A stretch of 64,000 nt of DNA from NCBI GenBank assembly GCA_021018995.1, contig CM037592.1, forward strand, positions 78,867,301 to 78,931,300. The letters run 5' to 3'. A program made the translations under genes and the position numbers. Every line of letters starts with the position of its first letter. Within the stretch, counting starts at the first letter, position 1. Positions 1 through 64,000 of this stretch are shown here, piece after piece. The notes beneath the pieces were generated by a model. That model saw only the letters and a program-made list of their open reading frames with translations. It was not told where the DNA came from and did not search any database. The stretch is from Chloranthus sessilifolius (lineage: Eukaryota; Streptophyta; Magnoliopsida; Chloranthales; Chloranthaceae).

Positions 1-720
1 TTGAGAGATTCTCAGTTATATGACAAATTCAGTAAATGTGACTTCTGGTTGAGTCAAGTTAGCCTTCTAGGTCATATAATCTCAGAAGCCGGTATTGTCG
101 TAGACCCTGCAAACATAGAGGCTGTAGTGCTCTGGGAGCAGCCACAAATCGTAACAGAGATTCAAAGTTTTCTGGGTTTAGCAGGATATTATCGACGTTT
201 TATAGAAGGATTTTTGAAACTTACTGGACCACTCACGCAAGTCACTCGTAAGAATATCAAATTCGAGTGGAATGAGTCGTGTGAGCAGAGTTTCTAGGAA
301 TTGAAAATGAGACTCACCTCCACCCCTGTGCTAGCGATACCGTCAGACAGTGGAGGGTTTGTTGTCTTCAGTTGTGCCTCGTATAGTGGGTTAGGCTGTG
401 TATTGAATCAGAGGGAATGCGTGATTGCTTATGGTTCCCGACAGTTGAAAGATCACGAGAAGAATGACCCCACTCATGACCTGGAACTAGCAGCGATTAT
501 CTTTGTATTGAAAATTTGGAGACACTATCTTTATGATGAAACCTTCGAGATTTTCACAAATCACAAAAGTCTCAAGTATCTCTTTACACAAAAAGAGCTG
601 AATTTGAGATAGAGAAGATGGATGGAGTTCTTAAAGGACTATGACTGTTCTATCTAGTACCATCCCGGCAAAGCCAATATAGTTGCTAATGCACTGAGTC
701 GAAAGTCATCTGCTCAGTTA
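1..720 (+). mobile_element. Tekay-like fossil: reverse transcriptase end and RNase H
   Basis: Translated matches include the RT-connection block GHIISEAGI and [15 protein letters not shown], typical of Ty3/gypsy pol. An RNase H-type region follows ([20 protein letters not shown], then a block like [10 protein letters not shown] and [19 protein letters not shown]). The segment is a decayed part of the chromovirus that spans the left of the window and makes no working enzyme. Confidence 0.85.
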
Positions 721-1019
721 TCCCATCTTGTGACATGACTACAGAGATGAAAGTTGCTCAATGAGTTAGCTTCATACAATGCCACCCTTGTGGTGAATTC
801 AATTGGAGGTTTACTTGCGACTGTTATGGTATGATCCACACTTTTTTATAGGATCCGAAAACTCCAGATGCATGATACAGAGCTTATTGCCATAAGACAG
901 GGAGTACTCAGTGGACTTTAGCTAGACTTTTCTGTTAAGGATGATGGGTCCTTAGTATTTTGAGGTCGAGTATGTGTACCAAGTGATAGTGCATTGTTTC
1001 ACGAAATTTTAGAAGAGGC

Positions 1020-1800
1020 TCATAAGTCGGCTTATGTTATTCACCCTGGTAGCACGAAGATGTATCAGGATTTGAAGAAAACGTTTTGGTGGAATGGGCT
1101 GAAACACAAAGTGGTATAATATATTGCCAAATGTCTAATTTGCCAACAAGTGAAGGTTCAACACAAACATCCTACAGGCCTTTTACAGTCACTGCCCATC
1201 CCAGAGTAGAAATGGGAGAACATTTCCATGGATTTTATCCTTGGATTCCACGCACACAGAAGGGTTATAATGCGATTTGGGTGATCGTCGATTGTCTCAC
1301 CAAATCAGCACACTTCTTATCCTATAGCACTCAGTATACAACTTCCAAATTAGCCGAAGTCTATCTGAAGGAGATAGTTCGACTACATGGCATACCAGTG
1401 AGCATTGTGTCAGATCGCGATCCATTGTATACGTCACAATTCTGGTAAAGTTTCCAAGAAGGAATGGGTTCCAAGTTGGAGTTTAGTTCGACGTTTCATC
1501 CTCAGACAGATGGATAGACGGAAAGGGTGAATCAGGTGATAGAAGATATGTTACGAGCCTGTATGCTGAATTTTCAAGGATCATGGGATAAGCACTTACC
1601 CCTAATCGAATTCGCATACAACAACAGCTTCCAATCAAGCATCGACATAGCACCGTTTGAAGCACTCTAAAACCGTCGATGAAAATCTCCGATTAACTGG
1701 GAAGAGGTTGGAGAACGTATTATTTTAGGCCCCGATTTGATTGAAAGTACGAATGAAGTTGTATGAGTCATTCGTGAGAGGTTGAAAATCGCTCAGAGTC
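1020..1800 (+). mobile_element. Tekay-like fossil: integrase region
   Basis: Integrase-like translation is visible: a zinc-binding type start (HPGSTKMYQDLKKTFWW), then a catalytic-core type stretch (DCLTKSAHFLSYSTQYTTSKL and VSDRDPLYTSQFW). It continues the pol of the same chromovirus fossil and is decayed. Confidence 0.8.
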
Positions 1801-1967
1801 AGCAAAAGAGTTATGTTGATCTCAAGCGCACCAGTATTGATTTCCAGGTTACTAAAATACCTATACGTACACTTGTCACATTGAATCTAATTATGTTTAT
1901 AAATTGCTAACATCTGCCATAACAGATTGGCGATCACGTCTTTATCAAAATTTCACCAACAAAGGGT

Positions 1968-2345
1968 GTGATGCGATTTGGGAAACGAGGCAAGTCGAGT
2001 CCTCGCTATGTTGGACCATTTCAAGTCTTAGGCAGAGTTGGTGAGGTTGCATATCGAGTTGCGTTACCTCCACACTTAGCCATCATACACGATGTCTTCC
2101 ACGTGTCTATACTGAGGAAGTATATCAGAGATTCAACCCACGTGTTGAATTATCAACCACTCGATGTCCAAGAAGATTTGACGGTGACTGAAGAACCAGT
2201 CCAGATATTGGATCACCGAGACCAAATTCTGAGAACGAAGTGTATTCCACTCGTCCTGGTCCAATGGAAGAATCACGGTGCGAATGAAGCTACCTGGGAA
2301 CGTAAAGCTGACATTCGCAATCAGTATCCCCAATTGTTTACTTAA
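1968..2345 (+). mobile_element. Tekay-like fossil: pol C-terminus with chromodomain
   Basis: The translation contains the integrase C-terminal block (GKRGKSSPRYVGPFQVLGRV, AYRVALPPHLAIIHDVFHVS) followed by a chromodomain-like end (VLVQWKNHGANEATWERKAD). In chromoviruses the chromodomain guides integration into particular chromatin. This block is what places the fossil in the Tekay/Del lineage. Confidence 0.85.
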
Positions 2346-3063
2346 GGTAAGGAAATTATTGCATCAGTTAGAGTGATTTACTGATTTATGATACAAATTT
2401 CTATATACGTTACCATTAAAACGTGCGTATAGATTAGGTCTTAACGGTCGAGAATTTAGTAGGAAATCATTTTGCATGCTCCACACATAAATTGTTAATA
2501 TAAATAAATGAAAATATTTAACTTAAGGCAGTTAAACTACACCCAAACATGTGCATAATATACTTTAAACTACACTTAAACATGTGCATTATATACTTTT
2601 GTAAGAAATAAAATATTTGAACCCCTCCTAATGATAAAAATTATCGTAACACAATTTTAGATAAACCATAGGGATATTTGAAACAGAGGGATGTAAAAAA
2701 TTTGACCCAAAACCAACTAACCTACATGGCTAACACCAAGCCAAGGCTTGATTGCCGCGACAAGCACTAAGAGTTGCCGCGGCAACTGAGGAGCATATAT
2801 GTGGGGCCACAAAGTCCCAAATCATTATTTTTCTTATCATTTTTGTTGTGGGGTCTCTAGTTTTCTACCTCCTGTGACACGCATCCATTTTTGAGTTCGA
2901 AATCTTCCTATTCTCTCGCCAAATCTTTCGCAAGTTTCAAAATCACGTTAGCCTTATCAACTCCAACTCGATTTTTTGAATTATTCTTTGAATTCGGGCG
3001 CGTTCTTAAGGTAAAACCCTAGTTCCCTCTCTTTCTTAATTACTTTCGTTTATTGTAAATACA
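2346..3063 (+). other. Spacer between pol and the extra ORF of the Tekay-like fossil
   Basis: No ORF of note. It holds a near-repeat pair at about 2532-2600 (ACTTTAAACTACAC-type units) and two 12-bp palindromic motifs of the form TTGCCGCGRCAA at 2752-2763 and 2774-2785. The same motif recurs four times in the 3' LTR. The 200 bases before the extra ORF are pyrimidine-rich and could serve as a leader, but no promoter element is clear. Confidence 0.5.
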
Positions 3064-4411
3064 ATGCCTCCTAGGAAAATTGTTGCCTCTAAACTTACGC
3101 TTGTACGCCCAAAAGCGTCGGCAAGATCCAAGGGCAAAGCCCCATCAACCTCCCAATCTTATTCCGATCCACCCATGGATCGTGAAGAGCCCGTTCCGTG
3201 GTGGAACGCAAAGGCAATTGAACCTGATTGGATTTTTGATCAGACCTTGCTCGCCCCCACTGACATGACTGCATGGTCTCTAATTTATCTTAAACGAGCA
3301 AGTCTAGAAGCCCTCTTTCAACCCGTACATCCACATTTTTACTCTCGACTAGTACGACTGTTTTACCAAAATTTAAAGGTCGTCGAGTTCGATGGTGAAT
3401 TAGACATCGAGATCGATGGACGTAAATTCCACTTCGAACTTCATGACATAGCCGAAGCCATGGATTGTAGCGCGACGTACGATGCTAGTCAAGGTCTCCA
3501 AGCCCCTCGACTCAATGATGTAAAATTTAAGTACATCACCACTAAAATGACCGGAGGACAAACTACTCTCGGTCTAGGGGTTCGTCGAAGTCAATTACCA
3601 CAAGATAAGTTGTTTTTAGATGTGGTATTTAGACATAATCTCTACCCCATGCAACATGAACGCGAGAGACGCGACGCTTTGCTACAAGCCCTCTTTGCTG
3701 TTCATGAAAATCAGTGGCTCAATGCCACGAAACTAGTTTGGGAAGGTATTAAATATGCAAGCATTCATCATCTCAGCAATGTTCTCGCCCCTATGACATC
3801 TCTTCCTTATGTGCGTATCATCTCTCGACTCCTAGATAATCATAGAGATGCCAACAATGCAACCCATATCAGATACCGCCCGGGGAGGAATAGCGAACTG
3901 ATCATATTCGCTTGTTTACCCCAGCCAAATGGAAGAACATTTATCAACGATGTCAGCAATCCGTTAAAGTTCGGCAAGTTCCCCAACCACCTGCTCATGA
4001 TGAACCACATATTCCACCTTTTATGCTACATCACAGTAGCCTAGAGCTACACCCCCAGGATCGATACCTCCTCAAGAAGAAACCTTTACAATCTCCGACC
4101 TCGCTCGTCAAATGATGGAGAACCAACAACAAAACCTCCTACAATTTGAAAACCTTCACCGGAATAATTACATGCTCCATCAACGCATTGATTACCTCGA
4201 CGAGGCCACCACTATTATGATGGAACATATCTTCAAAACAGCCTCATCCCTTTATGTTGGTTGTGCCCGGAATTTTGAGTTTGCATACACTCGCAATGCA
4301 GCCACTTTGGTGCCGGAGACCGCTCAGAAGGGTACCGGACCATCTTCTGCTGGTGGAAGTCAGAGTGGACCACAGCCTAGCGAGTACACTCTCACTCCTT
4401 ACATTACATAA
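3064..4411 (+). mobile_element. Extra sense ORF region between pol and the 3' LTR
   Basis: A coding region on the same strand as pol, downstream of the chromodomain. The first part (3064-4044) has a basic start (MPPRKIVASK, KASARSKGKAP) and then a globular region with FYQNLKVVEFDGELDIEIDG and FHFELHDIAEAMD. This resembles the plant retrotransposon-associated 'putative plant transposon protein' type domain found in many gypsy elements. The second part (4112-4411) is Gln/Leu/His rich, may form a coiled coil, and ends in a Gly/Ser/Pro tail. Function is unknown. It is treated as part of the fossil element. Origin by capture from another retroelement or a host gene is inference. Confidence 0.6.
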
Positions 4412-4508
4412 TCATTTTAATAATGTATGTTGAATCTGTTATGATTTGACTCTAATTAACATATTAATGTTCACACTAATTGTTCTTGTTTTTCTTACAT
4501 CTGTATGT

Positions 4509-4510
<2 letters not shown>

Positions 4511-4546
<36 letters not shown>
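4511..4546. repeat. (AT)n microsatellite
   Basis: About 18 AT dinucleotides in a row, between the extra ORF and the polypurine tract of the Tekay-like fossil. Confidence 0.95.
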
Positions 4547-4549
<3 letters not shown>

Positions 4550-5637
4550 CACATATATCCTATGCTTTGATTAGTTATCAGATAGTTCTTCATTTATTTT
4601 CGAGGACGAAATCCCTTCAGGAGGGGAGGGTTTAACAAAAGCCAAATTTGAACATGACAATACCGGGTACGGACTCGAGTACGGTCAGGCTTGTGCCTAA
4701 CACGGGATACAAAGAACTGATTTGAATTTGGTAATGATGACTGTTAAATAGTGGGCCCTTAGTGGCCTAGTATATTGATTTAGTTGACCAGGTACCCCAA
4801 TCACTCAAATAACAGTGTATTAGATATACACTAGAAATTTTGTAGCTGACCCATATACTTAATATAAGTATATTAAGTATACCCTTAAAATTTGCATTAC
4901 CCCATACACCATAATTAGTGTAATAGAAATACACTGAAACTAAGCCTTATAACAAATCTCATCTGCCTTTTGACTCCACGTATGTATGAGTCACTTTTGT
5001 ATTGCATGCACGTCAAGTGCAATTGAGATAAAAGCACTCTCGCTATCCTTCCCAATTATCTCACTTTGATCTTCAAGACCAAACAGAATCCCGCAGAAAA
5101 AATCCTCTTCTACCTCTCAAAACCATTTCTTTGTGGGAAGAATCCCAATCCTAATCTCTTCAAACACTTGGGTGACATGGTCACCCTACGTTTCGATTGG
5201 GAGAAATTGAGAAAAACGAGTGGCTGATCTCTTAGATAGCCTCACATCCCTACTTCCGAAATCGATCTCACAATTTCGACATCGACGCCATTTCAACGTC
5301 ATTGTAATCAAGGAATCCACAAAAAGGTATTCCATAACGCGAGCCACGCATTAACTTATTTTCTTTTGCAATAGATTATAGGTAATTGATGCCGACTCCG
5401 TGAGATCGGATCAACAATTAGAGAAATCGGTCATATGTGAGGGTTCGGAGCCAAAATCTTTGATTTCCAAAGCTCCGAAACTTGGCATACCAATTTAGTA
5501 ATACCAATGAGTTATCTGTTAAAATGTTAACCTGAAAAAAATAGTGTAAAAGACATAGGAGCAATAGAGAGGAAGCTCAGAGAAATCGAGAACCAAACGC
5601 AGAGGAAGAAGCACGCAGCAGGCCAAGTCTATCAGGC

Positions 5638-5719
5638 TTGCCGCAACAACACTTAGGTTGCCGCAGCAAGGTGTTAGCTGAGTGGCTTGCCGCGACAACC
5701 CTGTGCCTTGCCGTGACAA
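5638..5719 (+). repeat. Four TTGCCGC(A/G)(A/G)CAA motifs in the LTR
   Basis: Four 12-bp near-palindromes at 5638-5649, 5658-5669, 5687-5698 and 5708-5719. They match the pair at 2752-2785 in the spacer before the extra ORF. The perfect form is TTGCCGCGGCAA. A binding-site role is possible but not shown. Confidence 0.8.
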
Positions 5720-6182
5720 CCCTGTGTATAACTGTGTGCTATTTTTTGTTGAGCCTTAAGGCTAGTCGATCATATAGTCTAAAAGTAAGAAGTCTGTAAT
5801 GACCCAGTATGCATGCTAAGCATGCTGAAAACGATTATATGCATCTTAGGTACTCATGAGGAGCTCGTAAAAAGAGACTTTAGCTTGGATTCATGCACGT
5901 GTAACACGTAGACTTGATCGCAAGGTAGGGATTTGACCTTGCTGGTTTATATGTTATTTCTCATTCTAAATTTTGATAGCAAGTTATAATACGTGTCTGA
6001 TTATTAATCATCTAGTTATACTAGTTTTAGTTTCGATGCATGAACATGCTTATGTCTTGCCTTGTATTGATTTCATAACCTCATGATCGATATATATAAT
6101 GCTCTCACATGCCTGATACCATGCAATTGTCGCATCTTTGTTTTCTCTTGATTCCTTATATACGCATGCTTTGTTTTGAGCC

Positions 6183-6295
6183 AAGTGATCCCGCTAACTC
6201 GGGAGCTTGACTGTATATTTAAAAAAAACAAGTGATCCTGCTAACTCGAGAGCTTGGTGCCTCGGTTCCAGTGATCCCGCTAACTCGGGAGCTTG
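6183..6295 (+). repeat. Three copies of a 26-bp hairpin repeat in the LTR
   Basis: Copies at 6183-6209, 6231-6256 and 6270-6295 share GATCCCGCTAACTCGGGAGC. Each contains a short self-complementary CCCG...CGGG core. Spacings differ, so this is a dispersed cluster and not a strict tandem array. Confidence 0.9.
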
Positions 6296-7073
6296 AAAAT
6301 CTGGTTTCTTGTATATGTCTGTTTTACGTCTGATAGCTTGTTTAAGCTAAATATGTTTCAGTATGATTCCTTATACTCGTTCCAGCATGGCTCCGTTGCA
6401 TGATAAAGATTATTAGCATGATTAAATATTATTTATATTATAAATTGCTAAAATGGATATAAAGTAAGATAAAATGTGTTTTGATCTGTATTTTATGCAT
6501 CAATAACATGAATTGACATACTAACGTATGGGCTAGTATTGTTAATTCCTTACTGAGCTTAGATGATAGCTCATCCCGTGACTCCATATCAAACTGTAGG
6601 CCTTGATCAGGACCCTGAGCATGAGGGTGATCCTACATACCAGCCTGAGAAAGAAGAGGAAGAGGGAGAAGAGTTTGCTGAGGACTTCTTTCCTTAGACT
6701 TGATAGAGAGAGAAACATATTTTGAGAGAGAAAAACTTGTGTAAGAAATAATACAATATTTTTGGATACCCTCATTACTATACATGTATAGGTTTTCTTT
6801 CCATTGTTTATATGACGGATGACCGTCATCGGTGAAAAGCTGTACATAGCACCTATTAGTTATTTTATTTTATTTTATATCTTTTTGTTTATTTTACTGC
6901 TTTAGATAGAAGAATGAATATCAGATGTGTGCCATCTATGTGTCCATGTAAGAGTTAGTAATTTGCTTTCACAATATAATGCTTTGTACGTGATGCACTT
7001 GTAAGAAAGGATCGTGTTAAGTGATTCGACGACGTGACCTTTCCAGTAAAATATAAGGGGAAAAGTCGGGCCG

Positions 7074-7309
7074 TCATAGCTGCTTTACCTCTAGGCATAA
7101 TCGAGGCATTTGAAGACTTAGCCAATAGATTCCTAGACCAATATCAACACTTAATTCACGACAAGATCAGTCTCACTGAGTTGATGCACACAAGACAAGA
7201 TGACGAAGACTTCTTGATGTTCGCCAACTGTTGGAGAAGTCAGACCGCCCGAGTGGGGAATCAAATAAAAGAAAGCAATGTGATAGAAATCATGATTGGC
7301 AATACCTGA
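7074..7309 (+). mobile_element. Tat-like fossil: gag fragment
   Basis: The translation has the retrotransposon gag core pattern: LPLGIIEAFEDLANRFLDQY, then LTELMHTRQDDEDFLMFANC. Plant gypsy gags share the 'L..F.DQ' and 'L..RQ..dE.....F..R' pattern. The upstream part of the open frame (before about 7074) belongs to the Tekay-like LTR, so the open frame crosses the insertion junction and is not a gene of its own. Confidence 0.7.
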
Positions 7310-7393
7310 GAGCCTCTTCAAAGCGTTCTTATCCTAAGCGACTACTCTGATTTCTCTAGCCTCCGTGAACGTGCCTCACGCATAGGGCGTCGC

Positions 7394-9440
7394 TTGAAGA
7401 ATGGAGATCTCAATCTCTCTACCCTAACATCTAATGGACTCCCTTCCGACCCTGAGACAAGCACCCTAAATGAAACTCTGAGCCCCGAACAAATCAACAC
7501 GAACCAAGAACAAAACCAAACAAACTTTCAACCATACCACCCATATGACCAAGCTCAAGATTTATACACAAACCAAGATCAACACCCTTACCAACCTTTA
7601 TACACCAACCAATATACAAACTTGCACTACGATCAAAACTAATACCCCAACGACACGCAAACTAATGTCACCTATTACAATGCATTGTTCGATCAACTCA
7701 ACGCGTGTACGATGCCATACACTCATTCACCCCGCCCCATTCCACCTAGCTAGCCTGATCCGAAGGATTGAACCTCCTTCAGAGCAAGTTCATACTATTC
7801 GCTCACAACCAACTAACCCTGTCCCGCGCACCAATAAATACGAAATTACCTTTCGCCCAGAACCGGTCACTAAGATCACTAAAATTCAAACTATCACCGA
7901 ATCCACCCCTAAACTAACTCAACCCATCACCAAACTAATCGCCAAGCTCAATGCACTTATCTCCGAACCAACTCAGCCTATCCTTGAATCCAATAACCTA
8001 CCAACAAACAATTCAATCCCCACACCTCTTGAACAGACGCCCAAACCAATGATGCAAACTACCCCCGAACAGGCTCATGTGCCGATTCTAGAAGTAATTT
8101 TCGAACCAATCAATCGGTATTATACTACGCCATTCATACTTAAACCAATTACAAAACTAAACTCTGAACCTAAACCAGTAATCAAATCTGCCCCCGAAAG
8201 CACCAGTCCTATTGCTTCCAAATCAACTCTGAAACTAACTCCCAAAACCAAACACATTGTCAAACACATTGCCCCACCAATCTCAAAACCAGTCCCTGAA
8301 TCAATTCCTACACCTGCTTTAAAACTTGAACTCAATAACAAACACATCTCTCCACTAACCTCAGAATCAACTCCCAGATCAGTCTCTACACCCGCCTTAA
8401 AACCTAAACTCACAACCGAACTCGTCACCTCACCAACTTCAAAATGAGACCCCGAATCTGGCCCTGTTGCCAAAAAGACCTCCTAACCACCCACTCCAGA
8501 ATCACTTGTTGGGCTAATTTCGAAACCAACTCATGAATCAACCCCTACAGAACTCGCCACCGAACTCAGACCCACTATCGAACTTTTTGTTCCACCGACT
8601 CCGAAACTAAACCTTGAACCTAAACTTATCATGAAATCGATCGTCAAACTTGAACCTACCATCAAACCTAAACTGATCACCGAACACAAACCTGTCGTCA
8701 AACCTCAAATTATCAACAAATCCAAACCTAGTGTTGAACATGAACCCATTGTCAAAATATAGCCCATCATTAAACTTGAACCCGTCATTAAACTTGGACC
8801 TGTCATCAAACGGGAACTCGTTATAAAAACTAAACCTATCATCAAAATAGAACCTATTATCAAAACTAAACTTATCATCAAACCTAAACCTACTATCAAG
8901 ATTAAACCTATGATAAAACCTAAACTTATCATCAAACCTAAACCTATCATCAAACCTAAACCTACTATCAAAACTAAACCTATTATCGAATCTAAACCTA
9001 TTATCGAACATGAACCTATCATCGAACCTAAACCCATGATCGAACTTGAACCTGTCATCAGACACGAAACCAAACCGATCATTGAACTTAAACCAATCGT
9101 CGAACCTAGACCTGAACCTATCATCAACCTTGCACCCGTCCACAAGCTCGAACCCACCATCAAAAGAGAACCCGCCATCAAACCCGAACCCATGGTCAAA
9201 TCTGAACCTTTTGTCAAGCTCGACTCTGTTATCGAACATGAACCATCAGCAAAATCGAACCTATTCCTACAACACCAACTCTACTCACCTTTGACCCAAC
9301 CACCGAACCTATCAAAGAGCCGATCATCGCTCCCACTTTGGAAATCAAGCTAGACTTAAATCCTACGACCTCGATCAACATCCAAATCGGCATATCGCCG
9401 AACTCTGAAATCCCACCACAACACAAACTCGACATCATAA
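7394..9440 (+). mobile_element. Pro/Lys/Glu/Thr-rich low-complexity coding-like region of the Tat-like fossil
   Basis: Downstream of the gag fragment the plus strand stays largely open in compositionally biased sequence: first Asn/Gln/Tyr-rich (7394-7642), then rich in Pro, Thr, Ser and Lys (7545-8447), then a PKPIIK-type repeat. No domain is recognisable. It probably derives from the linker after gag, inflated by repeat expansion. Confidence 0.45.
8600..9240. repeat. 18-bp minisatellite (CCTAAACCTATCATCAAA-type)
   Basis: About 35 degenerate copies of an 18-bp unit, itself made of two related 9-mers. On the plus strand it reads as PKPIIK-like repeats. On the minus strand it gives a 210-codon open frame of RFRFDD-type repeats (8607-9239). 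The antisense frame is most simply a by-product of the repeat. Confidence 0.9.
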
Positions 9441-10182
9441 CTAAGACCGATTCTAATCACCGGATCCATATTTCCTAGACCTCACAATCAAAACCTTCAC
9501 ATAACACCAACCGACAACGAAATCGCTACGTCAAAGAGTCGACACTAAACCTCCTGGAAAAATTATCAACAAAACTTTAAAATAAGCTCGCTATAAATCC
9601 AAAGTGCGAATTAAACAAAACAAGCAGAATTAAACAAAACTAAAAATCCACACGCCAAGGAAGGGTCCACCATGGTCCACACTTCCTTATCTTCTTCTTT
9701 GATTCTGCCTTTGTCTCACCTTATCACTCTCTTTACGAAATCAACATCACTCTCCCCTTCAACTGACTCTTTCCATCATATCAAAACAACGCAACCCAAA
9801 AAATTCCCAAATAATCACCAACTAAAAATAATAACATTACACAAAACCTCATGGGAAGGACCCTATCTCGTACCCCAACTTTACAACATGCCCCATTCCA
9901 TTGAGAGGCTAAAGAGGGTCCCTCCCGACAAGGAGACCCTGACCATAAAAGGCCTATCGAAGGAAGAAATCAAATGACGCCACACCTATTTTGACAAGCC
10001 CTGTATCACTCAAAACATGAACACAAATATAACATCTCTCTCATCCCAGATCAATTAGGTCGAGAGGGATCAAGGACCCTGAAATAATATTATCTAATCA
10101 AACGGTCACTTCGACCATCTAATATGTCCCACAAATTGGACTTCCTGAGTCAGTCTCTGCTTAAGGAACTGATGTTGTATCA

Positions 10183-10188
10183 TAAAAA

Positions 10189-10219
<31 letters not shown>

Positions 10220-10221
10220 TA
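10183..10221. repeat. Poly-A followed by (TA)n
   Basis: Fourteen A residues followed by about twelve TA units inside the Tat-like internal region. Confidence 0.9.
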
Positions 10222-10929
10222 CAAAATAAAAAATATATTATCTGCCCAACAATATATCTAACTTATAACTCTTACTTGACCAAGAACTCGAAGTCGGGGA
10301 GCTAATGCTAATAAAAAAATGCCTACACAACCACCTCACCTGGAGGCAATCAAACCCGTATGGGAAGTACTTATATTATCTCAGCAACATGCCCAAGAAA
10401 CAGCCATAGGGGAAGGACTTTCTGACCCTTAGAATCATAACTCAATGACCATCATGTCTTGTAGCCTAAACAAACACACTTATATACCTATCATCCTCGT
10501 AGTCATCACAAGGCATTCGCCAGTCATAGGTCATTATTTTCGAAACTATTTTGTGTATCATTTGGCTCATTGACCACTCTCCTATTCGAGCAAGTTGATC
10601 CAAAGGACTAGTGGATCATGAAACTCTCTTTCTGAAATATAGAAAATTCTGGATTCTCATACACCCTCTTTAGCCATTAGAGTCGATGTTAGAGCAAAAA
10701 AATGAAAATGTAAGGTTCCATCAAACGTCATAATTTTTGCGTTAGCAGGTTGTTTAAAATATATATATATGAAAAGAAGCACAACCGAGCGAGAGCAATA
10801 CGATGAATGAACAGTCAATGAATTTAGGAAACATAAGCAAATTGTGAGGGCATTCCTACTATTTTCATTAGGAGAGCATAAGCAAACCCTGAGGGTCTCC
10901 CTGCCATTTTTACACTACTAGATATTATC

Positions 10930-11253
10930 GTACGGTGGTGAGAGGAGGATAAAAATCCTGATAACCATAGAATTTGAGACTTTGATGGTGCTAGACCATG
11001 ACGGAGAGCTCAATTATGACACCGCATTCCCCACCCGAGAAGAAAGTAGTTGACTACTATTTCCAAATTTGGTTGAGTGAGAAGCTACCCTTAGATCAAT
11101 AAACCTTACCTCTTCTTCACCCTTTGTAGTCAATTACTTTCTTCTCGAGTGGGGAATGCGGTGTCATAATTGAGCTCTCCGTCATGGTCCAGTACCATCA
11201 AAGTCTCAAATTCTATGTTTAGTAGGATTTTTATCCTCTTCCCACCACCGTAC
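10930..11253. repeat. Large inverted repeat, about 128-bp arms
   Basis: Left arm 10930-11057 and right arm 11126-11253 are reverse complements with roughly 93 percent identity by eye, separated by 68 bp. Each arm includes the block GAGAGCTCAATTATGACACC or its complement. Transcription would give a long hairpin RNA. It lies in the non-coding part of the Tat-like fossil. Confidence 0.9.
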
Positions 11254-11490
11254 AATGAGTCAAACGATGAGAATAAAAATAAAAAATTCTCGAATGACAA
11301 ATATTGCAATCACTCATTACCTACCAGTCACCTCAACCCTTCTAAAAGCTGCGATACATGATGATCGTTCAACACTTACAAATTTGAGCCCGACATATGG
11401 CCGAAATAATCAAGCTACCTCCCAATGTGGGATCATCACAAACACACTCTAGGACATTTGTGAGGCAAATGAAAGTCCCATTGTCACTTG

Positions 11491-11640
11491 ACATTGGGGC
11501 TTTTTTTTTAAGAGCGCTAGCACCTTGGTAGCGATACTCAAGTCACAAGACCGGCACCCCAAACTGGGGCATTTTTTTTTTCAATTTTTAATTTAGTTTT
11601 TGCTTTTTCACATCGAATACCCCAAATTGGGGCATTTTAA
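11491..11640 (+). repeat. CCCCAAAYTGGGG palindromes followed by T runs
   Basis: Palindromes CCCCAAACTGGGG (11557-11569) and CCCCAAATTGGGG (11620-11632), and a half copy ATTGGGGC at 11493-11500. Each is followed by GC or GCATTTT and T-rich sequence. They may be small hairpins near the 3' side of the fossil; role unknown. Confidence 0.7.
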
Positions 11641-12359
11641 TTTTTTAGTTTAGTTTCTACTTTTCCGTCATAGGACCTCAAAATGAACTCTTGAAATAAA
11701 ACAACAAAATGCACCTGAAGAATAAACACCATACTCTGCCATTATCCATTCCCTCTTCAACATAACCCAAGAAACATACAATAATAAACACAATCAAACA
11801 TCAATGAAACAAATACAATGAATAAAACACCTCTTTATTTACGTAATAAAATTTTACATATGTCACCAGAGACATACCTCCCGAACATACAATCTGAAAC
11901 AAAGGCCTAAAACCTAACCTATGACCTAGAACCTAACATGCAACCCAAAAAATGCCGAATACTCCATCAGAAGCTTCAGAAAAGGCTTTAGGGAGGATTG
12001 GTTGGGGAACACAACCCTCCACTTATAATGCCTCCTCTTCCGCCATCTTCACCTCCTTCGCCGCCACTTCCTCAACGCTGCCTTCACTGCTTCCTAAAAG
12101 GAATCGATGTGAAGGCTAACCTCCTCTTTCCCAATACCACCCATTCTCAAAGTTATGCCATCACCAAGCACCACCCTAGGTCAAAGAACATGCGAAACAA
12201 CAAACATTAGAAGAAACGATATCTTGAATAGACGATTGGATCGCACAATATCACAGAAACATGGATACTCGAGTGCAAAGAAATCAGATAAGGTAAGAAA
12301 TCGAGACTAAATTAAAGGATACAAAGAAAATGAAAACACCTTTACTTATATAGAGTACG

Positions 12360-12790
12360 GACTCAATCGCACACCTAGACTCTAGCGCGCAATTAGATCA
12401 TGCGCCAAGAATTCTGCACGGAAACCAAATCACGCGCACTAACTAACACAGCGCGATGCTCTAGTCGCGCACCCAATACAAGACACTTAATCTCATTACA
12501 CACCCCATAAACTATGCAGAATCCGAAGGGTCACCCGCACAGTGACCCTGCGACGCTCCAATTACACGCTATCACCTAGCAATCACGCGCGAAATCCACA
12601 TTGACGCCCGAACACTGCCACTTTACCAACCCGGTGACTTTTCGATCATGCGCAATTCTAGAAGTGCACAAATACAATACGCGCATGAACCCAAATGCTT
12701 AATTGACACCTTAAGCCCTAAATCATGCACTCCCAAAAAGATGCGCAAATCAATTCAACACCTTGAATCAGGCGTGTAATCCTCAACAAC
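12360..12790. repeat. Degenerate GCGC/ATTGCGC short-repeat region
   Basis: Many short variants of GCGCAATT, ATGCGC and GCGCACT scattered at irregular 15-40 bp spacing, resembling the hairpin array in the Tat-like LTR at 15388-15835 but more decayed. Confidence 0.6.
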
Positions 12791-13122
12791 CATTGACAAA
12801 ATAAATATATCCCGTCACAATATGACGTACACCTAATCCCCTCAACTTGTCACGGACCAACCAGAGACGAGTATATTCTCCCAAAAGTCTCATCGTGGCC
12901 AAATTACTCCCTTTGATAGCTTGCATGTCCCATTATGATCAGAATCCCTCCTTTTCTTTCGTCCCATCTCGTTACCTCCCAAGTTATTCAAAAAAGAGAG
13001 AGAGACGCTGATCATCTTTATGTCCCATCGCAGTCGGACATATCGTCTCTAGTTGGTCCGTGACAGGTTGAGGGGATTAGGTGTAAGTCATATTGTGACG
13101 GGATATATTTATTTTGTCAATG
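12791..13122. repeat. Large inverted repeat, about 80-bp arms
   Basis: Left arm about 12791-12870 and right arm about 13043-13122 are reverse complements with few differences; they share GGACCAACCAGAGACGA-type sequence and ACCTAATCCCCTCAAC. The 172-bp spacer contains further GTCCCAT-type motifs. Confidence 0.9.
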
Positions 13123-13910
13123 GGACATATCGACATAAATTGACCATACCCTACCGCGACGATGAATCTTACCACATCACCAAGATTGAAGGCAAGTCCC
13201 ATCGTGATCCCAAAACCTCATCATTGCACTATCACGACAGTCAAGGAGTCACTAGACCAACCCTTCACCGCACACTCATAAACACGTCCCGTCACGATAC
13301 AACCACAACGTGATCTCATATAACTTGAGATCTATCAAGGAAAAAAATTCCATCGTCATCTTATCATGAAATTGAAACAACTAAGAAATCGACAACGCCG
13401 TGCATGTCCCATCGTAACGCCACTACAACTCAAGCATCGTGGAAACCCGTCCTATCGTGACACTATTACCCAAAATACTCGAACACACCCCGTCATGATA
13501 CACAATCGAGAAAGGAAGGCTCGACCATGTCCCATCGCGTAAGCATGGAGCCTAATCCCCGAACGCTTCACCACGCAATAGTCACCATACGCCATTACAG
13601 CAGAAGCATAAGGACGAAGAAATCTCCCTGACATCTTGCCACATCCTGTCTTATCACGGACATCTCAGCAAAGTCCCCCTAAGTCCCACCACGCATACAA
13701 CCAGTAGGACTCACCTCACTACACGACCATAAGGGGAGAACCACCACGTCTCACCACGAATTTCATCTTCCCAAGACCCTTCCTCACATTGACAATCGTC
13801 AGGTCCCATTATAGCAGAAGTGAAGAACAGAGAGGGGACCCTATAATGTCCCATCGCGACATCACTACAACAGCCGATTAAGTCCCATTGCAAGCAATGC
13901 AAGGGCCTTC
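12890..13910 (+). repeat. Dispersed GTCCCATCGYGA motif, about 16 copies
   Basis: Variants of GTCCCATCGYGAC recur about sixteen times in 1 kb, for example near 13021, 13196, 13405, 13528 and 13847, with inverted copies inside the 13043-13122 arm. Spacing is irregular (about 30-110 bp), so this is not a tandem satellite. Confidence 0.75.
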
Positions 13911-14588
13911 CGCTCAGATTAGGTGAGTACCGCCCCCTTTTTCAATTACTTGATATTCCTTATAAAATACAATTAGCTATGACTAAGTCAAATGTTTTCA
14001 AAACTCGTCTCTCTCGACTTGCGAATCACTGTAGTTCTCCCATAAGTGACCATCATCAGTATTATTTGAGAAGGTTAGACAGAGCACCCGGCATACCAAG
14101 TGTCGTCTGAACAACCACGTAAATGGTCGGGTTCACAAATCTCTTACCGGTGGATCTGCTCAGCGACGTCTCGGAAGTCGCATTTTTTACAGTTTTACCA
14201 TCAAAATTGATCTTAAATTAAATTCTCAAACTTTCAAAAAATTAAAAAAAATAAAAAAATATTTCCAAAAAGATTAATGAATAAATAAAAATAAATACAG
14301 AGACTCCTATCAGTCAAAATTCACCTATTGCCCCGATCTATTCATTCCCTTGGGAAACCGAACAATGAATATATTCAACTTTGAGAAATCCAAATGTCCA
14401 CTGGAAAAGGGACACCTGACGCGTCATTGATGTGAGCAATGATGCGCCCGATCTGACATGATTTACGAAAGCCTTCGCCAATACATGACATTTTATTTTA
14501 TTATTGGTCTCTGGACCTTGTCTATGGACATTCGTATGATGCCCCTCGGTACCTCTACTACGCCATTTCTCTCTATTTGACTGCCCCT

Positions 14589-14806
14589 TGCAGCAGGTCG
14601 CGACATGCGACGGGATACCCCTTGCACCCACAGATTAGGATCTGATGATTCTCCTTTTCGTTTGGCTGTCACTCGCAGTAGGTCGCGCCATGCGACGGGA
14701 TGCCCCTTGCACCCACTGATTAGGATACATTAACCTCCCTTATTGATTGCTATTCGCAGCACATCGCTATACGCGGCTAGATGCCCTCCCTCATCCACGA
14801 CCAGGA
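14589..14806 (+). repeat. Three tandem copies of an 81-85 bp unit
   Basis: The conserved 52-bp cores lie at 14589-14640, 14674-14725 and 14755-14806. The first two are nearly identical (GGTCGCG...ATGCGACGGGAT...CCCCTTGCACCCAC); the third is more diverged. Confidence 0.85.
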
Positions 14807-14953
14807 ATACACCTTTCGACAGCTACCACTGGGCCCCCGAATGCTCCATTCTAGCTTGTGCTGATAGATAAGAAAGGCAAGCATTTCATGCTAGCATCCC
14901 CAATTCACATTTGTTATTTTTCAAGAAGAACGAGAAGGTACCTCGGATGAGGG

Positions 14954-15008
14954 GTGTCTACTTCTTCGATACATTCTTACTTCGTAAGAACGCATCGAAG
15001 AGGGGCAT
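14954..15008 (+). mobile_element. 3' terminal hairpin and polypurine tract of the Tat-like fossil
   Basis: A 17-bp stem with two mismatches (CTTCGATACATTCTTAC against GTAAGAACGCATCGAAG, three-base loop) is followed by GAGGGGCATC and then the LTR start TGTAGACACCCC. A purine tract next to the LTR marks the 3' end of an LTR element and sets its strand. Confidence 0.75.
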
Positions 15009-15387
15009 CTGTAGACACCCCCATTTTACCCTCTTGAAGTATACAAATCTATTTGATCAACCTTTTACATCTCCCATGACTTTTTGGAAAGGACTTATCT
15101 TTTTAAGATTTTCAAAATCCTAACATGGGGACCATATACTGAAACAATAGTGTATGGCTAAACATAGGCTGAAACAATAGCTTTGTGACTCAGATCCCAT
15201 AAAGGTAGGGACCATATACTAAAATAATAGTATATGGCTAAACACAGGCTGAAACAATAGCTCTGTGGTTCAGATCCCATAACCTTAGGGGCGGGGACTA
15301 TATACTGAAACAATAGTATGCAGGCGAAATGTGGGTTGAAACAATAGCCTTGTGCCTCGGACCCGACCCAGACCCGGGACAATCCCG

Positions 15388-15835
15388 AATTACGCGCACT
15401 AAACCAAGTGTACAATTCGATTGAGCACCACACCACTAGTGCACAATCGATCCTCATCAGACCAAACTTCTCCTCCCTTTAACCGCCTCGAGACTCAATT
15501 GTGCACCCTAACCAGTGCGCACAATCGGATTATGTGCTCGGTCACTAGCGCATAATTGGTCCCTAAGTCCTAAGACCGCAAAAACTCCACGATTGAGCGC
15601 AATACATGAAGCGCTTAATTGGATTGTGCGTTCCACACTGGGCATGCAATTAGTTTCATTAGAATAGGATTGGGACACCCCGGCTGAGCCAGTCAGCCGG
15701 TCACTCACTGAGCCGGTCACCGACTCAAAGTGGTTAAGCACCCGATATAGGGCGCACAACTCAATTAAGCACCCAAGATTGGACGCGTAATTGAAGTTGA
15801 CCGGCTAATTACACGCACCCCATAGGGCGCATAAT
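15388..15835. repeat. Array of about eight short hairpins in the LTR
   Basis: Units of the form AATTGTGCGC - about 8-12 bases - GCGCACAATT recur: for example ATTGTGC/GCACAAT (15498-15525), ATTATGTGC/GCGCATAAT (15529-15556), GATTGAGCGC/GCGCTTAATT (about 15592-15622), and AATTACACGC/GCGCATAATT (about 15807-15835). Several arm pairs change together between units. The same array appears in the opposite LTR copy at 20617-21050. Confidence 0.8.
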
Positions 15836-17218
15836 TAGTAAAATACTTATAAATAGACCCCCTTACCTCGACCCAAAAAGACACAATGACTTGGAGATTC
15901 GAGTTTATAATTTTTTCCTCTCTTCCAAGCCTAGGGATTTCGAGATTCTTTCTTTGGCGCCTGACTTCAGGTAATTTCTTAGGTTCTACTTTCTAGTTTT
16001 TAATTTCTAATTTCTAGTTTTCAATTTTTAGGTTCTAGTTCTTAGCTTCTAGGTTCTAGTTCTTAATTTTGACCTCAGTTCTTAATTTTCATTCTAGTTC
16101 TCAATTCTTAAGTTTTAGATTTCAGTCCTTAGTTTATGATCCCAACCTTTCCCAATTGCCAATCCCATCACTTTTATATTTTACCTATTTTGAAGTATCA
16201 AACAAAATTGGATTGGTACAAAATTGGTCACGTTTGAAAGCTTATCGAAGTAGCTTTCCAACGAGCTAAGAAACGTGCAATTTCGACATATATCGAAGAA
16301 GTTATGGTCAATTTTTGAAAACTACGCAAAAAGTGACGTTTTTCAAAACTCCTAGTTTAATTAGGATTAGTCTCTTTATTATTTTATTTTAGAAATTAGG
16401 GTTCGTTTCTTTTATTAGAAATAGAATCAGTTCCCTCATCGTTCTAGGACTTTATTTTATTATTTTCGAAGAACTAGGAATTAGAGTTACACTAAGATTT
16501 CTAGTAAAAGCCTATAAATAGACCTTTACCCCCTAGCCATTCAATACACAATTTTCCTCTACACAATTCTCTTCTACACAATTCTCCTCTGCACAATTTA
16601 CACGATTCTTACACAATTTTAACATCCAACAATTGAATTTTCGAGATTCCTCTCTGCAGCCCTGGCCTCAGGTATACTTTCCTTCTCGTTCTTAATTTCA
16701 GCTTTTAGTTCTTAGTTCTAGATTTTAGGTTCTAGTTATGGATTTTAATTCTAAATCCCTTTCAATTTTTTTTAGTATTTTTTTTATCACTAGTTCTAGT
16801 TCTTAATTACTAGAGCCAGTCGTTAGCTTTAGTTTCTTGATTTTTCTTTCTGGCTTTAAGCCTTCAATTTTAGTTCGTAGTTTTGATTCTAATTTTTTTA
16901 ATCTCAAATTCTATTCTAAAATTCTAAAACTTAGGTTTTTGATCTTCAATCTTTATCTCTAGGTTCTAGATTTTAGTTTCGATTTTAATCCTAGAATCAT
17001 AGGTTTCGTAATTCTAGATTTCCTATTCATAGGTCTTAATTTTTTAAATCTTTTAAAATTTATAATTTTGATCTTTAAATCTATAATTCCTAATTTAAAA
17101 TCAGTTTTTCAACCCCTAGCCATCTGATTTGCCCAAGGGAGCTTACGGAGGGTACTCAGGAACGGGGCCGATCCTTCTTAACATAACGGGCCCAAACTCT
17201 TTTTTTTATCTTTTTTAC

Positions 17219-17560
17219 TAATTAATTTGATTTCTAATTAAAATTATGATATTTAAATTAATTAGACTCCTAGTAAGATTAGGAGACTTAATTAATTAGA
17301 TTTCTAATAGGATTAAGGTATTTAAATTAATTAGACCCCTTGTAGGATTAGGAGATTTAATTAATTCCTAATAAGATTAAGATATTTAAATCAATTAAAC
17401 TCCTAGTAGAAGTAGGAGGCCTTTTTTAATTAGACTCTTAGTAGAATTATGAGACTTTTTAAAATCAGATTCCCAATAAAATTAGGAGCCTAGATCAATT
17501 AGACTCCTAGTAGGATTAGTAAGCCAAGTCAATTAGAATCCTAGCAGGAATAAGAAAACC
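17219..17560 (+). repeat. Tandem ~40-bp repeat (TTAGACTCCTAGTAGGATTA-type)
   Basis: About eight or nine degenerate copies of a 35-45 bp unit built on AATTAGACTCCTAGTAGGAT followed by TAGGAGACTTAATT. AT-rich, no coding potential. Confidence 0.85.
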
Positions 17561-17753
17561 AAACGAGTTACACTAAAGGCAACCCATATCTGCTAACGTC
17601 GGCCGGCCGGTGATTCAGTAAAGGAGTGCAACCTGCAAGCCCCTGCTTCTCTTTAAAGCGTGATTAGTGACGTGTTGCAGCGTCGATAAATATCTGCAGC
17701 TGGCGATCTCATTAACACAGGTATTCTTCATTTAATATTCGCCTTTTTAATTG

Positions 17754-19752
17754 TGACGGCCTGAATTTCGGCATCCCAAAATTCGTGCCATCTGCACGAC
17801 CTCCAAGGCCGTGCCTTGAATTCATATCATAACTCGTCGATATATACAGCCAAACTGTAATTTAAGCACATGCGACTACTCTAAAACGAAATAAAAGACA
17901 ATATAGTTGATCTCGCAAGGCTGTCCTTGTCCCATGCCAATTCATGGACATAAGAACTTACCCAAATGTTTAATTGAAATTATTCATCCTAGACGTCTTA
18001 TCAAGAGGCAGAAATTTAAAACACTCTAAATAAAGAGGCTCGATATACCAGCCATACATAGTATTCTCTCAACTCACTCTCTGAGTATGCAGCGGGTTTC
18101 CTAGAAGAATTCCTCAGGAGGAGGTTCTGACTCTTCCGTGGGCACGGACACCGATGCCCTTGGATTAACTTCACCCGAAGTCCTTGCTACCGCTAGTCCT
18201 GGACCTGCGACGTATAGTCTAAGGGGTGAGCTACATCCTAGCTCCGTAGGGAAAACAAAAGAACATATAGATCATCCTTCACACACATGTCAGTAACTTA
18301 TCAAACATAAAATTTTCAAGAAAACATTTATGTACAACAATTTGAGTAACAGGGGTAACCCAATGGTTCCGACCACTACTTAGCATAGTTTTGTTTCATC
18401 TCTTTATGAGTTTGGTTGTGAACTTGGCCTAATCACTTAAATCTTAACTTAAGTAATCCTCGAGCAATATAGCATCGAGCCCCGATGGAATACCCACCAT
18501 CGTCGTCTAACTAGACAGTTGTTATGTGTATTCCCTGGGAATACTGCCCGAGCCCCTTTCTCATAGGCGGCGGGGTCTATTCTCAATCTACATCCCTGGG
18601 ATGTGTTATAAATGTACGGATTGGCCGTACGTGCAGTCACGGATATCTGCCGAGTCGATCCGTGGTTATCCCGCCACTTCGTCGGTGGGGTATTCTAATC
18701 AACCTTAAATAATAAAAAATATCAATGTGCTTTACATATAGTTATTCACCGTGATTGTGCTAAATATATCACATTAGGCCTTATCACGTTATTTTTGTTT
18801 CTCCGTTTGTTTTCTTACGCATCCTCGATGCCCCATGCTTCTATTTCACCTTTCTTTGATTGAACCACATTATCTTTCGTCCCACAGGGACCTCGTGGAT
18901 TTTCCACATTGGAACACACACACGCCCTTGTCATGAGGGTTTATGGAATACACTATTTAAATAGACTATACTACACATATGAGTTCACTGAATAATGCAC
19001 ATGTTTGAGAATATTCCCTACCTCGATTAATCTCAAGGCATGCTCGTCAGAGAGGGTTATAACGCATCAACCTACATTTTTAAAAATAGTTTTAGAATAA
19101 TCTAAAGTCATTGGGGTGTATGACCCCAAGTTCTCATATTCACAAAACCAAGATCCAGTGGTCACGGACCTCGCCAGTGGGTCAATTATCCTCGCCGAGT
19201 GGTCTCTTGACCTCGCTCGGCAGTTAAATCGAGGTCGCCGAGCTTAAATCGAGCTTCGAAATATGAGTGGACCTCGCTCGAGCGAGCTCCCCTTTAGTTT
19301 CAGGGACCGCTCGAGCGAGCCCAGAGTCATGCTTATATCTGTTCATCCTCGCTCGAGCGAGCCTTTTTAGACCGCTCGAGCAAGGAACAACGATTTGTCC
19401 CTCGATCAAGATCGAGAATATGCTTCCACTCATCATTTACCCTTTATCTTATACAAGGAAACATTTAGCCAACCTCTTTCCTACTATTTAAAACATTCCT
19501 AGGCATCTATCATGTCCTTAACGTACCTCTGACGATGAAACCGCACCGGTCTGATTTATGATTTGAATATCTACTCGGTTATCCGGCCTCCCTGGTTCGT
19601 CCTCCCGTCGTTTCCTCTGATCTCCTTTGCCGACCTAAGTCTCAACGAACCCTAGTTCTCTACCAGGCTCTTTTCTTCTTTCTCTCTATATTCTCCTTCT
19701 CTCTATTTAGGTTAGAATAGATTTACGTAAGGGCTCCTCTCTCTCTTCTTCA
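17754..19752 (-). mobile_element. Partial Tekay/Del-type LTR (minus orientation)
   Basis: On the minus strand it ends GGCCGTCACA at 17754, the end type of Tekay/Del LTRs, and contains GTAGCTCACCCC and GTCGCAGGTCC blocks like the matching zone of the 4631-7073 LTR (GATAGCTCATCCCGTGACTCC). The 19530-19752 end reads as a leader-like pyrimidine/purine-rich zone in minus orientation, so the U3 part appears to be missing. No internal region of its own is attached: a truncated solo LTR. It fills the space between the two facing Tat-like LTRs. Confidence 0.6.
19267..19386. repeat. Four GCTCGAGCGAG palindromic boxes
   Basis: CTCGCTCGAGCGAGC-type boxes at about 19270, 19307, 19350 and 19374 (the last one altered). 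Each is an almost perfect palindrome centred on CTCGAG, inside the Tekay/Del-type LTR. Confidence 0.85.
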
Positions 19753-19762
19753 CTTTTATATC

Positions 19763-21422
19763 TAAAAGCTGAAATTAAGAACTAGAAGGAAAGTATACCT
19801 GAGGCCAGGGCCGCAAAGAGGAATTTTGAAAATTCAATTGTTGGATGCTAAAATTGTGTAAGAATCGTGTAAATTGTGCAGAGGAGAATTGTGTAGAGGA
19901 AAATTATGTATTGGAAAATTGTGTCTTGAATGGGAATTGTGTAAAGGTCTATTTATAGGCTTTTACTAGAAATCCTAGTGTAACTCTAATTCCTAGTTCT
20001 TCTAAAATAATAAAGTAAAGTCCTAGAACGATAAGGAAACTGATCATATTTCTAATAAAAGAAACGAATCCTATTTTCTAAAATAAAATAATAAAGAGAC
20101 TAATCCTAATTCAACTAGGAGTTTTGAAAAACGTCACTTTTTGCGTAGCTTTCGAAAACTGACAATAACTTCTTCGATACATGTCGGAATTGCACGTTTC
20201 TTAGCTCGTTGGAAAGCGACTTCGATAAGCTTTCAAACGTGACTAATTTTGCACCAATCTGACTTCGTTTGATATTTTAAAGTAAGTCAAACATAAAAAT
20301 TACGGGATTGACAATTGAGAAAGGTTGGGATTATAAACTAATGACTGAAATCTAGAACTTAAGAATTAACAACTAGAATAAAAATTAAGAACTGAGGCCA
20401 AAATAATTAAGAACTAGAACCTAAAAGCTAAAAACTATAACCTAAAAATTGAAAACTAGAAACTAGAACCTAAGAAATTAACTGAAGTCAGGTGCCAAAG
20501 AAAGAATCTCGAAATTTCTAAGCTTGGAAGAGAGGAAAAAATTCTAAACTCGAATCTCCAAGTCGTTGTTGTGTCTTTTTGAGTCGAGGTAAGGGGGTCT
20601 ATTTATAGGCATTTTGCTAATTACGCGCCCTGTGGGGTGCGTGTAATTAGCCGATCAACTTCAATTATGTGCCCAATCCTGGGTGCTTAATTGAGTTGTG
20701 AACCCTATATCGGGTGCTTAACCACTTTGAGTCGATGACCGTCTCAGTGAGTTATTGGCTAACTGGCTCAGCCGGGGTATCCCAATCCTAGTCTAATTAG
20801 ATTAATTGCGCTCTCAGTGTGGAACAAACCAATTATGCGCTGGTGACCGAGAAATCAGGTCTGAAACAGACCAATTATGTGCTGGTGACCGAGCACATAA
20901 TCCGATTGTGCGCGCTAGTTAGGGCACGCAATCGAGTCTCGAGGCAGTCAAAGGGAGGGAAAGTTTAGTCTGACGAGAATTGATTGTGCGCTGGTGGTGT
21001 GGCACTCAATCGAATTGCGCGCATGGTTCAGTGCGCATAATTCGGAATTGTCCCGGGTCTAGGTCAGGTCCGAGGCGCAAGACTATTGTTTCAACCCGCA
21101 TTTCATCTATATACTATTGTTTCAGTATATAATCCCCGCCCCTAAGGTTATAGGATTTGAACTATGGAGCTATTGTTTCAGTCTGTGTTTAGCCATATAC
21201 TATTGTTTCAGTATATGGTCCCTACCTTTATGGAATCTGAGCCATAAAACTATTGTTTCAGCCTGTGTTCAATTATACACTATTATTTCAGTATATGATC
21301 CCCATATTAGGGTTTTGAAACTTTTAGAGAAGGTAAGTCCTTTCCGAAATGTCATGGGCGAGATCAAAGGTTGACCAAACAGATTTGTATACTCCGAGAG
21401 GACAAAATGGGGGTGTCTACAA
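19763..21422 (-). mobile_element. Tat-like LTR copy (minus orientation)
   Basis: Reverse complement of 15009-16708 over about 1,660 bp with roughly 90 percent identity by eye. It ends at 21422 with the complement of TGTAGACACCCCC. No purine tract lies beyond 21422, so it is a solo or 5' LTR, truncated on its inner side at 19763 next to the Tekay/Del-type LTR. It keeps the TATAAATAG boxes and the hairpin array. No clear target duplication was found. Confidence 0.75.
20617..21050. repeat. Hairpin array, second copy
   Basis: Counterpart of 15388-15835. It includes one perfect 9-bp stem, ATTATGTGC (20874-20882) with GCACATAAT (20893-20901), plus AATTACGCGCC/GGGTGCGTGTAATT (about 20617) and AATTGCGCGC/GCGCATAATT (about 21015-21048). 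Confidence 0.8.
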
Positions 21423-21560
21423 CACTGAATATATAGATCTCAAACCTCAGTGAAATCAATGCTAGTACGTCTTTCTCCGTTTTGCTTTCCGTCCTGTTGG
21501 AAGAAAGAAATTTTAGTTCAATAGATTTTAATTGACTTTGTTTTGAATTCTCCCTATAAA

Positions 21561-21693
21561 CAAATTATCAGCCTTTGCAACTGCTAGGATGATCGATGTT
21601 AGGAATAAGGCTCACTCTGTGATCGATAAGTTTGTCAAACGTGGGCTTCGTTCACTGGCTGTTGCTATGCAGGTTTGGGAGGAGAAGCTTTGA
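21561..21693 (+). pseudogene. Plasma-membrane H+-ATPase (P3A) pseudogene fragment
   Basis: The plus strand reads QIISLCNC, then (after a frame change) DVRNKAHSVIDKFVKRGLRS and LAVAMQ. Plant plasma-membrane proton pumps carry the very similar stretch '[33 protein letters not shown]' in the nucleotide-binding domain. The copy is dead: an in-frame TAG replaces the Lys codon after LCNC, about four extra bases shift the frame before DVR, and TGA at 21691-21693 ends it. Nothing convincing continues on either side, so it is a single-exon scrap of a roughly 950-residue protein. The match is from memory of the family. Confidence 0.7.
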
Positions 21694-22669
21694 CAGCTCA
21701 AGAAGAACAAGCAATGGCATGTTGAGGTTTATTGATGCTGGCAATTGGCAGGGCCAACTTGTAGTATCAGCCAGCAAACTGGGGGTGTGATTTAGATCTT
21801 ATTTATTAGTCGTTGTGACCGACTTAGAACTAGTTGTTCCTTTGTACTCTACGTGAAAGTATTCATGTTGAACACGAGATATTTGTGAGGTTTATTAGTG
21901 ATTTTTTAGGATATTTTTCGTCAAAATAAAGGGTTTTTTGTTTACATAAAGTTGTCTCCGAGGTTGAAGGCTTGAATGATGGTCCCCAGAGAGGGCACAA
22001 GTTGAAATCGCTTCTAGCTTCTGTCGCTTAAGGTGGGAAACATACACATTCGCCCATTTCCATCTCGTATAGGCCACTGGAATTATGTTCTTTTTCAGAA
22101 AAGATTGTGGACAGGAACGGAGTGGGCTTGCATTCTCAAGTGGCTAAGTTGATCGCAGGGATGGATAAACTAGTCTCTCTCTTCACTGAGCAAGCAAGAT
22201 TGATTGGTTAGCCCACTTTCTGAGGGGCTATATGAATAATATTGCAGCTTTTTTTTTACTGTGTACGTTGATCAAATTTCAAACCATAATCTAATTTCCT
22301 GGATAAGGGGGATCCGCGTTACCTTTCTCCTTGATGGATAAGGTTTTAATGTCTCTTTGATTGAACAGTTATGGCAAGTAAAAACTTATACAAATGAAGG
22401 TGGGAATATGGAAATTGGAACTTGAATAGTATTTGTTATGTTAATTGTTATCATTGTTGTTTTGTGCCGTCTATTTGGGCTTCACCTCCTCGTTTTTACA
22501 TTAATTTCTCCAGGAATTGACTCTACTAACAACATCAATAGGTAGTGAAGTTTAGGTGTGAGATTTCTGCCAGAAGATGACCTTCACATACTTTTAGGTG
22601 GCCTGACATTTATAAATCTCAATATTTTTGCAAGATTCGAAGAGGACTCTCATCCAAGGCAGTAGCAGG
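21694..22669. other. Intergenic stretch with one exon-like ORF
   Basis: No recognised gene. At 22101-22211 a 36-codon open frame (KIVDRNGVGLHSQVAKLIAG, then MDKLVSLFTEQARLIG and TAG) follows a good splice acceptor (TTATGTTCTTTTTCAG, ending 22098). It looks like the last exon of a plant gene, but no partner exon was found and the product is not recognised. Confidence 0.3.
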
Positions 22670-22985
22670 GATGGTCTTTACACAATCTGATCTTCCACAT
22701 TCACCAGATCCTCCATCAGAGCTCTCTTATCCGCTCAGCAGTACGCTGCAACATGGTACAAAAGATTAGGGCCCCTCTTCATCTGTTTCTCGTTCAATAG
22801 TGTTCAATAGTATCTTGTTTTAAACTAGCTCTATGTACTTCAATTTCTTGTAATTGTGACTCTTGTTTTATTCGTAAGTCTCATAAACTGCCATTTGAAT
22901 TATCTAGTTCAATTTTTCAAGGCCTATTGGATCTCATCCACACAGATGTCTCGAGACCTTCTCCTGTTACATCTTTAAAAGTAAA
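22670..22985 (+). mobile_element. Ty1/copia fossil scrap (pre-integrase/integrase start)
   Basis: The translation shows a DGLYTI-like block, TWYKRLG (copia 'LWHkRLGHp'), KSHKLPFELSSS and LLDLIHTDVSRPSPVTS. These match the copia GAG-pre-integrase and integrase start ('C..C..GKSHKLPF', 'LIHTDVWGPSPVTS'). Only about 300 bp survive, broken, with no LTRs seen nearby. Confidence 0.75.
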
Positions 22986-23500
22986 GAGTTAACATTAAGT
23001 GTACCAACAGATCCAAATTACATGGTGTTTAGAGCCTTGGAGCCCAATTGATTTCAATGGGCCCACAACGGGCCAAGTATGGGCTAAGATATCTAGACCT
23101 TATATTAAATGGGTTGGCTCAGCCGGATTAGTAAATCAGTCACGTATGGGCTAGTTCCAAAAGTGTAATAAGGTTCGGCTCATTTAATCGTCACCCGAAC
23201 CCGCCCCAACGTCATCAAATGAGTTTGATTAATAAGTTGGGTCGGGTGCTCTAGACGATGGGCCAATGGATTGATTCAATTTTGAAACCGGACCTACACC
23301 TAACAAGGTTGATTTTAATTGATGGGATAAATGGATTTCTAACATCCTTAAAATTCGTGTATGTACGATTTAATTTGACGGATCGAGATTGGTGGACTGA
23401 GAAACGATTAAAATTATTATATTCGTCAATTTTGTATTAAATTTATTGTGTATGTGATGTTCTGATAATTACCTTTCATGAAATCTTATTTGAAAAAAAA
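22986..23500. other. GGGCC/ACCCGAACC-rich intergenic repeat
   Basis: Contains clusters such as AATGGGCCCACAACGGGCC, CACCCGAACCCGCCCCAACG and GTTGGGTCGGGTGC, similar in style to 53530-54420. Probably remnants of one MITE-like family, but no ends were found. No gene. Confidence 0.35.
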
Positions 23501-23502
23501 AA

Positions 23503-23740
23503 TTCGTCAACTATGTTTGTCATCATATGGATTAGCAGCCCCTAAAAATTTCAATCAAATTTGATTACAACAAATAATCCAATGATTGAATAACATTTAT
23601 ATAGTCGTAGCACAATCATCACTTTAAAAAATCATCAACTATCTCGATTGGTTGCCCGTAAATTTCGAAAGAAATTCGAGTACGACAAATAAACCAATGA
23701 TTAAATCACGTTTCTACGATCATAGCATAACCACTGATTG
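23503..23740 (+). repeat. Diverged tandem duplication, about 125-bp unit
   Basis: Two units, about 23503-23620 and 23631-23740, share GTCAACTAT / CATCAACTAT, a TACAACAAATAATCCAATGA-type block and a GTAGCACAATCATCA-type end. Confidence 0.7.
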
Positions 23741-23779
23741 AATCGATTCTAAAGATTTTCTAAGGGGAACTTAAAAATA

Positions 23780-24110
23780 AAGGATTTTGAGTTTTATAAG
23801 AAACTGAGTAACTTAAGAACGCATAAGAGAAAAATCAGGAATCTGAGTCTACTAAGAGTCTGTCAGGATTCTGAGTGTCCAAGAATCTGAGATTTTCTAG
23901 AAAAAACTAAGAAACACCTGAACAAGGCCCAAGGCAGTGTTTATGAACTTTTCCTAGAAAAGCTCAAATTCTTGACAAGTCAGATTCCTACAGAATTGTG
24001 GCCAACTCCAATTCCTAGCTCTTCTCATGTGTTCTTTTAGAGGTCAAAAAAGCTCAGATTCCTATCTTTCCCCGTAAATATGCTTTTCCAAAAACTAAGA
24101 TTTAGTTAAG
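23780..24110. mobile_element. Two head-to-head partial MITE copies
   Basis: The left piece ends ACACCTGAACAAGGCC (about 23931). A second, reversed piece starts at once (GGCAGTGTTTATGAACTTTTCC) and runs to about 24105. The right piece is the reverse complement of 47405-47565, including AGGAATCTGAG, CTAAAAGAACACA and TTGTCA(A/G)GAAT blocks. The GGCCTTGTTCGGG-type end is of Tourist/PIF-like MITE style. Both copies are incomplete. Confidence 0.5.
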
Positions 24111-24226
24111 TAGATGGACATCATACGACCGTTTAGATGACTGAAGTGCATCGGCTACCTTCTACTTACTAGTACTATTTTTTTCCCGATTTACGATCAA
24201 CAAGGAATGCACACAGTGGCTGGCAA

Positions 24227-24635
24227 TATTTTCAAACACCATATGAATATAATTGTACGCTTACATCAAACATGAATATGACCATTGAAGTGTGATTTGC
24301 TATTTTGACATGTGGCACATATTTATGATCAGTCTAAATTTCTCAAGTGACAATCTATTAATAGTTGATGCTTTACCCACATAATCTATGCCCATAAGTG
24401 AATGTGAACCATTCAATTGGGCGGTTTTTAATCTCAGCCATTAAAATTAAGCACAACCGTTGGTATTATAGAGAGTGCACAACAGATGGTTCAAAACTCT
24501 AATTTTTGGGCCCATTACCTTTTAATCTATGATCTATAACTTTGACAGTGTAGATTACCCACATCTCAAATTGTTGATGGTATACGATCATTTCAATATC
24601 ACTTTGGCGTTTAAATGACATTTGGGAGAGTAGGC
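24227..24635 (-). mobile_element. MITE-like element, family A, copy 1
   Basis: Corresponds along most of its length to the reverse complement of 26211-26645: shared blocks include CATTGAAGTGTGATTT, TTAAAAT..A..CAACNGTTGGTAT, TTTTTGGGC, and the end CGTTTAAATGAC. Non-coding. Orientation is given relative to copy 2 only. Confidence 0.65.
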
Positions 24636-25345
24636 CTCACGATATTATACCTTGAGAGAAATTCGTTGACTGCTTCATTTAATAAGGTTGATGGTACTAC
24701 CAAACCACATTATGGACAACCACCTCACTTAAACAAAGGAAAAATATGTTCACTGCTTCAAGTAAGACAATATAGATCATTTTTTGCCCCAATCACCTAC
24801 ACGATAGATCTTGAGATCATAGGCCTACCATCTGTGAGTCAAATGCTAATTCCAAATAGCACGAATCTCAAAAAGTAATTGTGAACCCCATACCAACATT
24901 GTTCAGGTTCATTTTTTGGGATACGCACCAACTGAAAATCAAAGTCCTACCGCATGATAGTACGTCCCAAATCTCAAAATCTATTGTGTGAGAGGTTGGG
25001 ACCAAAAATGATCGACATAGTTTGATTTGAAGCAGTCAAATTTTTTACTTCGTTTAGGTGAGGAGGCTCTAACATATAGTGGTGCTATGGTACACCAGCC
25101 TTTTAAGGAGAGAAAAAGAGCGCCATAGTGTACTCGAAAGGCTCAAATTCTGAGTCCACCTTATTTACTCGAAAATGAGATATTGTACTATTCTCATATT
25201 TATTAGGAAAGTGCATGGGACCCACTACGATACCCTAACGCAGAATTTGCTCAAAAATATTCGGAATTTGCAACTTTTCGACACCCAAAGTCCGATTCCT
25301 AGTGGTTGTCGCTAACCGAACTAGGCCTAAAGATTCCACGGGACT
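24636..25345. other. Intergenic stretch
   Basis: No gene or complete repeat seen. Short open frames lack codon bias or known motifs. The text resembles decayed transposon filler. Confidence 0.4.
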
Positions 25346-25350
25346 TAGGC

Positions 25351-25730
25351 TGCGTTCGGCAAAGTCACTTTAGGAAAATATTTTTCTAGGTAAAATACTC
25401 GGTGACAAGCACTTTCCACCCAACGACTTGGACGACTCCACCCTGTTCCACTCTTTTCAAAGAAGTCATTTCCAAGCGAGGTATATCAAATGTTGCTTCT
25501 CAAAAAAATTTATAAAAATGATAGCGTGCAAAGCAGCATGGTACAACTTCTCAACACCACACCATTTTCAGCTATAGTGGTGGTGATGTCCTTGGTGAAA
25601 TGTGTTTCTCACCAAACATTTTTCCCTTGAAAAGTGTTTCCTGAAAAAGGGTCGGAGAAATGTTCTTCCCAACCAATATTTCACCTTGAAAAGCACTTTG
25701 CGAAGCAACCATACCAAAAAGGGTCTCACA
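25351..25730. mobile_element. Possible MITE with an internal ~60-bp duplication
   Basis: Starts GGCTGCGTTCGGCAAAGTCA, a typical Tourist/hAT MITE-style end, and closes with CAACCATACCAAAAAG. Inside, two related units (about 25585-25640 and 25650-25700) share CCTTGAAAAGTGTTTCC / CCTTGAAAAGCACTTTG. Terminal repeats do not match well and no target duplication was confirmed. Confidence 0.35.
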
Positions 25731-26210
25731 AATCTGAAAGAAGACAGGCTTTTTTATGGAACCTGTGTGACATACAGGTGAAAGAATCAAATCTCTAAAA
25801 CCAAATTCACATTCTTCTCATAAAAATTTTAAAAAATTAAAAAAAAAAAAGGGTTACTCAAAGCAAAGACTTAGCATCACTGATTCCTTCAACTAGTCTC
25901 TAAAGTGCAATGGAAAAGAATTCAAGCTCAATATAAAGAAAAATTAATAAATAAATAAGAATACAAACCCATTCTATGTTTCCTTTCCAAGAAAACTACC
26001 ATCGGCAAGCAATTACAAGGTGAAAACTGATTCATGGGTTGACCCTCAACATGATTTATGTCCAATAAATTTGATGTGGGGGCAACTTGAATGGTTGATT
26101 GGGTTACCATCAAGCAATCGACAGCTTTCATACAAATATGACTCATCTCGAAAAGAGATTCAGAATAAGATGTAATGCTAACTTCGTTTAGTTGAATATA
26201 GGACCTAGCT

Positions 26211-26645
26211 CTCCTGACCGTCATTTAAACACCAAAATGGTGTTTACATGATCTTACACCATCAATGGTATAAGATGTGGGTGATCTGTACCATAAAGCT
26301 GACAGACCATAGATTGAAGTGCAACATGCCCAAAAATAGTGTTTTAGGAAGATTTAAACCATCCAATCTGTAAACTGTTATACCAACTGTTGGTTTTTAT
26401 TTTAATGGCTGATATTAAAGCTCATCAATCGGATGGTTTACATCCACTTATAGGCGCATTTCTTTGGGCTGAGATATGCTCCAATAACAGATTGCCACTT
26501 GGATAATAGAAACTGATCACATATGTGCACCATGTGACATAATGATAAATCACACTTCAATGGTGTGAGATGAAAGGTCTAATGACAGTAGTGGTGTAAG
26601 ATCAGTTAAACACCATTTTGATATTTAAATGTCGATCAGGAGCCA
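26211..26645 (+). mobile_element. MITE-like element, family A, copy 2
   Basis: Terminal inverted repeats of about 48 bp, roughly 85 percent identical: left CTCCTGACCGTCATTTAAAC, right the complement of CTCCTGATCGACATTTAAAT. Length is about 435 bp with no coding capacity. Copy 1 lies 1.6 kb upstream in opposite orientation. No convincing target duplication, so the superfamily is open. Confidence 0.75.
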
Positions 26646-27746
26646 TTAACCCTTGAATATAACACGATTCATCTAAAACATATCTTCAAAATGGTTTCTC
26701 CTTTGCTTTCTAATCTATTCAGGAAAAAGAAAATTATTATAAGAAGATCCAACCCGTGGTGCGGCAGCAGTCTCCCCCAATGTTTTAAAAACCGAACCAG
26801 ACCGGCCGGTTCGACCCAAATCAGCAGGCCTGAGGTCTGGTTAATAATATAAACCGGTTTTTATGAATTTTTAATATTGAACCGACATATCGGCTGGTTT
26901 TTATTCCGGTATAATAAGAACCAGTCCATTTAAAATTTATATAGGAAGCAGTTCACTTCCTTCAAAATATAAAGGCAAGGAAAGAAAAGTAGATTCATAA
27001 GACAGTACATATGGGTAAAGCATAAAAAAGAAGTCACCACATGCAATGCCAGTAAAAGCAGCATATCGAGTGTAAATAATGCAAAATAGAGCTTTGGAGG
27101 TGGTGCAGAAATCAATACAGATGGATTCCCTGAATAAATAACAACACCGAAGCTTCATAGATTATACCTACTTAAATCTTTGTTGAGTTATTAGTGCCTC
27201 AAGAGTGCAAAAATCCAATGGAATTACCTCTGATGGGAAGGAGTCAAAGAAGCCAATGTCATTGAAATCCCAAACCAAATCTCGTAACTCCATCTTGTTG
27301 ACTGCTGACTTTGATATTCATCGCGGCACACACAGACCCGACTCTAGTAAAAAATATGCGAGCAAAATCAGCATTCTGGGGTGTGATAATAAAACTTTTA
27401 TCTATCAAGGTTTAGATGTAACTGTGTTATAAGAGTTTTGGAAAACAATATTTTAAATCCAATAAACAGGCTCAATTTATGTACAACATGATTTCAGCAA
27501 AAGTAAATTTGAAGCGATAATATGGGAAAAGATAAAATTAATAACCACATAAATTACTATAACACAGCAGTACTTGTAGTCTCTGATTATACACCACAGG
27601 GAAAGTATGCTAGAACTCAAAGCTGTCTGGAGTCAGAGGAAAAAAAAAATTTTAAAATCCTCTATGCATCTTTACAAAGCTTAGTAAGAAAAAAATCCAA
27701 TTTTGCTCTCCTTTTCTCTCCTTTTCCAAAGCCGATATTCCCCTTC
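26646..27746. other. Intergenic stretch with a CCGGTTCGG-type repeat
   Basis: 26785-26930 holds AACCGAACCAGACCGGCCGG and ACCGGTTTTTATGAATTTTT blocks, a widespread plant low-complexity repeat style also seen at 56800-57180. The remainder has no recognised gene. A minus-strand stretch at 27231-27296 starting MELRDLVWDFNDIGFFDSFP ends at a GT donor and could be an exon, but nothing supports it further. Confidence 0.35.
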
Positions 27747-27757
27747 TTCATTCTCCC
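27747..27757. repeat. Target site duplication of the LINE, left copy
   Basis: TTCATTCTCCC, repeated exactly at 40745-40755 on the far side of the LINE. An 11-bp duplication is normal for L1-type insertion. Confidence 0.75.
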
Positions 27758-27769
27758 TTTTTTTTTTTT

Positions 27770-28055
27770 GATCGTAAGGTTATATTTTCATTAATGGGGA
27801 CAAAAATACAACAAATGAAAAAAAAAAAATTGAACGAGAAGCTCAGCGAAAAGAAAACAAAGAGAAAGGAAAAAACAGCTACCCAGACTCCCAAAGGCCC
27901 ACAATCAGTGGCTACATTTTCACGAAGGACTGCGGTCCTAGGTCCACATACCGTCCCCCCCCAACAAAGAAGACCACGAAGACAAATCCCTCTTAATCCC
28001 TTCCACCATAGACCCAATGGAGGAATGGTGGTCCTCGAATACCCGCAGATTTCTC
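27770..28055 (-). mobile_element. LINE 3' UTR
   Basis: Non-coding tail of the LINE between the zinc-finger end of ORF2 and the A tail. Read on the minus strand it is T/C-rich, ending with TTTGTCCCCATTAATGAAAA shortly before the tail. Confidence 0.7.
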
Positions 28056-28490
28056 TCTCTCTAGATAGCCACAAAGATAGCTATCGGCAGCAGCCCCTTA
28101 TGAATCGAATGACAGATATCTGAAGAGAATTCCGATAGGACCGATCTACAACTGTTCTGGATACATCCCATCACATTTAACCCCACCATCAGGCAGTTCC
28201 AAATCTTAGACGCCACAGAACAATGCAGAAATAAATGATTTGCCGTTTCAGCATGCGCACAGCAGAGGACACCTATTAGGCATACATAAACCTCTAGCCA
28301 TGAGATTATCGGCTGTCTTGATCTTGTTGAGAGCAACGGTCCATGCGAAAAGAAGGGCCCTCGGAGGAGCCTTAATCTTCCAAATGTTTGTCCATGGTTG
28401 GGCTACAAGGGGTCTTCTCCAGAGGAGGGAGAACGCAGACTTTACAGAGAAAGCGCCATCAGCCCTCTCCTCCCATACACGCAAATCTGC
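28056..28490 (-). pseudogene. LINE ORF2, C-terminal zinc-finger region
   Basis: The minus-strand translation shows IWKIKAPPRALLFAWTVAL, LMARGL and CAHAETANHLFLHCSVASKI. This is the plant L1 reverse-transcriptase zinc-binding (zf-RVT) region with its C..C...E...HLF..C pattern. It follows the RT part in another frame, so ORF2 is shifted or stopped between them. Confidence 0.8.
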
Positions 28491-28496
28491 ACCCTG

Positions 28497-29762
28497 CTAA
28501 GCTTGAAAAATCTGCGGCAGCAAACACATCATATCTGATAGATGCCGAGCCTCCCCAGCAGAGAGATCGCGCCTGAAATCAACATTCCACTCTCCACCAA
28601 AAGCAGCAATATCCCAACAGTTGGCCACCGAAAAACCTTTCTTTCGGCTAATAATATAAAGCTTAGGATACCGAGTGCATAAACGTTGGTCGCCGATCCA
28701 TAAATCTTCCCAGAATCTGACCTCCACACCATTTCGAATCTTGAAACGAATTCCCCTATTAAAGGCCGGCATTACGGAGAGAATACCTTTCCACCACCCC
28801 GACGCCTTTTGGCTGCCCCTGGGACTGATATCCCACCCATTTCTATGCACCTGATATTTATCCTTGACCACCGCATCCCACAGACCTTCTTGCCCATTGC
28901 CCAATCGCCAGATCCACTTACACAAAAGAGCTTCGTTCATCTGGCTAATTCTACGGATACCGAGGCCACCATCTTTCTTAGGGAAAGTCACAGTTTCCCA
29001 ATTAACCATATGTAGTTTCTTCCTTTCATCCCCACCGCTCCATAAGAAATATCTCATACATTTTTCAATAGTTTTGACAACAGTTGCGGGGCACCTAAAA
29101 ATGGAGAGATAGTACACCGGGATATTGACCAATGCGCTTTTAATAAGAGTAAGTCTGCCCGCCATAGACAACAAATTACCATTCCAAACTGTGAGCCTAT
29201 TTTCTACCCTTTCAATGACTAGGTCCCATAGCGCCTTCGTTGGCTTGCCCAAACATAGCGGCAACCCTAAATAAGTAGTCGGAAAACTTCCCGTGGTACA
29301 TCCCAAATAATTGGCAAACTCGATCACCTTCGACTGATCCAAGTAAACCCCCATAACCTTGGTTTTTGTGAGATTTACCTTTTGACCGGTGCAAGCCTCA
29401 TAGCACCTAAGAATCCATCTTAGGTGAAGAAGAGAATTCTTATCCGCATCACAAAAAACAACGATGTCATCGGCAAATTGGAGGTGGGTTACCAACCTGA
29501 TATTACGAGAGACTCTAAAACCATTTACGTCCCCAATGTCGGTCCCCCTCTCCATCAGCTTTCCGAAACACTCACCAACAAGGTTAGACAAGAAAGGAGA
29601 CAGTGGGTCACCTTGTCGCAGCCCTCTAGTACCCTTAAAGTACTCATTCGGCGCTCCATTAATCATAATAGAAAACATAGGCGACTTGATGCAAAGCCGA
29701 ATCCACCTCCTCCGCTTATCGCCAAAGCCCATTTTCTCAATATTTGATCTATGTATGCCCAA
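28497..29762 (-). pseudogene. LINE ORF2, reverse transcriptase (longest open part)
   Basis: A 421-codon open stretch with RT blocks: GLRQGDPLSPFLSNL, FADDIVVF (catalytic FADD in place of YADD, common in plant L1), TYLGLPL, and LIKSALVNIPVYYLSIF. It primes and copies the LINE RNA at the nicked target in active relatives. The preceding block KLDMEKAYDRVHW lies in another frame at 29663-29854, so the enzyme is broken. Confidence 0.9.
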
Positions 29763-29819
29763 TGCACTCGGTCGTAGGCCTTTTCCATGTCAAGCTTCAC
29801 TATCAATCCCGACAATTTA

Positions 29820-30368
29820 TCAAAGTGACGCAAATGAAATGCTCTCATGGGCAAGAACCGCCCTGTCTGTAATTAGTCTTCCTTTGATAAAGGCGCTTTG
29901 GTTAAGACTAATAATTCGATCGATGACAACCCGAAACCGATTAAGCAGGATTCTAGCCACAATTTTATACAAAGACCCTACTAGTCTTATAGGCCTAAAG
30001 TCTTCAATTTTCTCAGCCCCTTCAACTTTTTGAATTAAAACAATAAAAGTAGACTTAGCCCCATTGCTTAGCCTCGCTCTACTGTGGAAATTAGACATAA
30101 CTCTACACAGATCAGATTTGATGAACTCCCAATAACACTGGTAGAACTTGATGGGGAATCCATCCGGCCCCAGGGATCTCTCCCCATCTCCATCAAACAC
30201 AGCAGCCTTGACTTCATCCTCCAAGAACGGCACTTCGAGATTGGATCTGTCCTCCTCGGAAATGACCGCAAACGGAAGATTTTCTAGGAAAGGTCTGATT
30301 TCAACCTCTTCGGAAAAACGATTTTTGAAGTGGCTCACAAACGCCTCTTTCACCTCCGCCGTGTCCAC
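29820..30368 (-). pseudogene. LINE ORF2, linker and first RT blocks
   Basis: The minus-strand stretch contains GPDGFPIKFYQCYWEFIKSD, LIQKVEGAEKIEDFRPIRLV, GSLYKIVARIL and INQSAFIKGR-like sequence, the N-terminal blocks of plant L1 RT. It is a separate open piece of the broken ORF2. Confidence 0.85.
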
Positions 30369-30465
30369 TATTCGTCTCCCTTCGACATTAATGGCTGAAA
30401 TGTGATTTCTTCAATTTCGGGCATTTGCCAAACTATGAAAAAATTTCGTATTCAAATCGCCTTCT

Positions 30466-31640
30466 TTAACCCACCGCTCCCTGGATCCAAAACATCTTCT
30501 CTTCCCCAATCTTCCTATTAAGACTTTCTTTAAGGCTATTACGTTCAACGAGCTCCGCCGCATTGAGCACCCCCACTTGTTGTTCGTTGAGATTAAGAGA
30601 ATCAATCTTGGCCAACAACTCCCTCCTAATAGCAACCACATTACCGTAAACCTGCTTATTACCACCTCTAAGAAAGAGCTTTAAACATATTAGTTTAGTG
30701 AGAAAAAATTTCTCTGCTGATCCACTAGGGTGCCATTGACCCCACATCACAGCCACCATCTCAATAAATCCCTCCACTTTTAGCCACGCTAATTCGAAAC
30801 GAAAAGGAGTGGGCCCCCAACTCTCCACCTTGCAGGATAAAACAAGTGGCAAGTGATCAGACTCCGAGCAGGGATGGCCTTCAGTTATCAACTTTGGATA
30901 GCAATCCTCCCAATCTGAACTTACAAGAAATCTGTCCAATCTGGACATAATGGGAACCTCCTGGCCATTCGACCAGGTGTAACGAACCTCGTCATGGGAA
31001 TATCAATCAAAGCAACTCTAGAAATGAAGTTCGAAAAGCCACGCATACTACTAGTGATTTTCGATCTTCGACTTTTCTCCGTCGTTAACCTGATCACGTT
31101 AAAATCCCCCCCCCCCCCCTACTATCCAAGGAACTCTCCATCCCTGATGCACAGCCAATAGCTCATCCCAAAAACCCCCTCGCAGCCTAGCATCATTAGG
31201 ACCATACACTGCCGTGAAAGCCCAAACACCACTGCTTCTAGAATCATCAAACTTAACTGAAATGGATCTGACTCCAATCCTCACCTCCACGCGCTTCAAA
31301 TCCCTTTTGTCCCAGGCGAGAATTAATCCACCATTGGTACCCACCGCATTCAACACCTCCCAATCCCACCATCTACCTCTAAGCACCAATCTGATCTTGG
31401 CGACATCGCAATCAGCCCATTTGGTTTCCTGAAGAGAAACGACCTGAGAGATACGATTGCTTCATTGCCATCAGCCCATTTGGTTTCCTGAAGAGAAACG
31501 ACCCGAGGTTTAAAGGAAACCACCACACACTTATCAGGGTCCCCCAAGCCCTTAACATTCCACGACACTATATTTCTGAACATCCACGCCGACAAGAACC
31601 CAAACAATAACCACCTTAACCAAAACGCAACCCCATCCAT
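30466..31640 (-). pseudogene. LINE ORF2, AP-endonuclease domain
   Basis: Pieces in several frames match the exonuclease-endonuclease-phosphatase fold of plant L1: RNIVSWNVKGLGDPDK, VVSLQETKWADG, AVGTNGGLILAWDKRD, WAFTAVYGPND, and SRLDRFLVSSDWEDCYPKL with SESDHLPLVL. Active relatives nick the target with it. A 38-bp segment (31411-31448) is repeated at 31470-31507, inside the LQETKWADG coding stretch, and a run of 14 C lies near 31107. The reading frame is broken several times. Confidence 0.85.
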
Positions 31641-31649
31641 CAGCCATCG

Positions 31650-32547
31650 GCTTGTCCCTCCCCATAAATGACCCCCTCCAGGCCACTTGCCGGTCTACCC
31701 ATAAGCAGTTCACGTAAGGCCTTTTGAGAACCAGAAAAGCACAAACCATATTTGTGGCAAATTCCTTGAAGGTCAGCATCCAATAACTGGTTTAGATCAT
31801 CCTGGGATCCAACGGGGAGGAACTCCTCCGGTGCCGACACAGATCCCTCACCGCTTCTCTCAGACATGCCATCAGGATTTGAGATCCGGTAATCCGTGCC
31901 TAGGTTTACCACCTCCTCCTCACCCTCAGCAACATTCAGTATTGAAGGGCTCAAAACAGCTCTGGACCCAGACAAGTTAATACTTCTTAGCACAGATCCT
32001 GAAGATGACCTATTCAGAGAGTAGCCCCATCCAGAAGAACCACCCACCAGCTCCATTGACAAACGAAGACCCCCGAGGCCCAGTCCTGCACCCCTCAGAC
32101 AGGCTTGGCCCAGCATCAAGCTGACAAAACATGCCACCTCCCAATACAGCTAAAGGGTTATTAAGCTTGACACCTAGCCACACGTGACAATCAGCATCCA
32201 AACATGTTAGGCGCCCAATTTGATAAGGGCCCGGACTTGGAATAGTCTGAAGTCCGTCCTTAGTGGAACTAGAATCAGCGGCCCATCGATTACCATTTGA
32301 CATAATCCTAATGGGAGACAGATCTTGTTGTTCGTCTCTATCAAATAACACCTTACCGTCACCATGCACTGCATAAATCTTCCCTGGCGATTCCCTATTG
32401 CCTCCAGCTCCACGTCTCGACTAGTTGGCCCGCTGGGTGCTACCGAAAGCCGATCCAAACCACTCGACACCCGCCCCTTCAGGAACCCTCTTACTAGTAA
32501 CCTCGGCCGGAACTTGGGAATTCGAAAACTCTATCATCGATGATTCA
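31650..32547 (-). pseudogene. LINE ORF1, 3' part
   Basis: Minus-strand open pieces (31640-32137, 32010-32369, 32207-32470) continue the plant L1 ORF1 started on the other side of the inserted CRM-like element. They are Ser/Gly-rich and acidic with no strong motif. Assignment rests on position between the ORF1 N-terminal domain and ORF2. Confidence 0.6.
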
Positions 32548-33650
32548 TGACGCAGGACAGTACCCTAAACTACGTGAATGCAAAGATTAAATAATTGTCG
32601 AAATAGAATTGAATTTAAATTAAGCAATAAACCTTAAAATATAGCGAATACCTTAGGCTTTCGTAGTATTCCATGGGAGGATCACGTATAATTCGAGCAG
32701 GGTTCAATCCGGGCGTTAGATCCGTTAGGTTGCAGTGCGGACCGATCCTAAAGATAGAACTCTAGATTTCCATATTAAGGCGCTCACAGTGCAATGATGG
32801 AATCTCTGGTTTTCTGGCTATTTCAATATGGTTGGGTTTAATAGTCTGATGGAGGCTACGGTTGTTGAATCGGATCGATTCAAAGGTTTAGGGAAAAGCT
32901 AGGGTTTAGGATCTCAAAAGGATGATGGCTGATTCGGGGTTATGGGATCAACACAAGCAGAGAAGATAAGAAATAGATAGATAGAAGATAGATTTTGTGG
33001 GCTTCGCACCCTTGGCTTCACACCAAACCCTTCTCGGGAAGAAGAATCACTCTTCAGAGAAACTCATCTCAAGTTTCAAAAGCAAAACACTAATTCATTC
33101 AATAATCAATAATTAATTACATTGTTTAACTTAAGGACCTTATATAGGAGTCCTTTCAAACGAAAATAAAACCCAAAAACAAATTCCAAAAGGACAAGCA
33201 TGCCCCTAAAAGCTCAATTCGAATTTCAGAAAAAAAAAATAATAATAATAATAAGTTGCGCGATTTCGATCAATAGAAAGTGAAGTTCAATCGATCGAAA
33301 TTGAAATTCGATCGATCGAAAAAACATATTTCAAAAGTTCACCGCATAAATTCGATCGATCGAAATTAAAACTCGATCAATCGAATGAAAATTCGATCGA
33401 TCAAGTATATAATTCGATCGGTCAAATTATATACTCCACAACATATGTTTTTCCTCTCGCTGCCGTTCGATCGATCGAAATAGGACTTCGATCGATCGAA
33501 ATTGCAATTCGATCGATCTAATTGGCTGGTTCCTCCAATTCTTCATCTTTCGCCTCTTTCGCCTATTTCTGATTTCCACTCCGCTTCTTCCGACGTCGGT
33601 ATGCACGAAACAGTCCATATCCAATGTCTACGATGTCGGCGTCCCCGTCA
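32548..33650 (-). mobile_element. CRM-like element, 3' LTR
   Basis: 1,103 bp, TGAC...GTCA ends. It contains a TATA-like box (CTATATAAGG on the minus strand, about 33133-33142) and a cluster of TTCGATCGATCGAA boxes (33250-33530). Confidence 0.9.
33250..33530. repeat. TTCGATCGATCGAA box cluster in the 3' LTR
   Basis: About ten boxes built on TCGATCGA with AAATTGAA-type spacers. The 5' LTR carries a shorter, rearranged cluster at 39230-39450, which accounts for most of the length difference between the LTRs. Confidence 0.9.
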
Positions 33651-36600
33651 ATTCTCTTAGGCCGAAAAGGCTTCATCACCGATGAAGCGGCATCGTGATA
33701 GCGCTCAAGCATGTCGACGTTCAGGCGTCGCACCTCGTCTTCAGCGAACCATGAGTTCTCGGAGTCCGGCTTTCCCAACCACTTGACCAAGTACTTTTGA
33801 ATTCCGCCCTCATGGGTGGAGATCGCCAAATCATCTAGTATCCCTTTGATCTCATCTCTGCGCTGCTTGCGTGGGGAAGGGAAGGGTAGGGGTTGCAGGG
33901 TGGGGCTGGCATTTGGGCTCGGGGCTGCTTGGAAGGGGTTGTGAGGGGGTGGTGTTGGGGCCAAAGAAGGAACCAGGTCCTCCACATTGAATGTAGAGTT
34001 GACCCCTATATCCGATGGAAGCTCGAGAACATATGCATTAGGTCCGCTCCTTGCCAAAATTCTAAAAGGCCCAGCGCCGCGGGCTTGAAGTTTCTTTGCA
34101 GCTCCCAATGGGAACCGCTCAGGCCTAACCCGAACCATGACATAATCTCCAACCTGAAATTCCTTGAAGCGCCTATGCGCATCTACAGATATTTTGTATT
34201 GTTCATTGCTTGCATTAATTCTTTTTCTAATTTCGGCACGCATTTCATGTATATGTTGTGCAAATGAATCGGCTGATTCGGAAACTCGATGGGATGCAGA
34301 CATAGGAATTAGATCAAGGATGTTCGAGGCCTATGATCAAGGATGACCTCAAAAGGACTCATACCTAGGGACCTATTGACTGAATTGTTGTATGCAAACT
34401 CGGCAGAGAACACCTCAAATTGGTGTTCGAGGCCTATGATCAAGGATGACCTCAATAGGACTCATACCTAGGGACCTATTGGCTGAATTGTTGTATGCAA
34501 ACTCGGCTAAAAGCAATATAGAATCCCAAGTCCTAGGATGATCACCAACAAGACAACGAAGAAGATTTACCTAAGCTCCTATTGGTGGACTCCATTTGGC
34601 CATCTGTTTAAGGATGATAGGCCGAAGAAAATTGGAGCATGGTACCCATCATGTGCCATAAAATTTTCCAGAAATAACAGGTAAACTTCGCATCTCAATC
34701 CGACACAATCGTCTGGGGTAACCCATGTACACGCACAACCTCCTCGAAAAATAATTTGGCTATATAGCCGCATCGGAGGTTTTAGAGCAGGGTATGAAGT
34801 GGGCCATCTTGGAAAAGCAGTCCACTACCACAAAAATGGAATCGTGCTTCCGTTGGGTCTTTGGAAGTCCGAGCACGAAATTCATAGAGATGTGACTAAA
34901 GGGGTGTACAAGCCGGTATTCTGTGTGATATGCTTCGCAACTTGGCATGTACGACATTGTTTTACAACCCTAGAAACATCTCTCACAAGGCTAGGCCAAT
35001 AAAACCTATCCTCAACGAGCGCACTGGTTTTATCGCGCCCAAAATGTCCGGCAATCCCTTCGACATGTAACTCCCAGATGAGGAAGTCACACAATGAAGT
35101 ACGAGGGATACACATACGATTTCCTTTGAACAAATACCCATCCAGCAGGGTATACTCGGAGTTAATGTTGTTCGAATTTTCAAAGAAAGCAGTGTATTCT
35201 GTCCCGAAATTTGGGCAATCAGGATAATCTTGCTTCAACTGCTCAAATCCGATGACCTCGGTGCTCATAGACTGCAAAGTCGCCACTCGACGACTAAGCG
35301 CATCAGCAGCTTTGTTCTTGGCACCGGCCTTATGCTTCAAGACAAATGTGAACCCTTGAAGGTACTCGACCCACTTCGCGTGCCTCAGGTTCAACTTTTT
35401 CTGGGAAGCAAGGAAACGTAAGGCTTCGGTGGTTAGAAAACAACACAAACTCCTGCGGTTTCAGGAAATGTTTCCAATACCACAGAGATCAGACGACCGC
35501 ATAAAACTCCTTATCATAGGTGGAGTATTTCTGCTTTGCCTCATTGAGCTTCTCACTAAAATAGGCCACAGGGTGACCTTCTTGGCTCAGCACTCCGCCT
35601 ATGCCTACACCCGATGCGTCACATGCTACTTCAAAGACTTTAGAAAAGTCTGGTAAGCGCGTGACGGGTGCGATAACCATCTTATCTTTTATCTCGGCAA
35701 AGGCCCTGGTCGCGGCTTTGCTCCACATGAACTCCCCTTTTCTCAAGTAATCGGTAATGGGAGCCATGATGGTGCTAAAATTTCGGATGAAACGACGATA
35801 AAACGTGGTCAAACCGTGGAAGCTACGGACTTCGTGAAGATTCCGAGGTTCGGACCACTCCACAATGGCCTTAAGCTTCGCAGGGTTCGCAACCATCCGG
35901 TCTACCGAGACAATGAATCCCAAGAATACAACAGAGTGCTGCATGAAGGTGCACTTCTTGAGATTCGGGTATAACCTTTCTCCCCTCAAGGTTTCACAAA
36001 CCAACCTCAAGTGGATAATGTGTTGTTCCTTGTCTGAGCTGTAAATCAGGATGTCATCAAAGTACACGACAAGGAATTTGCCAAGGAATGGCCTCAACAC
36101 TTGGGTCATGAGCCTCATAAATGTCCTCGAGGCATTGGAAAGCCTAAAAGGCATGACCATCCACTCATAAAGACCGTCTTTGGTCTTGAAGGCGATTTTC
36201 CATTCATCACCAGGGCGAATACGCACCTGATGGTAGCCACTTTTAAGATCTATCTTGGAAAAGATAGTGGCTCCAACCATCATGTCAAGCATGTCATCAA
36301 ACCGCAGTATGGGAAACCGATATTTAATGGTGATCTTATTAATCGCAAGGCTATCCACACACATGCGTCATGTACCATCTTTCTTAGGTGTGAGTAAAGC
36401 TAGTACAGCACACGGGCTCAGACTCTCTTGAATGAACCCCTTTTGAAGGAGCTCACTGACTTGCCGAATCAACTCGGCGTGCTCAACCGGATTCAACCTG
36501 TAGTGGGGCAGGTTCGGTAATGTAGATCCGGGAACTAAGTCAATTGCGTGTTGAATGTCACGCATGGGAGGGAGCTCATTAGGTAAGTCTTCGGGGAAGA

Positions 36601-38483
36601 CATCCGCAAATTCATTTAGGATGGGCTCTACCTCCTTGGGGTACTCCGCCCGACTCGAAGTACTCTCAACAGGATTTACACACACACACGACACTCTCAT
36701 CTAACGATGCCCTCTCGAACTCTGAAGGGCTCACAATGTTGATGGCCTTGGATTGGCCTCCCTTCTTCTCAACTCTATTGACCGATGGTGCTTTGGGAGC
36801 CAAAGGGTTAAGAGTGATTTTCTTTCCCTTGTAATTGAATGTACAAATGTTAGATCGCTCAAAAATGGTCACGTTCAAATCATAGAGCCATGGCCACTCT
36901 AAAATAATGTGGCCCACATCCATCGGCACCACATCGCACTATAAGGTGTCTGAGTATGAACCCAACTGTATGGGTACACGACACCTCTGAGATACTGGAA
37001 TGGATGAGAAGTCAACCCATGCGACTTTGTAAGGTCTCGGGTGGGCTTCAGGTGTAAGCCCTAAGCGGGTGACGGTATGTTCTGACACCTCATTGGTACA
37101 GCTTCCGCTATCCACGATTACCCTACAACTCTTTGTCCCACATGTGGCAAAGGTGTGAAAGATGTTCTCCCTTCGTCGATCCTCTTTTTCATCCCGTTGA
37201 GGTTGTGCAAAGACACACCTCACAACTAGAGCGCGACCCATGTCATCACCCTCCTCGTCACTAGGTGTGGCATTCGGCTCAAAGACCTCTTCCTCATAAA
37301 CTCCTTCACTTTCTTCTCCTTCTCCGTCGATGAAGAGATTCCTTTGTGGGTCTCTTGTGGGGCATTGGGCAGCAAAGTGTCCCAATCCTTGACATTTATA
37401 GCACTTGGCATGCGACCCACTCTTCGAGGATTCTCCGGCTACACCCTTACCTTTGTCAAACCTTACATTGATAGACGTGGGTTGTGTGGGTTTGGCAAGC
37501 GGGTTTCCAGCACTAGATCTCACTTTGCCGGTACGGAGTTGACCGGGGTGAAAATCAGATTCCCTAGTCACCGTCATTTTCAAATATCATTCAAGGTCTT
37601 GAACGACGGTATAACAATCGACGAGAGTCTCCACAGGGTGGGAGACTAACTCTTTTTGCAAGTCAAGTCTCAATCCGGTGCGAAATCTGGATAGAGTGAC
37701 TTGAAGGTCTTCGGATACCTTGGCTCTCATCATGAATTCCTCAAATTTGCCAATGTAATCCGAAATCGGCATACTACCTTGGCGCAGATTTTGCCATTGG
37801 TTGAGGAAACGTTGGTAGTATGAAGAAGGAATGTACTTCTTTGTAAGTCGTTCCTTCATGTCCTCTCAACGAGTAATGGGAGTACAACCCGCATTCGTTC
37901 TGGTGCATTCAACGTTGACCCAAAAGAGTCGGGTTTGGCCTACAAGTTTCATTTTCGCGAGTCTAACACACCTTTCGTCGCTCATGCCAAACCACTCAAA
38001 GTGCTGGTCCAAATCGGATAACCAATCGAGCAAGACTTGAGGGTCTAATCTTCCATCGAAAGTTGGAAACTCAACTCGGACATTTTTGAAGAGTCTCCCT
38101 TCCGGGTCGTAGTCATCTCCATGATGATCTAACCTATGGTTCCGGTTCCAATTATGTTGGTAGCCATTTCGTTCGAAACTTGGACCATTACGCTCACGGG
38201 GTGGTTCGAAGTACTCATCACCCTCGTCTAACCGATTGACTCGGTCTAACAACCTCTCATTGGATGCTTCGAGAGTCCTTTGGGCCCTCTCCAAGGCAGT
38301 CATTCGATCATTGATCGATTTTAGATCAGCCCTCACGCCGTTAAGAGCCTCGGCAATCACACTCATGTCCATGGTGATACGGTTCACTAATTGACGGGTT
38401 CTAGAATGGAATGCAAAATGAACACTTCGGCCAAAACAGAAATAATATGCAATGAAAATTAAGTGCAATGAATTCAATGTCAC
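33563..38483 (-). mobile_element. CRM-like element, gag-pol internal region
   Basis: Minus-strand order: gag (38483 to about 37590, with FPTFDGRLDPQVLLDWLSDL), zinc knuckle CYKCQGLGHFAAQC, protease-like VIVDSGSCTNEVS, reverse transcriptase (36700-35490), RNase H-like [20 protein letters not shown], integrase zinc region HVEGIAGHFGRDKT...CRTCQ and core, then GPFRILARSGPNAYVLELPS and a chromodomain-like block QKYLVKWLGKPDSENSWFAE. This is the standard gypsy chromovirus order. It is a broken copy. Confidence 0.85.
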
Positions 38484-38526
38484 ACAGTATGCCCTAACCT
38501 AGAACCTAGGGCTTTGATACCAAAAC

Positions 38527-39572
38527 TGACGCAGGACGATACCTTAAACTACGTGAATGCAATGATTAAATAATTACCGAAATAGAATTGAATTTAAATT
38601 AAGGAATAAACCTTAAAATATAGCGAATACCTTAGGCTTTCGTAGTATTCCATGGGAGGATCACGTATAATTCGAGCAAGGTTCAGTCCGGGCGTTAGAT
38701 CAATTAGGTTGCAGCGCGGATCGATCCTAGAGATAGAACTCTAGATTTCCAAATTAAGGCGCTCACAGTGCAATGATGGAATCTCTGGTTTTCTGGCTAT
38801 TTCGATATAGTTGGGCTTAATAGTCTTATGGAAGCTACGGTTGTTGAATCGAATCGATTCAATGGTTTAGGGAAAAGCTAGGGTTTAGGATCTCAAAAGG
38901 ATGATGGCTGATTCGAGGTTACGGGATCAACACAAGCAGAGAAGATAAGAAATAGATAGATAGAAGATAGATTTTGTGGGCGTCGCACCCTTGGCTTCAC
39001 ACCAAACCCTTCTCGGGAAGAAGAATCACTCTTCGGAGAAACTCATCTCAAGTCTCAAAAGCAAAACACTCATTCATTCAATAATCAATAATTAATTACA
39101 TTGTTTAACTTAAGGACCTTATATAGGAGTCCTTTCAAACGAAAATAAAACCCTAAAACAAATTCCAAAAGGACAAGTATGCCCCTAAAAGTTCAGTTCG
39201 AATTTCAGAAAAAAACAAAAAAAAAAATTAAGCTGCGCGATTTCGATTGAAAGTGAAGTTCGATCGATCAAAAGTGAAACTTGATTGATCGAAAGTGAAA
39301 CTTGATCGATCGAAAAACATATTTCAAAAGTTCGCCGCAGAAATTCGATCGATCGAAATTGAAACTCGATCGATCGAATTATATACTCCAGAACATATGT
39401 TTTTCCTCTCGCTGTCGTTCGATCGATCGAAATAGGACTTCGATCGATCGAATTTGTTGGTTCCTCCAATTCTTCATCTTTCGCCTATTTCTGATTTCCA
39501 CTCCGCTTCTTCCGACATCGGTATATACGAAACGGCCCATATCCAATGTCCACGATCTCGGCATCCCAGTCA
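38527..39572 (-). mobile_element. CRM-like element, 5' LTR
   Basis: 1,046 bp, same TG...CA ends as its partner and followed on the minus strand by the initiator-Met type primer site. Contains its own TCGATCGA cluster (39230-39450). Confidence 0.9.
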
Positions 39573-39577
39573 ATTCA

Positions 39578-40580
39578 TCTACTAATTCCACCTCCACCAC
39601 TACTGGATATTTGAACTCTCCAGCAATAACCCAAACACAACGTGGGATCTCAGTCCACGTCGATGATTTGACTTGGAATCTAGCATAATGGAGCTTCTCA
39701 AACGCTAGAGTAGTCGGATCAATTGCCATTAACCCACCCCATCTATTGGCAATCTCTCTGAAAACCGCTTCCACCCACAGATGAAATGGCAGTCCTCTAT
39801 TCCGCAGCCACACACTCCCTCCAAAAAAACACTCATCCGCCGCTTCCATCTCCTTTCCCCAATCTCCTAGTTTGATTTTACCCCCACTCCACTTCCAGAT
39901 CCGTCCCACCTCCTTCAGCACCCTAATTTTATCCTGTGAGCAACTGAGCTCAAACAAGATCGCTTTTGGTCTAAAGGGCTTTACCGACAAGGAATCAATT
40001 CTCTAATCAGCTTTAGCCTGATGCAAAAGAGAGTCCAAATCCCTAATATCCTTATTCAACCAACCTGCTATGCAAAAAATTCGAAAGCCAAGTTGCCTAT
40101 CCCTCAACCGAGGATGCTTCCACATGGATCTCACTCCGGCTACCTTCTCTGGAATCCATATGGCTCTTCTCAATCCCACTCGGTAGATTTACACCTTTGA
40201 ATTTCTTTCCCCATAAGGACCATCCATTTGCTACATCTTTCACCTGAGAAGGGTTTAAGACCACCTTCCCTCTCGACACTCCTATCTTGGATCTCCAATG
40301 CCACCCCATACTCCGATGATTTCTACACGAAGTCCGGAAGCATCACTGCCAACGTGCGAAATTCCAAAGACCGCAGACCCCTCATTTCCAATCGCCATCT
40401 TTGGTCGGGTGCCTTCCATTCTTCTTAGCTTTCCACGCAGCAACCTCTTTCTCAAGATTTTCATAGAACCGTCGTTCCCTCCATCGCCCATTGCGTAGGG
40501 ATCTCCACTCCGGCCACTGTGCTCTCCACCACTGTGCGCTCCATCTTCCACTTTTCAGAAATCCTTCTTTCTCCATTCCA
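39578..40580 (-). pseudogene. LINE ORF1, N-terminal part
   Basis: The minus strand shows SVKPFRPKAILFELSCSQDK, WLRNRGLPFHLWVEAVFREI and IANRWGGLMAID, the nucleic-acid-binding domain (DUF4283-like) of plant L1 ORF1. Further upstream pieces (40097-40309, 40282-40551) include a start-like region with RRFYENLEKEVAAWKAKKNG. The frame is broken more than once and the CRM-like element interrupts it at 39577. Confidence 0.75.
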
Positions 40581-40744
40581 ACCTGCTAAAATAAAAAAGT
40601 GACGAGATAATCCCCAAGATGAGCCCTTAAAATCGTACCCAAGCTCTGGTTGGATAGCTCGAGCGATCTAAGACTGGTTCGGTAGCTCTGCACGGTTGAC
40701 GAAAGGAACCATCTTATCTCAAGGTATTGAATCTTGTAGTTTTT

Positions 40745-40755
40745 TCATTCTCCCA
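40745..40755. repeat. Target site duplication of the LINE, right copy
   Basis: TTCATTCTCCC, identical to 27747-27757. Confidence 0.75.
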
Positions 40756-42102
40756 TTCTGTCCCCCCTCTTTGTAGTTTTTTCCCATCCAGTCTCATTTC
40801 TCCACTTTCCTCCCTCATTTCTTTCTAAAATTATGAGAGCTAGAATCCTTTCTAGTATGAAGAATGTTGAAGTTTGAAACCCTAGTGCTCTGACTTTCTG
40901 TGTTACCCACACATTATAGGAAAAAATTACAAACTCATTAAAAGGAAAAGGAAGGAAAAGAGATCACAATACCCAAAAGAAGTTGAAGATAAAACAGATC
41001 ACCCAATTCAAATGACAACAATTCATTGCAGCAAGGTCTGTTTATATCAGCGGTTTGATGACATTTCTTCTCTGGGCAATTCTGAGAAGAGACTTGATGT
41101 GTTGGGCATCAAAATTAACTTGTCAATTCCAAAGTAAAAAATGCGAAAAAATTAAACCTTGGTGAGGAATTGATAAATGGACACCCTCTTGCCCATAAAC
41201 TATGAGATAGTGCTTCCTTTTCACATATTATCACCAACACTTCAAAAGATCTGTTTTTTTTTTTATTAGTAAGCTTGAGGTTCTATGGGAGCTCCCCAAA
41301 CTCTTATTTCAAGATATCGGTATGTCCTCATAGTTAATTCAAGGGCGGTAGTTTGCTAGCTTTTCCTTCATGGATCAGAGCTATAAGGTGCTGCTTGCAG
41401 CCTCCAATCTTATCCTTTTCTTGGATACGACACTAGTATTGGTCAGTTTTTCTTCTCTTTGGGAACTTTCCTTTAGCTCTCCTAATTGCATGTCACACTT
41501 ACATTATTTTTTTATTGCTTGGTCTCGTCCACTGTTACTCTGCAGGTTAGGTTTCGTATTTGTTCAATTTAAATCCATTATACACCACCAAAAGTGTGCA
41601 TGCCTAGGCTCTCCTTCCCCTAAAATGCTCGAACCTTAGGAGACAAACATATTTTAATGAGCAAACAAACCGTGAAAGTACATTTCACCTTCCACTGATT
41701 TGGCACTAAAAATATGTGTGCATCCATTAAAATGGTCAAACCGTGGGAGAACAAATTTTATCACAAAAAACTGTGGAAGTACATTTTTTACCTTTCGCTG
41801 ATTTGGCACTAAAAATATGTGTGCGTCTCACAAGGTTGGCAGAGAGAGATTGACCCCTGGACCACCATTGGTGCACAGGTTTGGCACCTAATACCAAAGT
41901 GGTAACATATGTGTACGCATTTAAAATGGCAAGGGAAAGAACTCAGAAAAAAAATGCAGTTAAGTTAGGAAAAAAAATGAAAAATCGGAAGATATTAACA
42001 AATTTAAAAAACTCCTCCTGTACTCAGACTCCTAGCATTGACTTCGTAGACTTTCGCGCCAGTGACAGCTTAACGCTATCTTCTATCTATTATTACCCAT
42101 AA
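40756..42102. other. Intergenic stretch with a ~100-bp period duplication
   Basis: No gene recognised. Two copies of a 54-bp segment (41671-41724 and 41771-41826) share AGTACATTT and CTGATTTGGCACTAAAAATA. Short open frames at 41370 and 41881 show no known motif. Confidence 0.5.
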
Positions 42103-43153
42103 AGGCTGGCCCTTGTACCAGTTTTATGTCAAGAATGCGTTCTTGCATAGAGACCTCAAAGAAGAGGTGCATGTCATTTGCCTTTTGAGTCTTACTTCAG
42201 CGGGAGAAAGAAAACCAGTGGAGTCATTACAAACACACTTTATTTGTGAAGAAGGGATTGCGCATGACAACCCTCATTGTGTATGTTGATGACATTGCTG
42301 TCACAAAAGATGATAGCAAAGAAATTTTTAAGTTATAGACCTATCTCAATCAGATCTTTGATATTGAGGACCTTGGTCCCCTCCAGAATTTTACAGGAAT
42401 TGAAGTTGTCAGGTCAGAAAATGGGATTGTTCTATCCCAAAGAAAGTATGGCTTAAATGTTCCTTAGCAGGCAGGAATGTTGGGGAATAACCTAGACACT
42501 CCTATCGACTAGAACCATAAAACATGAAGAGGGGGAGCTTCTCAAAGATGTCACTAAGTACCAGAGGACGGTGGGTAAACTCATATATCTCACCATGACA
42601 TGGTCGGACATTGCATATGCTATCATTGTGGTCAGTCAATATATGTGCGCACCTCATACTCCACACCTAAATGGTGCTTACAGAGTTCTGAGGTACCCGG
42701 AATCCCTAGGAGACGATTATTGTATGGTAATCATGGACACCTAGATGGAGGGTATTCACGGCAGACTAGGCAGGATCCATCAGTGACAGGAGGTCTACGA
42801 TCGGCTATGTTACATATCATGGGGAGAATTTAATCACCTGGAAGAGCAAGAAACAACATGTTGTGTCTAACTCAAGTGTTGAAGTGGAGTATAGAATCGT
42901 ATCCCAAGGTGCTAGACAGGGAATGTGGTTAAAATTTATTCTGAATGACACTGGAATACAAGTGCAGCTTCCTATGATTTTGTATGGAGACAATGATGTT
43001 GCTCTACACATTGCAGAGAACCCTGCATTCCATGAGAGGACCAAGCACATGGAAGTAGATTAACACTTTCTGAGAGAAAAGGTAGAGTCTCGAGAGAAGG
43101 ATATTACTACCAAGTTGGGCATGATTGACATTTATGCGCAATTTGAGGGGGAG
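42103..43153 (+). mobile_element. Ty1/copia fossil: reverse transcriptase and RNase H
   Basis: Translation begins WPLYQFYVKNAFLHRDLKEE (copia 'QLDVKNAFLHGdL.EEVYM') and continues LIVYVDDIAVTKDDSKEI, IEDLGPLQNFTGIEV, then the RNase H end NSSVEVEYRIVSQGARQGMW and LYGDNDVALHIAENPAFHER. A purine tract (TTTGAGGGGGAG) precedes the LTR. The 5' part of the element is missing and the rest is broken at several points. Confidence 0.85.
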
Positions 43154-43415
43154 TGTTCGAATAAATGTTTAGATATGTTGGTGTGTAACTAAATCATTGG
43201 ATGTGTGCGTAGTAGTCACTTAAGTTGGAGTAGCTTTAACTATTTTGATGGTTCCATATATGTGATATATTGTATATGTAGTATAAATGCTAATAACAGA
43301 AGGGTTTGAGCACACAACACTCAACCCTAATTCACCACATTTCTCCTTCTCCTTCTTCCTCCTCTTCCTCTTCACCTAACGCTAACCATAACCTATAGCA
43401 TCGTTCTCAATCTCA
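43154..43415 (+). mobile_element. Copia LTR followed by a primer-site-like sequence
   Basis: Starts TGTTCGAATAAATGTTTAGA after the purine tract; about 262 bp. TATA-like TAGTATAAATG lies near 43280. It is followed by GGTATCATGGTCATGG (43418), which resembles the initiator-Met primer site of copia elements (TGGTATCAGAGC). The LTR therefore has a 3'-type neighbour on the left and a 5'-type neighbour on the right. Confidence 0.65.
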
Positions 43416-43964
43416 AAGGTATCATGGTCATGGATCGAAATGTTGCCAAAAGCCCTCACCTAGCTAGCCGAGTGATGCATCCTCAGATCATTATGAACAA
43501 CAGATGGTGTTATTCAGAGGTGCAACAGACAACTATCAAATGGATCAAGAAATGTGTCAGGGATGAACAACCAAATTTACAATAGGGGGTACACTAGGTA
43601 TCAAAAGGGGCAATACAGGAAGAAATCCATGGGGGATGCCCAATCTGACTGTGTCTTCTAGTGCGAGGCACGAGGCCAAGCCAGTGGAACTGCTCATGGC
43701 TAATGCATTGCTGGTCTTGAATATGGATAATGCACATGGATTTCAAGGAATCGACAATTTTGTGATGGGGGCTATTTTCCAAATGCCATTTCAAAGTTTT
43801 TATGAGTTACTTTTATTTTAACTTCTAACACAAGATCTTTTAGTCACTATGGAATTCATAAATTAATAAAGGGTAGTCTGGGTAGTTCACTTACATTTGG
43901 CAGGGAATCAATAATAAGTCTAGAGGTCTTGTTCAGTTTTGTTTAATTAATATAAGTACTCTCC
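43416..43964 (+). mobile_element. Possible copia leader/gag remnant
   Basis: Sequence after the primer-site-like motif. It has no clear gag motif; short open frames (43636-43821) are not recognised. Assigned only by position. Confidence 0.3.
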
Positions 43965-44372
43965 AAGGAAAAAAAATATTAAAAAAACCAGTGAGGGGCT
44001 GGAAAGAAACAAGGAAAAAAAACAAACAGAAAAACAGAAAAAACAGCTAAAAAAACGAAAGATGGAGCACAAAGGGCGAGGAGCTAACACAGTCACCCCC
44101 AAAGCCACCTCGAGGCCCAAAGGGCCGCAAGAAAAGGTATACAAAATCTCACAAAGAGAAACCCCCACTGCCCTCCCCCCGTGTTTGTCTAAGAAAATCC
44201 AATGGCACATCGTGTCTTTAACTAGATTCATGATAGATCCGATTAGACGTCTTTTGCAATGGAAGACCCACGTAATCCTTTCGAGCCATAAGTTCCTGAT
44301 GCGAACTTTAGATCTGCCTATTTGAATCGTGGTTGGATAAAGAGGAGACTTCAAAAGAGAAAGTGGACCCAC
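43965..44372 (-). mobile_element. 5'-truncated LINE 3' end
   Basis: Minus strand contains IFLDKHGGRAVGVSLCEILY followed by CGPLGLEV, T-rich sequence with repeated GTTTTTCTGTTT, and an end near TTTCCTTGGAGAGTACTTAT. The style matches 3' ends of plant L1-type LINEs and the tail of the LINE at 27770-28000 (GGCCTTTGGG...GCTGTTTTTTCC). No tail or target duplication was settled. Confidence 0.4.
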
Positions 44373-44456
44373 GAATGAATTTTTTTAAAAGGCCCGTTAA
44401 AGACGCGTTTAATCAAAAAGAAGAAAATCCAAATTTATTAGAGTCTTCAACTTTCA

Positions 44457-44795
44457 ATCCAGTCACTTTTATGTTTGGCCTATTTTGAAGTGCCAAAAAA
44501 AGTCGGATTGATGCGAAATTAGTCATATTTGAAAGCTTATCGAAGTAACTTTCCAACGAGCCAAAAAACGTGCAATTCCGACAAATATTGAAGAAGTTAT
44601 GGTCAGTTTTCGAAAGTTGTACAGAAAGTAACGAATTTCAAGAATCCTAATTGAATTAGGATTAGTCTCTTTTATTATTTTATTTTAGAAAATAAGAGTT
44701 CTTTCTTTTATTAGAAATAGGATTAGTTTCCGTATTGTTTTAGGACTTAATTTTATTGTTTCAGAAGAATTAGGATAATTCTTTTATTTGAATTA
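44457..44795 (+). mobile_element. Tat-like LTR fragment
   Basis: About 340 bp similar to 16172-16500 of the Tat-like LTR: shared GAAAGCTTATCGAAGTA, TTTCCAACGAGC, GAAGAAGTTATGGTCA and TTAGGATTAGTCTCTTT. It is a third, internal fragment without either LTR end. Confidence 0.8.
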
Positions 44796-44869
44796 GCAAT
44801 TACTATAATTATCTAAGAACAAACTAATGAACTAACAAAGTATGTGAGTAACAACTAACAAGTAAGGAT

Positions 44870-44945
44870 TGGGTCTATAGCTCAACTGAAGGTGCAAGGT
44901 GAGGCAACCTTGAGGTTGCAGGCTCAAGAACTTACTAACTTACTA
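44870..44945 (+). mobile_element. tRNA-related SINE-like fragment
   Basis: GGGTCTATAGCTCAACTGAA with a box A-like TATAGCTCAAC, then CAACCTTGAGGTTGCAGGCT and a box B-like GGCTCAAGAAC. The layout parallels the minus-strand sequence at 57255-57337. The box B match is weak. Confidence 0.45.
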
Positions 44946-44974
44946 CTCTTATATATCTTATAAGTTCTATAAGA

Positions 44975-45629
44975 CTTATATACATAATGAGGTGCATCTC
45001 TACGCCTTTTCGCTTAGGTGCAAAAGGCACGCGCCTAGGTGCGCCTCTCTGCACCTACGCTTAAAATGAAGGCCCAGGAGCAGAGGGTCTGCCAAAGCCT
45101 AGGTGCGCCTTTGAAAACACTGAGAATAGGGTTGCATCAAATATTTTCCTTAGTCCTTGTTGGTATTGGTTATGGATGAAATGACAAAAAAGAAGGGATG
45201 ATGATCCATGGGGTATGGAGTAGGTTGTTTGCTAATGGTTTGGGGCTAAGTGGCCAAAAACAAAACCAACTAAATGATAAGTTGAAACTATAGATAAACT
45301 ATGTAGACTTAACGTTTGAAAATTAGCATAATAAAGATGAAATATACGCACTGCATGTTTAATGAACACGAGAGAAGAAAGGATGATTTGGAGAAAAAAT
45401 AAACCATGTAATGGCACAATGGGCTAGATTTGGTATCTGAGTCCCACAAAACAACCAAACTACAAGTTTTGAGGACATCTCAAATAGGATTAACTCAAGG
45501 AGACAGGTGAGTGCGTAGATATTTTTCGACCTTTCAAAAGCATGGGTAGTGAATCAGATGCCTTCATATAGTCATGAACTTCCCACTATCAAGGTTGTCA
45601 ACTTGTGAAACGGATAGTAAATATTTCCC
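44975..45629. other. Intergenic stretch starting with an AGGTGCGCCT-type repeat
   Basis: 44985-45125 has several CTAGGTGCGCCT variants ending TTTGAAAACACTGAG, a widespread plant repeat style. The remainder shows no gene. Confidence 0.45.
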
Positions 45630-46003
45630 TTAGGGCATGTTCGAATAGCCCATTTTCGCTCAGAAACTGAGTTGCAGCTCAGAAAGTTTCCATTTATGAG
45701 CTTTTCCGAGGGTTTCCTATGTTCGGCTACCGCAGTAGGTCCCACACAGATTCTGACGAAAGCTGAGTTTTGATGCACTTTCCATTTCCGAGTTATTTTC
45801 TCAGAAATAGTCGGAAACTGAGCAATACCGTTTGAGGTGAGTGTATAGTACGCTTTACTATATACACCAGATAGAATCTTCGTTGCCTGCGCCTAGCTTC
45901 AAATTCCGAGCAACCCTACATCTTCCTTGAGCGAAGGTTTTCCAAGCGTCTAAGGCGAGAAGCGGTTCAGTGTTGGTCTTCAACCTCTCTGCAGGTCTTA
46001 ATT

Positions 46004-46105
46004 ATGAGAATGAAAAGATTGAACTCCATCACAGACGACTTCTCTCCGGCCAAATCGCTTCGGAGAACGAAAGCTGTGGAGTTGAAGAGGCGAATTGCTA
46101 CCTAA
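46004..46105 (+). pseudogene. Unidentified gene-start-like ORF, 33 codons
   Basis: Reads MRMKRLNSITDDFSPAKSLR, then RTKAVELKRRIAT and TAA. A TATA-like TATATA at about 45857 and a leader-like, C/T-rich stretch precede it. The next bases contain another open piece, SMGNADEFTMLQAASRNRSN, in a different frame (about 46120-46190). It looks like the first exon of a plant gene cut short where it meets the HSP70 fragment coming the other way. Product not recognised. Confidence 0.3.
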
Positions 46106-46281
46106 AGTTTACACTTCTATGGGAAATGCAGACGAATTTACAATGTTGCAGGCAGCTTCTCGGAACAGATCTAATAGCCTCTGTTACCATTTAAAAAACA
46201 TAATTTGTACTAGTTGAACCCTTCAACAAATACAAAAGTCCCCGCCCATTACATTTCTCAACAATAATACACGCAAATCAT

Positions 46282-46350
46282 CTAATTAGCAGGCAAATAT
46301 GTAGTACCGAGATCAATACCGATCGTTGGACCTTCACCTTTTGCAGCCAT
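46282..46350 (-). pseudogene. HSP70/HSC70 N-terminal fragment
   Basis: The minus strand reads [18 protein letters not shown], then LPAN and TAG. Cytosolic plant HSP70s begin '[24 protein letters not shown]', so 18 residues match, covering the first phosphate-binding loop (DLGTT) of the nucleotide-binding domain. Homology stops exactly after Tyr, and the remaining roughly 630 residues are absent. The start ATG is the natural one and follows an unbroken leader and promoter, so this is a promoter-plus-start fragment and not a retrocopy. It cannot make a chaperone. Confidence 0.85.
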
Positions 46351-46510
46351 TGATTTCTTGTTGTCGACGACGAAGGATGAAGACGAGAAACTATAAAATC
46401 AGAAGAAGGAAAAATAGAAATAAAACAAAATAGAAACTTAGATTAATTACTATTGGTGTTTATGTTGTTGTGAGACGATTGGTAGACCTATATAGTTGCT
46501 AGAAGTACCC

Positions 46511-46567
46511 TTTATATAGTCCAAGTATGGTTTCCAGAAAATTCTTCCAAATATGCTTTGAACCTTC
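46511..46567 (-). promoter_or_regulatory. Heat-shock promoter: TATA box and heat-shock elements
   Basis: On the minus strand, GAA-2-TTC-2-GAA (46532-46544; plus strand TTCCAGAAAATTC) is a perfect three-unit heat-shock element. A second two-unit site, GAACCTTC, lies at 46560-46567. TATATAAA lies at 46511-46518, 13 bases downstream of the first element. The ATG of the HSP70 fragment is 160 bases further, a normal leader length. Such sites bind heat-shock factors in HSP70 promoters. A weaker TTC/GAA cluster is at 46613-46635. Confidence 0.8.
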
Positions 46568-46899
46568 TGATTAGACCAACGTGGATGGTGGAGGCAACTT
46601 CCCACGATTTCCTTTTCTAGGTTCTTCGGAAATCTTCTTATTCTTTTTTATTTGATTTTTTTTGGTTCACCTATTATACATTGCCGTAAGATGGGAGCTT
46701 AAACTTGGTCACAAGTTTTGTACAGTGGCATGTAATTAAGAAGGAAAGACGCTTATTTTTGGGATCGATGCAACATGAAACACCATCTAAGTTGTCTAAT
46801 TTAACGACTATGAAGTAAAGATGTTTGAGGCTAAAGATTGGTACTAAAAGTGAACTCTATCATCTAATTTAATATGGGATAAAGAATTTTTTTTCAAGT

Positions 46900-47350
46900 G
46901 TTTTTAACACGGTGACAGATGTTGTAGCGCACATCCCTATCTCAAAAAGATTGTTTTTACTGATTGGGCCACGTGGCAGACTGCTTTGCATATTCCAGGG
47001 TTAAAAAATCACACTCATTGATGTGTTTTAAATGGTTTGAGCATGCGGTAGGTGCCATTGATGGTACACATAAGATGCAACTGTTTAATAAGGACATGCG
47101 TCACTACAAAATGTCGTAGAACAGATCACCTTTGCCCTGTAATGGGCTAATGTAGTATGTACTTTCTTTCTTCATATAAGCGACTTGATCGTGTTATTAT
47201 GATAGGCGATCGAGTAGGATAATTGTACGAATCAATTTTGCACAATTGCACTGACGGAAGTGTTCAATCTCCCATGGATCGTGCACCGGCCAAAAATGAC
47301 ATTGGAATATATATGGCACAGTATCAGCACCACGGTCATACAATGTCCCT
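46900..47350 (+). pseudogene. Harbinger-type transposase remnant
   Basis: The block KWFEHAVGAIDGTH (47030-47074) matches the 'yFkdCiGAIDGTHI' signature around the first catalytic Asp of plant PIF/Harbinger (HARBI1-like, DDE_4) transposases. An in-frame TAG follows sixteen codons later and flanking sequence is too decayed to read. Confidence 0.65.
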
Positions 47351-47404
47351 AAACTAGACCGATTCTGTGCTTTTCTGGAAAAATTAAAATAACACAGGAA
47401 ATCC

Positions 47405-47565
47405 TTCGTTTTCTGGGAAATGCCAGGAATCAGAGCATTTCTGAGGCCTAAAAGAACACACCTGGGAAAAGCCAGGAATCTGAGTTGGCTAGGAATCTGC
47501 AGGAAACTAACTTGTCAGGAATCAGAGCTTTTTTGGGAAAACTGGGGAAATACCCGAACAAGGCC
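47405..47565. repeat. MITE-family end shared with 23932-24105
   Basis: Forms the right end of the candidate Harbinger-type element and is a reverse-complement relative of the fragment at 23932-24105 (blocks AGGAATC, GAGTTGGC, CTAAAAGAACACA). Confidence 0.7.
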
Positions 47566-47568
47566 TTA

Positions 47569-50559
47569 GAAAATGAATTAAATCATGAATAGAATTGTAA
47601 ATCATAAGATTCAATCTGGTTTTGTAAAAAAATCATAAAATATATTTAAAATATATAAAAATTAGAAAAATTAGAAAAAACACAATACATATAAAATTCC
47701 AACCATTTCTAAAACATTTGAATCCCAAAAGGCCAAAAAGTAGTTTCATTTCATCATTTGACATATCATTGTTCATTCATGTAAATTTCCTCAATTTTTG
47801 TATGAAATCCATGTGTATAAGATGTGTATGTATGAGTGTAGGACACTATCAAAAACTAAAATAAAATAAAAATAAATAAATAAATAAAACAACAACACAG
47901 AGAGTACAATCATCCCTATGAAACTATGAGAACATGACAACATGAGTAAGACTTCATTATATCAAATACCAAAAAACCCATAGACAACAATTATCCATAT
48001 AAAATATATATACACAGTCTCTGGCCTTCATTTTTCCTCATCCTTGCCCTCTCTAGCATCATCACTGTTGCCCATAGCTTCTTCATTTTCCCATTGTATT
48101 TTATTGTGCAGTGTCATAAAGTTCCCAAATTAAACTCATTTACCAGTCGACAATGTTCCCATGAGATATTCATCTCTCACCATCTTCAAGACTTCAAATA
48201 TATACAATGAAATAAAAGTAAAATTTAGAAAATCTTCGAACCTACTCTTAAGATGGCAGATTTTATTAGAGATGCCAATCTCTCAAATAAAATTTATTCT
48301 TTCGCTCCATGAAATGTAGCAGAATCTGATTCCATTCAACGATCGGGGCGATATTTAAAATATAATGTTTGCCCTAAAAAACTTAAGATAATCTCTTAAA
48401 ATCTACAAATGCGTAATAAGCATAAAATAAGATGGAATAGGGTCCATAAAGTTTAGGCTTTTTAGTAAAAATGAAAACAAGAACAAGCGGTATTAAGTGA
48501 CATCAAGTGAAATTACGCTGTGTTGCATGACACACTTAAATTACGATTCGATTTGAAGCTTACGATTTAAATTATCACAAGGGCTAAAACTCTTTCAAGA
48601 TAGATTGCAAGCACAAGCATGGAATAAATAAATTGATAAAAAATCTGGATAACTAAATTGTTTAATGTTCATGTGCGCTATACTATCTAATTTAGGTTCG
48701 TAATAATTTTTGGCATGGTTACCATGTGCACAATACTTTCCGAAAGCACATCTAGCAAAATCAAATGCTTATGCCCACAGTATCTAAGCATGCAATGTAA
48801 AATTTGAATTTTTCTCTTGGGCAACCTCTCCCATCTAAATTTTATGTAAAGGCTCGTCCTCTACTGGAGAAAGGATTGAAGTTTACTCAATTTGAGAACT
48901 TCGTATCACTATATAAAGAGTCGAAGCGTAGTTTGGGAACCCTGCGTTCATTTACTTGACCTTCTCTTATCCCTAGTGGCTTCTAAGGGCTTCTAAAGTT
49001 AGGAGAGATCATCCCTTATATAAAACTCTTCTAGGACCATCATATATCAGAGGTTTAGCTTCCTTAGGCATAGACATCCATCATAATTTTCTGAAACCAA
49101 TACCTTAAACCTGTTTTCTACACCTGGAGAGCATGGTGATGGGAGATCCTCGCAAACTCATAAAAGGTTAACCTCCCTTTTCCCTTTTTGATTAGTTTTG
49201 TTTACTTATTTAATTATTTAGTTCACTTTATTTGTTTCACAATTGCGCTTGATCGAGGGTATTTTTATTTTCTTTGTAAGACATTAAGGAAAATTTGAAG
49301 GCATTTCAGCTGCTAAAATTGGTCAGTCAATGTTCAATAAGAACTAGTTCTATTGTATTCTAATCTGTTAAAGGGAAGTAATCAAAGACGGATCTATGGA
49401 CATGGGAAAAATTACTGTTGATGGCAATCGCAAGAAACAAGGTACGCATTTTGTTTTAGATACATTGTCATGTACTACTGTCCCTAGTGACCATTCCAAC
49501 CCTTTAAAACTTGACAAGCAAGAGACCGAAATTTGCATTCCGATCTAGAGGTGATCAAAAAGTGCCACTTCAATTTATGGGGCATTTTAAAAAGGCACCA
49601 CTTTGGTGCAACCCATTGGGCTATGAAGAAGCAATAAGAAGAAAAAGTATATATGGCTGAGATGTGTGCGAAGGTGGATGTTATATCTACCAAGAAGGAT
49701 GATTTATGAATGAAATGTTTTGGATAGTCCAATAAAAGAGAAAATTCAAGGAATGTAGTTTGACGGGAAACTATAGGTTAGTGTGTGAATCGCAATCCAC
49801 AAACTGACGCATGCATAGACACCAAGTCGGGGTTCGGCAATAATTTGGCAAGGTTATCCAGCAAAATTCGGCAAGTTCAGGGAAATATTCAGGAAAATTC
49901 GGAGAGAGAAAATAATTAATAATTAATAAATAAAATTTAAAAAAGTGTAAAAAATTTCAAAAATACAACAAAATACGACTTATTGAAAAAATCGTGAATA
50001 GAGTCAAATGTTTAAAAACACACGAATTTTTTAAAAATTCGCAAATAATCCGGGATTAATTTGCAAAACCTCAAATTCACGATTAATTGAAGAATTTGGT
50101 GACTATGGATGCATGGGACTCACCCTTTGTTGGGGAATGGGAAGGGGGAAAATAGCATGTCACAAGAAAAGGTTTGGACATGAACGTTGAAAACCTAAAA
50201 CATCCCTTGCACAAAGAACTGATTAGCGAACTGATTAGTGACTAGCATACAGAGTTAAGATAAGGGGGAAATAACAACGATTTGGAGCAAAGTAGTGAGT
50301 AGTTAAAGTAAATTCCAAAGTGGCAAACAGTAAAGCACTAAATGGAAATGAATGTAGAAATGGGACCCGAGTATTGGACAAAGCAATGATATTGATGATG
50401 TTGAGCACTTTGAATCAAGAAAATCAAACACTTTGGATTTTCTTTTATCGATATTTGGATGTATATAAAAGGTAAAGTGTGTGCCGTTGCATTAGACCCC
50501 TTTGTTGTAGGAACCTTGTTGTCGAGTGTTAGCTCTCTCTCAAGTTTTCAAAGAGACTT
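47569..50559. other. AT-rich intergenic stretch
   Basis: No gene confirmed. Noted: CTATATAAAGAG (about 48909) followed by a leader-like zone and an ATG at about 49133 with a GT site soon after; a minus-strand acidic C-terminal-like frame at 48028-48139 (WENEEAMGNSDDAREGKDEE, then K and stop). Neither is supported by a recognised protein. Confidence 0.3.
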
Positions 50560-50562
50560 TAA

Positions 50563-50802
50563 GGTTGTGTTTGGGTTAGCTCTTATAAGAGCAGAAGCAG
50601 CTCTTTGCCTGCTGTTTGTCAGAGCAGATAAATTCTGCTATGGGATAGAGCAGTCATAGAGCAGTTTTATCACTTAAAAAAGCTCTCCGCCAGAGCAAAT
50701 GAGCCGAGGAGCTGTGTTACCAAATGTAAAAGTAGTTCTCCACCAGAGCCAAAAAGTGAAAGAGCTGCTCTTTGCCCCAAAAGAGCTAACCCAAACGCAG
50801 CC
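50563..50802. mobile_element. Tourist-like MITE with TAA target duplication
   Basis: 240 bp with near-perfect terminal inverted repeats of 22 bp (GGTTGTGTTTGGGTTAGCTC against GGCTGCGTTTGGGTTAGCTC), flanked by TAA at 50560-50562 and 50803-50805. Internally rich in AGAGC boxes. Non-coding. This is the cleanest DNA transposon copy in the window. Confidence 0.9.
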
Positions 50803-50805
50803 TAA

Positions 50806-52220
50806 GTTAAATAGATCCTTGGGAAACATCCAAAAGAATGCATCTATCACGACAATGAAGGGATTAATACAAACGGGCTCCAACTCAGCACATGCGAATT
50901 TGTTCTTCCAATAGTACTGATCATTGTGACAAAATACGGCTTTTTTTCGAAGATATGCATTTTTTCATGACAATGTATTAAACATGTATAATACCCGTAT
51001 GTATTAAACATGTATAATACCCCTATTTTTTAATAAAATGCATGTTTTCGTATAATACACATATTTCACGTATTAAATGTATTAAACGCGGTTTTTTTTG
51101 CATATTAAACATTTTTCTCCGGATTTTATGGTATTTTTTAAAAAGCTGTTTAAATTTTTTAAATATTATCTCATTTTTTTCCCTTTTTCCCATATTTTCT
51201 CATTTTTCCGATTTTCTCACTCACCGTATTAAACCCGTACACATATTTTGTCACTTTGTTACCGATTAAGCTCAGGTAATGGTCTTTTCCTCGTAAAGAA
51301 TTTCCTAGCAAGAAACAATTCCCCGTCAAGAACTTCATGATGAAAGCCAATTGTCCTCAAGACCAGTACAAGACTCCTCATCAAAAGCTAAATATGATTT
51401 TTCCGGTTTTTCAAATATTGGACCGATAGCTTCATCATCTTCAACACACTTTTCATTCATTTGTTATAGGGCCTTACCCTTTTTTAGAGTGAGTTCTTCC
51501 TAAATTTCTCAATGGACAGGGCTGAACCCAGGCCAAAGATAAGTGTTTTTTACTCGAGCAAAATATGACTGTCACATTTGTCGTACCCAAAAAAGGCCAC
51601 CAAATCTCAACTTCTTTTTCAACAATTTAACACTTGGCATCCCTTGGATCGTCATTTGGTTACCAGTCTCGTAGGGGAAATTGAAACATCAAATTCACCT
51701 TTATAAGCATGACCACCTTCATGGGCAAAAGAACTTGATGATTTACTTGTTCTCTCTTTCTATCATTTTCTTGTTCAAGGAAAAGACAAAAAAGAATAAG
51801 GGTTACTTCAAACGCCATATAGCACTCAAAATTTATATAACTCATCCGCCATCGAAAGAACTTGCTTTTATACCAAGTAGTTTAAAATGAATTTTAGATT
51901 TTAGATTTTTCAGTACATGAAGCAACTAATTATAGAACTCCCACCCATCCAAGTAGATGAGGCAACTACTTATAAGGATTTTAGGAAAATCTAAATTAAT
52001 CTTAAAATTCTTAATCATTTCTTCACCAAATACTAGAAAATTCAAGTAGATGAAGCAACTACTTATTAGCTTAAACATCAATGAAAACCATCAACAAGGA
52101 CGTGACTAAGTGCAATTCAATCAAATATAACGGAAATATTTTGCACCTGAAAAAAATGTTGTACATCAAATGCTCAGTCAGCAGGATAGCAACTCTTACA
52201 TAAATTTTCAATGTGAAATG
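50806..52220. other. AT-rich intergenic stretch with short repeats
   Basis: No gene recognised. Holds a 26-bp tandem pair at 50975-51026 (GTATTAAACATGTATAATAC core) and further TATTAAAC variants to 51110. Three dispersed AAGTAGATGARGCAACTACT-type units lie at 51914-51933 (variant), 51951-51973 and 52044-52066. Confidence 0.6.
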
Positions 52221-52269
52221 ACTTAACATAAAAAATTAAATACCCCACTCTCCATTCCAATATGGATCA

Positions 52270-52440
52270 GAATATCAATTTCCGATACGTATCGTCCACC
52301 ATCAGTACCAAGACGATACGTATCGGTATCGCTGATACATTGAATGAATAAATATGACATACATTGGGTATGTATCGCTGATACATACCCAATGTAACAT
52401 GTATTGGTGGCCAACAATACCGGTTCTCGTCCGAGATTTT
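52270..52440. repeat. GATACGTATCG-type repeat with a perfect hairpin
   Basis: CGATACGTATCG variants at 52278-52340, then a perfect 16-bp inverted repeat ACATTGGGTATGTATC (52361-52376) and GATACATACCCAATGT (52380-52395) with a three-base loop. Confidence 0.85.
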
Positions 52441-53059
52441 GACCCATGCATTCCAACATTTGAGCATTCCTTTAATCAGTGTAATATTGAATAGAGTGAA
52501 CTTGAGCAGATCAACACTGTGCACATGGCCAACATACCATCGACCCAGGCCGTAAATAGGGAAGCGCACCATGTGGATGGGTAATAGGTCAAAATTTGAC
52601 ACCACCGAGACGATCCTGACCATACAATTGAAATGCTGAAAATGGATGATCAAACGATACATGACCAACTGTTCACATTTATCATCAAAACAATATCAGG
52701 GCTGTGGCCCATCCACATGGAGAGACATCCTGTGTGCCACGTGTACAATACAGATGGCATGTTTATGCTGCATCTGCTCAATAAATAGAAACCTATATCT
52801 AAATGCCTTAAAAAATAAGAAAATTAACAAAAATATAAAGAGAAAAATTAACAACACCAAACCCATTTGAAAGCATGATTATACATAAATGATTAAAAAA
52901 TCATAAAATTAGCGAGAACATGAAGAGAAAATCAACAAAACACCAAACCCATCTGACTAAATATACACATAAGTTAGCAGGAAAAAAAATCAACAAAAAA
53001 TATATTAGAAATAGAGTAATAGTTGCTTACTCACAAAAAAAAATAACAAAAACATGAGA
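52441..53059. other. Downstream region of the NFD6/NOXY2-like gene
   Basis: No separate gene. On the minus strand the first 150 bases after the stop codon (53059 downward) are T-rich and could be its 3' UTR; no single polyadenylation signal stands out. Confidence 0.3.
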
Positions 53060-53461
53060 TCAGACTCCTGGAGTAGTACGGCAAAGCGTACCCTGATACA
53101 GTGACCTCGAGTTGTCGGAATCGATGCCGAGGCACGAGGTAAGGCGAGCCGAAGAAACTGCGCTGTGAAACGGAAGCAGAGACTGAATACAACCCATTGT
53201 TGAACAAGGTGACCTGAAGAAATCAACACATAAACCATCCTCAAATGAAAAGAAAAATAAAATAAAATTTTATATATATATATATATATAGCATTTGTAT
53301 TGATAAAAGGATATTGAGGAAGAGATAAATTACCTTGATAAGGAAGGAGAAGGGTGTGGGAGGAGAGTTGCAGAGATGGGTTTTCTGCATATGGGTGTTT
53401 TAATGGCGGATTTCACAAGGGAAAGCGCGGGTTTTGAGATTGAGAAGTATCGAGACGCCAT
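53060..53461 (-). CDS. NFD6/NOXY2-like small mitochondrial protein, two exons
   Basis: Exon 1 is 53461-53334 (128 bp), exon 2 is 53213-53060 (154 bp); together 93 codons plus TGA. The donor AAG|GTAATT and acceptor TTTCTTCAG|G are good and the frame runs through. The start MASRYFSISKPALSLVKSAI, rich in Arg, Lys and Ser with no acidic residue in its first 40, is a typical mitochondrial presequence. Exon 2 reads SPCSTMGCIQSLLPFHSAVS, then SARLTSCLGIDSDNSRSLYQ and GTLCRTTPGV. This closely resembles a plant family annotated as NUCLEAR FUSION DEFECTIVE 6 / NONRESPONDING TO OXYLIPINS 2-like ('LGC.QSLLPLHS..A.ARLTSCL...LSQGTLCRT.PG'). Molecular function is not well established. It is the only host gene here that looks intact. 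Confidence 0.85.
53214..53333 (-). other. Intron of the NFD6/NOXY2-like gene
   Basis: 120 bp, GT...AG, containing a (TA)n run at 53271-53290. Length and AT content are typical of a short plant intron. Confidence 0.8.
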
Positions 53462-54480
53462 GTTGAGGGACGTGAAGGATCTAACAATGGCGCAGGGTTT
53501 TGGGGGTTTTTCTACCAGCGCAGTTGTGAGGATTTTAACGGGTCGCGTTATTCTCGGTCAGACATATCGATACCCAATGGGCCAAAGGATACCATACGTT
53601 TGTACGACGACCCAACCCCACCCGAACTGATAGGGGCATAGGGTTTACGCCCGAGCTGCCCCAGTTAGAAACATCTCCTTACACCGCCATTCATATGTTA
53701 AATATCCGGTCCACCCTACTCAATCCGTAAGTTTGGTCCGATATTTCGTTCTTGGCCCACTCGCCCAATTAAAACCCGAGTCAGGTGGATCAGGTATTAA
53801 GTCGACCCGAGTAGTTGGTAGTCCTACTTTGTTCCAAATATTACAAATAAATTAGATATAAGTATAGTGTTCGAAATGGCCTGGGTACACCGCCTAGCCC
53901 ATTAGGCCCAACCCATTTTAGACTGAGCTTGAGTTGATGATAAAACACGCAAGCCAAGCTTGGGCTAACACACTTTCGGCCCGATAAATAAACGAGTCAG
54001 GCTCAATCCTAACCTCTCAGGCCTGTGAGGCTTTCATGTTTGAGAGCCTCCTATTACCAATCTCACACCATCCAATTAAAGTAAAGGAGATCATCTCTCG
54101 CTCTGCATCAAGTGTATAATTATAATATCAAATTCCCAATAAAAAATTATATTATCATTATAAAATGATTTTGAAAAAATAAAATTTGAAATGACGAATG
54201 ACTAAAGAAGTATGCTTATCTCTCATTCTATTCGACTCATCTATGGCGAAATGGATCGGGTCGGGCTTAGGTTTTATAAATACTTGCTATCGGCTTGGGT
54301 TGGGCTTAGAAACCCTGCCACGGGCCAGAGCCAGGCTTGGGCCAAGTAAAAAAAATTCGGATCGGGCTTGGACATACAAGCCTGGCCCAACCGCCGTTAC
54401 CCCTATATAAGTAGTATCAGATATCTCTCCTTATCTCTCCTTATCTCTCCATCCACCAACTTGGTTGATCCGAAATTGGG
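53462..54480. other. Upstream region of the NFD6/NOXY2-like gene and GGGCC-rich repeat
   Basis: 53462-53530 is the likely 5' leader. From about 53535 the sequence is full of CCCAATGGGCC, GACCCGAGTAG and CGGGCTTGG blocks, similar to 22986-23260, then short TCTCTCCTTA repeats at 54424-54450. If this repeat reaches the promoter it may be part of the gene's regulatory region. No TATA box is obvious. Confidence 0.4.
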
Positions 54481-55080
54481 AGTTTAACTCTTAAATTTTT
54501 TTTTTGTAGGGGTGTAATTATATAAATTAATCAAGTAGAGCTAGAACTAAGCTAATTGACCCGATCATAATAGAAACGAAGGGTCTAATCGGTCCAAATC
54601 TTGGTCTTAATTTGAAAGGGGGCCTAACAAAGGTTATCCAAGTTGCAAGATGTCCTACTGGATTACGTATCGGCTCGCAATTTGATTCACTGATTCGGCC
54701 CAATTCGTATATGTTGGTTTACTATTTTAAAATATGAAAAAGCTCCACCTCAATAGAGAAAGAGAAGATCAATATTCAAAAGCCTTAAAACAAGTAAGTA
54801 GATTTATCTTATTGTGCAAGTTCCTAAATTGCCTTAATCAAGCCTAGATTCTTTGAGTATTAAGAATTGGTTTAAGAGCCTGATGACTTGATTGTTGTTC
54901 AATTAAAAGCATGACATGCATGTTTTATATGCATATGCGTCTTCTCAATTCTTTCTTAAATGCAAAGAGAAAAAACTTTATATTTTTACGTTTCAATTAA
55001 ATATTAATATTTGGTTTTAAATGGTTCCTTAGTTAATTTGCTTTATATAAAGGAAATTTGTTAAAAGTATTTATGAACCT
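54481..55080. other. Intergenic stretch
   Basis: No gene or recognised repeat. Confidence 0.4.
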
Positions 55081-55455
55081 TTATATGTCTGCCTGTGGAT
55101 AGAAAAGAGTCAAATTTAATATATATATATTGTAGTTGTTTGGTGCACCTGGTCCTATGACATTCATCATCATAGATATCAGCTTATTGTAGTTTGGATA
55201 TTGACACCATCTGGTGCCACCAGCGGGGCCTAGTACACCGAAGACCAAGAGGCAAGCACCTCTTCTTTCTTTGCTTTGATTTCTCTCAATGTAAAGATCA
55301 TAGACGATCTCCAAGCACCTCACAAGCTCTATAGGTATACTAAAGCCCATGGATCCAAAGCCTAGGCCACCCAAAATATTTGGTAAACAAATTGGTCGAT
55401 CGACCTGGAATAAATATGCATTTCGAGATTTGACATATTCTATTTTTATTCCCAT
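55081..55455 (-). CDS. Orphan ORF, 124 codons
   Basis: Open from ATG 55455 to a stop at 55081. It begins MGIKIEYVKSRNAYLFQVDR and includes LPNILGGLGFGSMGFSIPIE and ERRGACLLVFGVLGPAGGTR. No known domain, signal or promoter was recognised, and the local AT-rich setting lacks other gene signals. It could be a chance open frame or a decayed exon. Confidence 0.2.
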   Translation of the reverse strand: MGIKIEYVKSRNAYLFQVDRPICLPNILGGLGFGSMGFSIPIELVRCLEIVYDLYIERNQSKERRGACLLVFGVLGPAGGTRWCQYPNYNKLISMMMNVIGPGAPNNYNIYILNLTLFYPQADI

Positions 55456-56795
55456 GAAATTTTTTGAAATTCAACATTTGATTGAGTCCTTTTTCGGATT
55501 TTTATAATCAAAATAGCTTTGGCTGTAACTTGCTCATTTGAAATTCGATTTCGACTCATAAGTAGTTGATTTGTGTCTAAACAATTGAATTTGTGTAATA
55601 AGTCAGTTATTGGGGTTGTTTGAGACCGTTACAAGACAATTTTAGCCTCTTAAAATTTATAAGCTTCTTTTGATTATAACATACTCGTTTTAAATTCAAT
55701 TTTCGATCGTAAGATATCATTTTGCACAAATTTACGGGGCTCTTAGTGAACTTGAAAAGGAGTGATGTTTGAACATAGCTTATATAAAATTTCAATTGAT
55801 TAATCTCATACTATTATGTCTGATTCAAGGTTGAAAGCCTGTGTATTTTTTATGTTCTATTTTGATGTTGACTAAATCACTTCATATGCATAAATACGTA
55901 TGGAAAGTTAACAATATTTTGAAGTATCTTGTCTATTTAATGTACAGTTTAACATCACTCTATTTTTTATTTATTTTTCAAAAGTTGGCTAGTTGCCATG
56001 ATGTGCAAATATCTAGAATGAAGCTTTGCTTTGAATTAAATATGATAGTGTTGAATACAATTTAGGTCATACCTTAGGGGTCAAGGTAAACTAGTAATAT
56101 AATCGTTTAAGGGTACGTAGCTGAAATAGAATATAGTCTTGCCGAAAGGTGACCACCATGCAGGTATTATAATTCTTGCTTCATTAAGATCAAGTCAACA
56201 CATTCCAACATGAATTTTTCAACTGTTGACCAAAGCTGATTTAGAAGTTTCATATAACGAAGATAAATAAAATAGTCGTAAGTGGTGAAGGGGGAGAAGG
56301 ACAATCCTTCTGACTAAAGTTGATGGAGAGTTTGGATCAGAAAGAGAGCATGAGTAATTAGATCTTTGTATATTATCTCAATCATGATCTTGGAAAGTAT
56401 ACTGTATGTCAATATTTATGCCCAAAGATAATGTTGAGATAATGTGACTAAGAACATGTCTCATAAAGTAATAGTTCACACATGACCAACACTCTTAATT
56501 GATAAATAACTGACCATGAGTTTAAATTAAATCCTCGGAGAATGGTGACATATGATTATAATTCGTAATGAACATTTAATAACATAAAGCCGTGAAGTAG
56601 TCATCAAGAATGTTTTATAGCATATAATTATGAAATATATTTGCAAATAGTTAATAACATGTAATTATGGAGAGATCGAACATATGATCATGACGTATTC
56701 TAATATCAACTATTCAGTGGTATATAGTCAAATTGTTTATTACCGTAAAAGTTTAATGATATAATATTTAGTGTTATCTAGTGATATATGACCAC
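55456..56795. other. AT-rich intergenic stretch
   Basis: No gene or clear repeat recognised. Confidence 0.4.
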
Positions 56796-56799
56796 TGTT

Positions 56800-57180
56800 A
56801 ATTACGGATGCAAGTTCAGTGTACAGAACCAAATCGAACCCGAATTTTTTGGTTTTAGGTTCGATACACCCCAAACCAAAATGGAAATGAAACCCATTCA
56901 GTTCAGTTCGGTATTATTTTTTTTTGGAACCGACACCAAAACCCATTCGGTTCGGTTCAGTTTACCTAGTTTTTCAGTTTTTTATCGATTTTTTCTATTT
57001 TTTCGGTTTACTTATCCCACCCCTATGATTTTTGGTTTTTGCCACCCTAAATCGAACCCGAACTGAATTGAGGTTTGGTTCGATTTCAATCAGTTTTCGG
57101 TGCGGTTTAGACCAGTTCAAGAGCCTTAGTTTTCGATTCGGTTTGGTTCGGTGTTCGGTTCAAAGCTTGAATCCCTACTG
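56800..57180. repeat. CGGTTCGGTTT-type low-complexity repeat
   Basis: Multiple blocks of TTCGGTTCGGTTC, CCGAACC-like and TTTTTGGTTTT on both strands, starting CAAATCGAACCCGAATTTTT and ending GGTTCGGTGTTCGGTTC. The same style appears at 26785-26930. Probably a MITE-type relic; its ends were not found. Confidence 0.6.
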
Positions 57181-57251
57181 TTAATGCAGTCTTTGATTAT
57201 TATATCATATGTTATTCATTAGCTGGGTTTGAGCCTTTGAATAGTTCAAAC

Positions 57252-57337
57252 TTTTTTTATAGGTAAGCTAGACTCGAACCTGCAACCTTGAGGGTGCAAT
57301 ATTGTCAACCTTCCATTGTGCTACAAGCCAAAGCCCG
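57252..57337 (-). mobile_element. tRNA-related SINE-like sequence
   Basis: Minus strand: GGGCTTTGGCTTGTAGCACA carrying a box A TAGCACAATGG (57313-57323), then CCTCAAGGTTGCAGGTTCGA with box B GGTTCGAGTC (57271-57280), and an A-rich tail (ATAAAAAAAG) near 57251-57260. The polymerase III boxes and the tail support a short SINE. It lacks a tRNA cloverleaf end, so an ordinary tRNA gene is unlikely. Confidence 0.6.
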
Positions 57338-57345
57338 AATATTTC

Positions 57346-58392
57346 AAACTTTTGTTCGTGCGGTATAGCTACAAATATTTTGTTAAGATGTATGAACTAT
57401 GATTTCGAGCTTATAAGATATAGGCTTCCTAAACACTCTGAAAAACTCTACAGAATCATAAAAAATGATTTATTCAATTAAGACAAATACTATGGCGATG
57501 ATAATAATTCGTATATCAATAAGTGATTAACAAAAGGGTAGTCTAAATTCTATCAATAAGAGTAAAGTACTTATATAGAGTATTATATATAAATTTATAA
57601 GAATGCAAAATTTTTAATAATACTCTTACTAATTGATTAACATGACAATATGATGGAAACAAAATCATGTGACTCAACACACAAGTACTATTATTTGGAG
57701 CTGATCTCGTGATTTATTCTTTGCATCTATTCGCTTCGTCTCCCTTTTGCTATGTTCAAGGTGAATTATAAAGGTTACTGAAAGTAACCTATCACTAAAA
57801 ATATAAGGCACCTTAGAAGGAACTGTTACGTATTGAAGAAATTATTGAAATGGATAAAAGATTGAGCATTGCAACTGAAAAAATCTCATAGATGATAATC
57901 AAACCTTCATTAATATATTTCATATAAAACTTCCTATTAATTGTTGATATTGATTTTGATAGACATAATTTGACTAACTATTTACCGATAGTTAATGCAT
58001 GATATAACTATCCTTTTTTAATGCATTATATGAGTATAATTTTGTTACATTGAGAAACTGGGTTCTTAGGAATGATAAGATCAATGGAAGTTTATAGTCG
58101 TTGATAGTTGTCGAAAGTCTTAGGATTGTGATGTTCGACTGGATTTGATAGTATTTGCCTACATAATTTATGTAGAAGTTGTTTCTATAGATTTAGTTAG
58201 TTTCAATTGTTGTTGATATATCATTTGTAACATGTTTTATGCACGTGCTATAAAAAGTATATGTGATTATACTTTATCTATTTGCATGAGGAATTGTTTT
58301 ACATGACAAAATGATGAAATTGTATCTTATTTTGTCTGAATTTGCTTGAAAAAATGTGATTAGGCACAACATCGTAAGTCTTTGTTTAGATG
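57346..58392. other. AT-rich intergenic stretch
   Basis: No gene or clear repeat recognised. Confidence 0.4.
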
Positions 58393-58397
58393 GAATG

Positions 58398-59815
58398 TGA
58401 TATGGAGAATTTTTGTGAAGAGAGAAATGAGACAGGAAGAGGAAGAAGTTCTGAGAAGGAAGGATTCTTGTTTAATGTCCGACATCTCATTCCTTTAATC
58501 AAGGCTCTATTTATAACCTTATACAAGTAACTAAATAACCGCCCACTTACACACTAATGCTAAATAACTGACTACTTACACACTAATTAAACAGCATGAG
58601 AGTAATGCCTAATGGAGGGGAAACCCACTACTAATTAATAACTACCCACATCAGATGGAAAATCGGTGTGTATCATTCCACCCTCCTTGAAATCAACCTT
58701 GCCCTCAAGGTTGATCTTCATCTGACGAGAAAGGATCAAGAAATCCTTCAGGTAGAGTTACCCCCGAATTATCTATACTTGAAGACAACTCTTCGTGTTC
58801 TTCCACATCTTCATCATCATCGTTATAGGGGAGATTGATGATTGAGACAAAGCCTAATGTTGTGGGGTGAATGATAGTCGTCGAGGTATCCTTCATCTTC
58901 ACTTTTGGACCATCCATCTTCGAAAATATATCTTTCGAAGAATCGACACATTCACTTTGAGTGAGATTCATGATTGATGGGGTGCTTTTGTGGTCCTTGT
59001 CTCATTCGCAAGTATTTCATTTCATACTCTCCTAATGTATAGGTCGATTTAAATCGATTCCATATTGTTAAAAATAGGTGGTTCCTGAATAACTTGGTGG
59101 GAAAGCCTTTCAAAAGCTTCTTGATAAGCTGCTACAGTTGTGGTTTGTTTCAGTCGAGCTAGAGCTTCTAACGGGTCCTCGTAGGAGGTTGGACCAAAGT
59201 ATTGTTCGGCCGTGTAGATCCAGCCAATTGGGTCGTCTCCGTTAAACTTTAGGAAGGAGAACTTGAGGTGTCGATGAGGGTGGTCATGGATAGTGTGAGA
59301 ACAAGAAGTATGTGGGTGTGAGGATTCGTCACGTGCAAATGAATTGATTTTAGGAGAGCTAGTGTTTTAGCTATGAAAGGTTCGAAGAGCTTGAAGTTCG
59401 GTTAACACTGTTTGTAAGGTTGCGTTCACCTGGTCGAAATTGGACTCTTGTCGTGCCAAGATCTCGTTGACATCGTTGCAAAATTCTGCATTCGATTTTC
59501 CACGAGTATCCATGGTCGGAACTTGGCTTTGATACCAATGATATGGAGAATTTTGTGAAGAGAGAAATAATACAGGAAGAGGAAGAAGTTCTGAGAAGAA
59601 AAGATTCTTATTTAATTTCTGATGCCTCATTCCTTTAATTAATGCTCTATATATAGCCTTATACAAGCAACTAAATAATCGCCCACTTACATACTAATGC
59701 TAAATAATCACTCACTAACACACTAATTAAACAACATGAGAGTAATGCCCAATGGAGGGGAAAGTCACTACCAATTAAGAACTACCCATATCAAATGGCA
59801 AATCGGTATATATCA
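58398..59815 (-). mobile_element. Small gag-only gypsy-type LTR element with intact ends
   Basis: LTRs at 58398-58675 and 59539-59815 (278 and 277 bp, TGATAT...ATCA ends), with target duplication GAATG at 58393-58397 and 59816-59820. On the minus strand a TGGTATCAAAGCC primer site (59538-59524) follows the 5' LTR, and a purine tract AAGGAGGGTGGAA precedes the 3' LTR. The 860-bp internal part shows only gag-like protein: MDTRGKSNAEFCNDVNEILA, FNGDDPIGWIYTAEQYF, and an acidic C-terminus. There is no pol, so it depended on partners. LTRs differ by about 12 percent by eye, which makes it clearly older than the CRM-like copy. Structure whole, coding part broken. Confidence 0.85.
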
Positions 59816-60048
59816 GAATGATGACAACGAGTCAAGAGCTTGGAACCAGTAAATTATCAAAATGAAATACCTTAGAATATGAAGCAAGACAAATATAGGA
59901 TTGACACAATGTGTGTTGCTTAATATTACTAAGTAATGGCCTGAGTTTCATAACAATGCTAGTTTTGTAATTGTGGAATTACCTCATGCCAATTTGTTAA
60001 GATGGAATCTTATGTGCACCCACGATCTTCTACTAGTAGTGTTTTTGA

Positions 60049-60240
60049 ATTTGAGTGATCGTTTAGAAACATTGAAATAGTGAGAGTCAATAATTTTTAA
60101 AATTAAAGTTTTCATAGTTGGTCAACCTGAGGGCTTTTTCAAATATATAATTTGAGTGATCGTTTAGAAGCATTGAAATAGTGAGAGTCAATAATTTTTA
60201 AAATTAAAGTTGTCATAGTTGGTCAACCTGAGGGCTTTTT

Positions 60241-60250
<10 letters not shown>
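60049..60250 (+). repeat. Recent 101-bp tandem duplication
   Basis: Copies 60049-60149 and 60150-60250 differ at only two or three positions. The second runs straight into the (TA)n at 60244. Confidence 0.95.

Positions 60251-60307
<57 letters not shown>
60244..60307. repeat. (TA)n microsatellite
   Basis: About 31 TA units without interruption. Confidence 0.95.
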
Positions 60308-60311
<4 letters not shown>

Positions 60312-62100
60312 TAAAGGAGACCATTGTCCACTCTCTATTTCAATCTTGCCATATCTATACTACTATATAAGTCAAATGGGTGGTTAAGGAATTTTGTCCG
60401 GCCAACTTTCCAAATGACGAAAATACCCATTTATTATTTAGTTATTCTCAACATTAAAGAGTATTTTATCGAATATTTTAAAAGAATTTGATACTACATA
60501 GTAAATTCCATATAATATTTTCATTGTTTTTTAATAAGTTAAACCAACGATTTTTCAAGGTGTATATCGATTGTTTAATGCTTTTCACGATGCTTTTGTA
60601 TTGGGTTTTTACCTTTGCTTCGAGACTACATAAATTTGAGGGCGGCCTTACGGTTGATTGTGCTTTTTAGTTGACAGGTTATCCAAATTACTAATCATTA
60701 CTGCTATTTATAATACCAAAGGTCTCCCTACTTTATTGAAATATTGATGGTAGGGACCTCTGGCTTTTTAGTAATAAAGTTTCTATGGTTAAAGATACAA
60801 CTCAGCAAACCTATTAAAATATCCAGTGATTGCGTGTAAAAAAGATGTTGCAGCCGTCCACTTACTAGAGGTTTATTCTAAGTTTAAAATAAGTTCTTCC
60901 ACGGTGTTAGTAGCATTATCAAGTATTGTAGTTCTCCGATAATCTCTGATCGTTTGTTGATTTTGAACTTCAATCTAAACCGTCAAAATAATAGTCTCAT
61001 CGACTTTATGATATTTAGACCATATTGAACCCTAGACCTCCCCATACTCGATCAAAACCCTAGCACCCTCCATCCATAAGATCGTATAAACACTATTTCG
61101 TGTTTAAAGGATGGTTTAACACCGTGTTAGTGATCATCCAGTGTCTATGTTTCATAACAACTTTGTATATACATGATGTCAATGTCCTATTCTATGTCTC
61201 TGAAATATGTGTTCATCTTAAAAGTAGGAAATTAGTATTATGTACCGTGATAAGCGACATTCGCCTTATCTTTTCCTGTCATTATCACCATCCTTCAATT
61301 GACATAGCAAAAGTAACATGTATTACCCTTTATGGTATGTAATAAAAAAAATATAATTTTCTAATAATCTTCTTACTACCATACTACTATAGTACTATAT
61401 ATTCCAACCTCCTCACTTAGAAAAAGGTCAAGTAAGTGGACGAAATCTCACCACTGGATAGTAAGCTCATGATCTTCATATCTATTCTCTAGAAGAATAG
61501 AAAGAAATTCAATGTCTACCATTTGATTAGAACCAGTCAATGGGCTCTCCTCCGTTTAAGATAAAAACAATATTTATCTTTAATAATACTGTAATACTCT
61601 TGTTACTACCATAGTACTATATGTTTCTACCACCTCACTTAGAAACAGGTAAAGTAAGCTTATGAAATCTAACCGTTTGATAATAGGCTCATGATCTTAA
61701 GATTTATTATATTGAAGATTACAAAGAAATTCAATCTCTACCATCTGATTGGTAGCAGCCAACGATTATCCTCCATTTAGATGTGGTTCTTAGAACAAAA
61801 GTGGTGTGGTACTTCGTACTAACAACCGTTGATAGTAGATTGAACGGATTGGATGGTTCCAATCTCCTACCAAATTTGATTTTAGGAATCATAGCCCTTT
61901 AATTGATAATATATTACTTTGACGGTTTCGATTTCGAAGATCATAAAACAATCAATGGTTTAAGATCGTTTACACACTATTTGATGTTGAAAGGATGGTT
62001 AACACAATAAATTTCCTTCCCTTCTTCATTCATCATTCCTCCAACGTAGTTCACACCAAAAAAGTTGTCATATCAGCTTTATTTCATCATTCTTCATTTT
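60308..62100. other. Intergenic stretch with a ~190-bp tandem duplication
   Basis: Two related units at about 61368-61560 and 61607-61782 share CTACCATA(G)TACTATAT, CCTCACTTAGAAA, GGCTCATGATCTTA-type and AAATTCAATCTCTACCAT-type blocks. An inverted pair (CCAAAGGTCTCCCTAC near 60717, GTAGGGACCTCTGG near 60752) may be a small MITE relic. No gene recognised. Confidence 0.6.
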
Positions 62101-62170
62101 CGTAGGGTTCAAGAAAATTTTATATTGGCCAACGATTTCAGCTCACCGCCATCTCCTCTTTCTCCTTTAA

Positions 62171-62245
62171 ATGTTGCCGAATGGAATGTCTGAGTTGCGA
62201 AAGAAGAGTGGCTATGGAGGCGACGATCATGATTGCTACCCATAG
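62171..62245 (+). CDS. Very short ORF, 24 codons
   Basis: Reads MLPNGMSELRKKSGYGGDDH then DCYP and TAG, after a pyrimidine-rich leader-like sequence. It might be a first exon or upstream ORF of a transcript running right. No known match, and a chance origin is likely. Confidence 0.15.
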   Translation: MLPNGMSELRKKSGYGGDDHDCYP

Positions 62246-62432
62246 CTGTTTTATAATAATCCCCCTCCCTCTTCTCAAACAAATGCTACCTGCTCACCTT
62301 CTTATCCATTTCTCTCCCTTTCTATCAACAGAAGAAGAAGAAAGAAGAAGAATCTCTGGTATATATTCTCTAATAAATTTTATATTCTTCTCTTCCAAAA
62401 AGATAGTAGATTTTAATATCTTCATCTTATAA

Positions 62433-62690
62433 ACTAGTTGCAGAGCTGGGACGTTCGATCGTTCAACATTGATCCTATGCATCTCTCGATTTCGGCAACC
62501 TCAGGTGTTTTATTCTGTTCTCTATATTTTGCACATATGTATTTTTGTCTTTCAAAAAGAGCTGAGATTCTAACATGTTCACCTGATAAACCAGTTACAC
62601 AGAAGGAGTTCCAGACCTGAGACTTTTCATTGAAGATTGATCGCAAAGGTCACTCGATTTTCGGCAACCTCAGGTGTTTCCTTTTGATAG
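62433..62690 (+). repeat. Tandem duplication of an exon-like unit
   Basis: Two units end in the same CGATTTCGGCAACCTCAG or CGATTTTCGGCAACCTCAG, directly followed by GTGTTT, and each is preceded by AAACYAGTT and an AG. Exon-like spans are about 62446-62504 and 62606-62673. Period is about 168 bp. This looks like exon plus flanking intron copied once, possibly in a non-coding or 5' leader exon. Confidence 0.5.
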
Positions 62691-63720
62691 CAATATTTTC
62701 CATTAGATTGGTTGGAGATTTCTCTACTTATTGTTGAAGCTAATTGGTCTTCTCCTCTTTTTTAATTTATTTCCTGAATTTTGTCCTTCAGACATATTTC
62801 CCATATACTTAAATATTATGTCACCCAGATATAGTATTTAAGTTTGAATCAATTAGTACTCTGTTTTGTGTGTGATTATATATTTTCATAATTGTTTTTG
62901 TAAAACTTAAATATTTAGAATGTCAATCTATTCCAACCAACTCATCTTAGAAGTATCCTATAAACTGAGCTCCTATAAACTATTATAGACATCTGATTAC
63001 AGCAACTGTTGTATACTTTAGTCCATAGAAATTGCTATAAAATGCTGTAATATTTTATTACAGCAGATGTTACAAATTATCTTTAAGTAAAAAAAACTTA
63101 GTTACATAGTTTGATGATTCAAAGTAATAAGTAACTACATAGTTTCATGACTTAAATTTACTGACATATGGTTATTAAGTTATTCGCTCTCGACTCTAAT
63201 TTTTTAGCTCTCAATTTCCTTTCCTGGTGAAACGTAAGTTATACTTTGAGCATTTGCAAAATCTTGATAACTCTTTCCATTGTATTGTTTTCACATATCT
63301 AAGTAGAATTCAGCTTTAATGTGCTTTGTCTTCCCATGTAACACTAATAGAGGTTATGTTGATATTACTCTTCAGTTATAACGCTAATACTAGAATAGAG
63401 GTTATATGGATATTACTCTTCGATTATCGCTCATATAAACTTACTGCCTCATCTATGTTTCAATTTCATTAATAGCAACTGCCATTAATTCATCTTAATT
63501 TTTGTTCCTAACTTGTAGCCTCACCTAATACAAATGTGAAATTTTTGAAGGTAATACCTAATTAAGACCATCTATTCTTGCCATCAATACCTCTTAATTG
63601 CCATGATACAGGCTTGATTAATATAAGTAATCTGCACTTTCGATTTCAGTTATATTTATATCTAAGTTTGAATCTTGGGCTCTCATATGATTAGATCTTC
63701 TATCTACACTTATATGTTGT
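62691..63720. other. AT-rich stretch
   Basis: No gene recognised. GTTATAT/GATATTACTCTTC repeats occur at 63355-63425 (two copies of ATATTACTCTTCRRTTAT). Confidence 0.4.
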
Positions 63721-63722
63721 CT

Positions 63723-63838
63723 TATATAAAATATATATGAGCTGGGCATCGACACTGATGTCTGCTGAAGGCACATTTGTATGCCGTCATATATAAAATA
63801 TGAGCTGGGTATAGACACTGATGTGTGCTGAAGGCACA
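63723..63838 (+). repeat. Tandem duplication, ~64-bp period
   Basis: Copies 63723-63775 and 63788-63838 share ATATGAGCTGGG, GACACTGATGT and GCTGAAGGCACA with few changes. Confidence 0.9.
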
Positions 63839-63918
63839 ATGAAAGAGGGAGAAAAATTACAAATTATGCAACCTAATCTTCAATATTTTGTGTTTCACAC
63901 ATATAGTTCATTAGTGTG

Positions 63919-63951
63919 TTAGTCTTACCTCAGATCCTAGGGTAAGACTAA
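63919..63951. repeat. Perfect 11-bp inverted repeat
   Basis: TTAGTCTTACC (63919-63929) and GGTAAGACTAA (63941-63951) with an 11-base loop. The window ends soon after; it may be the end of a MITE that continues outside. Confidence 0.85.
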
Positions 63952-64000
63952 GTTTATCAGCACCTAATTACAAATTTTGTTGGAAGTACAAATTTATCAG

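Follow-up and report, generated by a model that had tools for sequence, protein, structure and literature searches.

Segment 45633-47565, 1,933 bp of the 64-kb window (the whole stretch of Chloranthus sessilifolius DNA that was analysed), raises the question of whether a single DNA transposon has taken up the promoter of a heat-shock gene and, if so, whether it carries that promoter to new sites. The initial annotation had described the segment as a candidate PIF/Harbinger element containing the promoter and the start of the coding sequence of HSP70, a description that its ends, flanks and cargo support. The evidence collected below makes it likely that the segment is an old, non-autonomous Pack-type PIF/Harbinger element that captured the 5' region of an HSP70 gene. 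The features on which this reading draws are collected in Table 1.

Table 1. Coordinates of the features in and around the candidate element and of the second interval in the window.
Feature	Position	Strand	Basis
Second decayed interval, right-type and left-type end	23933-25327	-	BLAST, 280-bp comparison, nhmmer, DnaK tblastn
Left TTA, putative target-site duplication	45630-45632		sequence
Left terminal inverted repeat GGGCATGTTCG	45633-45643	+	sequence, pattern search
Subterminal region of left type, with a relative at terminus 25327 (minus)	45633-45860	+	nhmmer, shuffles
GC-richer stretch (46%) with open frames	45861-46180	+	composition; no Pfam match
HSP70, first 18 codons	46350-46297	-	PDB sequence search, translation
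Predicted HSP70 5' UTR	46351-46485	-	deduced from TATA box
TATA box TATATAAA	46518-46511	-	sequence
Perfect three-unit heat-shock element (HSE) GAATTTTCTGGAA	46544-46532	-	pattern search
GAIDGTH motif	47051-47071	+	six-frame motif search, simulation; without Pfam support
Subterminal region of right type, with relatives at termini 23933 (plus) and 23929 (minus)	47406-47565	-	nhmmer, shuffles
Right terminal inverted repeat GGCCTTGTTCG	47555-47565	-	sequence, pattern search
Right TTA, putative target-site duplication	47566-47568		sequence

Ends and flanks of the candidate element

PIF/Harbinger elements end in inverted repeats of GGNCNTGTT type, and the superfamily prefers TTA/TAA as its target. 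The candidate is bordered, as had been noticed at the outset, by TTA on both sides and by imperfect terminal repeats, which are identical at 9 of 11 bases (hand count); the flanks thus agree with the 3-bp TWA target-site duplication of the superfamily and the ends with its short inverted repeats, the TTA match saying little on its own because TTA/TAA is the preferred target. Exact matches to the pattern TWAGGNCNTGTTCG are limited in the 64 kb to these two ends, which face inwards, and were absent from all 100 shuffled sequences, a surprise that is overstated since the pattern was derived from the very ends being tested. With up to two mismatches allowed, 13 end-like sites were found in the window, where 6.82 were expected (the number 13 was reached by 3 of 100 shuffled sequences). 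The agreement between the first 20 bases of the left and right ends was equalled by 6 of 300 shuffles. Homology between the two ends past 11 bp was not upheld: 57 of 300 shuffles reached the top local score of the ends (250 bp each), though with looser scoring over 280 bp just 2 of 200 did so, and a faint homology may exist. A comparison of the 22 outermost bases of the left end with viral contigs gave no match, as expected for plant DNA.

A heat-shock promoter and other interior sequence

Also borne out was the report that the 1.93-kb segment contains 18 codons of HSP70 preceded by a TATA box and a perfect three-unit HSE, all of which lie on the minus strand (46544-46297). The HSE precedes the TATA box by 13 bp and the HSP70 ATG (minus 46350) by ~180 bp, a promoter distance, and the HSE, the TATA box and the start codon are all intact and properly spaced; judging from the position of the TATA box, transcription would start at ~46485 on the minus strand. 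Perfect three-unit HSEs are so frequent by chance (3 in the window against 1.33 expected, with 13 of 100 shuffles reaching 3) that this one counts only through its place. The 18 HSP70 codons are followed by four foreign codons and a stop, the whole frame spanning 46350-46282. A search of the PDB with the 18-codon peptide returned 40 sequences up to E 1 (best E 0.047), 39 of which are named HSP70/DnaK-family proteins and one (1qqo) just 'hydrolase'; Pfam gave no match for the 22-residue piece, which is short.

The HSP70 match sits well inside the candidate and reaches neither 45633 nor 47565, so that homology extending past the supposed ends, which the initial annotation had named as a ground for abandoning its proposal, was not encountered. 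A captured host-gene piece enclosed by the ends, as expected of Pack-TYPE elements, is thereby present (HSP70, 46297-46350, minus). We rejected the continuation of an HSP70 gene nearby, as tblastn of E. coli DnaK against the window gave the known piece (46332-46300, E 7.1, 9 of 11 residues) and a chance-level match at 2298-2170 that is not HSP70-like (E 2.8, 28% identity, containing a stop). Neither this search nor BLAST of the element recognized a further HSP70 piece in the 64-kb window.

The GAIDGTH motif, which we take to be a HARBI1-like transposase motif, has a single occurrence in the six-frame translation of the window and none in 60 simulated 64-kb sequences, and is a probable relic of such a transposase. 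The HARBI1-like block of the initial annotation stands as a motif and not as a recognizable transposase domain: Pfam, run on nine interior pieces, found neither an HSP70 nor a transposase family, and the transposase assignment is drawn from one motif. The piece containing GAIDGTH gave two weak unrelated matches in Pfam (ARM repeat, E 0.017; TfoX_C, E 0.028) and three chance-level matches in the PDB (E 1.1 to 1.2). The GC-richer stretch holds a 76-residue open frame; it is possibly a second captured gene piece or else the element's own sequence. Rfam at gathering scores found nothing in the whole window.

Two terminus types and a second interval

BLAST of the element against the window detected its right end again at 23949-24078 and 23815-23929. 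Seven end-like places were compared pairwise over 280 bp, namely those at 45633, 47565, 23929, 25327, 25345 and 50560 together with the BLAST-found 23933; the other seven of the 13 end-like sites were covered by profile searches only. For brevity the termini at 45633 and 47565 are referred to as L and R, and those at 23929 (minus), 23933 (plus) and 25327 (minus) as A, B and C. These five termini are of two types, a left type (L and C) and a right type (R, A and B). The scores of L-C, R-A, R-B and A-B were reached by none of 200 shuffles each, whereas L-A (114 of 200), L-B (31 of 200) and R-C (130 of 200) did not match. The split is not perfectly clean, because in the 250-bp end comparison the resemblance of L to B, an 18-bp stretch out of register, was equalled by only 1 of 300 shuffles, although the 280-bp comparison did not repeat it. 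Single-sequence nhmmer searches recovered the same relationships within the left type (L to C, E 2.9e-6; C to L, E 4.1e-7) and the right type (R to B, E 3e-17; R to A, E 4.4e-9; B to R, E 5.6e-18). Outside the five termini these searches gave partial matches only, with E 0.017 or worse, including weak ones of the left end to 62592-62680 (E 0.017, model 19-110) and of the right-end profile to 47399-47361 (E 0.017).

B and C face each other at a distance of 1.4 kb and delimit a second interval in the orientation opposite to that of 45633-47565. Its flanks are CAA and TAA, and of the 11 bp at each of its ends 6 are identical (hand count). The termini of the two intervals are 77% identical over 133 bp and 63% over 112 bp (nhmmer). 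The interior of the second interval is largely unlike that of the first and is without the HSP70 piece; the best interior match between the two, at 46755-46870, is borderline (nhmmer E 0.008, a score reached in 1 of 40 simulations). Of the other copies with these ends that the initial annotation proposed to look for, the 64-kb window shows one interval with related ends, which lacks the HSP70 cargo.

The converging pairs 45633/47565 and 23933/25327 each consist of one left-type and one right-type end, an outcome expected one time in four if the types were dealt at random to two pairs; its weight is limited because there are only two pairs and B is decayed. This pairing speaks for a single family of elements whose two ends differ and whose interiors would have been exchanged, as in published Pack-PIF elements. 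For none of the five termini was a same-type converging partner found within 20 kb, the sole such pair in the window being 23933/47565, which are 23.6 kb apart.

Several further observations were made around the second interval. A and B, both right-type and PIF-like, stand back to back with CAA alone between them, and no left-type partner for A was recognized in the window. The end-like site TTAGGCTGCGTTCG (plus, 25345) begins 14 bp past the TAA adjoining C, and the 280 bp from 25345 weakly resemble B (1 of 200 shuffles). End-like sites thus occur back to back at 23929/23933 and again at 25327/25348. The arms of an inverted repeat, 70% identical over 367 bp, are located at 24281-24634, inside the second interval, and at 26204-26564, outside it.

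Proposed origin, predicted activity and known counterparts

How might such an element have arisen? We propose that 45633-47565 was moved as one unit, with its two distinct ends and an interior including the HSP70 promoter, 5' UTR and first 18 codons, by a PIF/Harbinger transposase that would have to be supplied in trans, as the element has no whole transposase of its own. The capture most likely proceeded through joined neighbouring insertions or through aberrant repair. Insertions lying side by side are the proposed source of the DNA that Pack-TYPE elements pick up (PMC8903248), and the back-to-back arrangement of A and B agrees with such a source. The intact promoter, set against ends at 63-77% identity, may hint at a later capture.

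A single unit is supported by the ends, which face each other between two TTA copies, and by the recurrence of both end types in the second interval. It is counted against by the single copy with the HSP70 piece in the window, by the decay of 23933-25327 and by a transposase without Pfam support. The slight similarity of the two ends past 11 bp would fit a chance composite, in which two unrelated MITE or other element ends came to lie around an HSP70 fragment and a transposase relic that never moved together. Equal TTA flanks come cheaply at a preferred target, and the window has many degenerate end-like sites, some of them back to back. We nevertheless consider a composite of this sort unlikely, since 23933-25327 repeats the pairing of end types, the five termini are without same-type partners nearby and perfect matches to the end pattern are confined to these two ends (from which the pattern was written). 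The same pairing speaks against, without deciding against, two ends from separate MITE families, a further ground that the initial annotation had named for abandoning its proposal.

If the segment is an element with a captured promoter, the promoter could still bind heat-shock factor. The resulting transcript would run leftwards on the minus strand through ~0.85 kb of the element into the left flank and would start with a reading frame of 22 residues only. With this orientation the promoter has the GAIDGTH relic behind it and cannot directly drive that frame. A bolder idea, which the initial annotation had put forward in similar form, is that of a heat-responsive transposon family in which the captured HSP70 promoter was kept and copied and would confer heat-inducible transcription on neighbours or on antisense transcripts. 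Such an idea draws on the intactness of the HSE, TATA box and start codon next to termini that have diverged, and it has precedents in HSE-bearing Helitrons (PMC6927752), ONSEN (PMC8376061), mPing (PMC3782648) and engineered mPing (PMC11254759). However, the window shows the HSP70 piece in a single copy, the second interval lacks it, and no neighbouring host gene was recognized when Pfam was run on 36 of 36 open frames of at least 75 aa between 40 and 56 kb, a scan that could miss genes with short exons and that matched DUF4283 (39382-40002) only. We therefore regard a heat-responsive family as very improbable. Little credence is likewise given to its stronger form, a PIF/Harbinger family that carries a complete, intact HSP70 core promoter to new sites, where heat would switch on the transcripts of each copy; such a natural DNA transposon would spread an entire heat-shock promoter in place of isolated binding sites.

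By its content the window is probably nuclear plant DNA. Three of ten frames scanned with Pfam gave matches, RVT_1 reverse transcriptases at 35492-36367 and 28500-29789, which we read as gypsy-type and LINE-type, respectively, and the DUF4283 frame mentioned above. The gypsy-type frames are surrounded by direct repeats (32548-33654 and 38527-39576, 86% identical) that are probably the LTRs of one old element and that contain 21-bp TCGATCGATCGA tandem repeats. An inverted pair of 1.7 kb (15010-16708 and 19762-21421, 86% identical) recurs in part at 44447-44775, and a direct repeat of ~279 bp (58398-58675 and 59539-59815) is 88% identical, its copies 1.1 kb apart.

Plant DNA transposons are well known to capture gene sequence, and 45633-47565 probably belongs to a known kind, Pack-PIF, with a captured heat-shock promoter as its unusual cargo. 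Pack-PIF elements with captured gene pieces have been published for maize, and TTA/TAA duplications are reported for most PIF elements (52.4% in rice, 81.2% in maize) (PMC8903248). Akin to the maize elements as described in that report, the candidate has PIF-type ends, TTA/TAA flanks, no complete transposase and a captured host-gene piece, and there are neighbouring insertions and a relative with related ends and another interior, as in maize, where relatives have equal ends but other interiors; in contrast to them, its captured piece is a promoter with start codon and its ends are little alike past 11 bp (PMC8903248). mPing of rice, a 430-bp MITE of the same superfamily and TTA/TAA target, can in its natural form make neighbours stress-inducible (PMC3782648). 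An engineered mPing resembles the candidate in carrying HSEs, six synthetic ones added by design; it was excised and inserted in Arabidopsis and delivered in soybean, so that a cargo of HSEs is compatible with movement (PMC11254759). Here, unlike in mPing, a natural HSP70 piece supplied the HSE together with the TATA box and the start codon, and the element is known from its sequence alone. Caenorhabditis Helitrons are likewise DNA transposons with HSEs, but of another superfamily, with many copies and with demonstrated binding of HSF-1 (PMC6927752). ONSEN of Arabidopsis also places HSEs inside a plant transposable element, but it is an LTR retrotransposon that has the HSE in its own LTR and, in the account given there, no captured HSP70 gene piece (PMC8376061). 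A 2026 review of plant gene capture mentions promoters and captured binding sites, and its main text uses neither 'Harbinger' nor 'heat'. A natural HSP70 promoter inside a PIF/Harbinger element was not among the literature matches listed, and one could still be in print.

Should the copy prove single and silent, 45633-47565 would be one more transposon fossil. As an element that captured its promoter and moved with it, it would be the counterpart in nature of the laboratory-made mPing with its load of HSEs (PMC11254759), and a transposon with a whole heat-shock promoter would show, in a natural setting, whether promoters remain functional after their capture and alter the wiring of stress responses.
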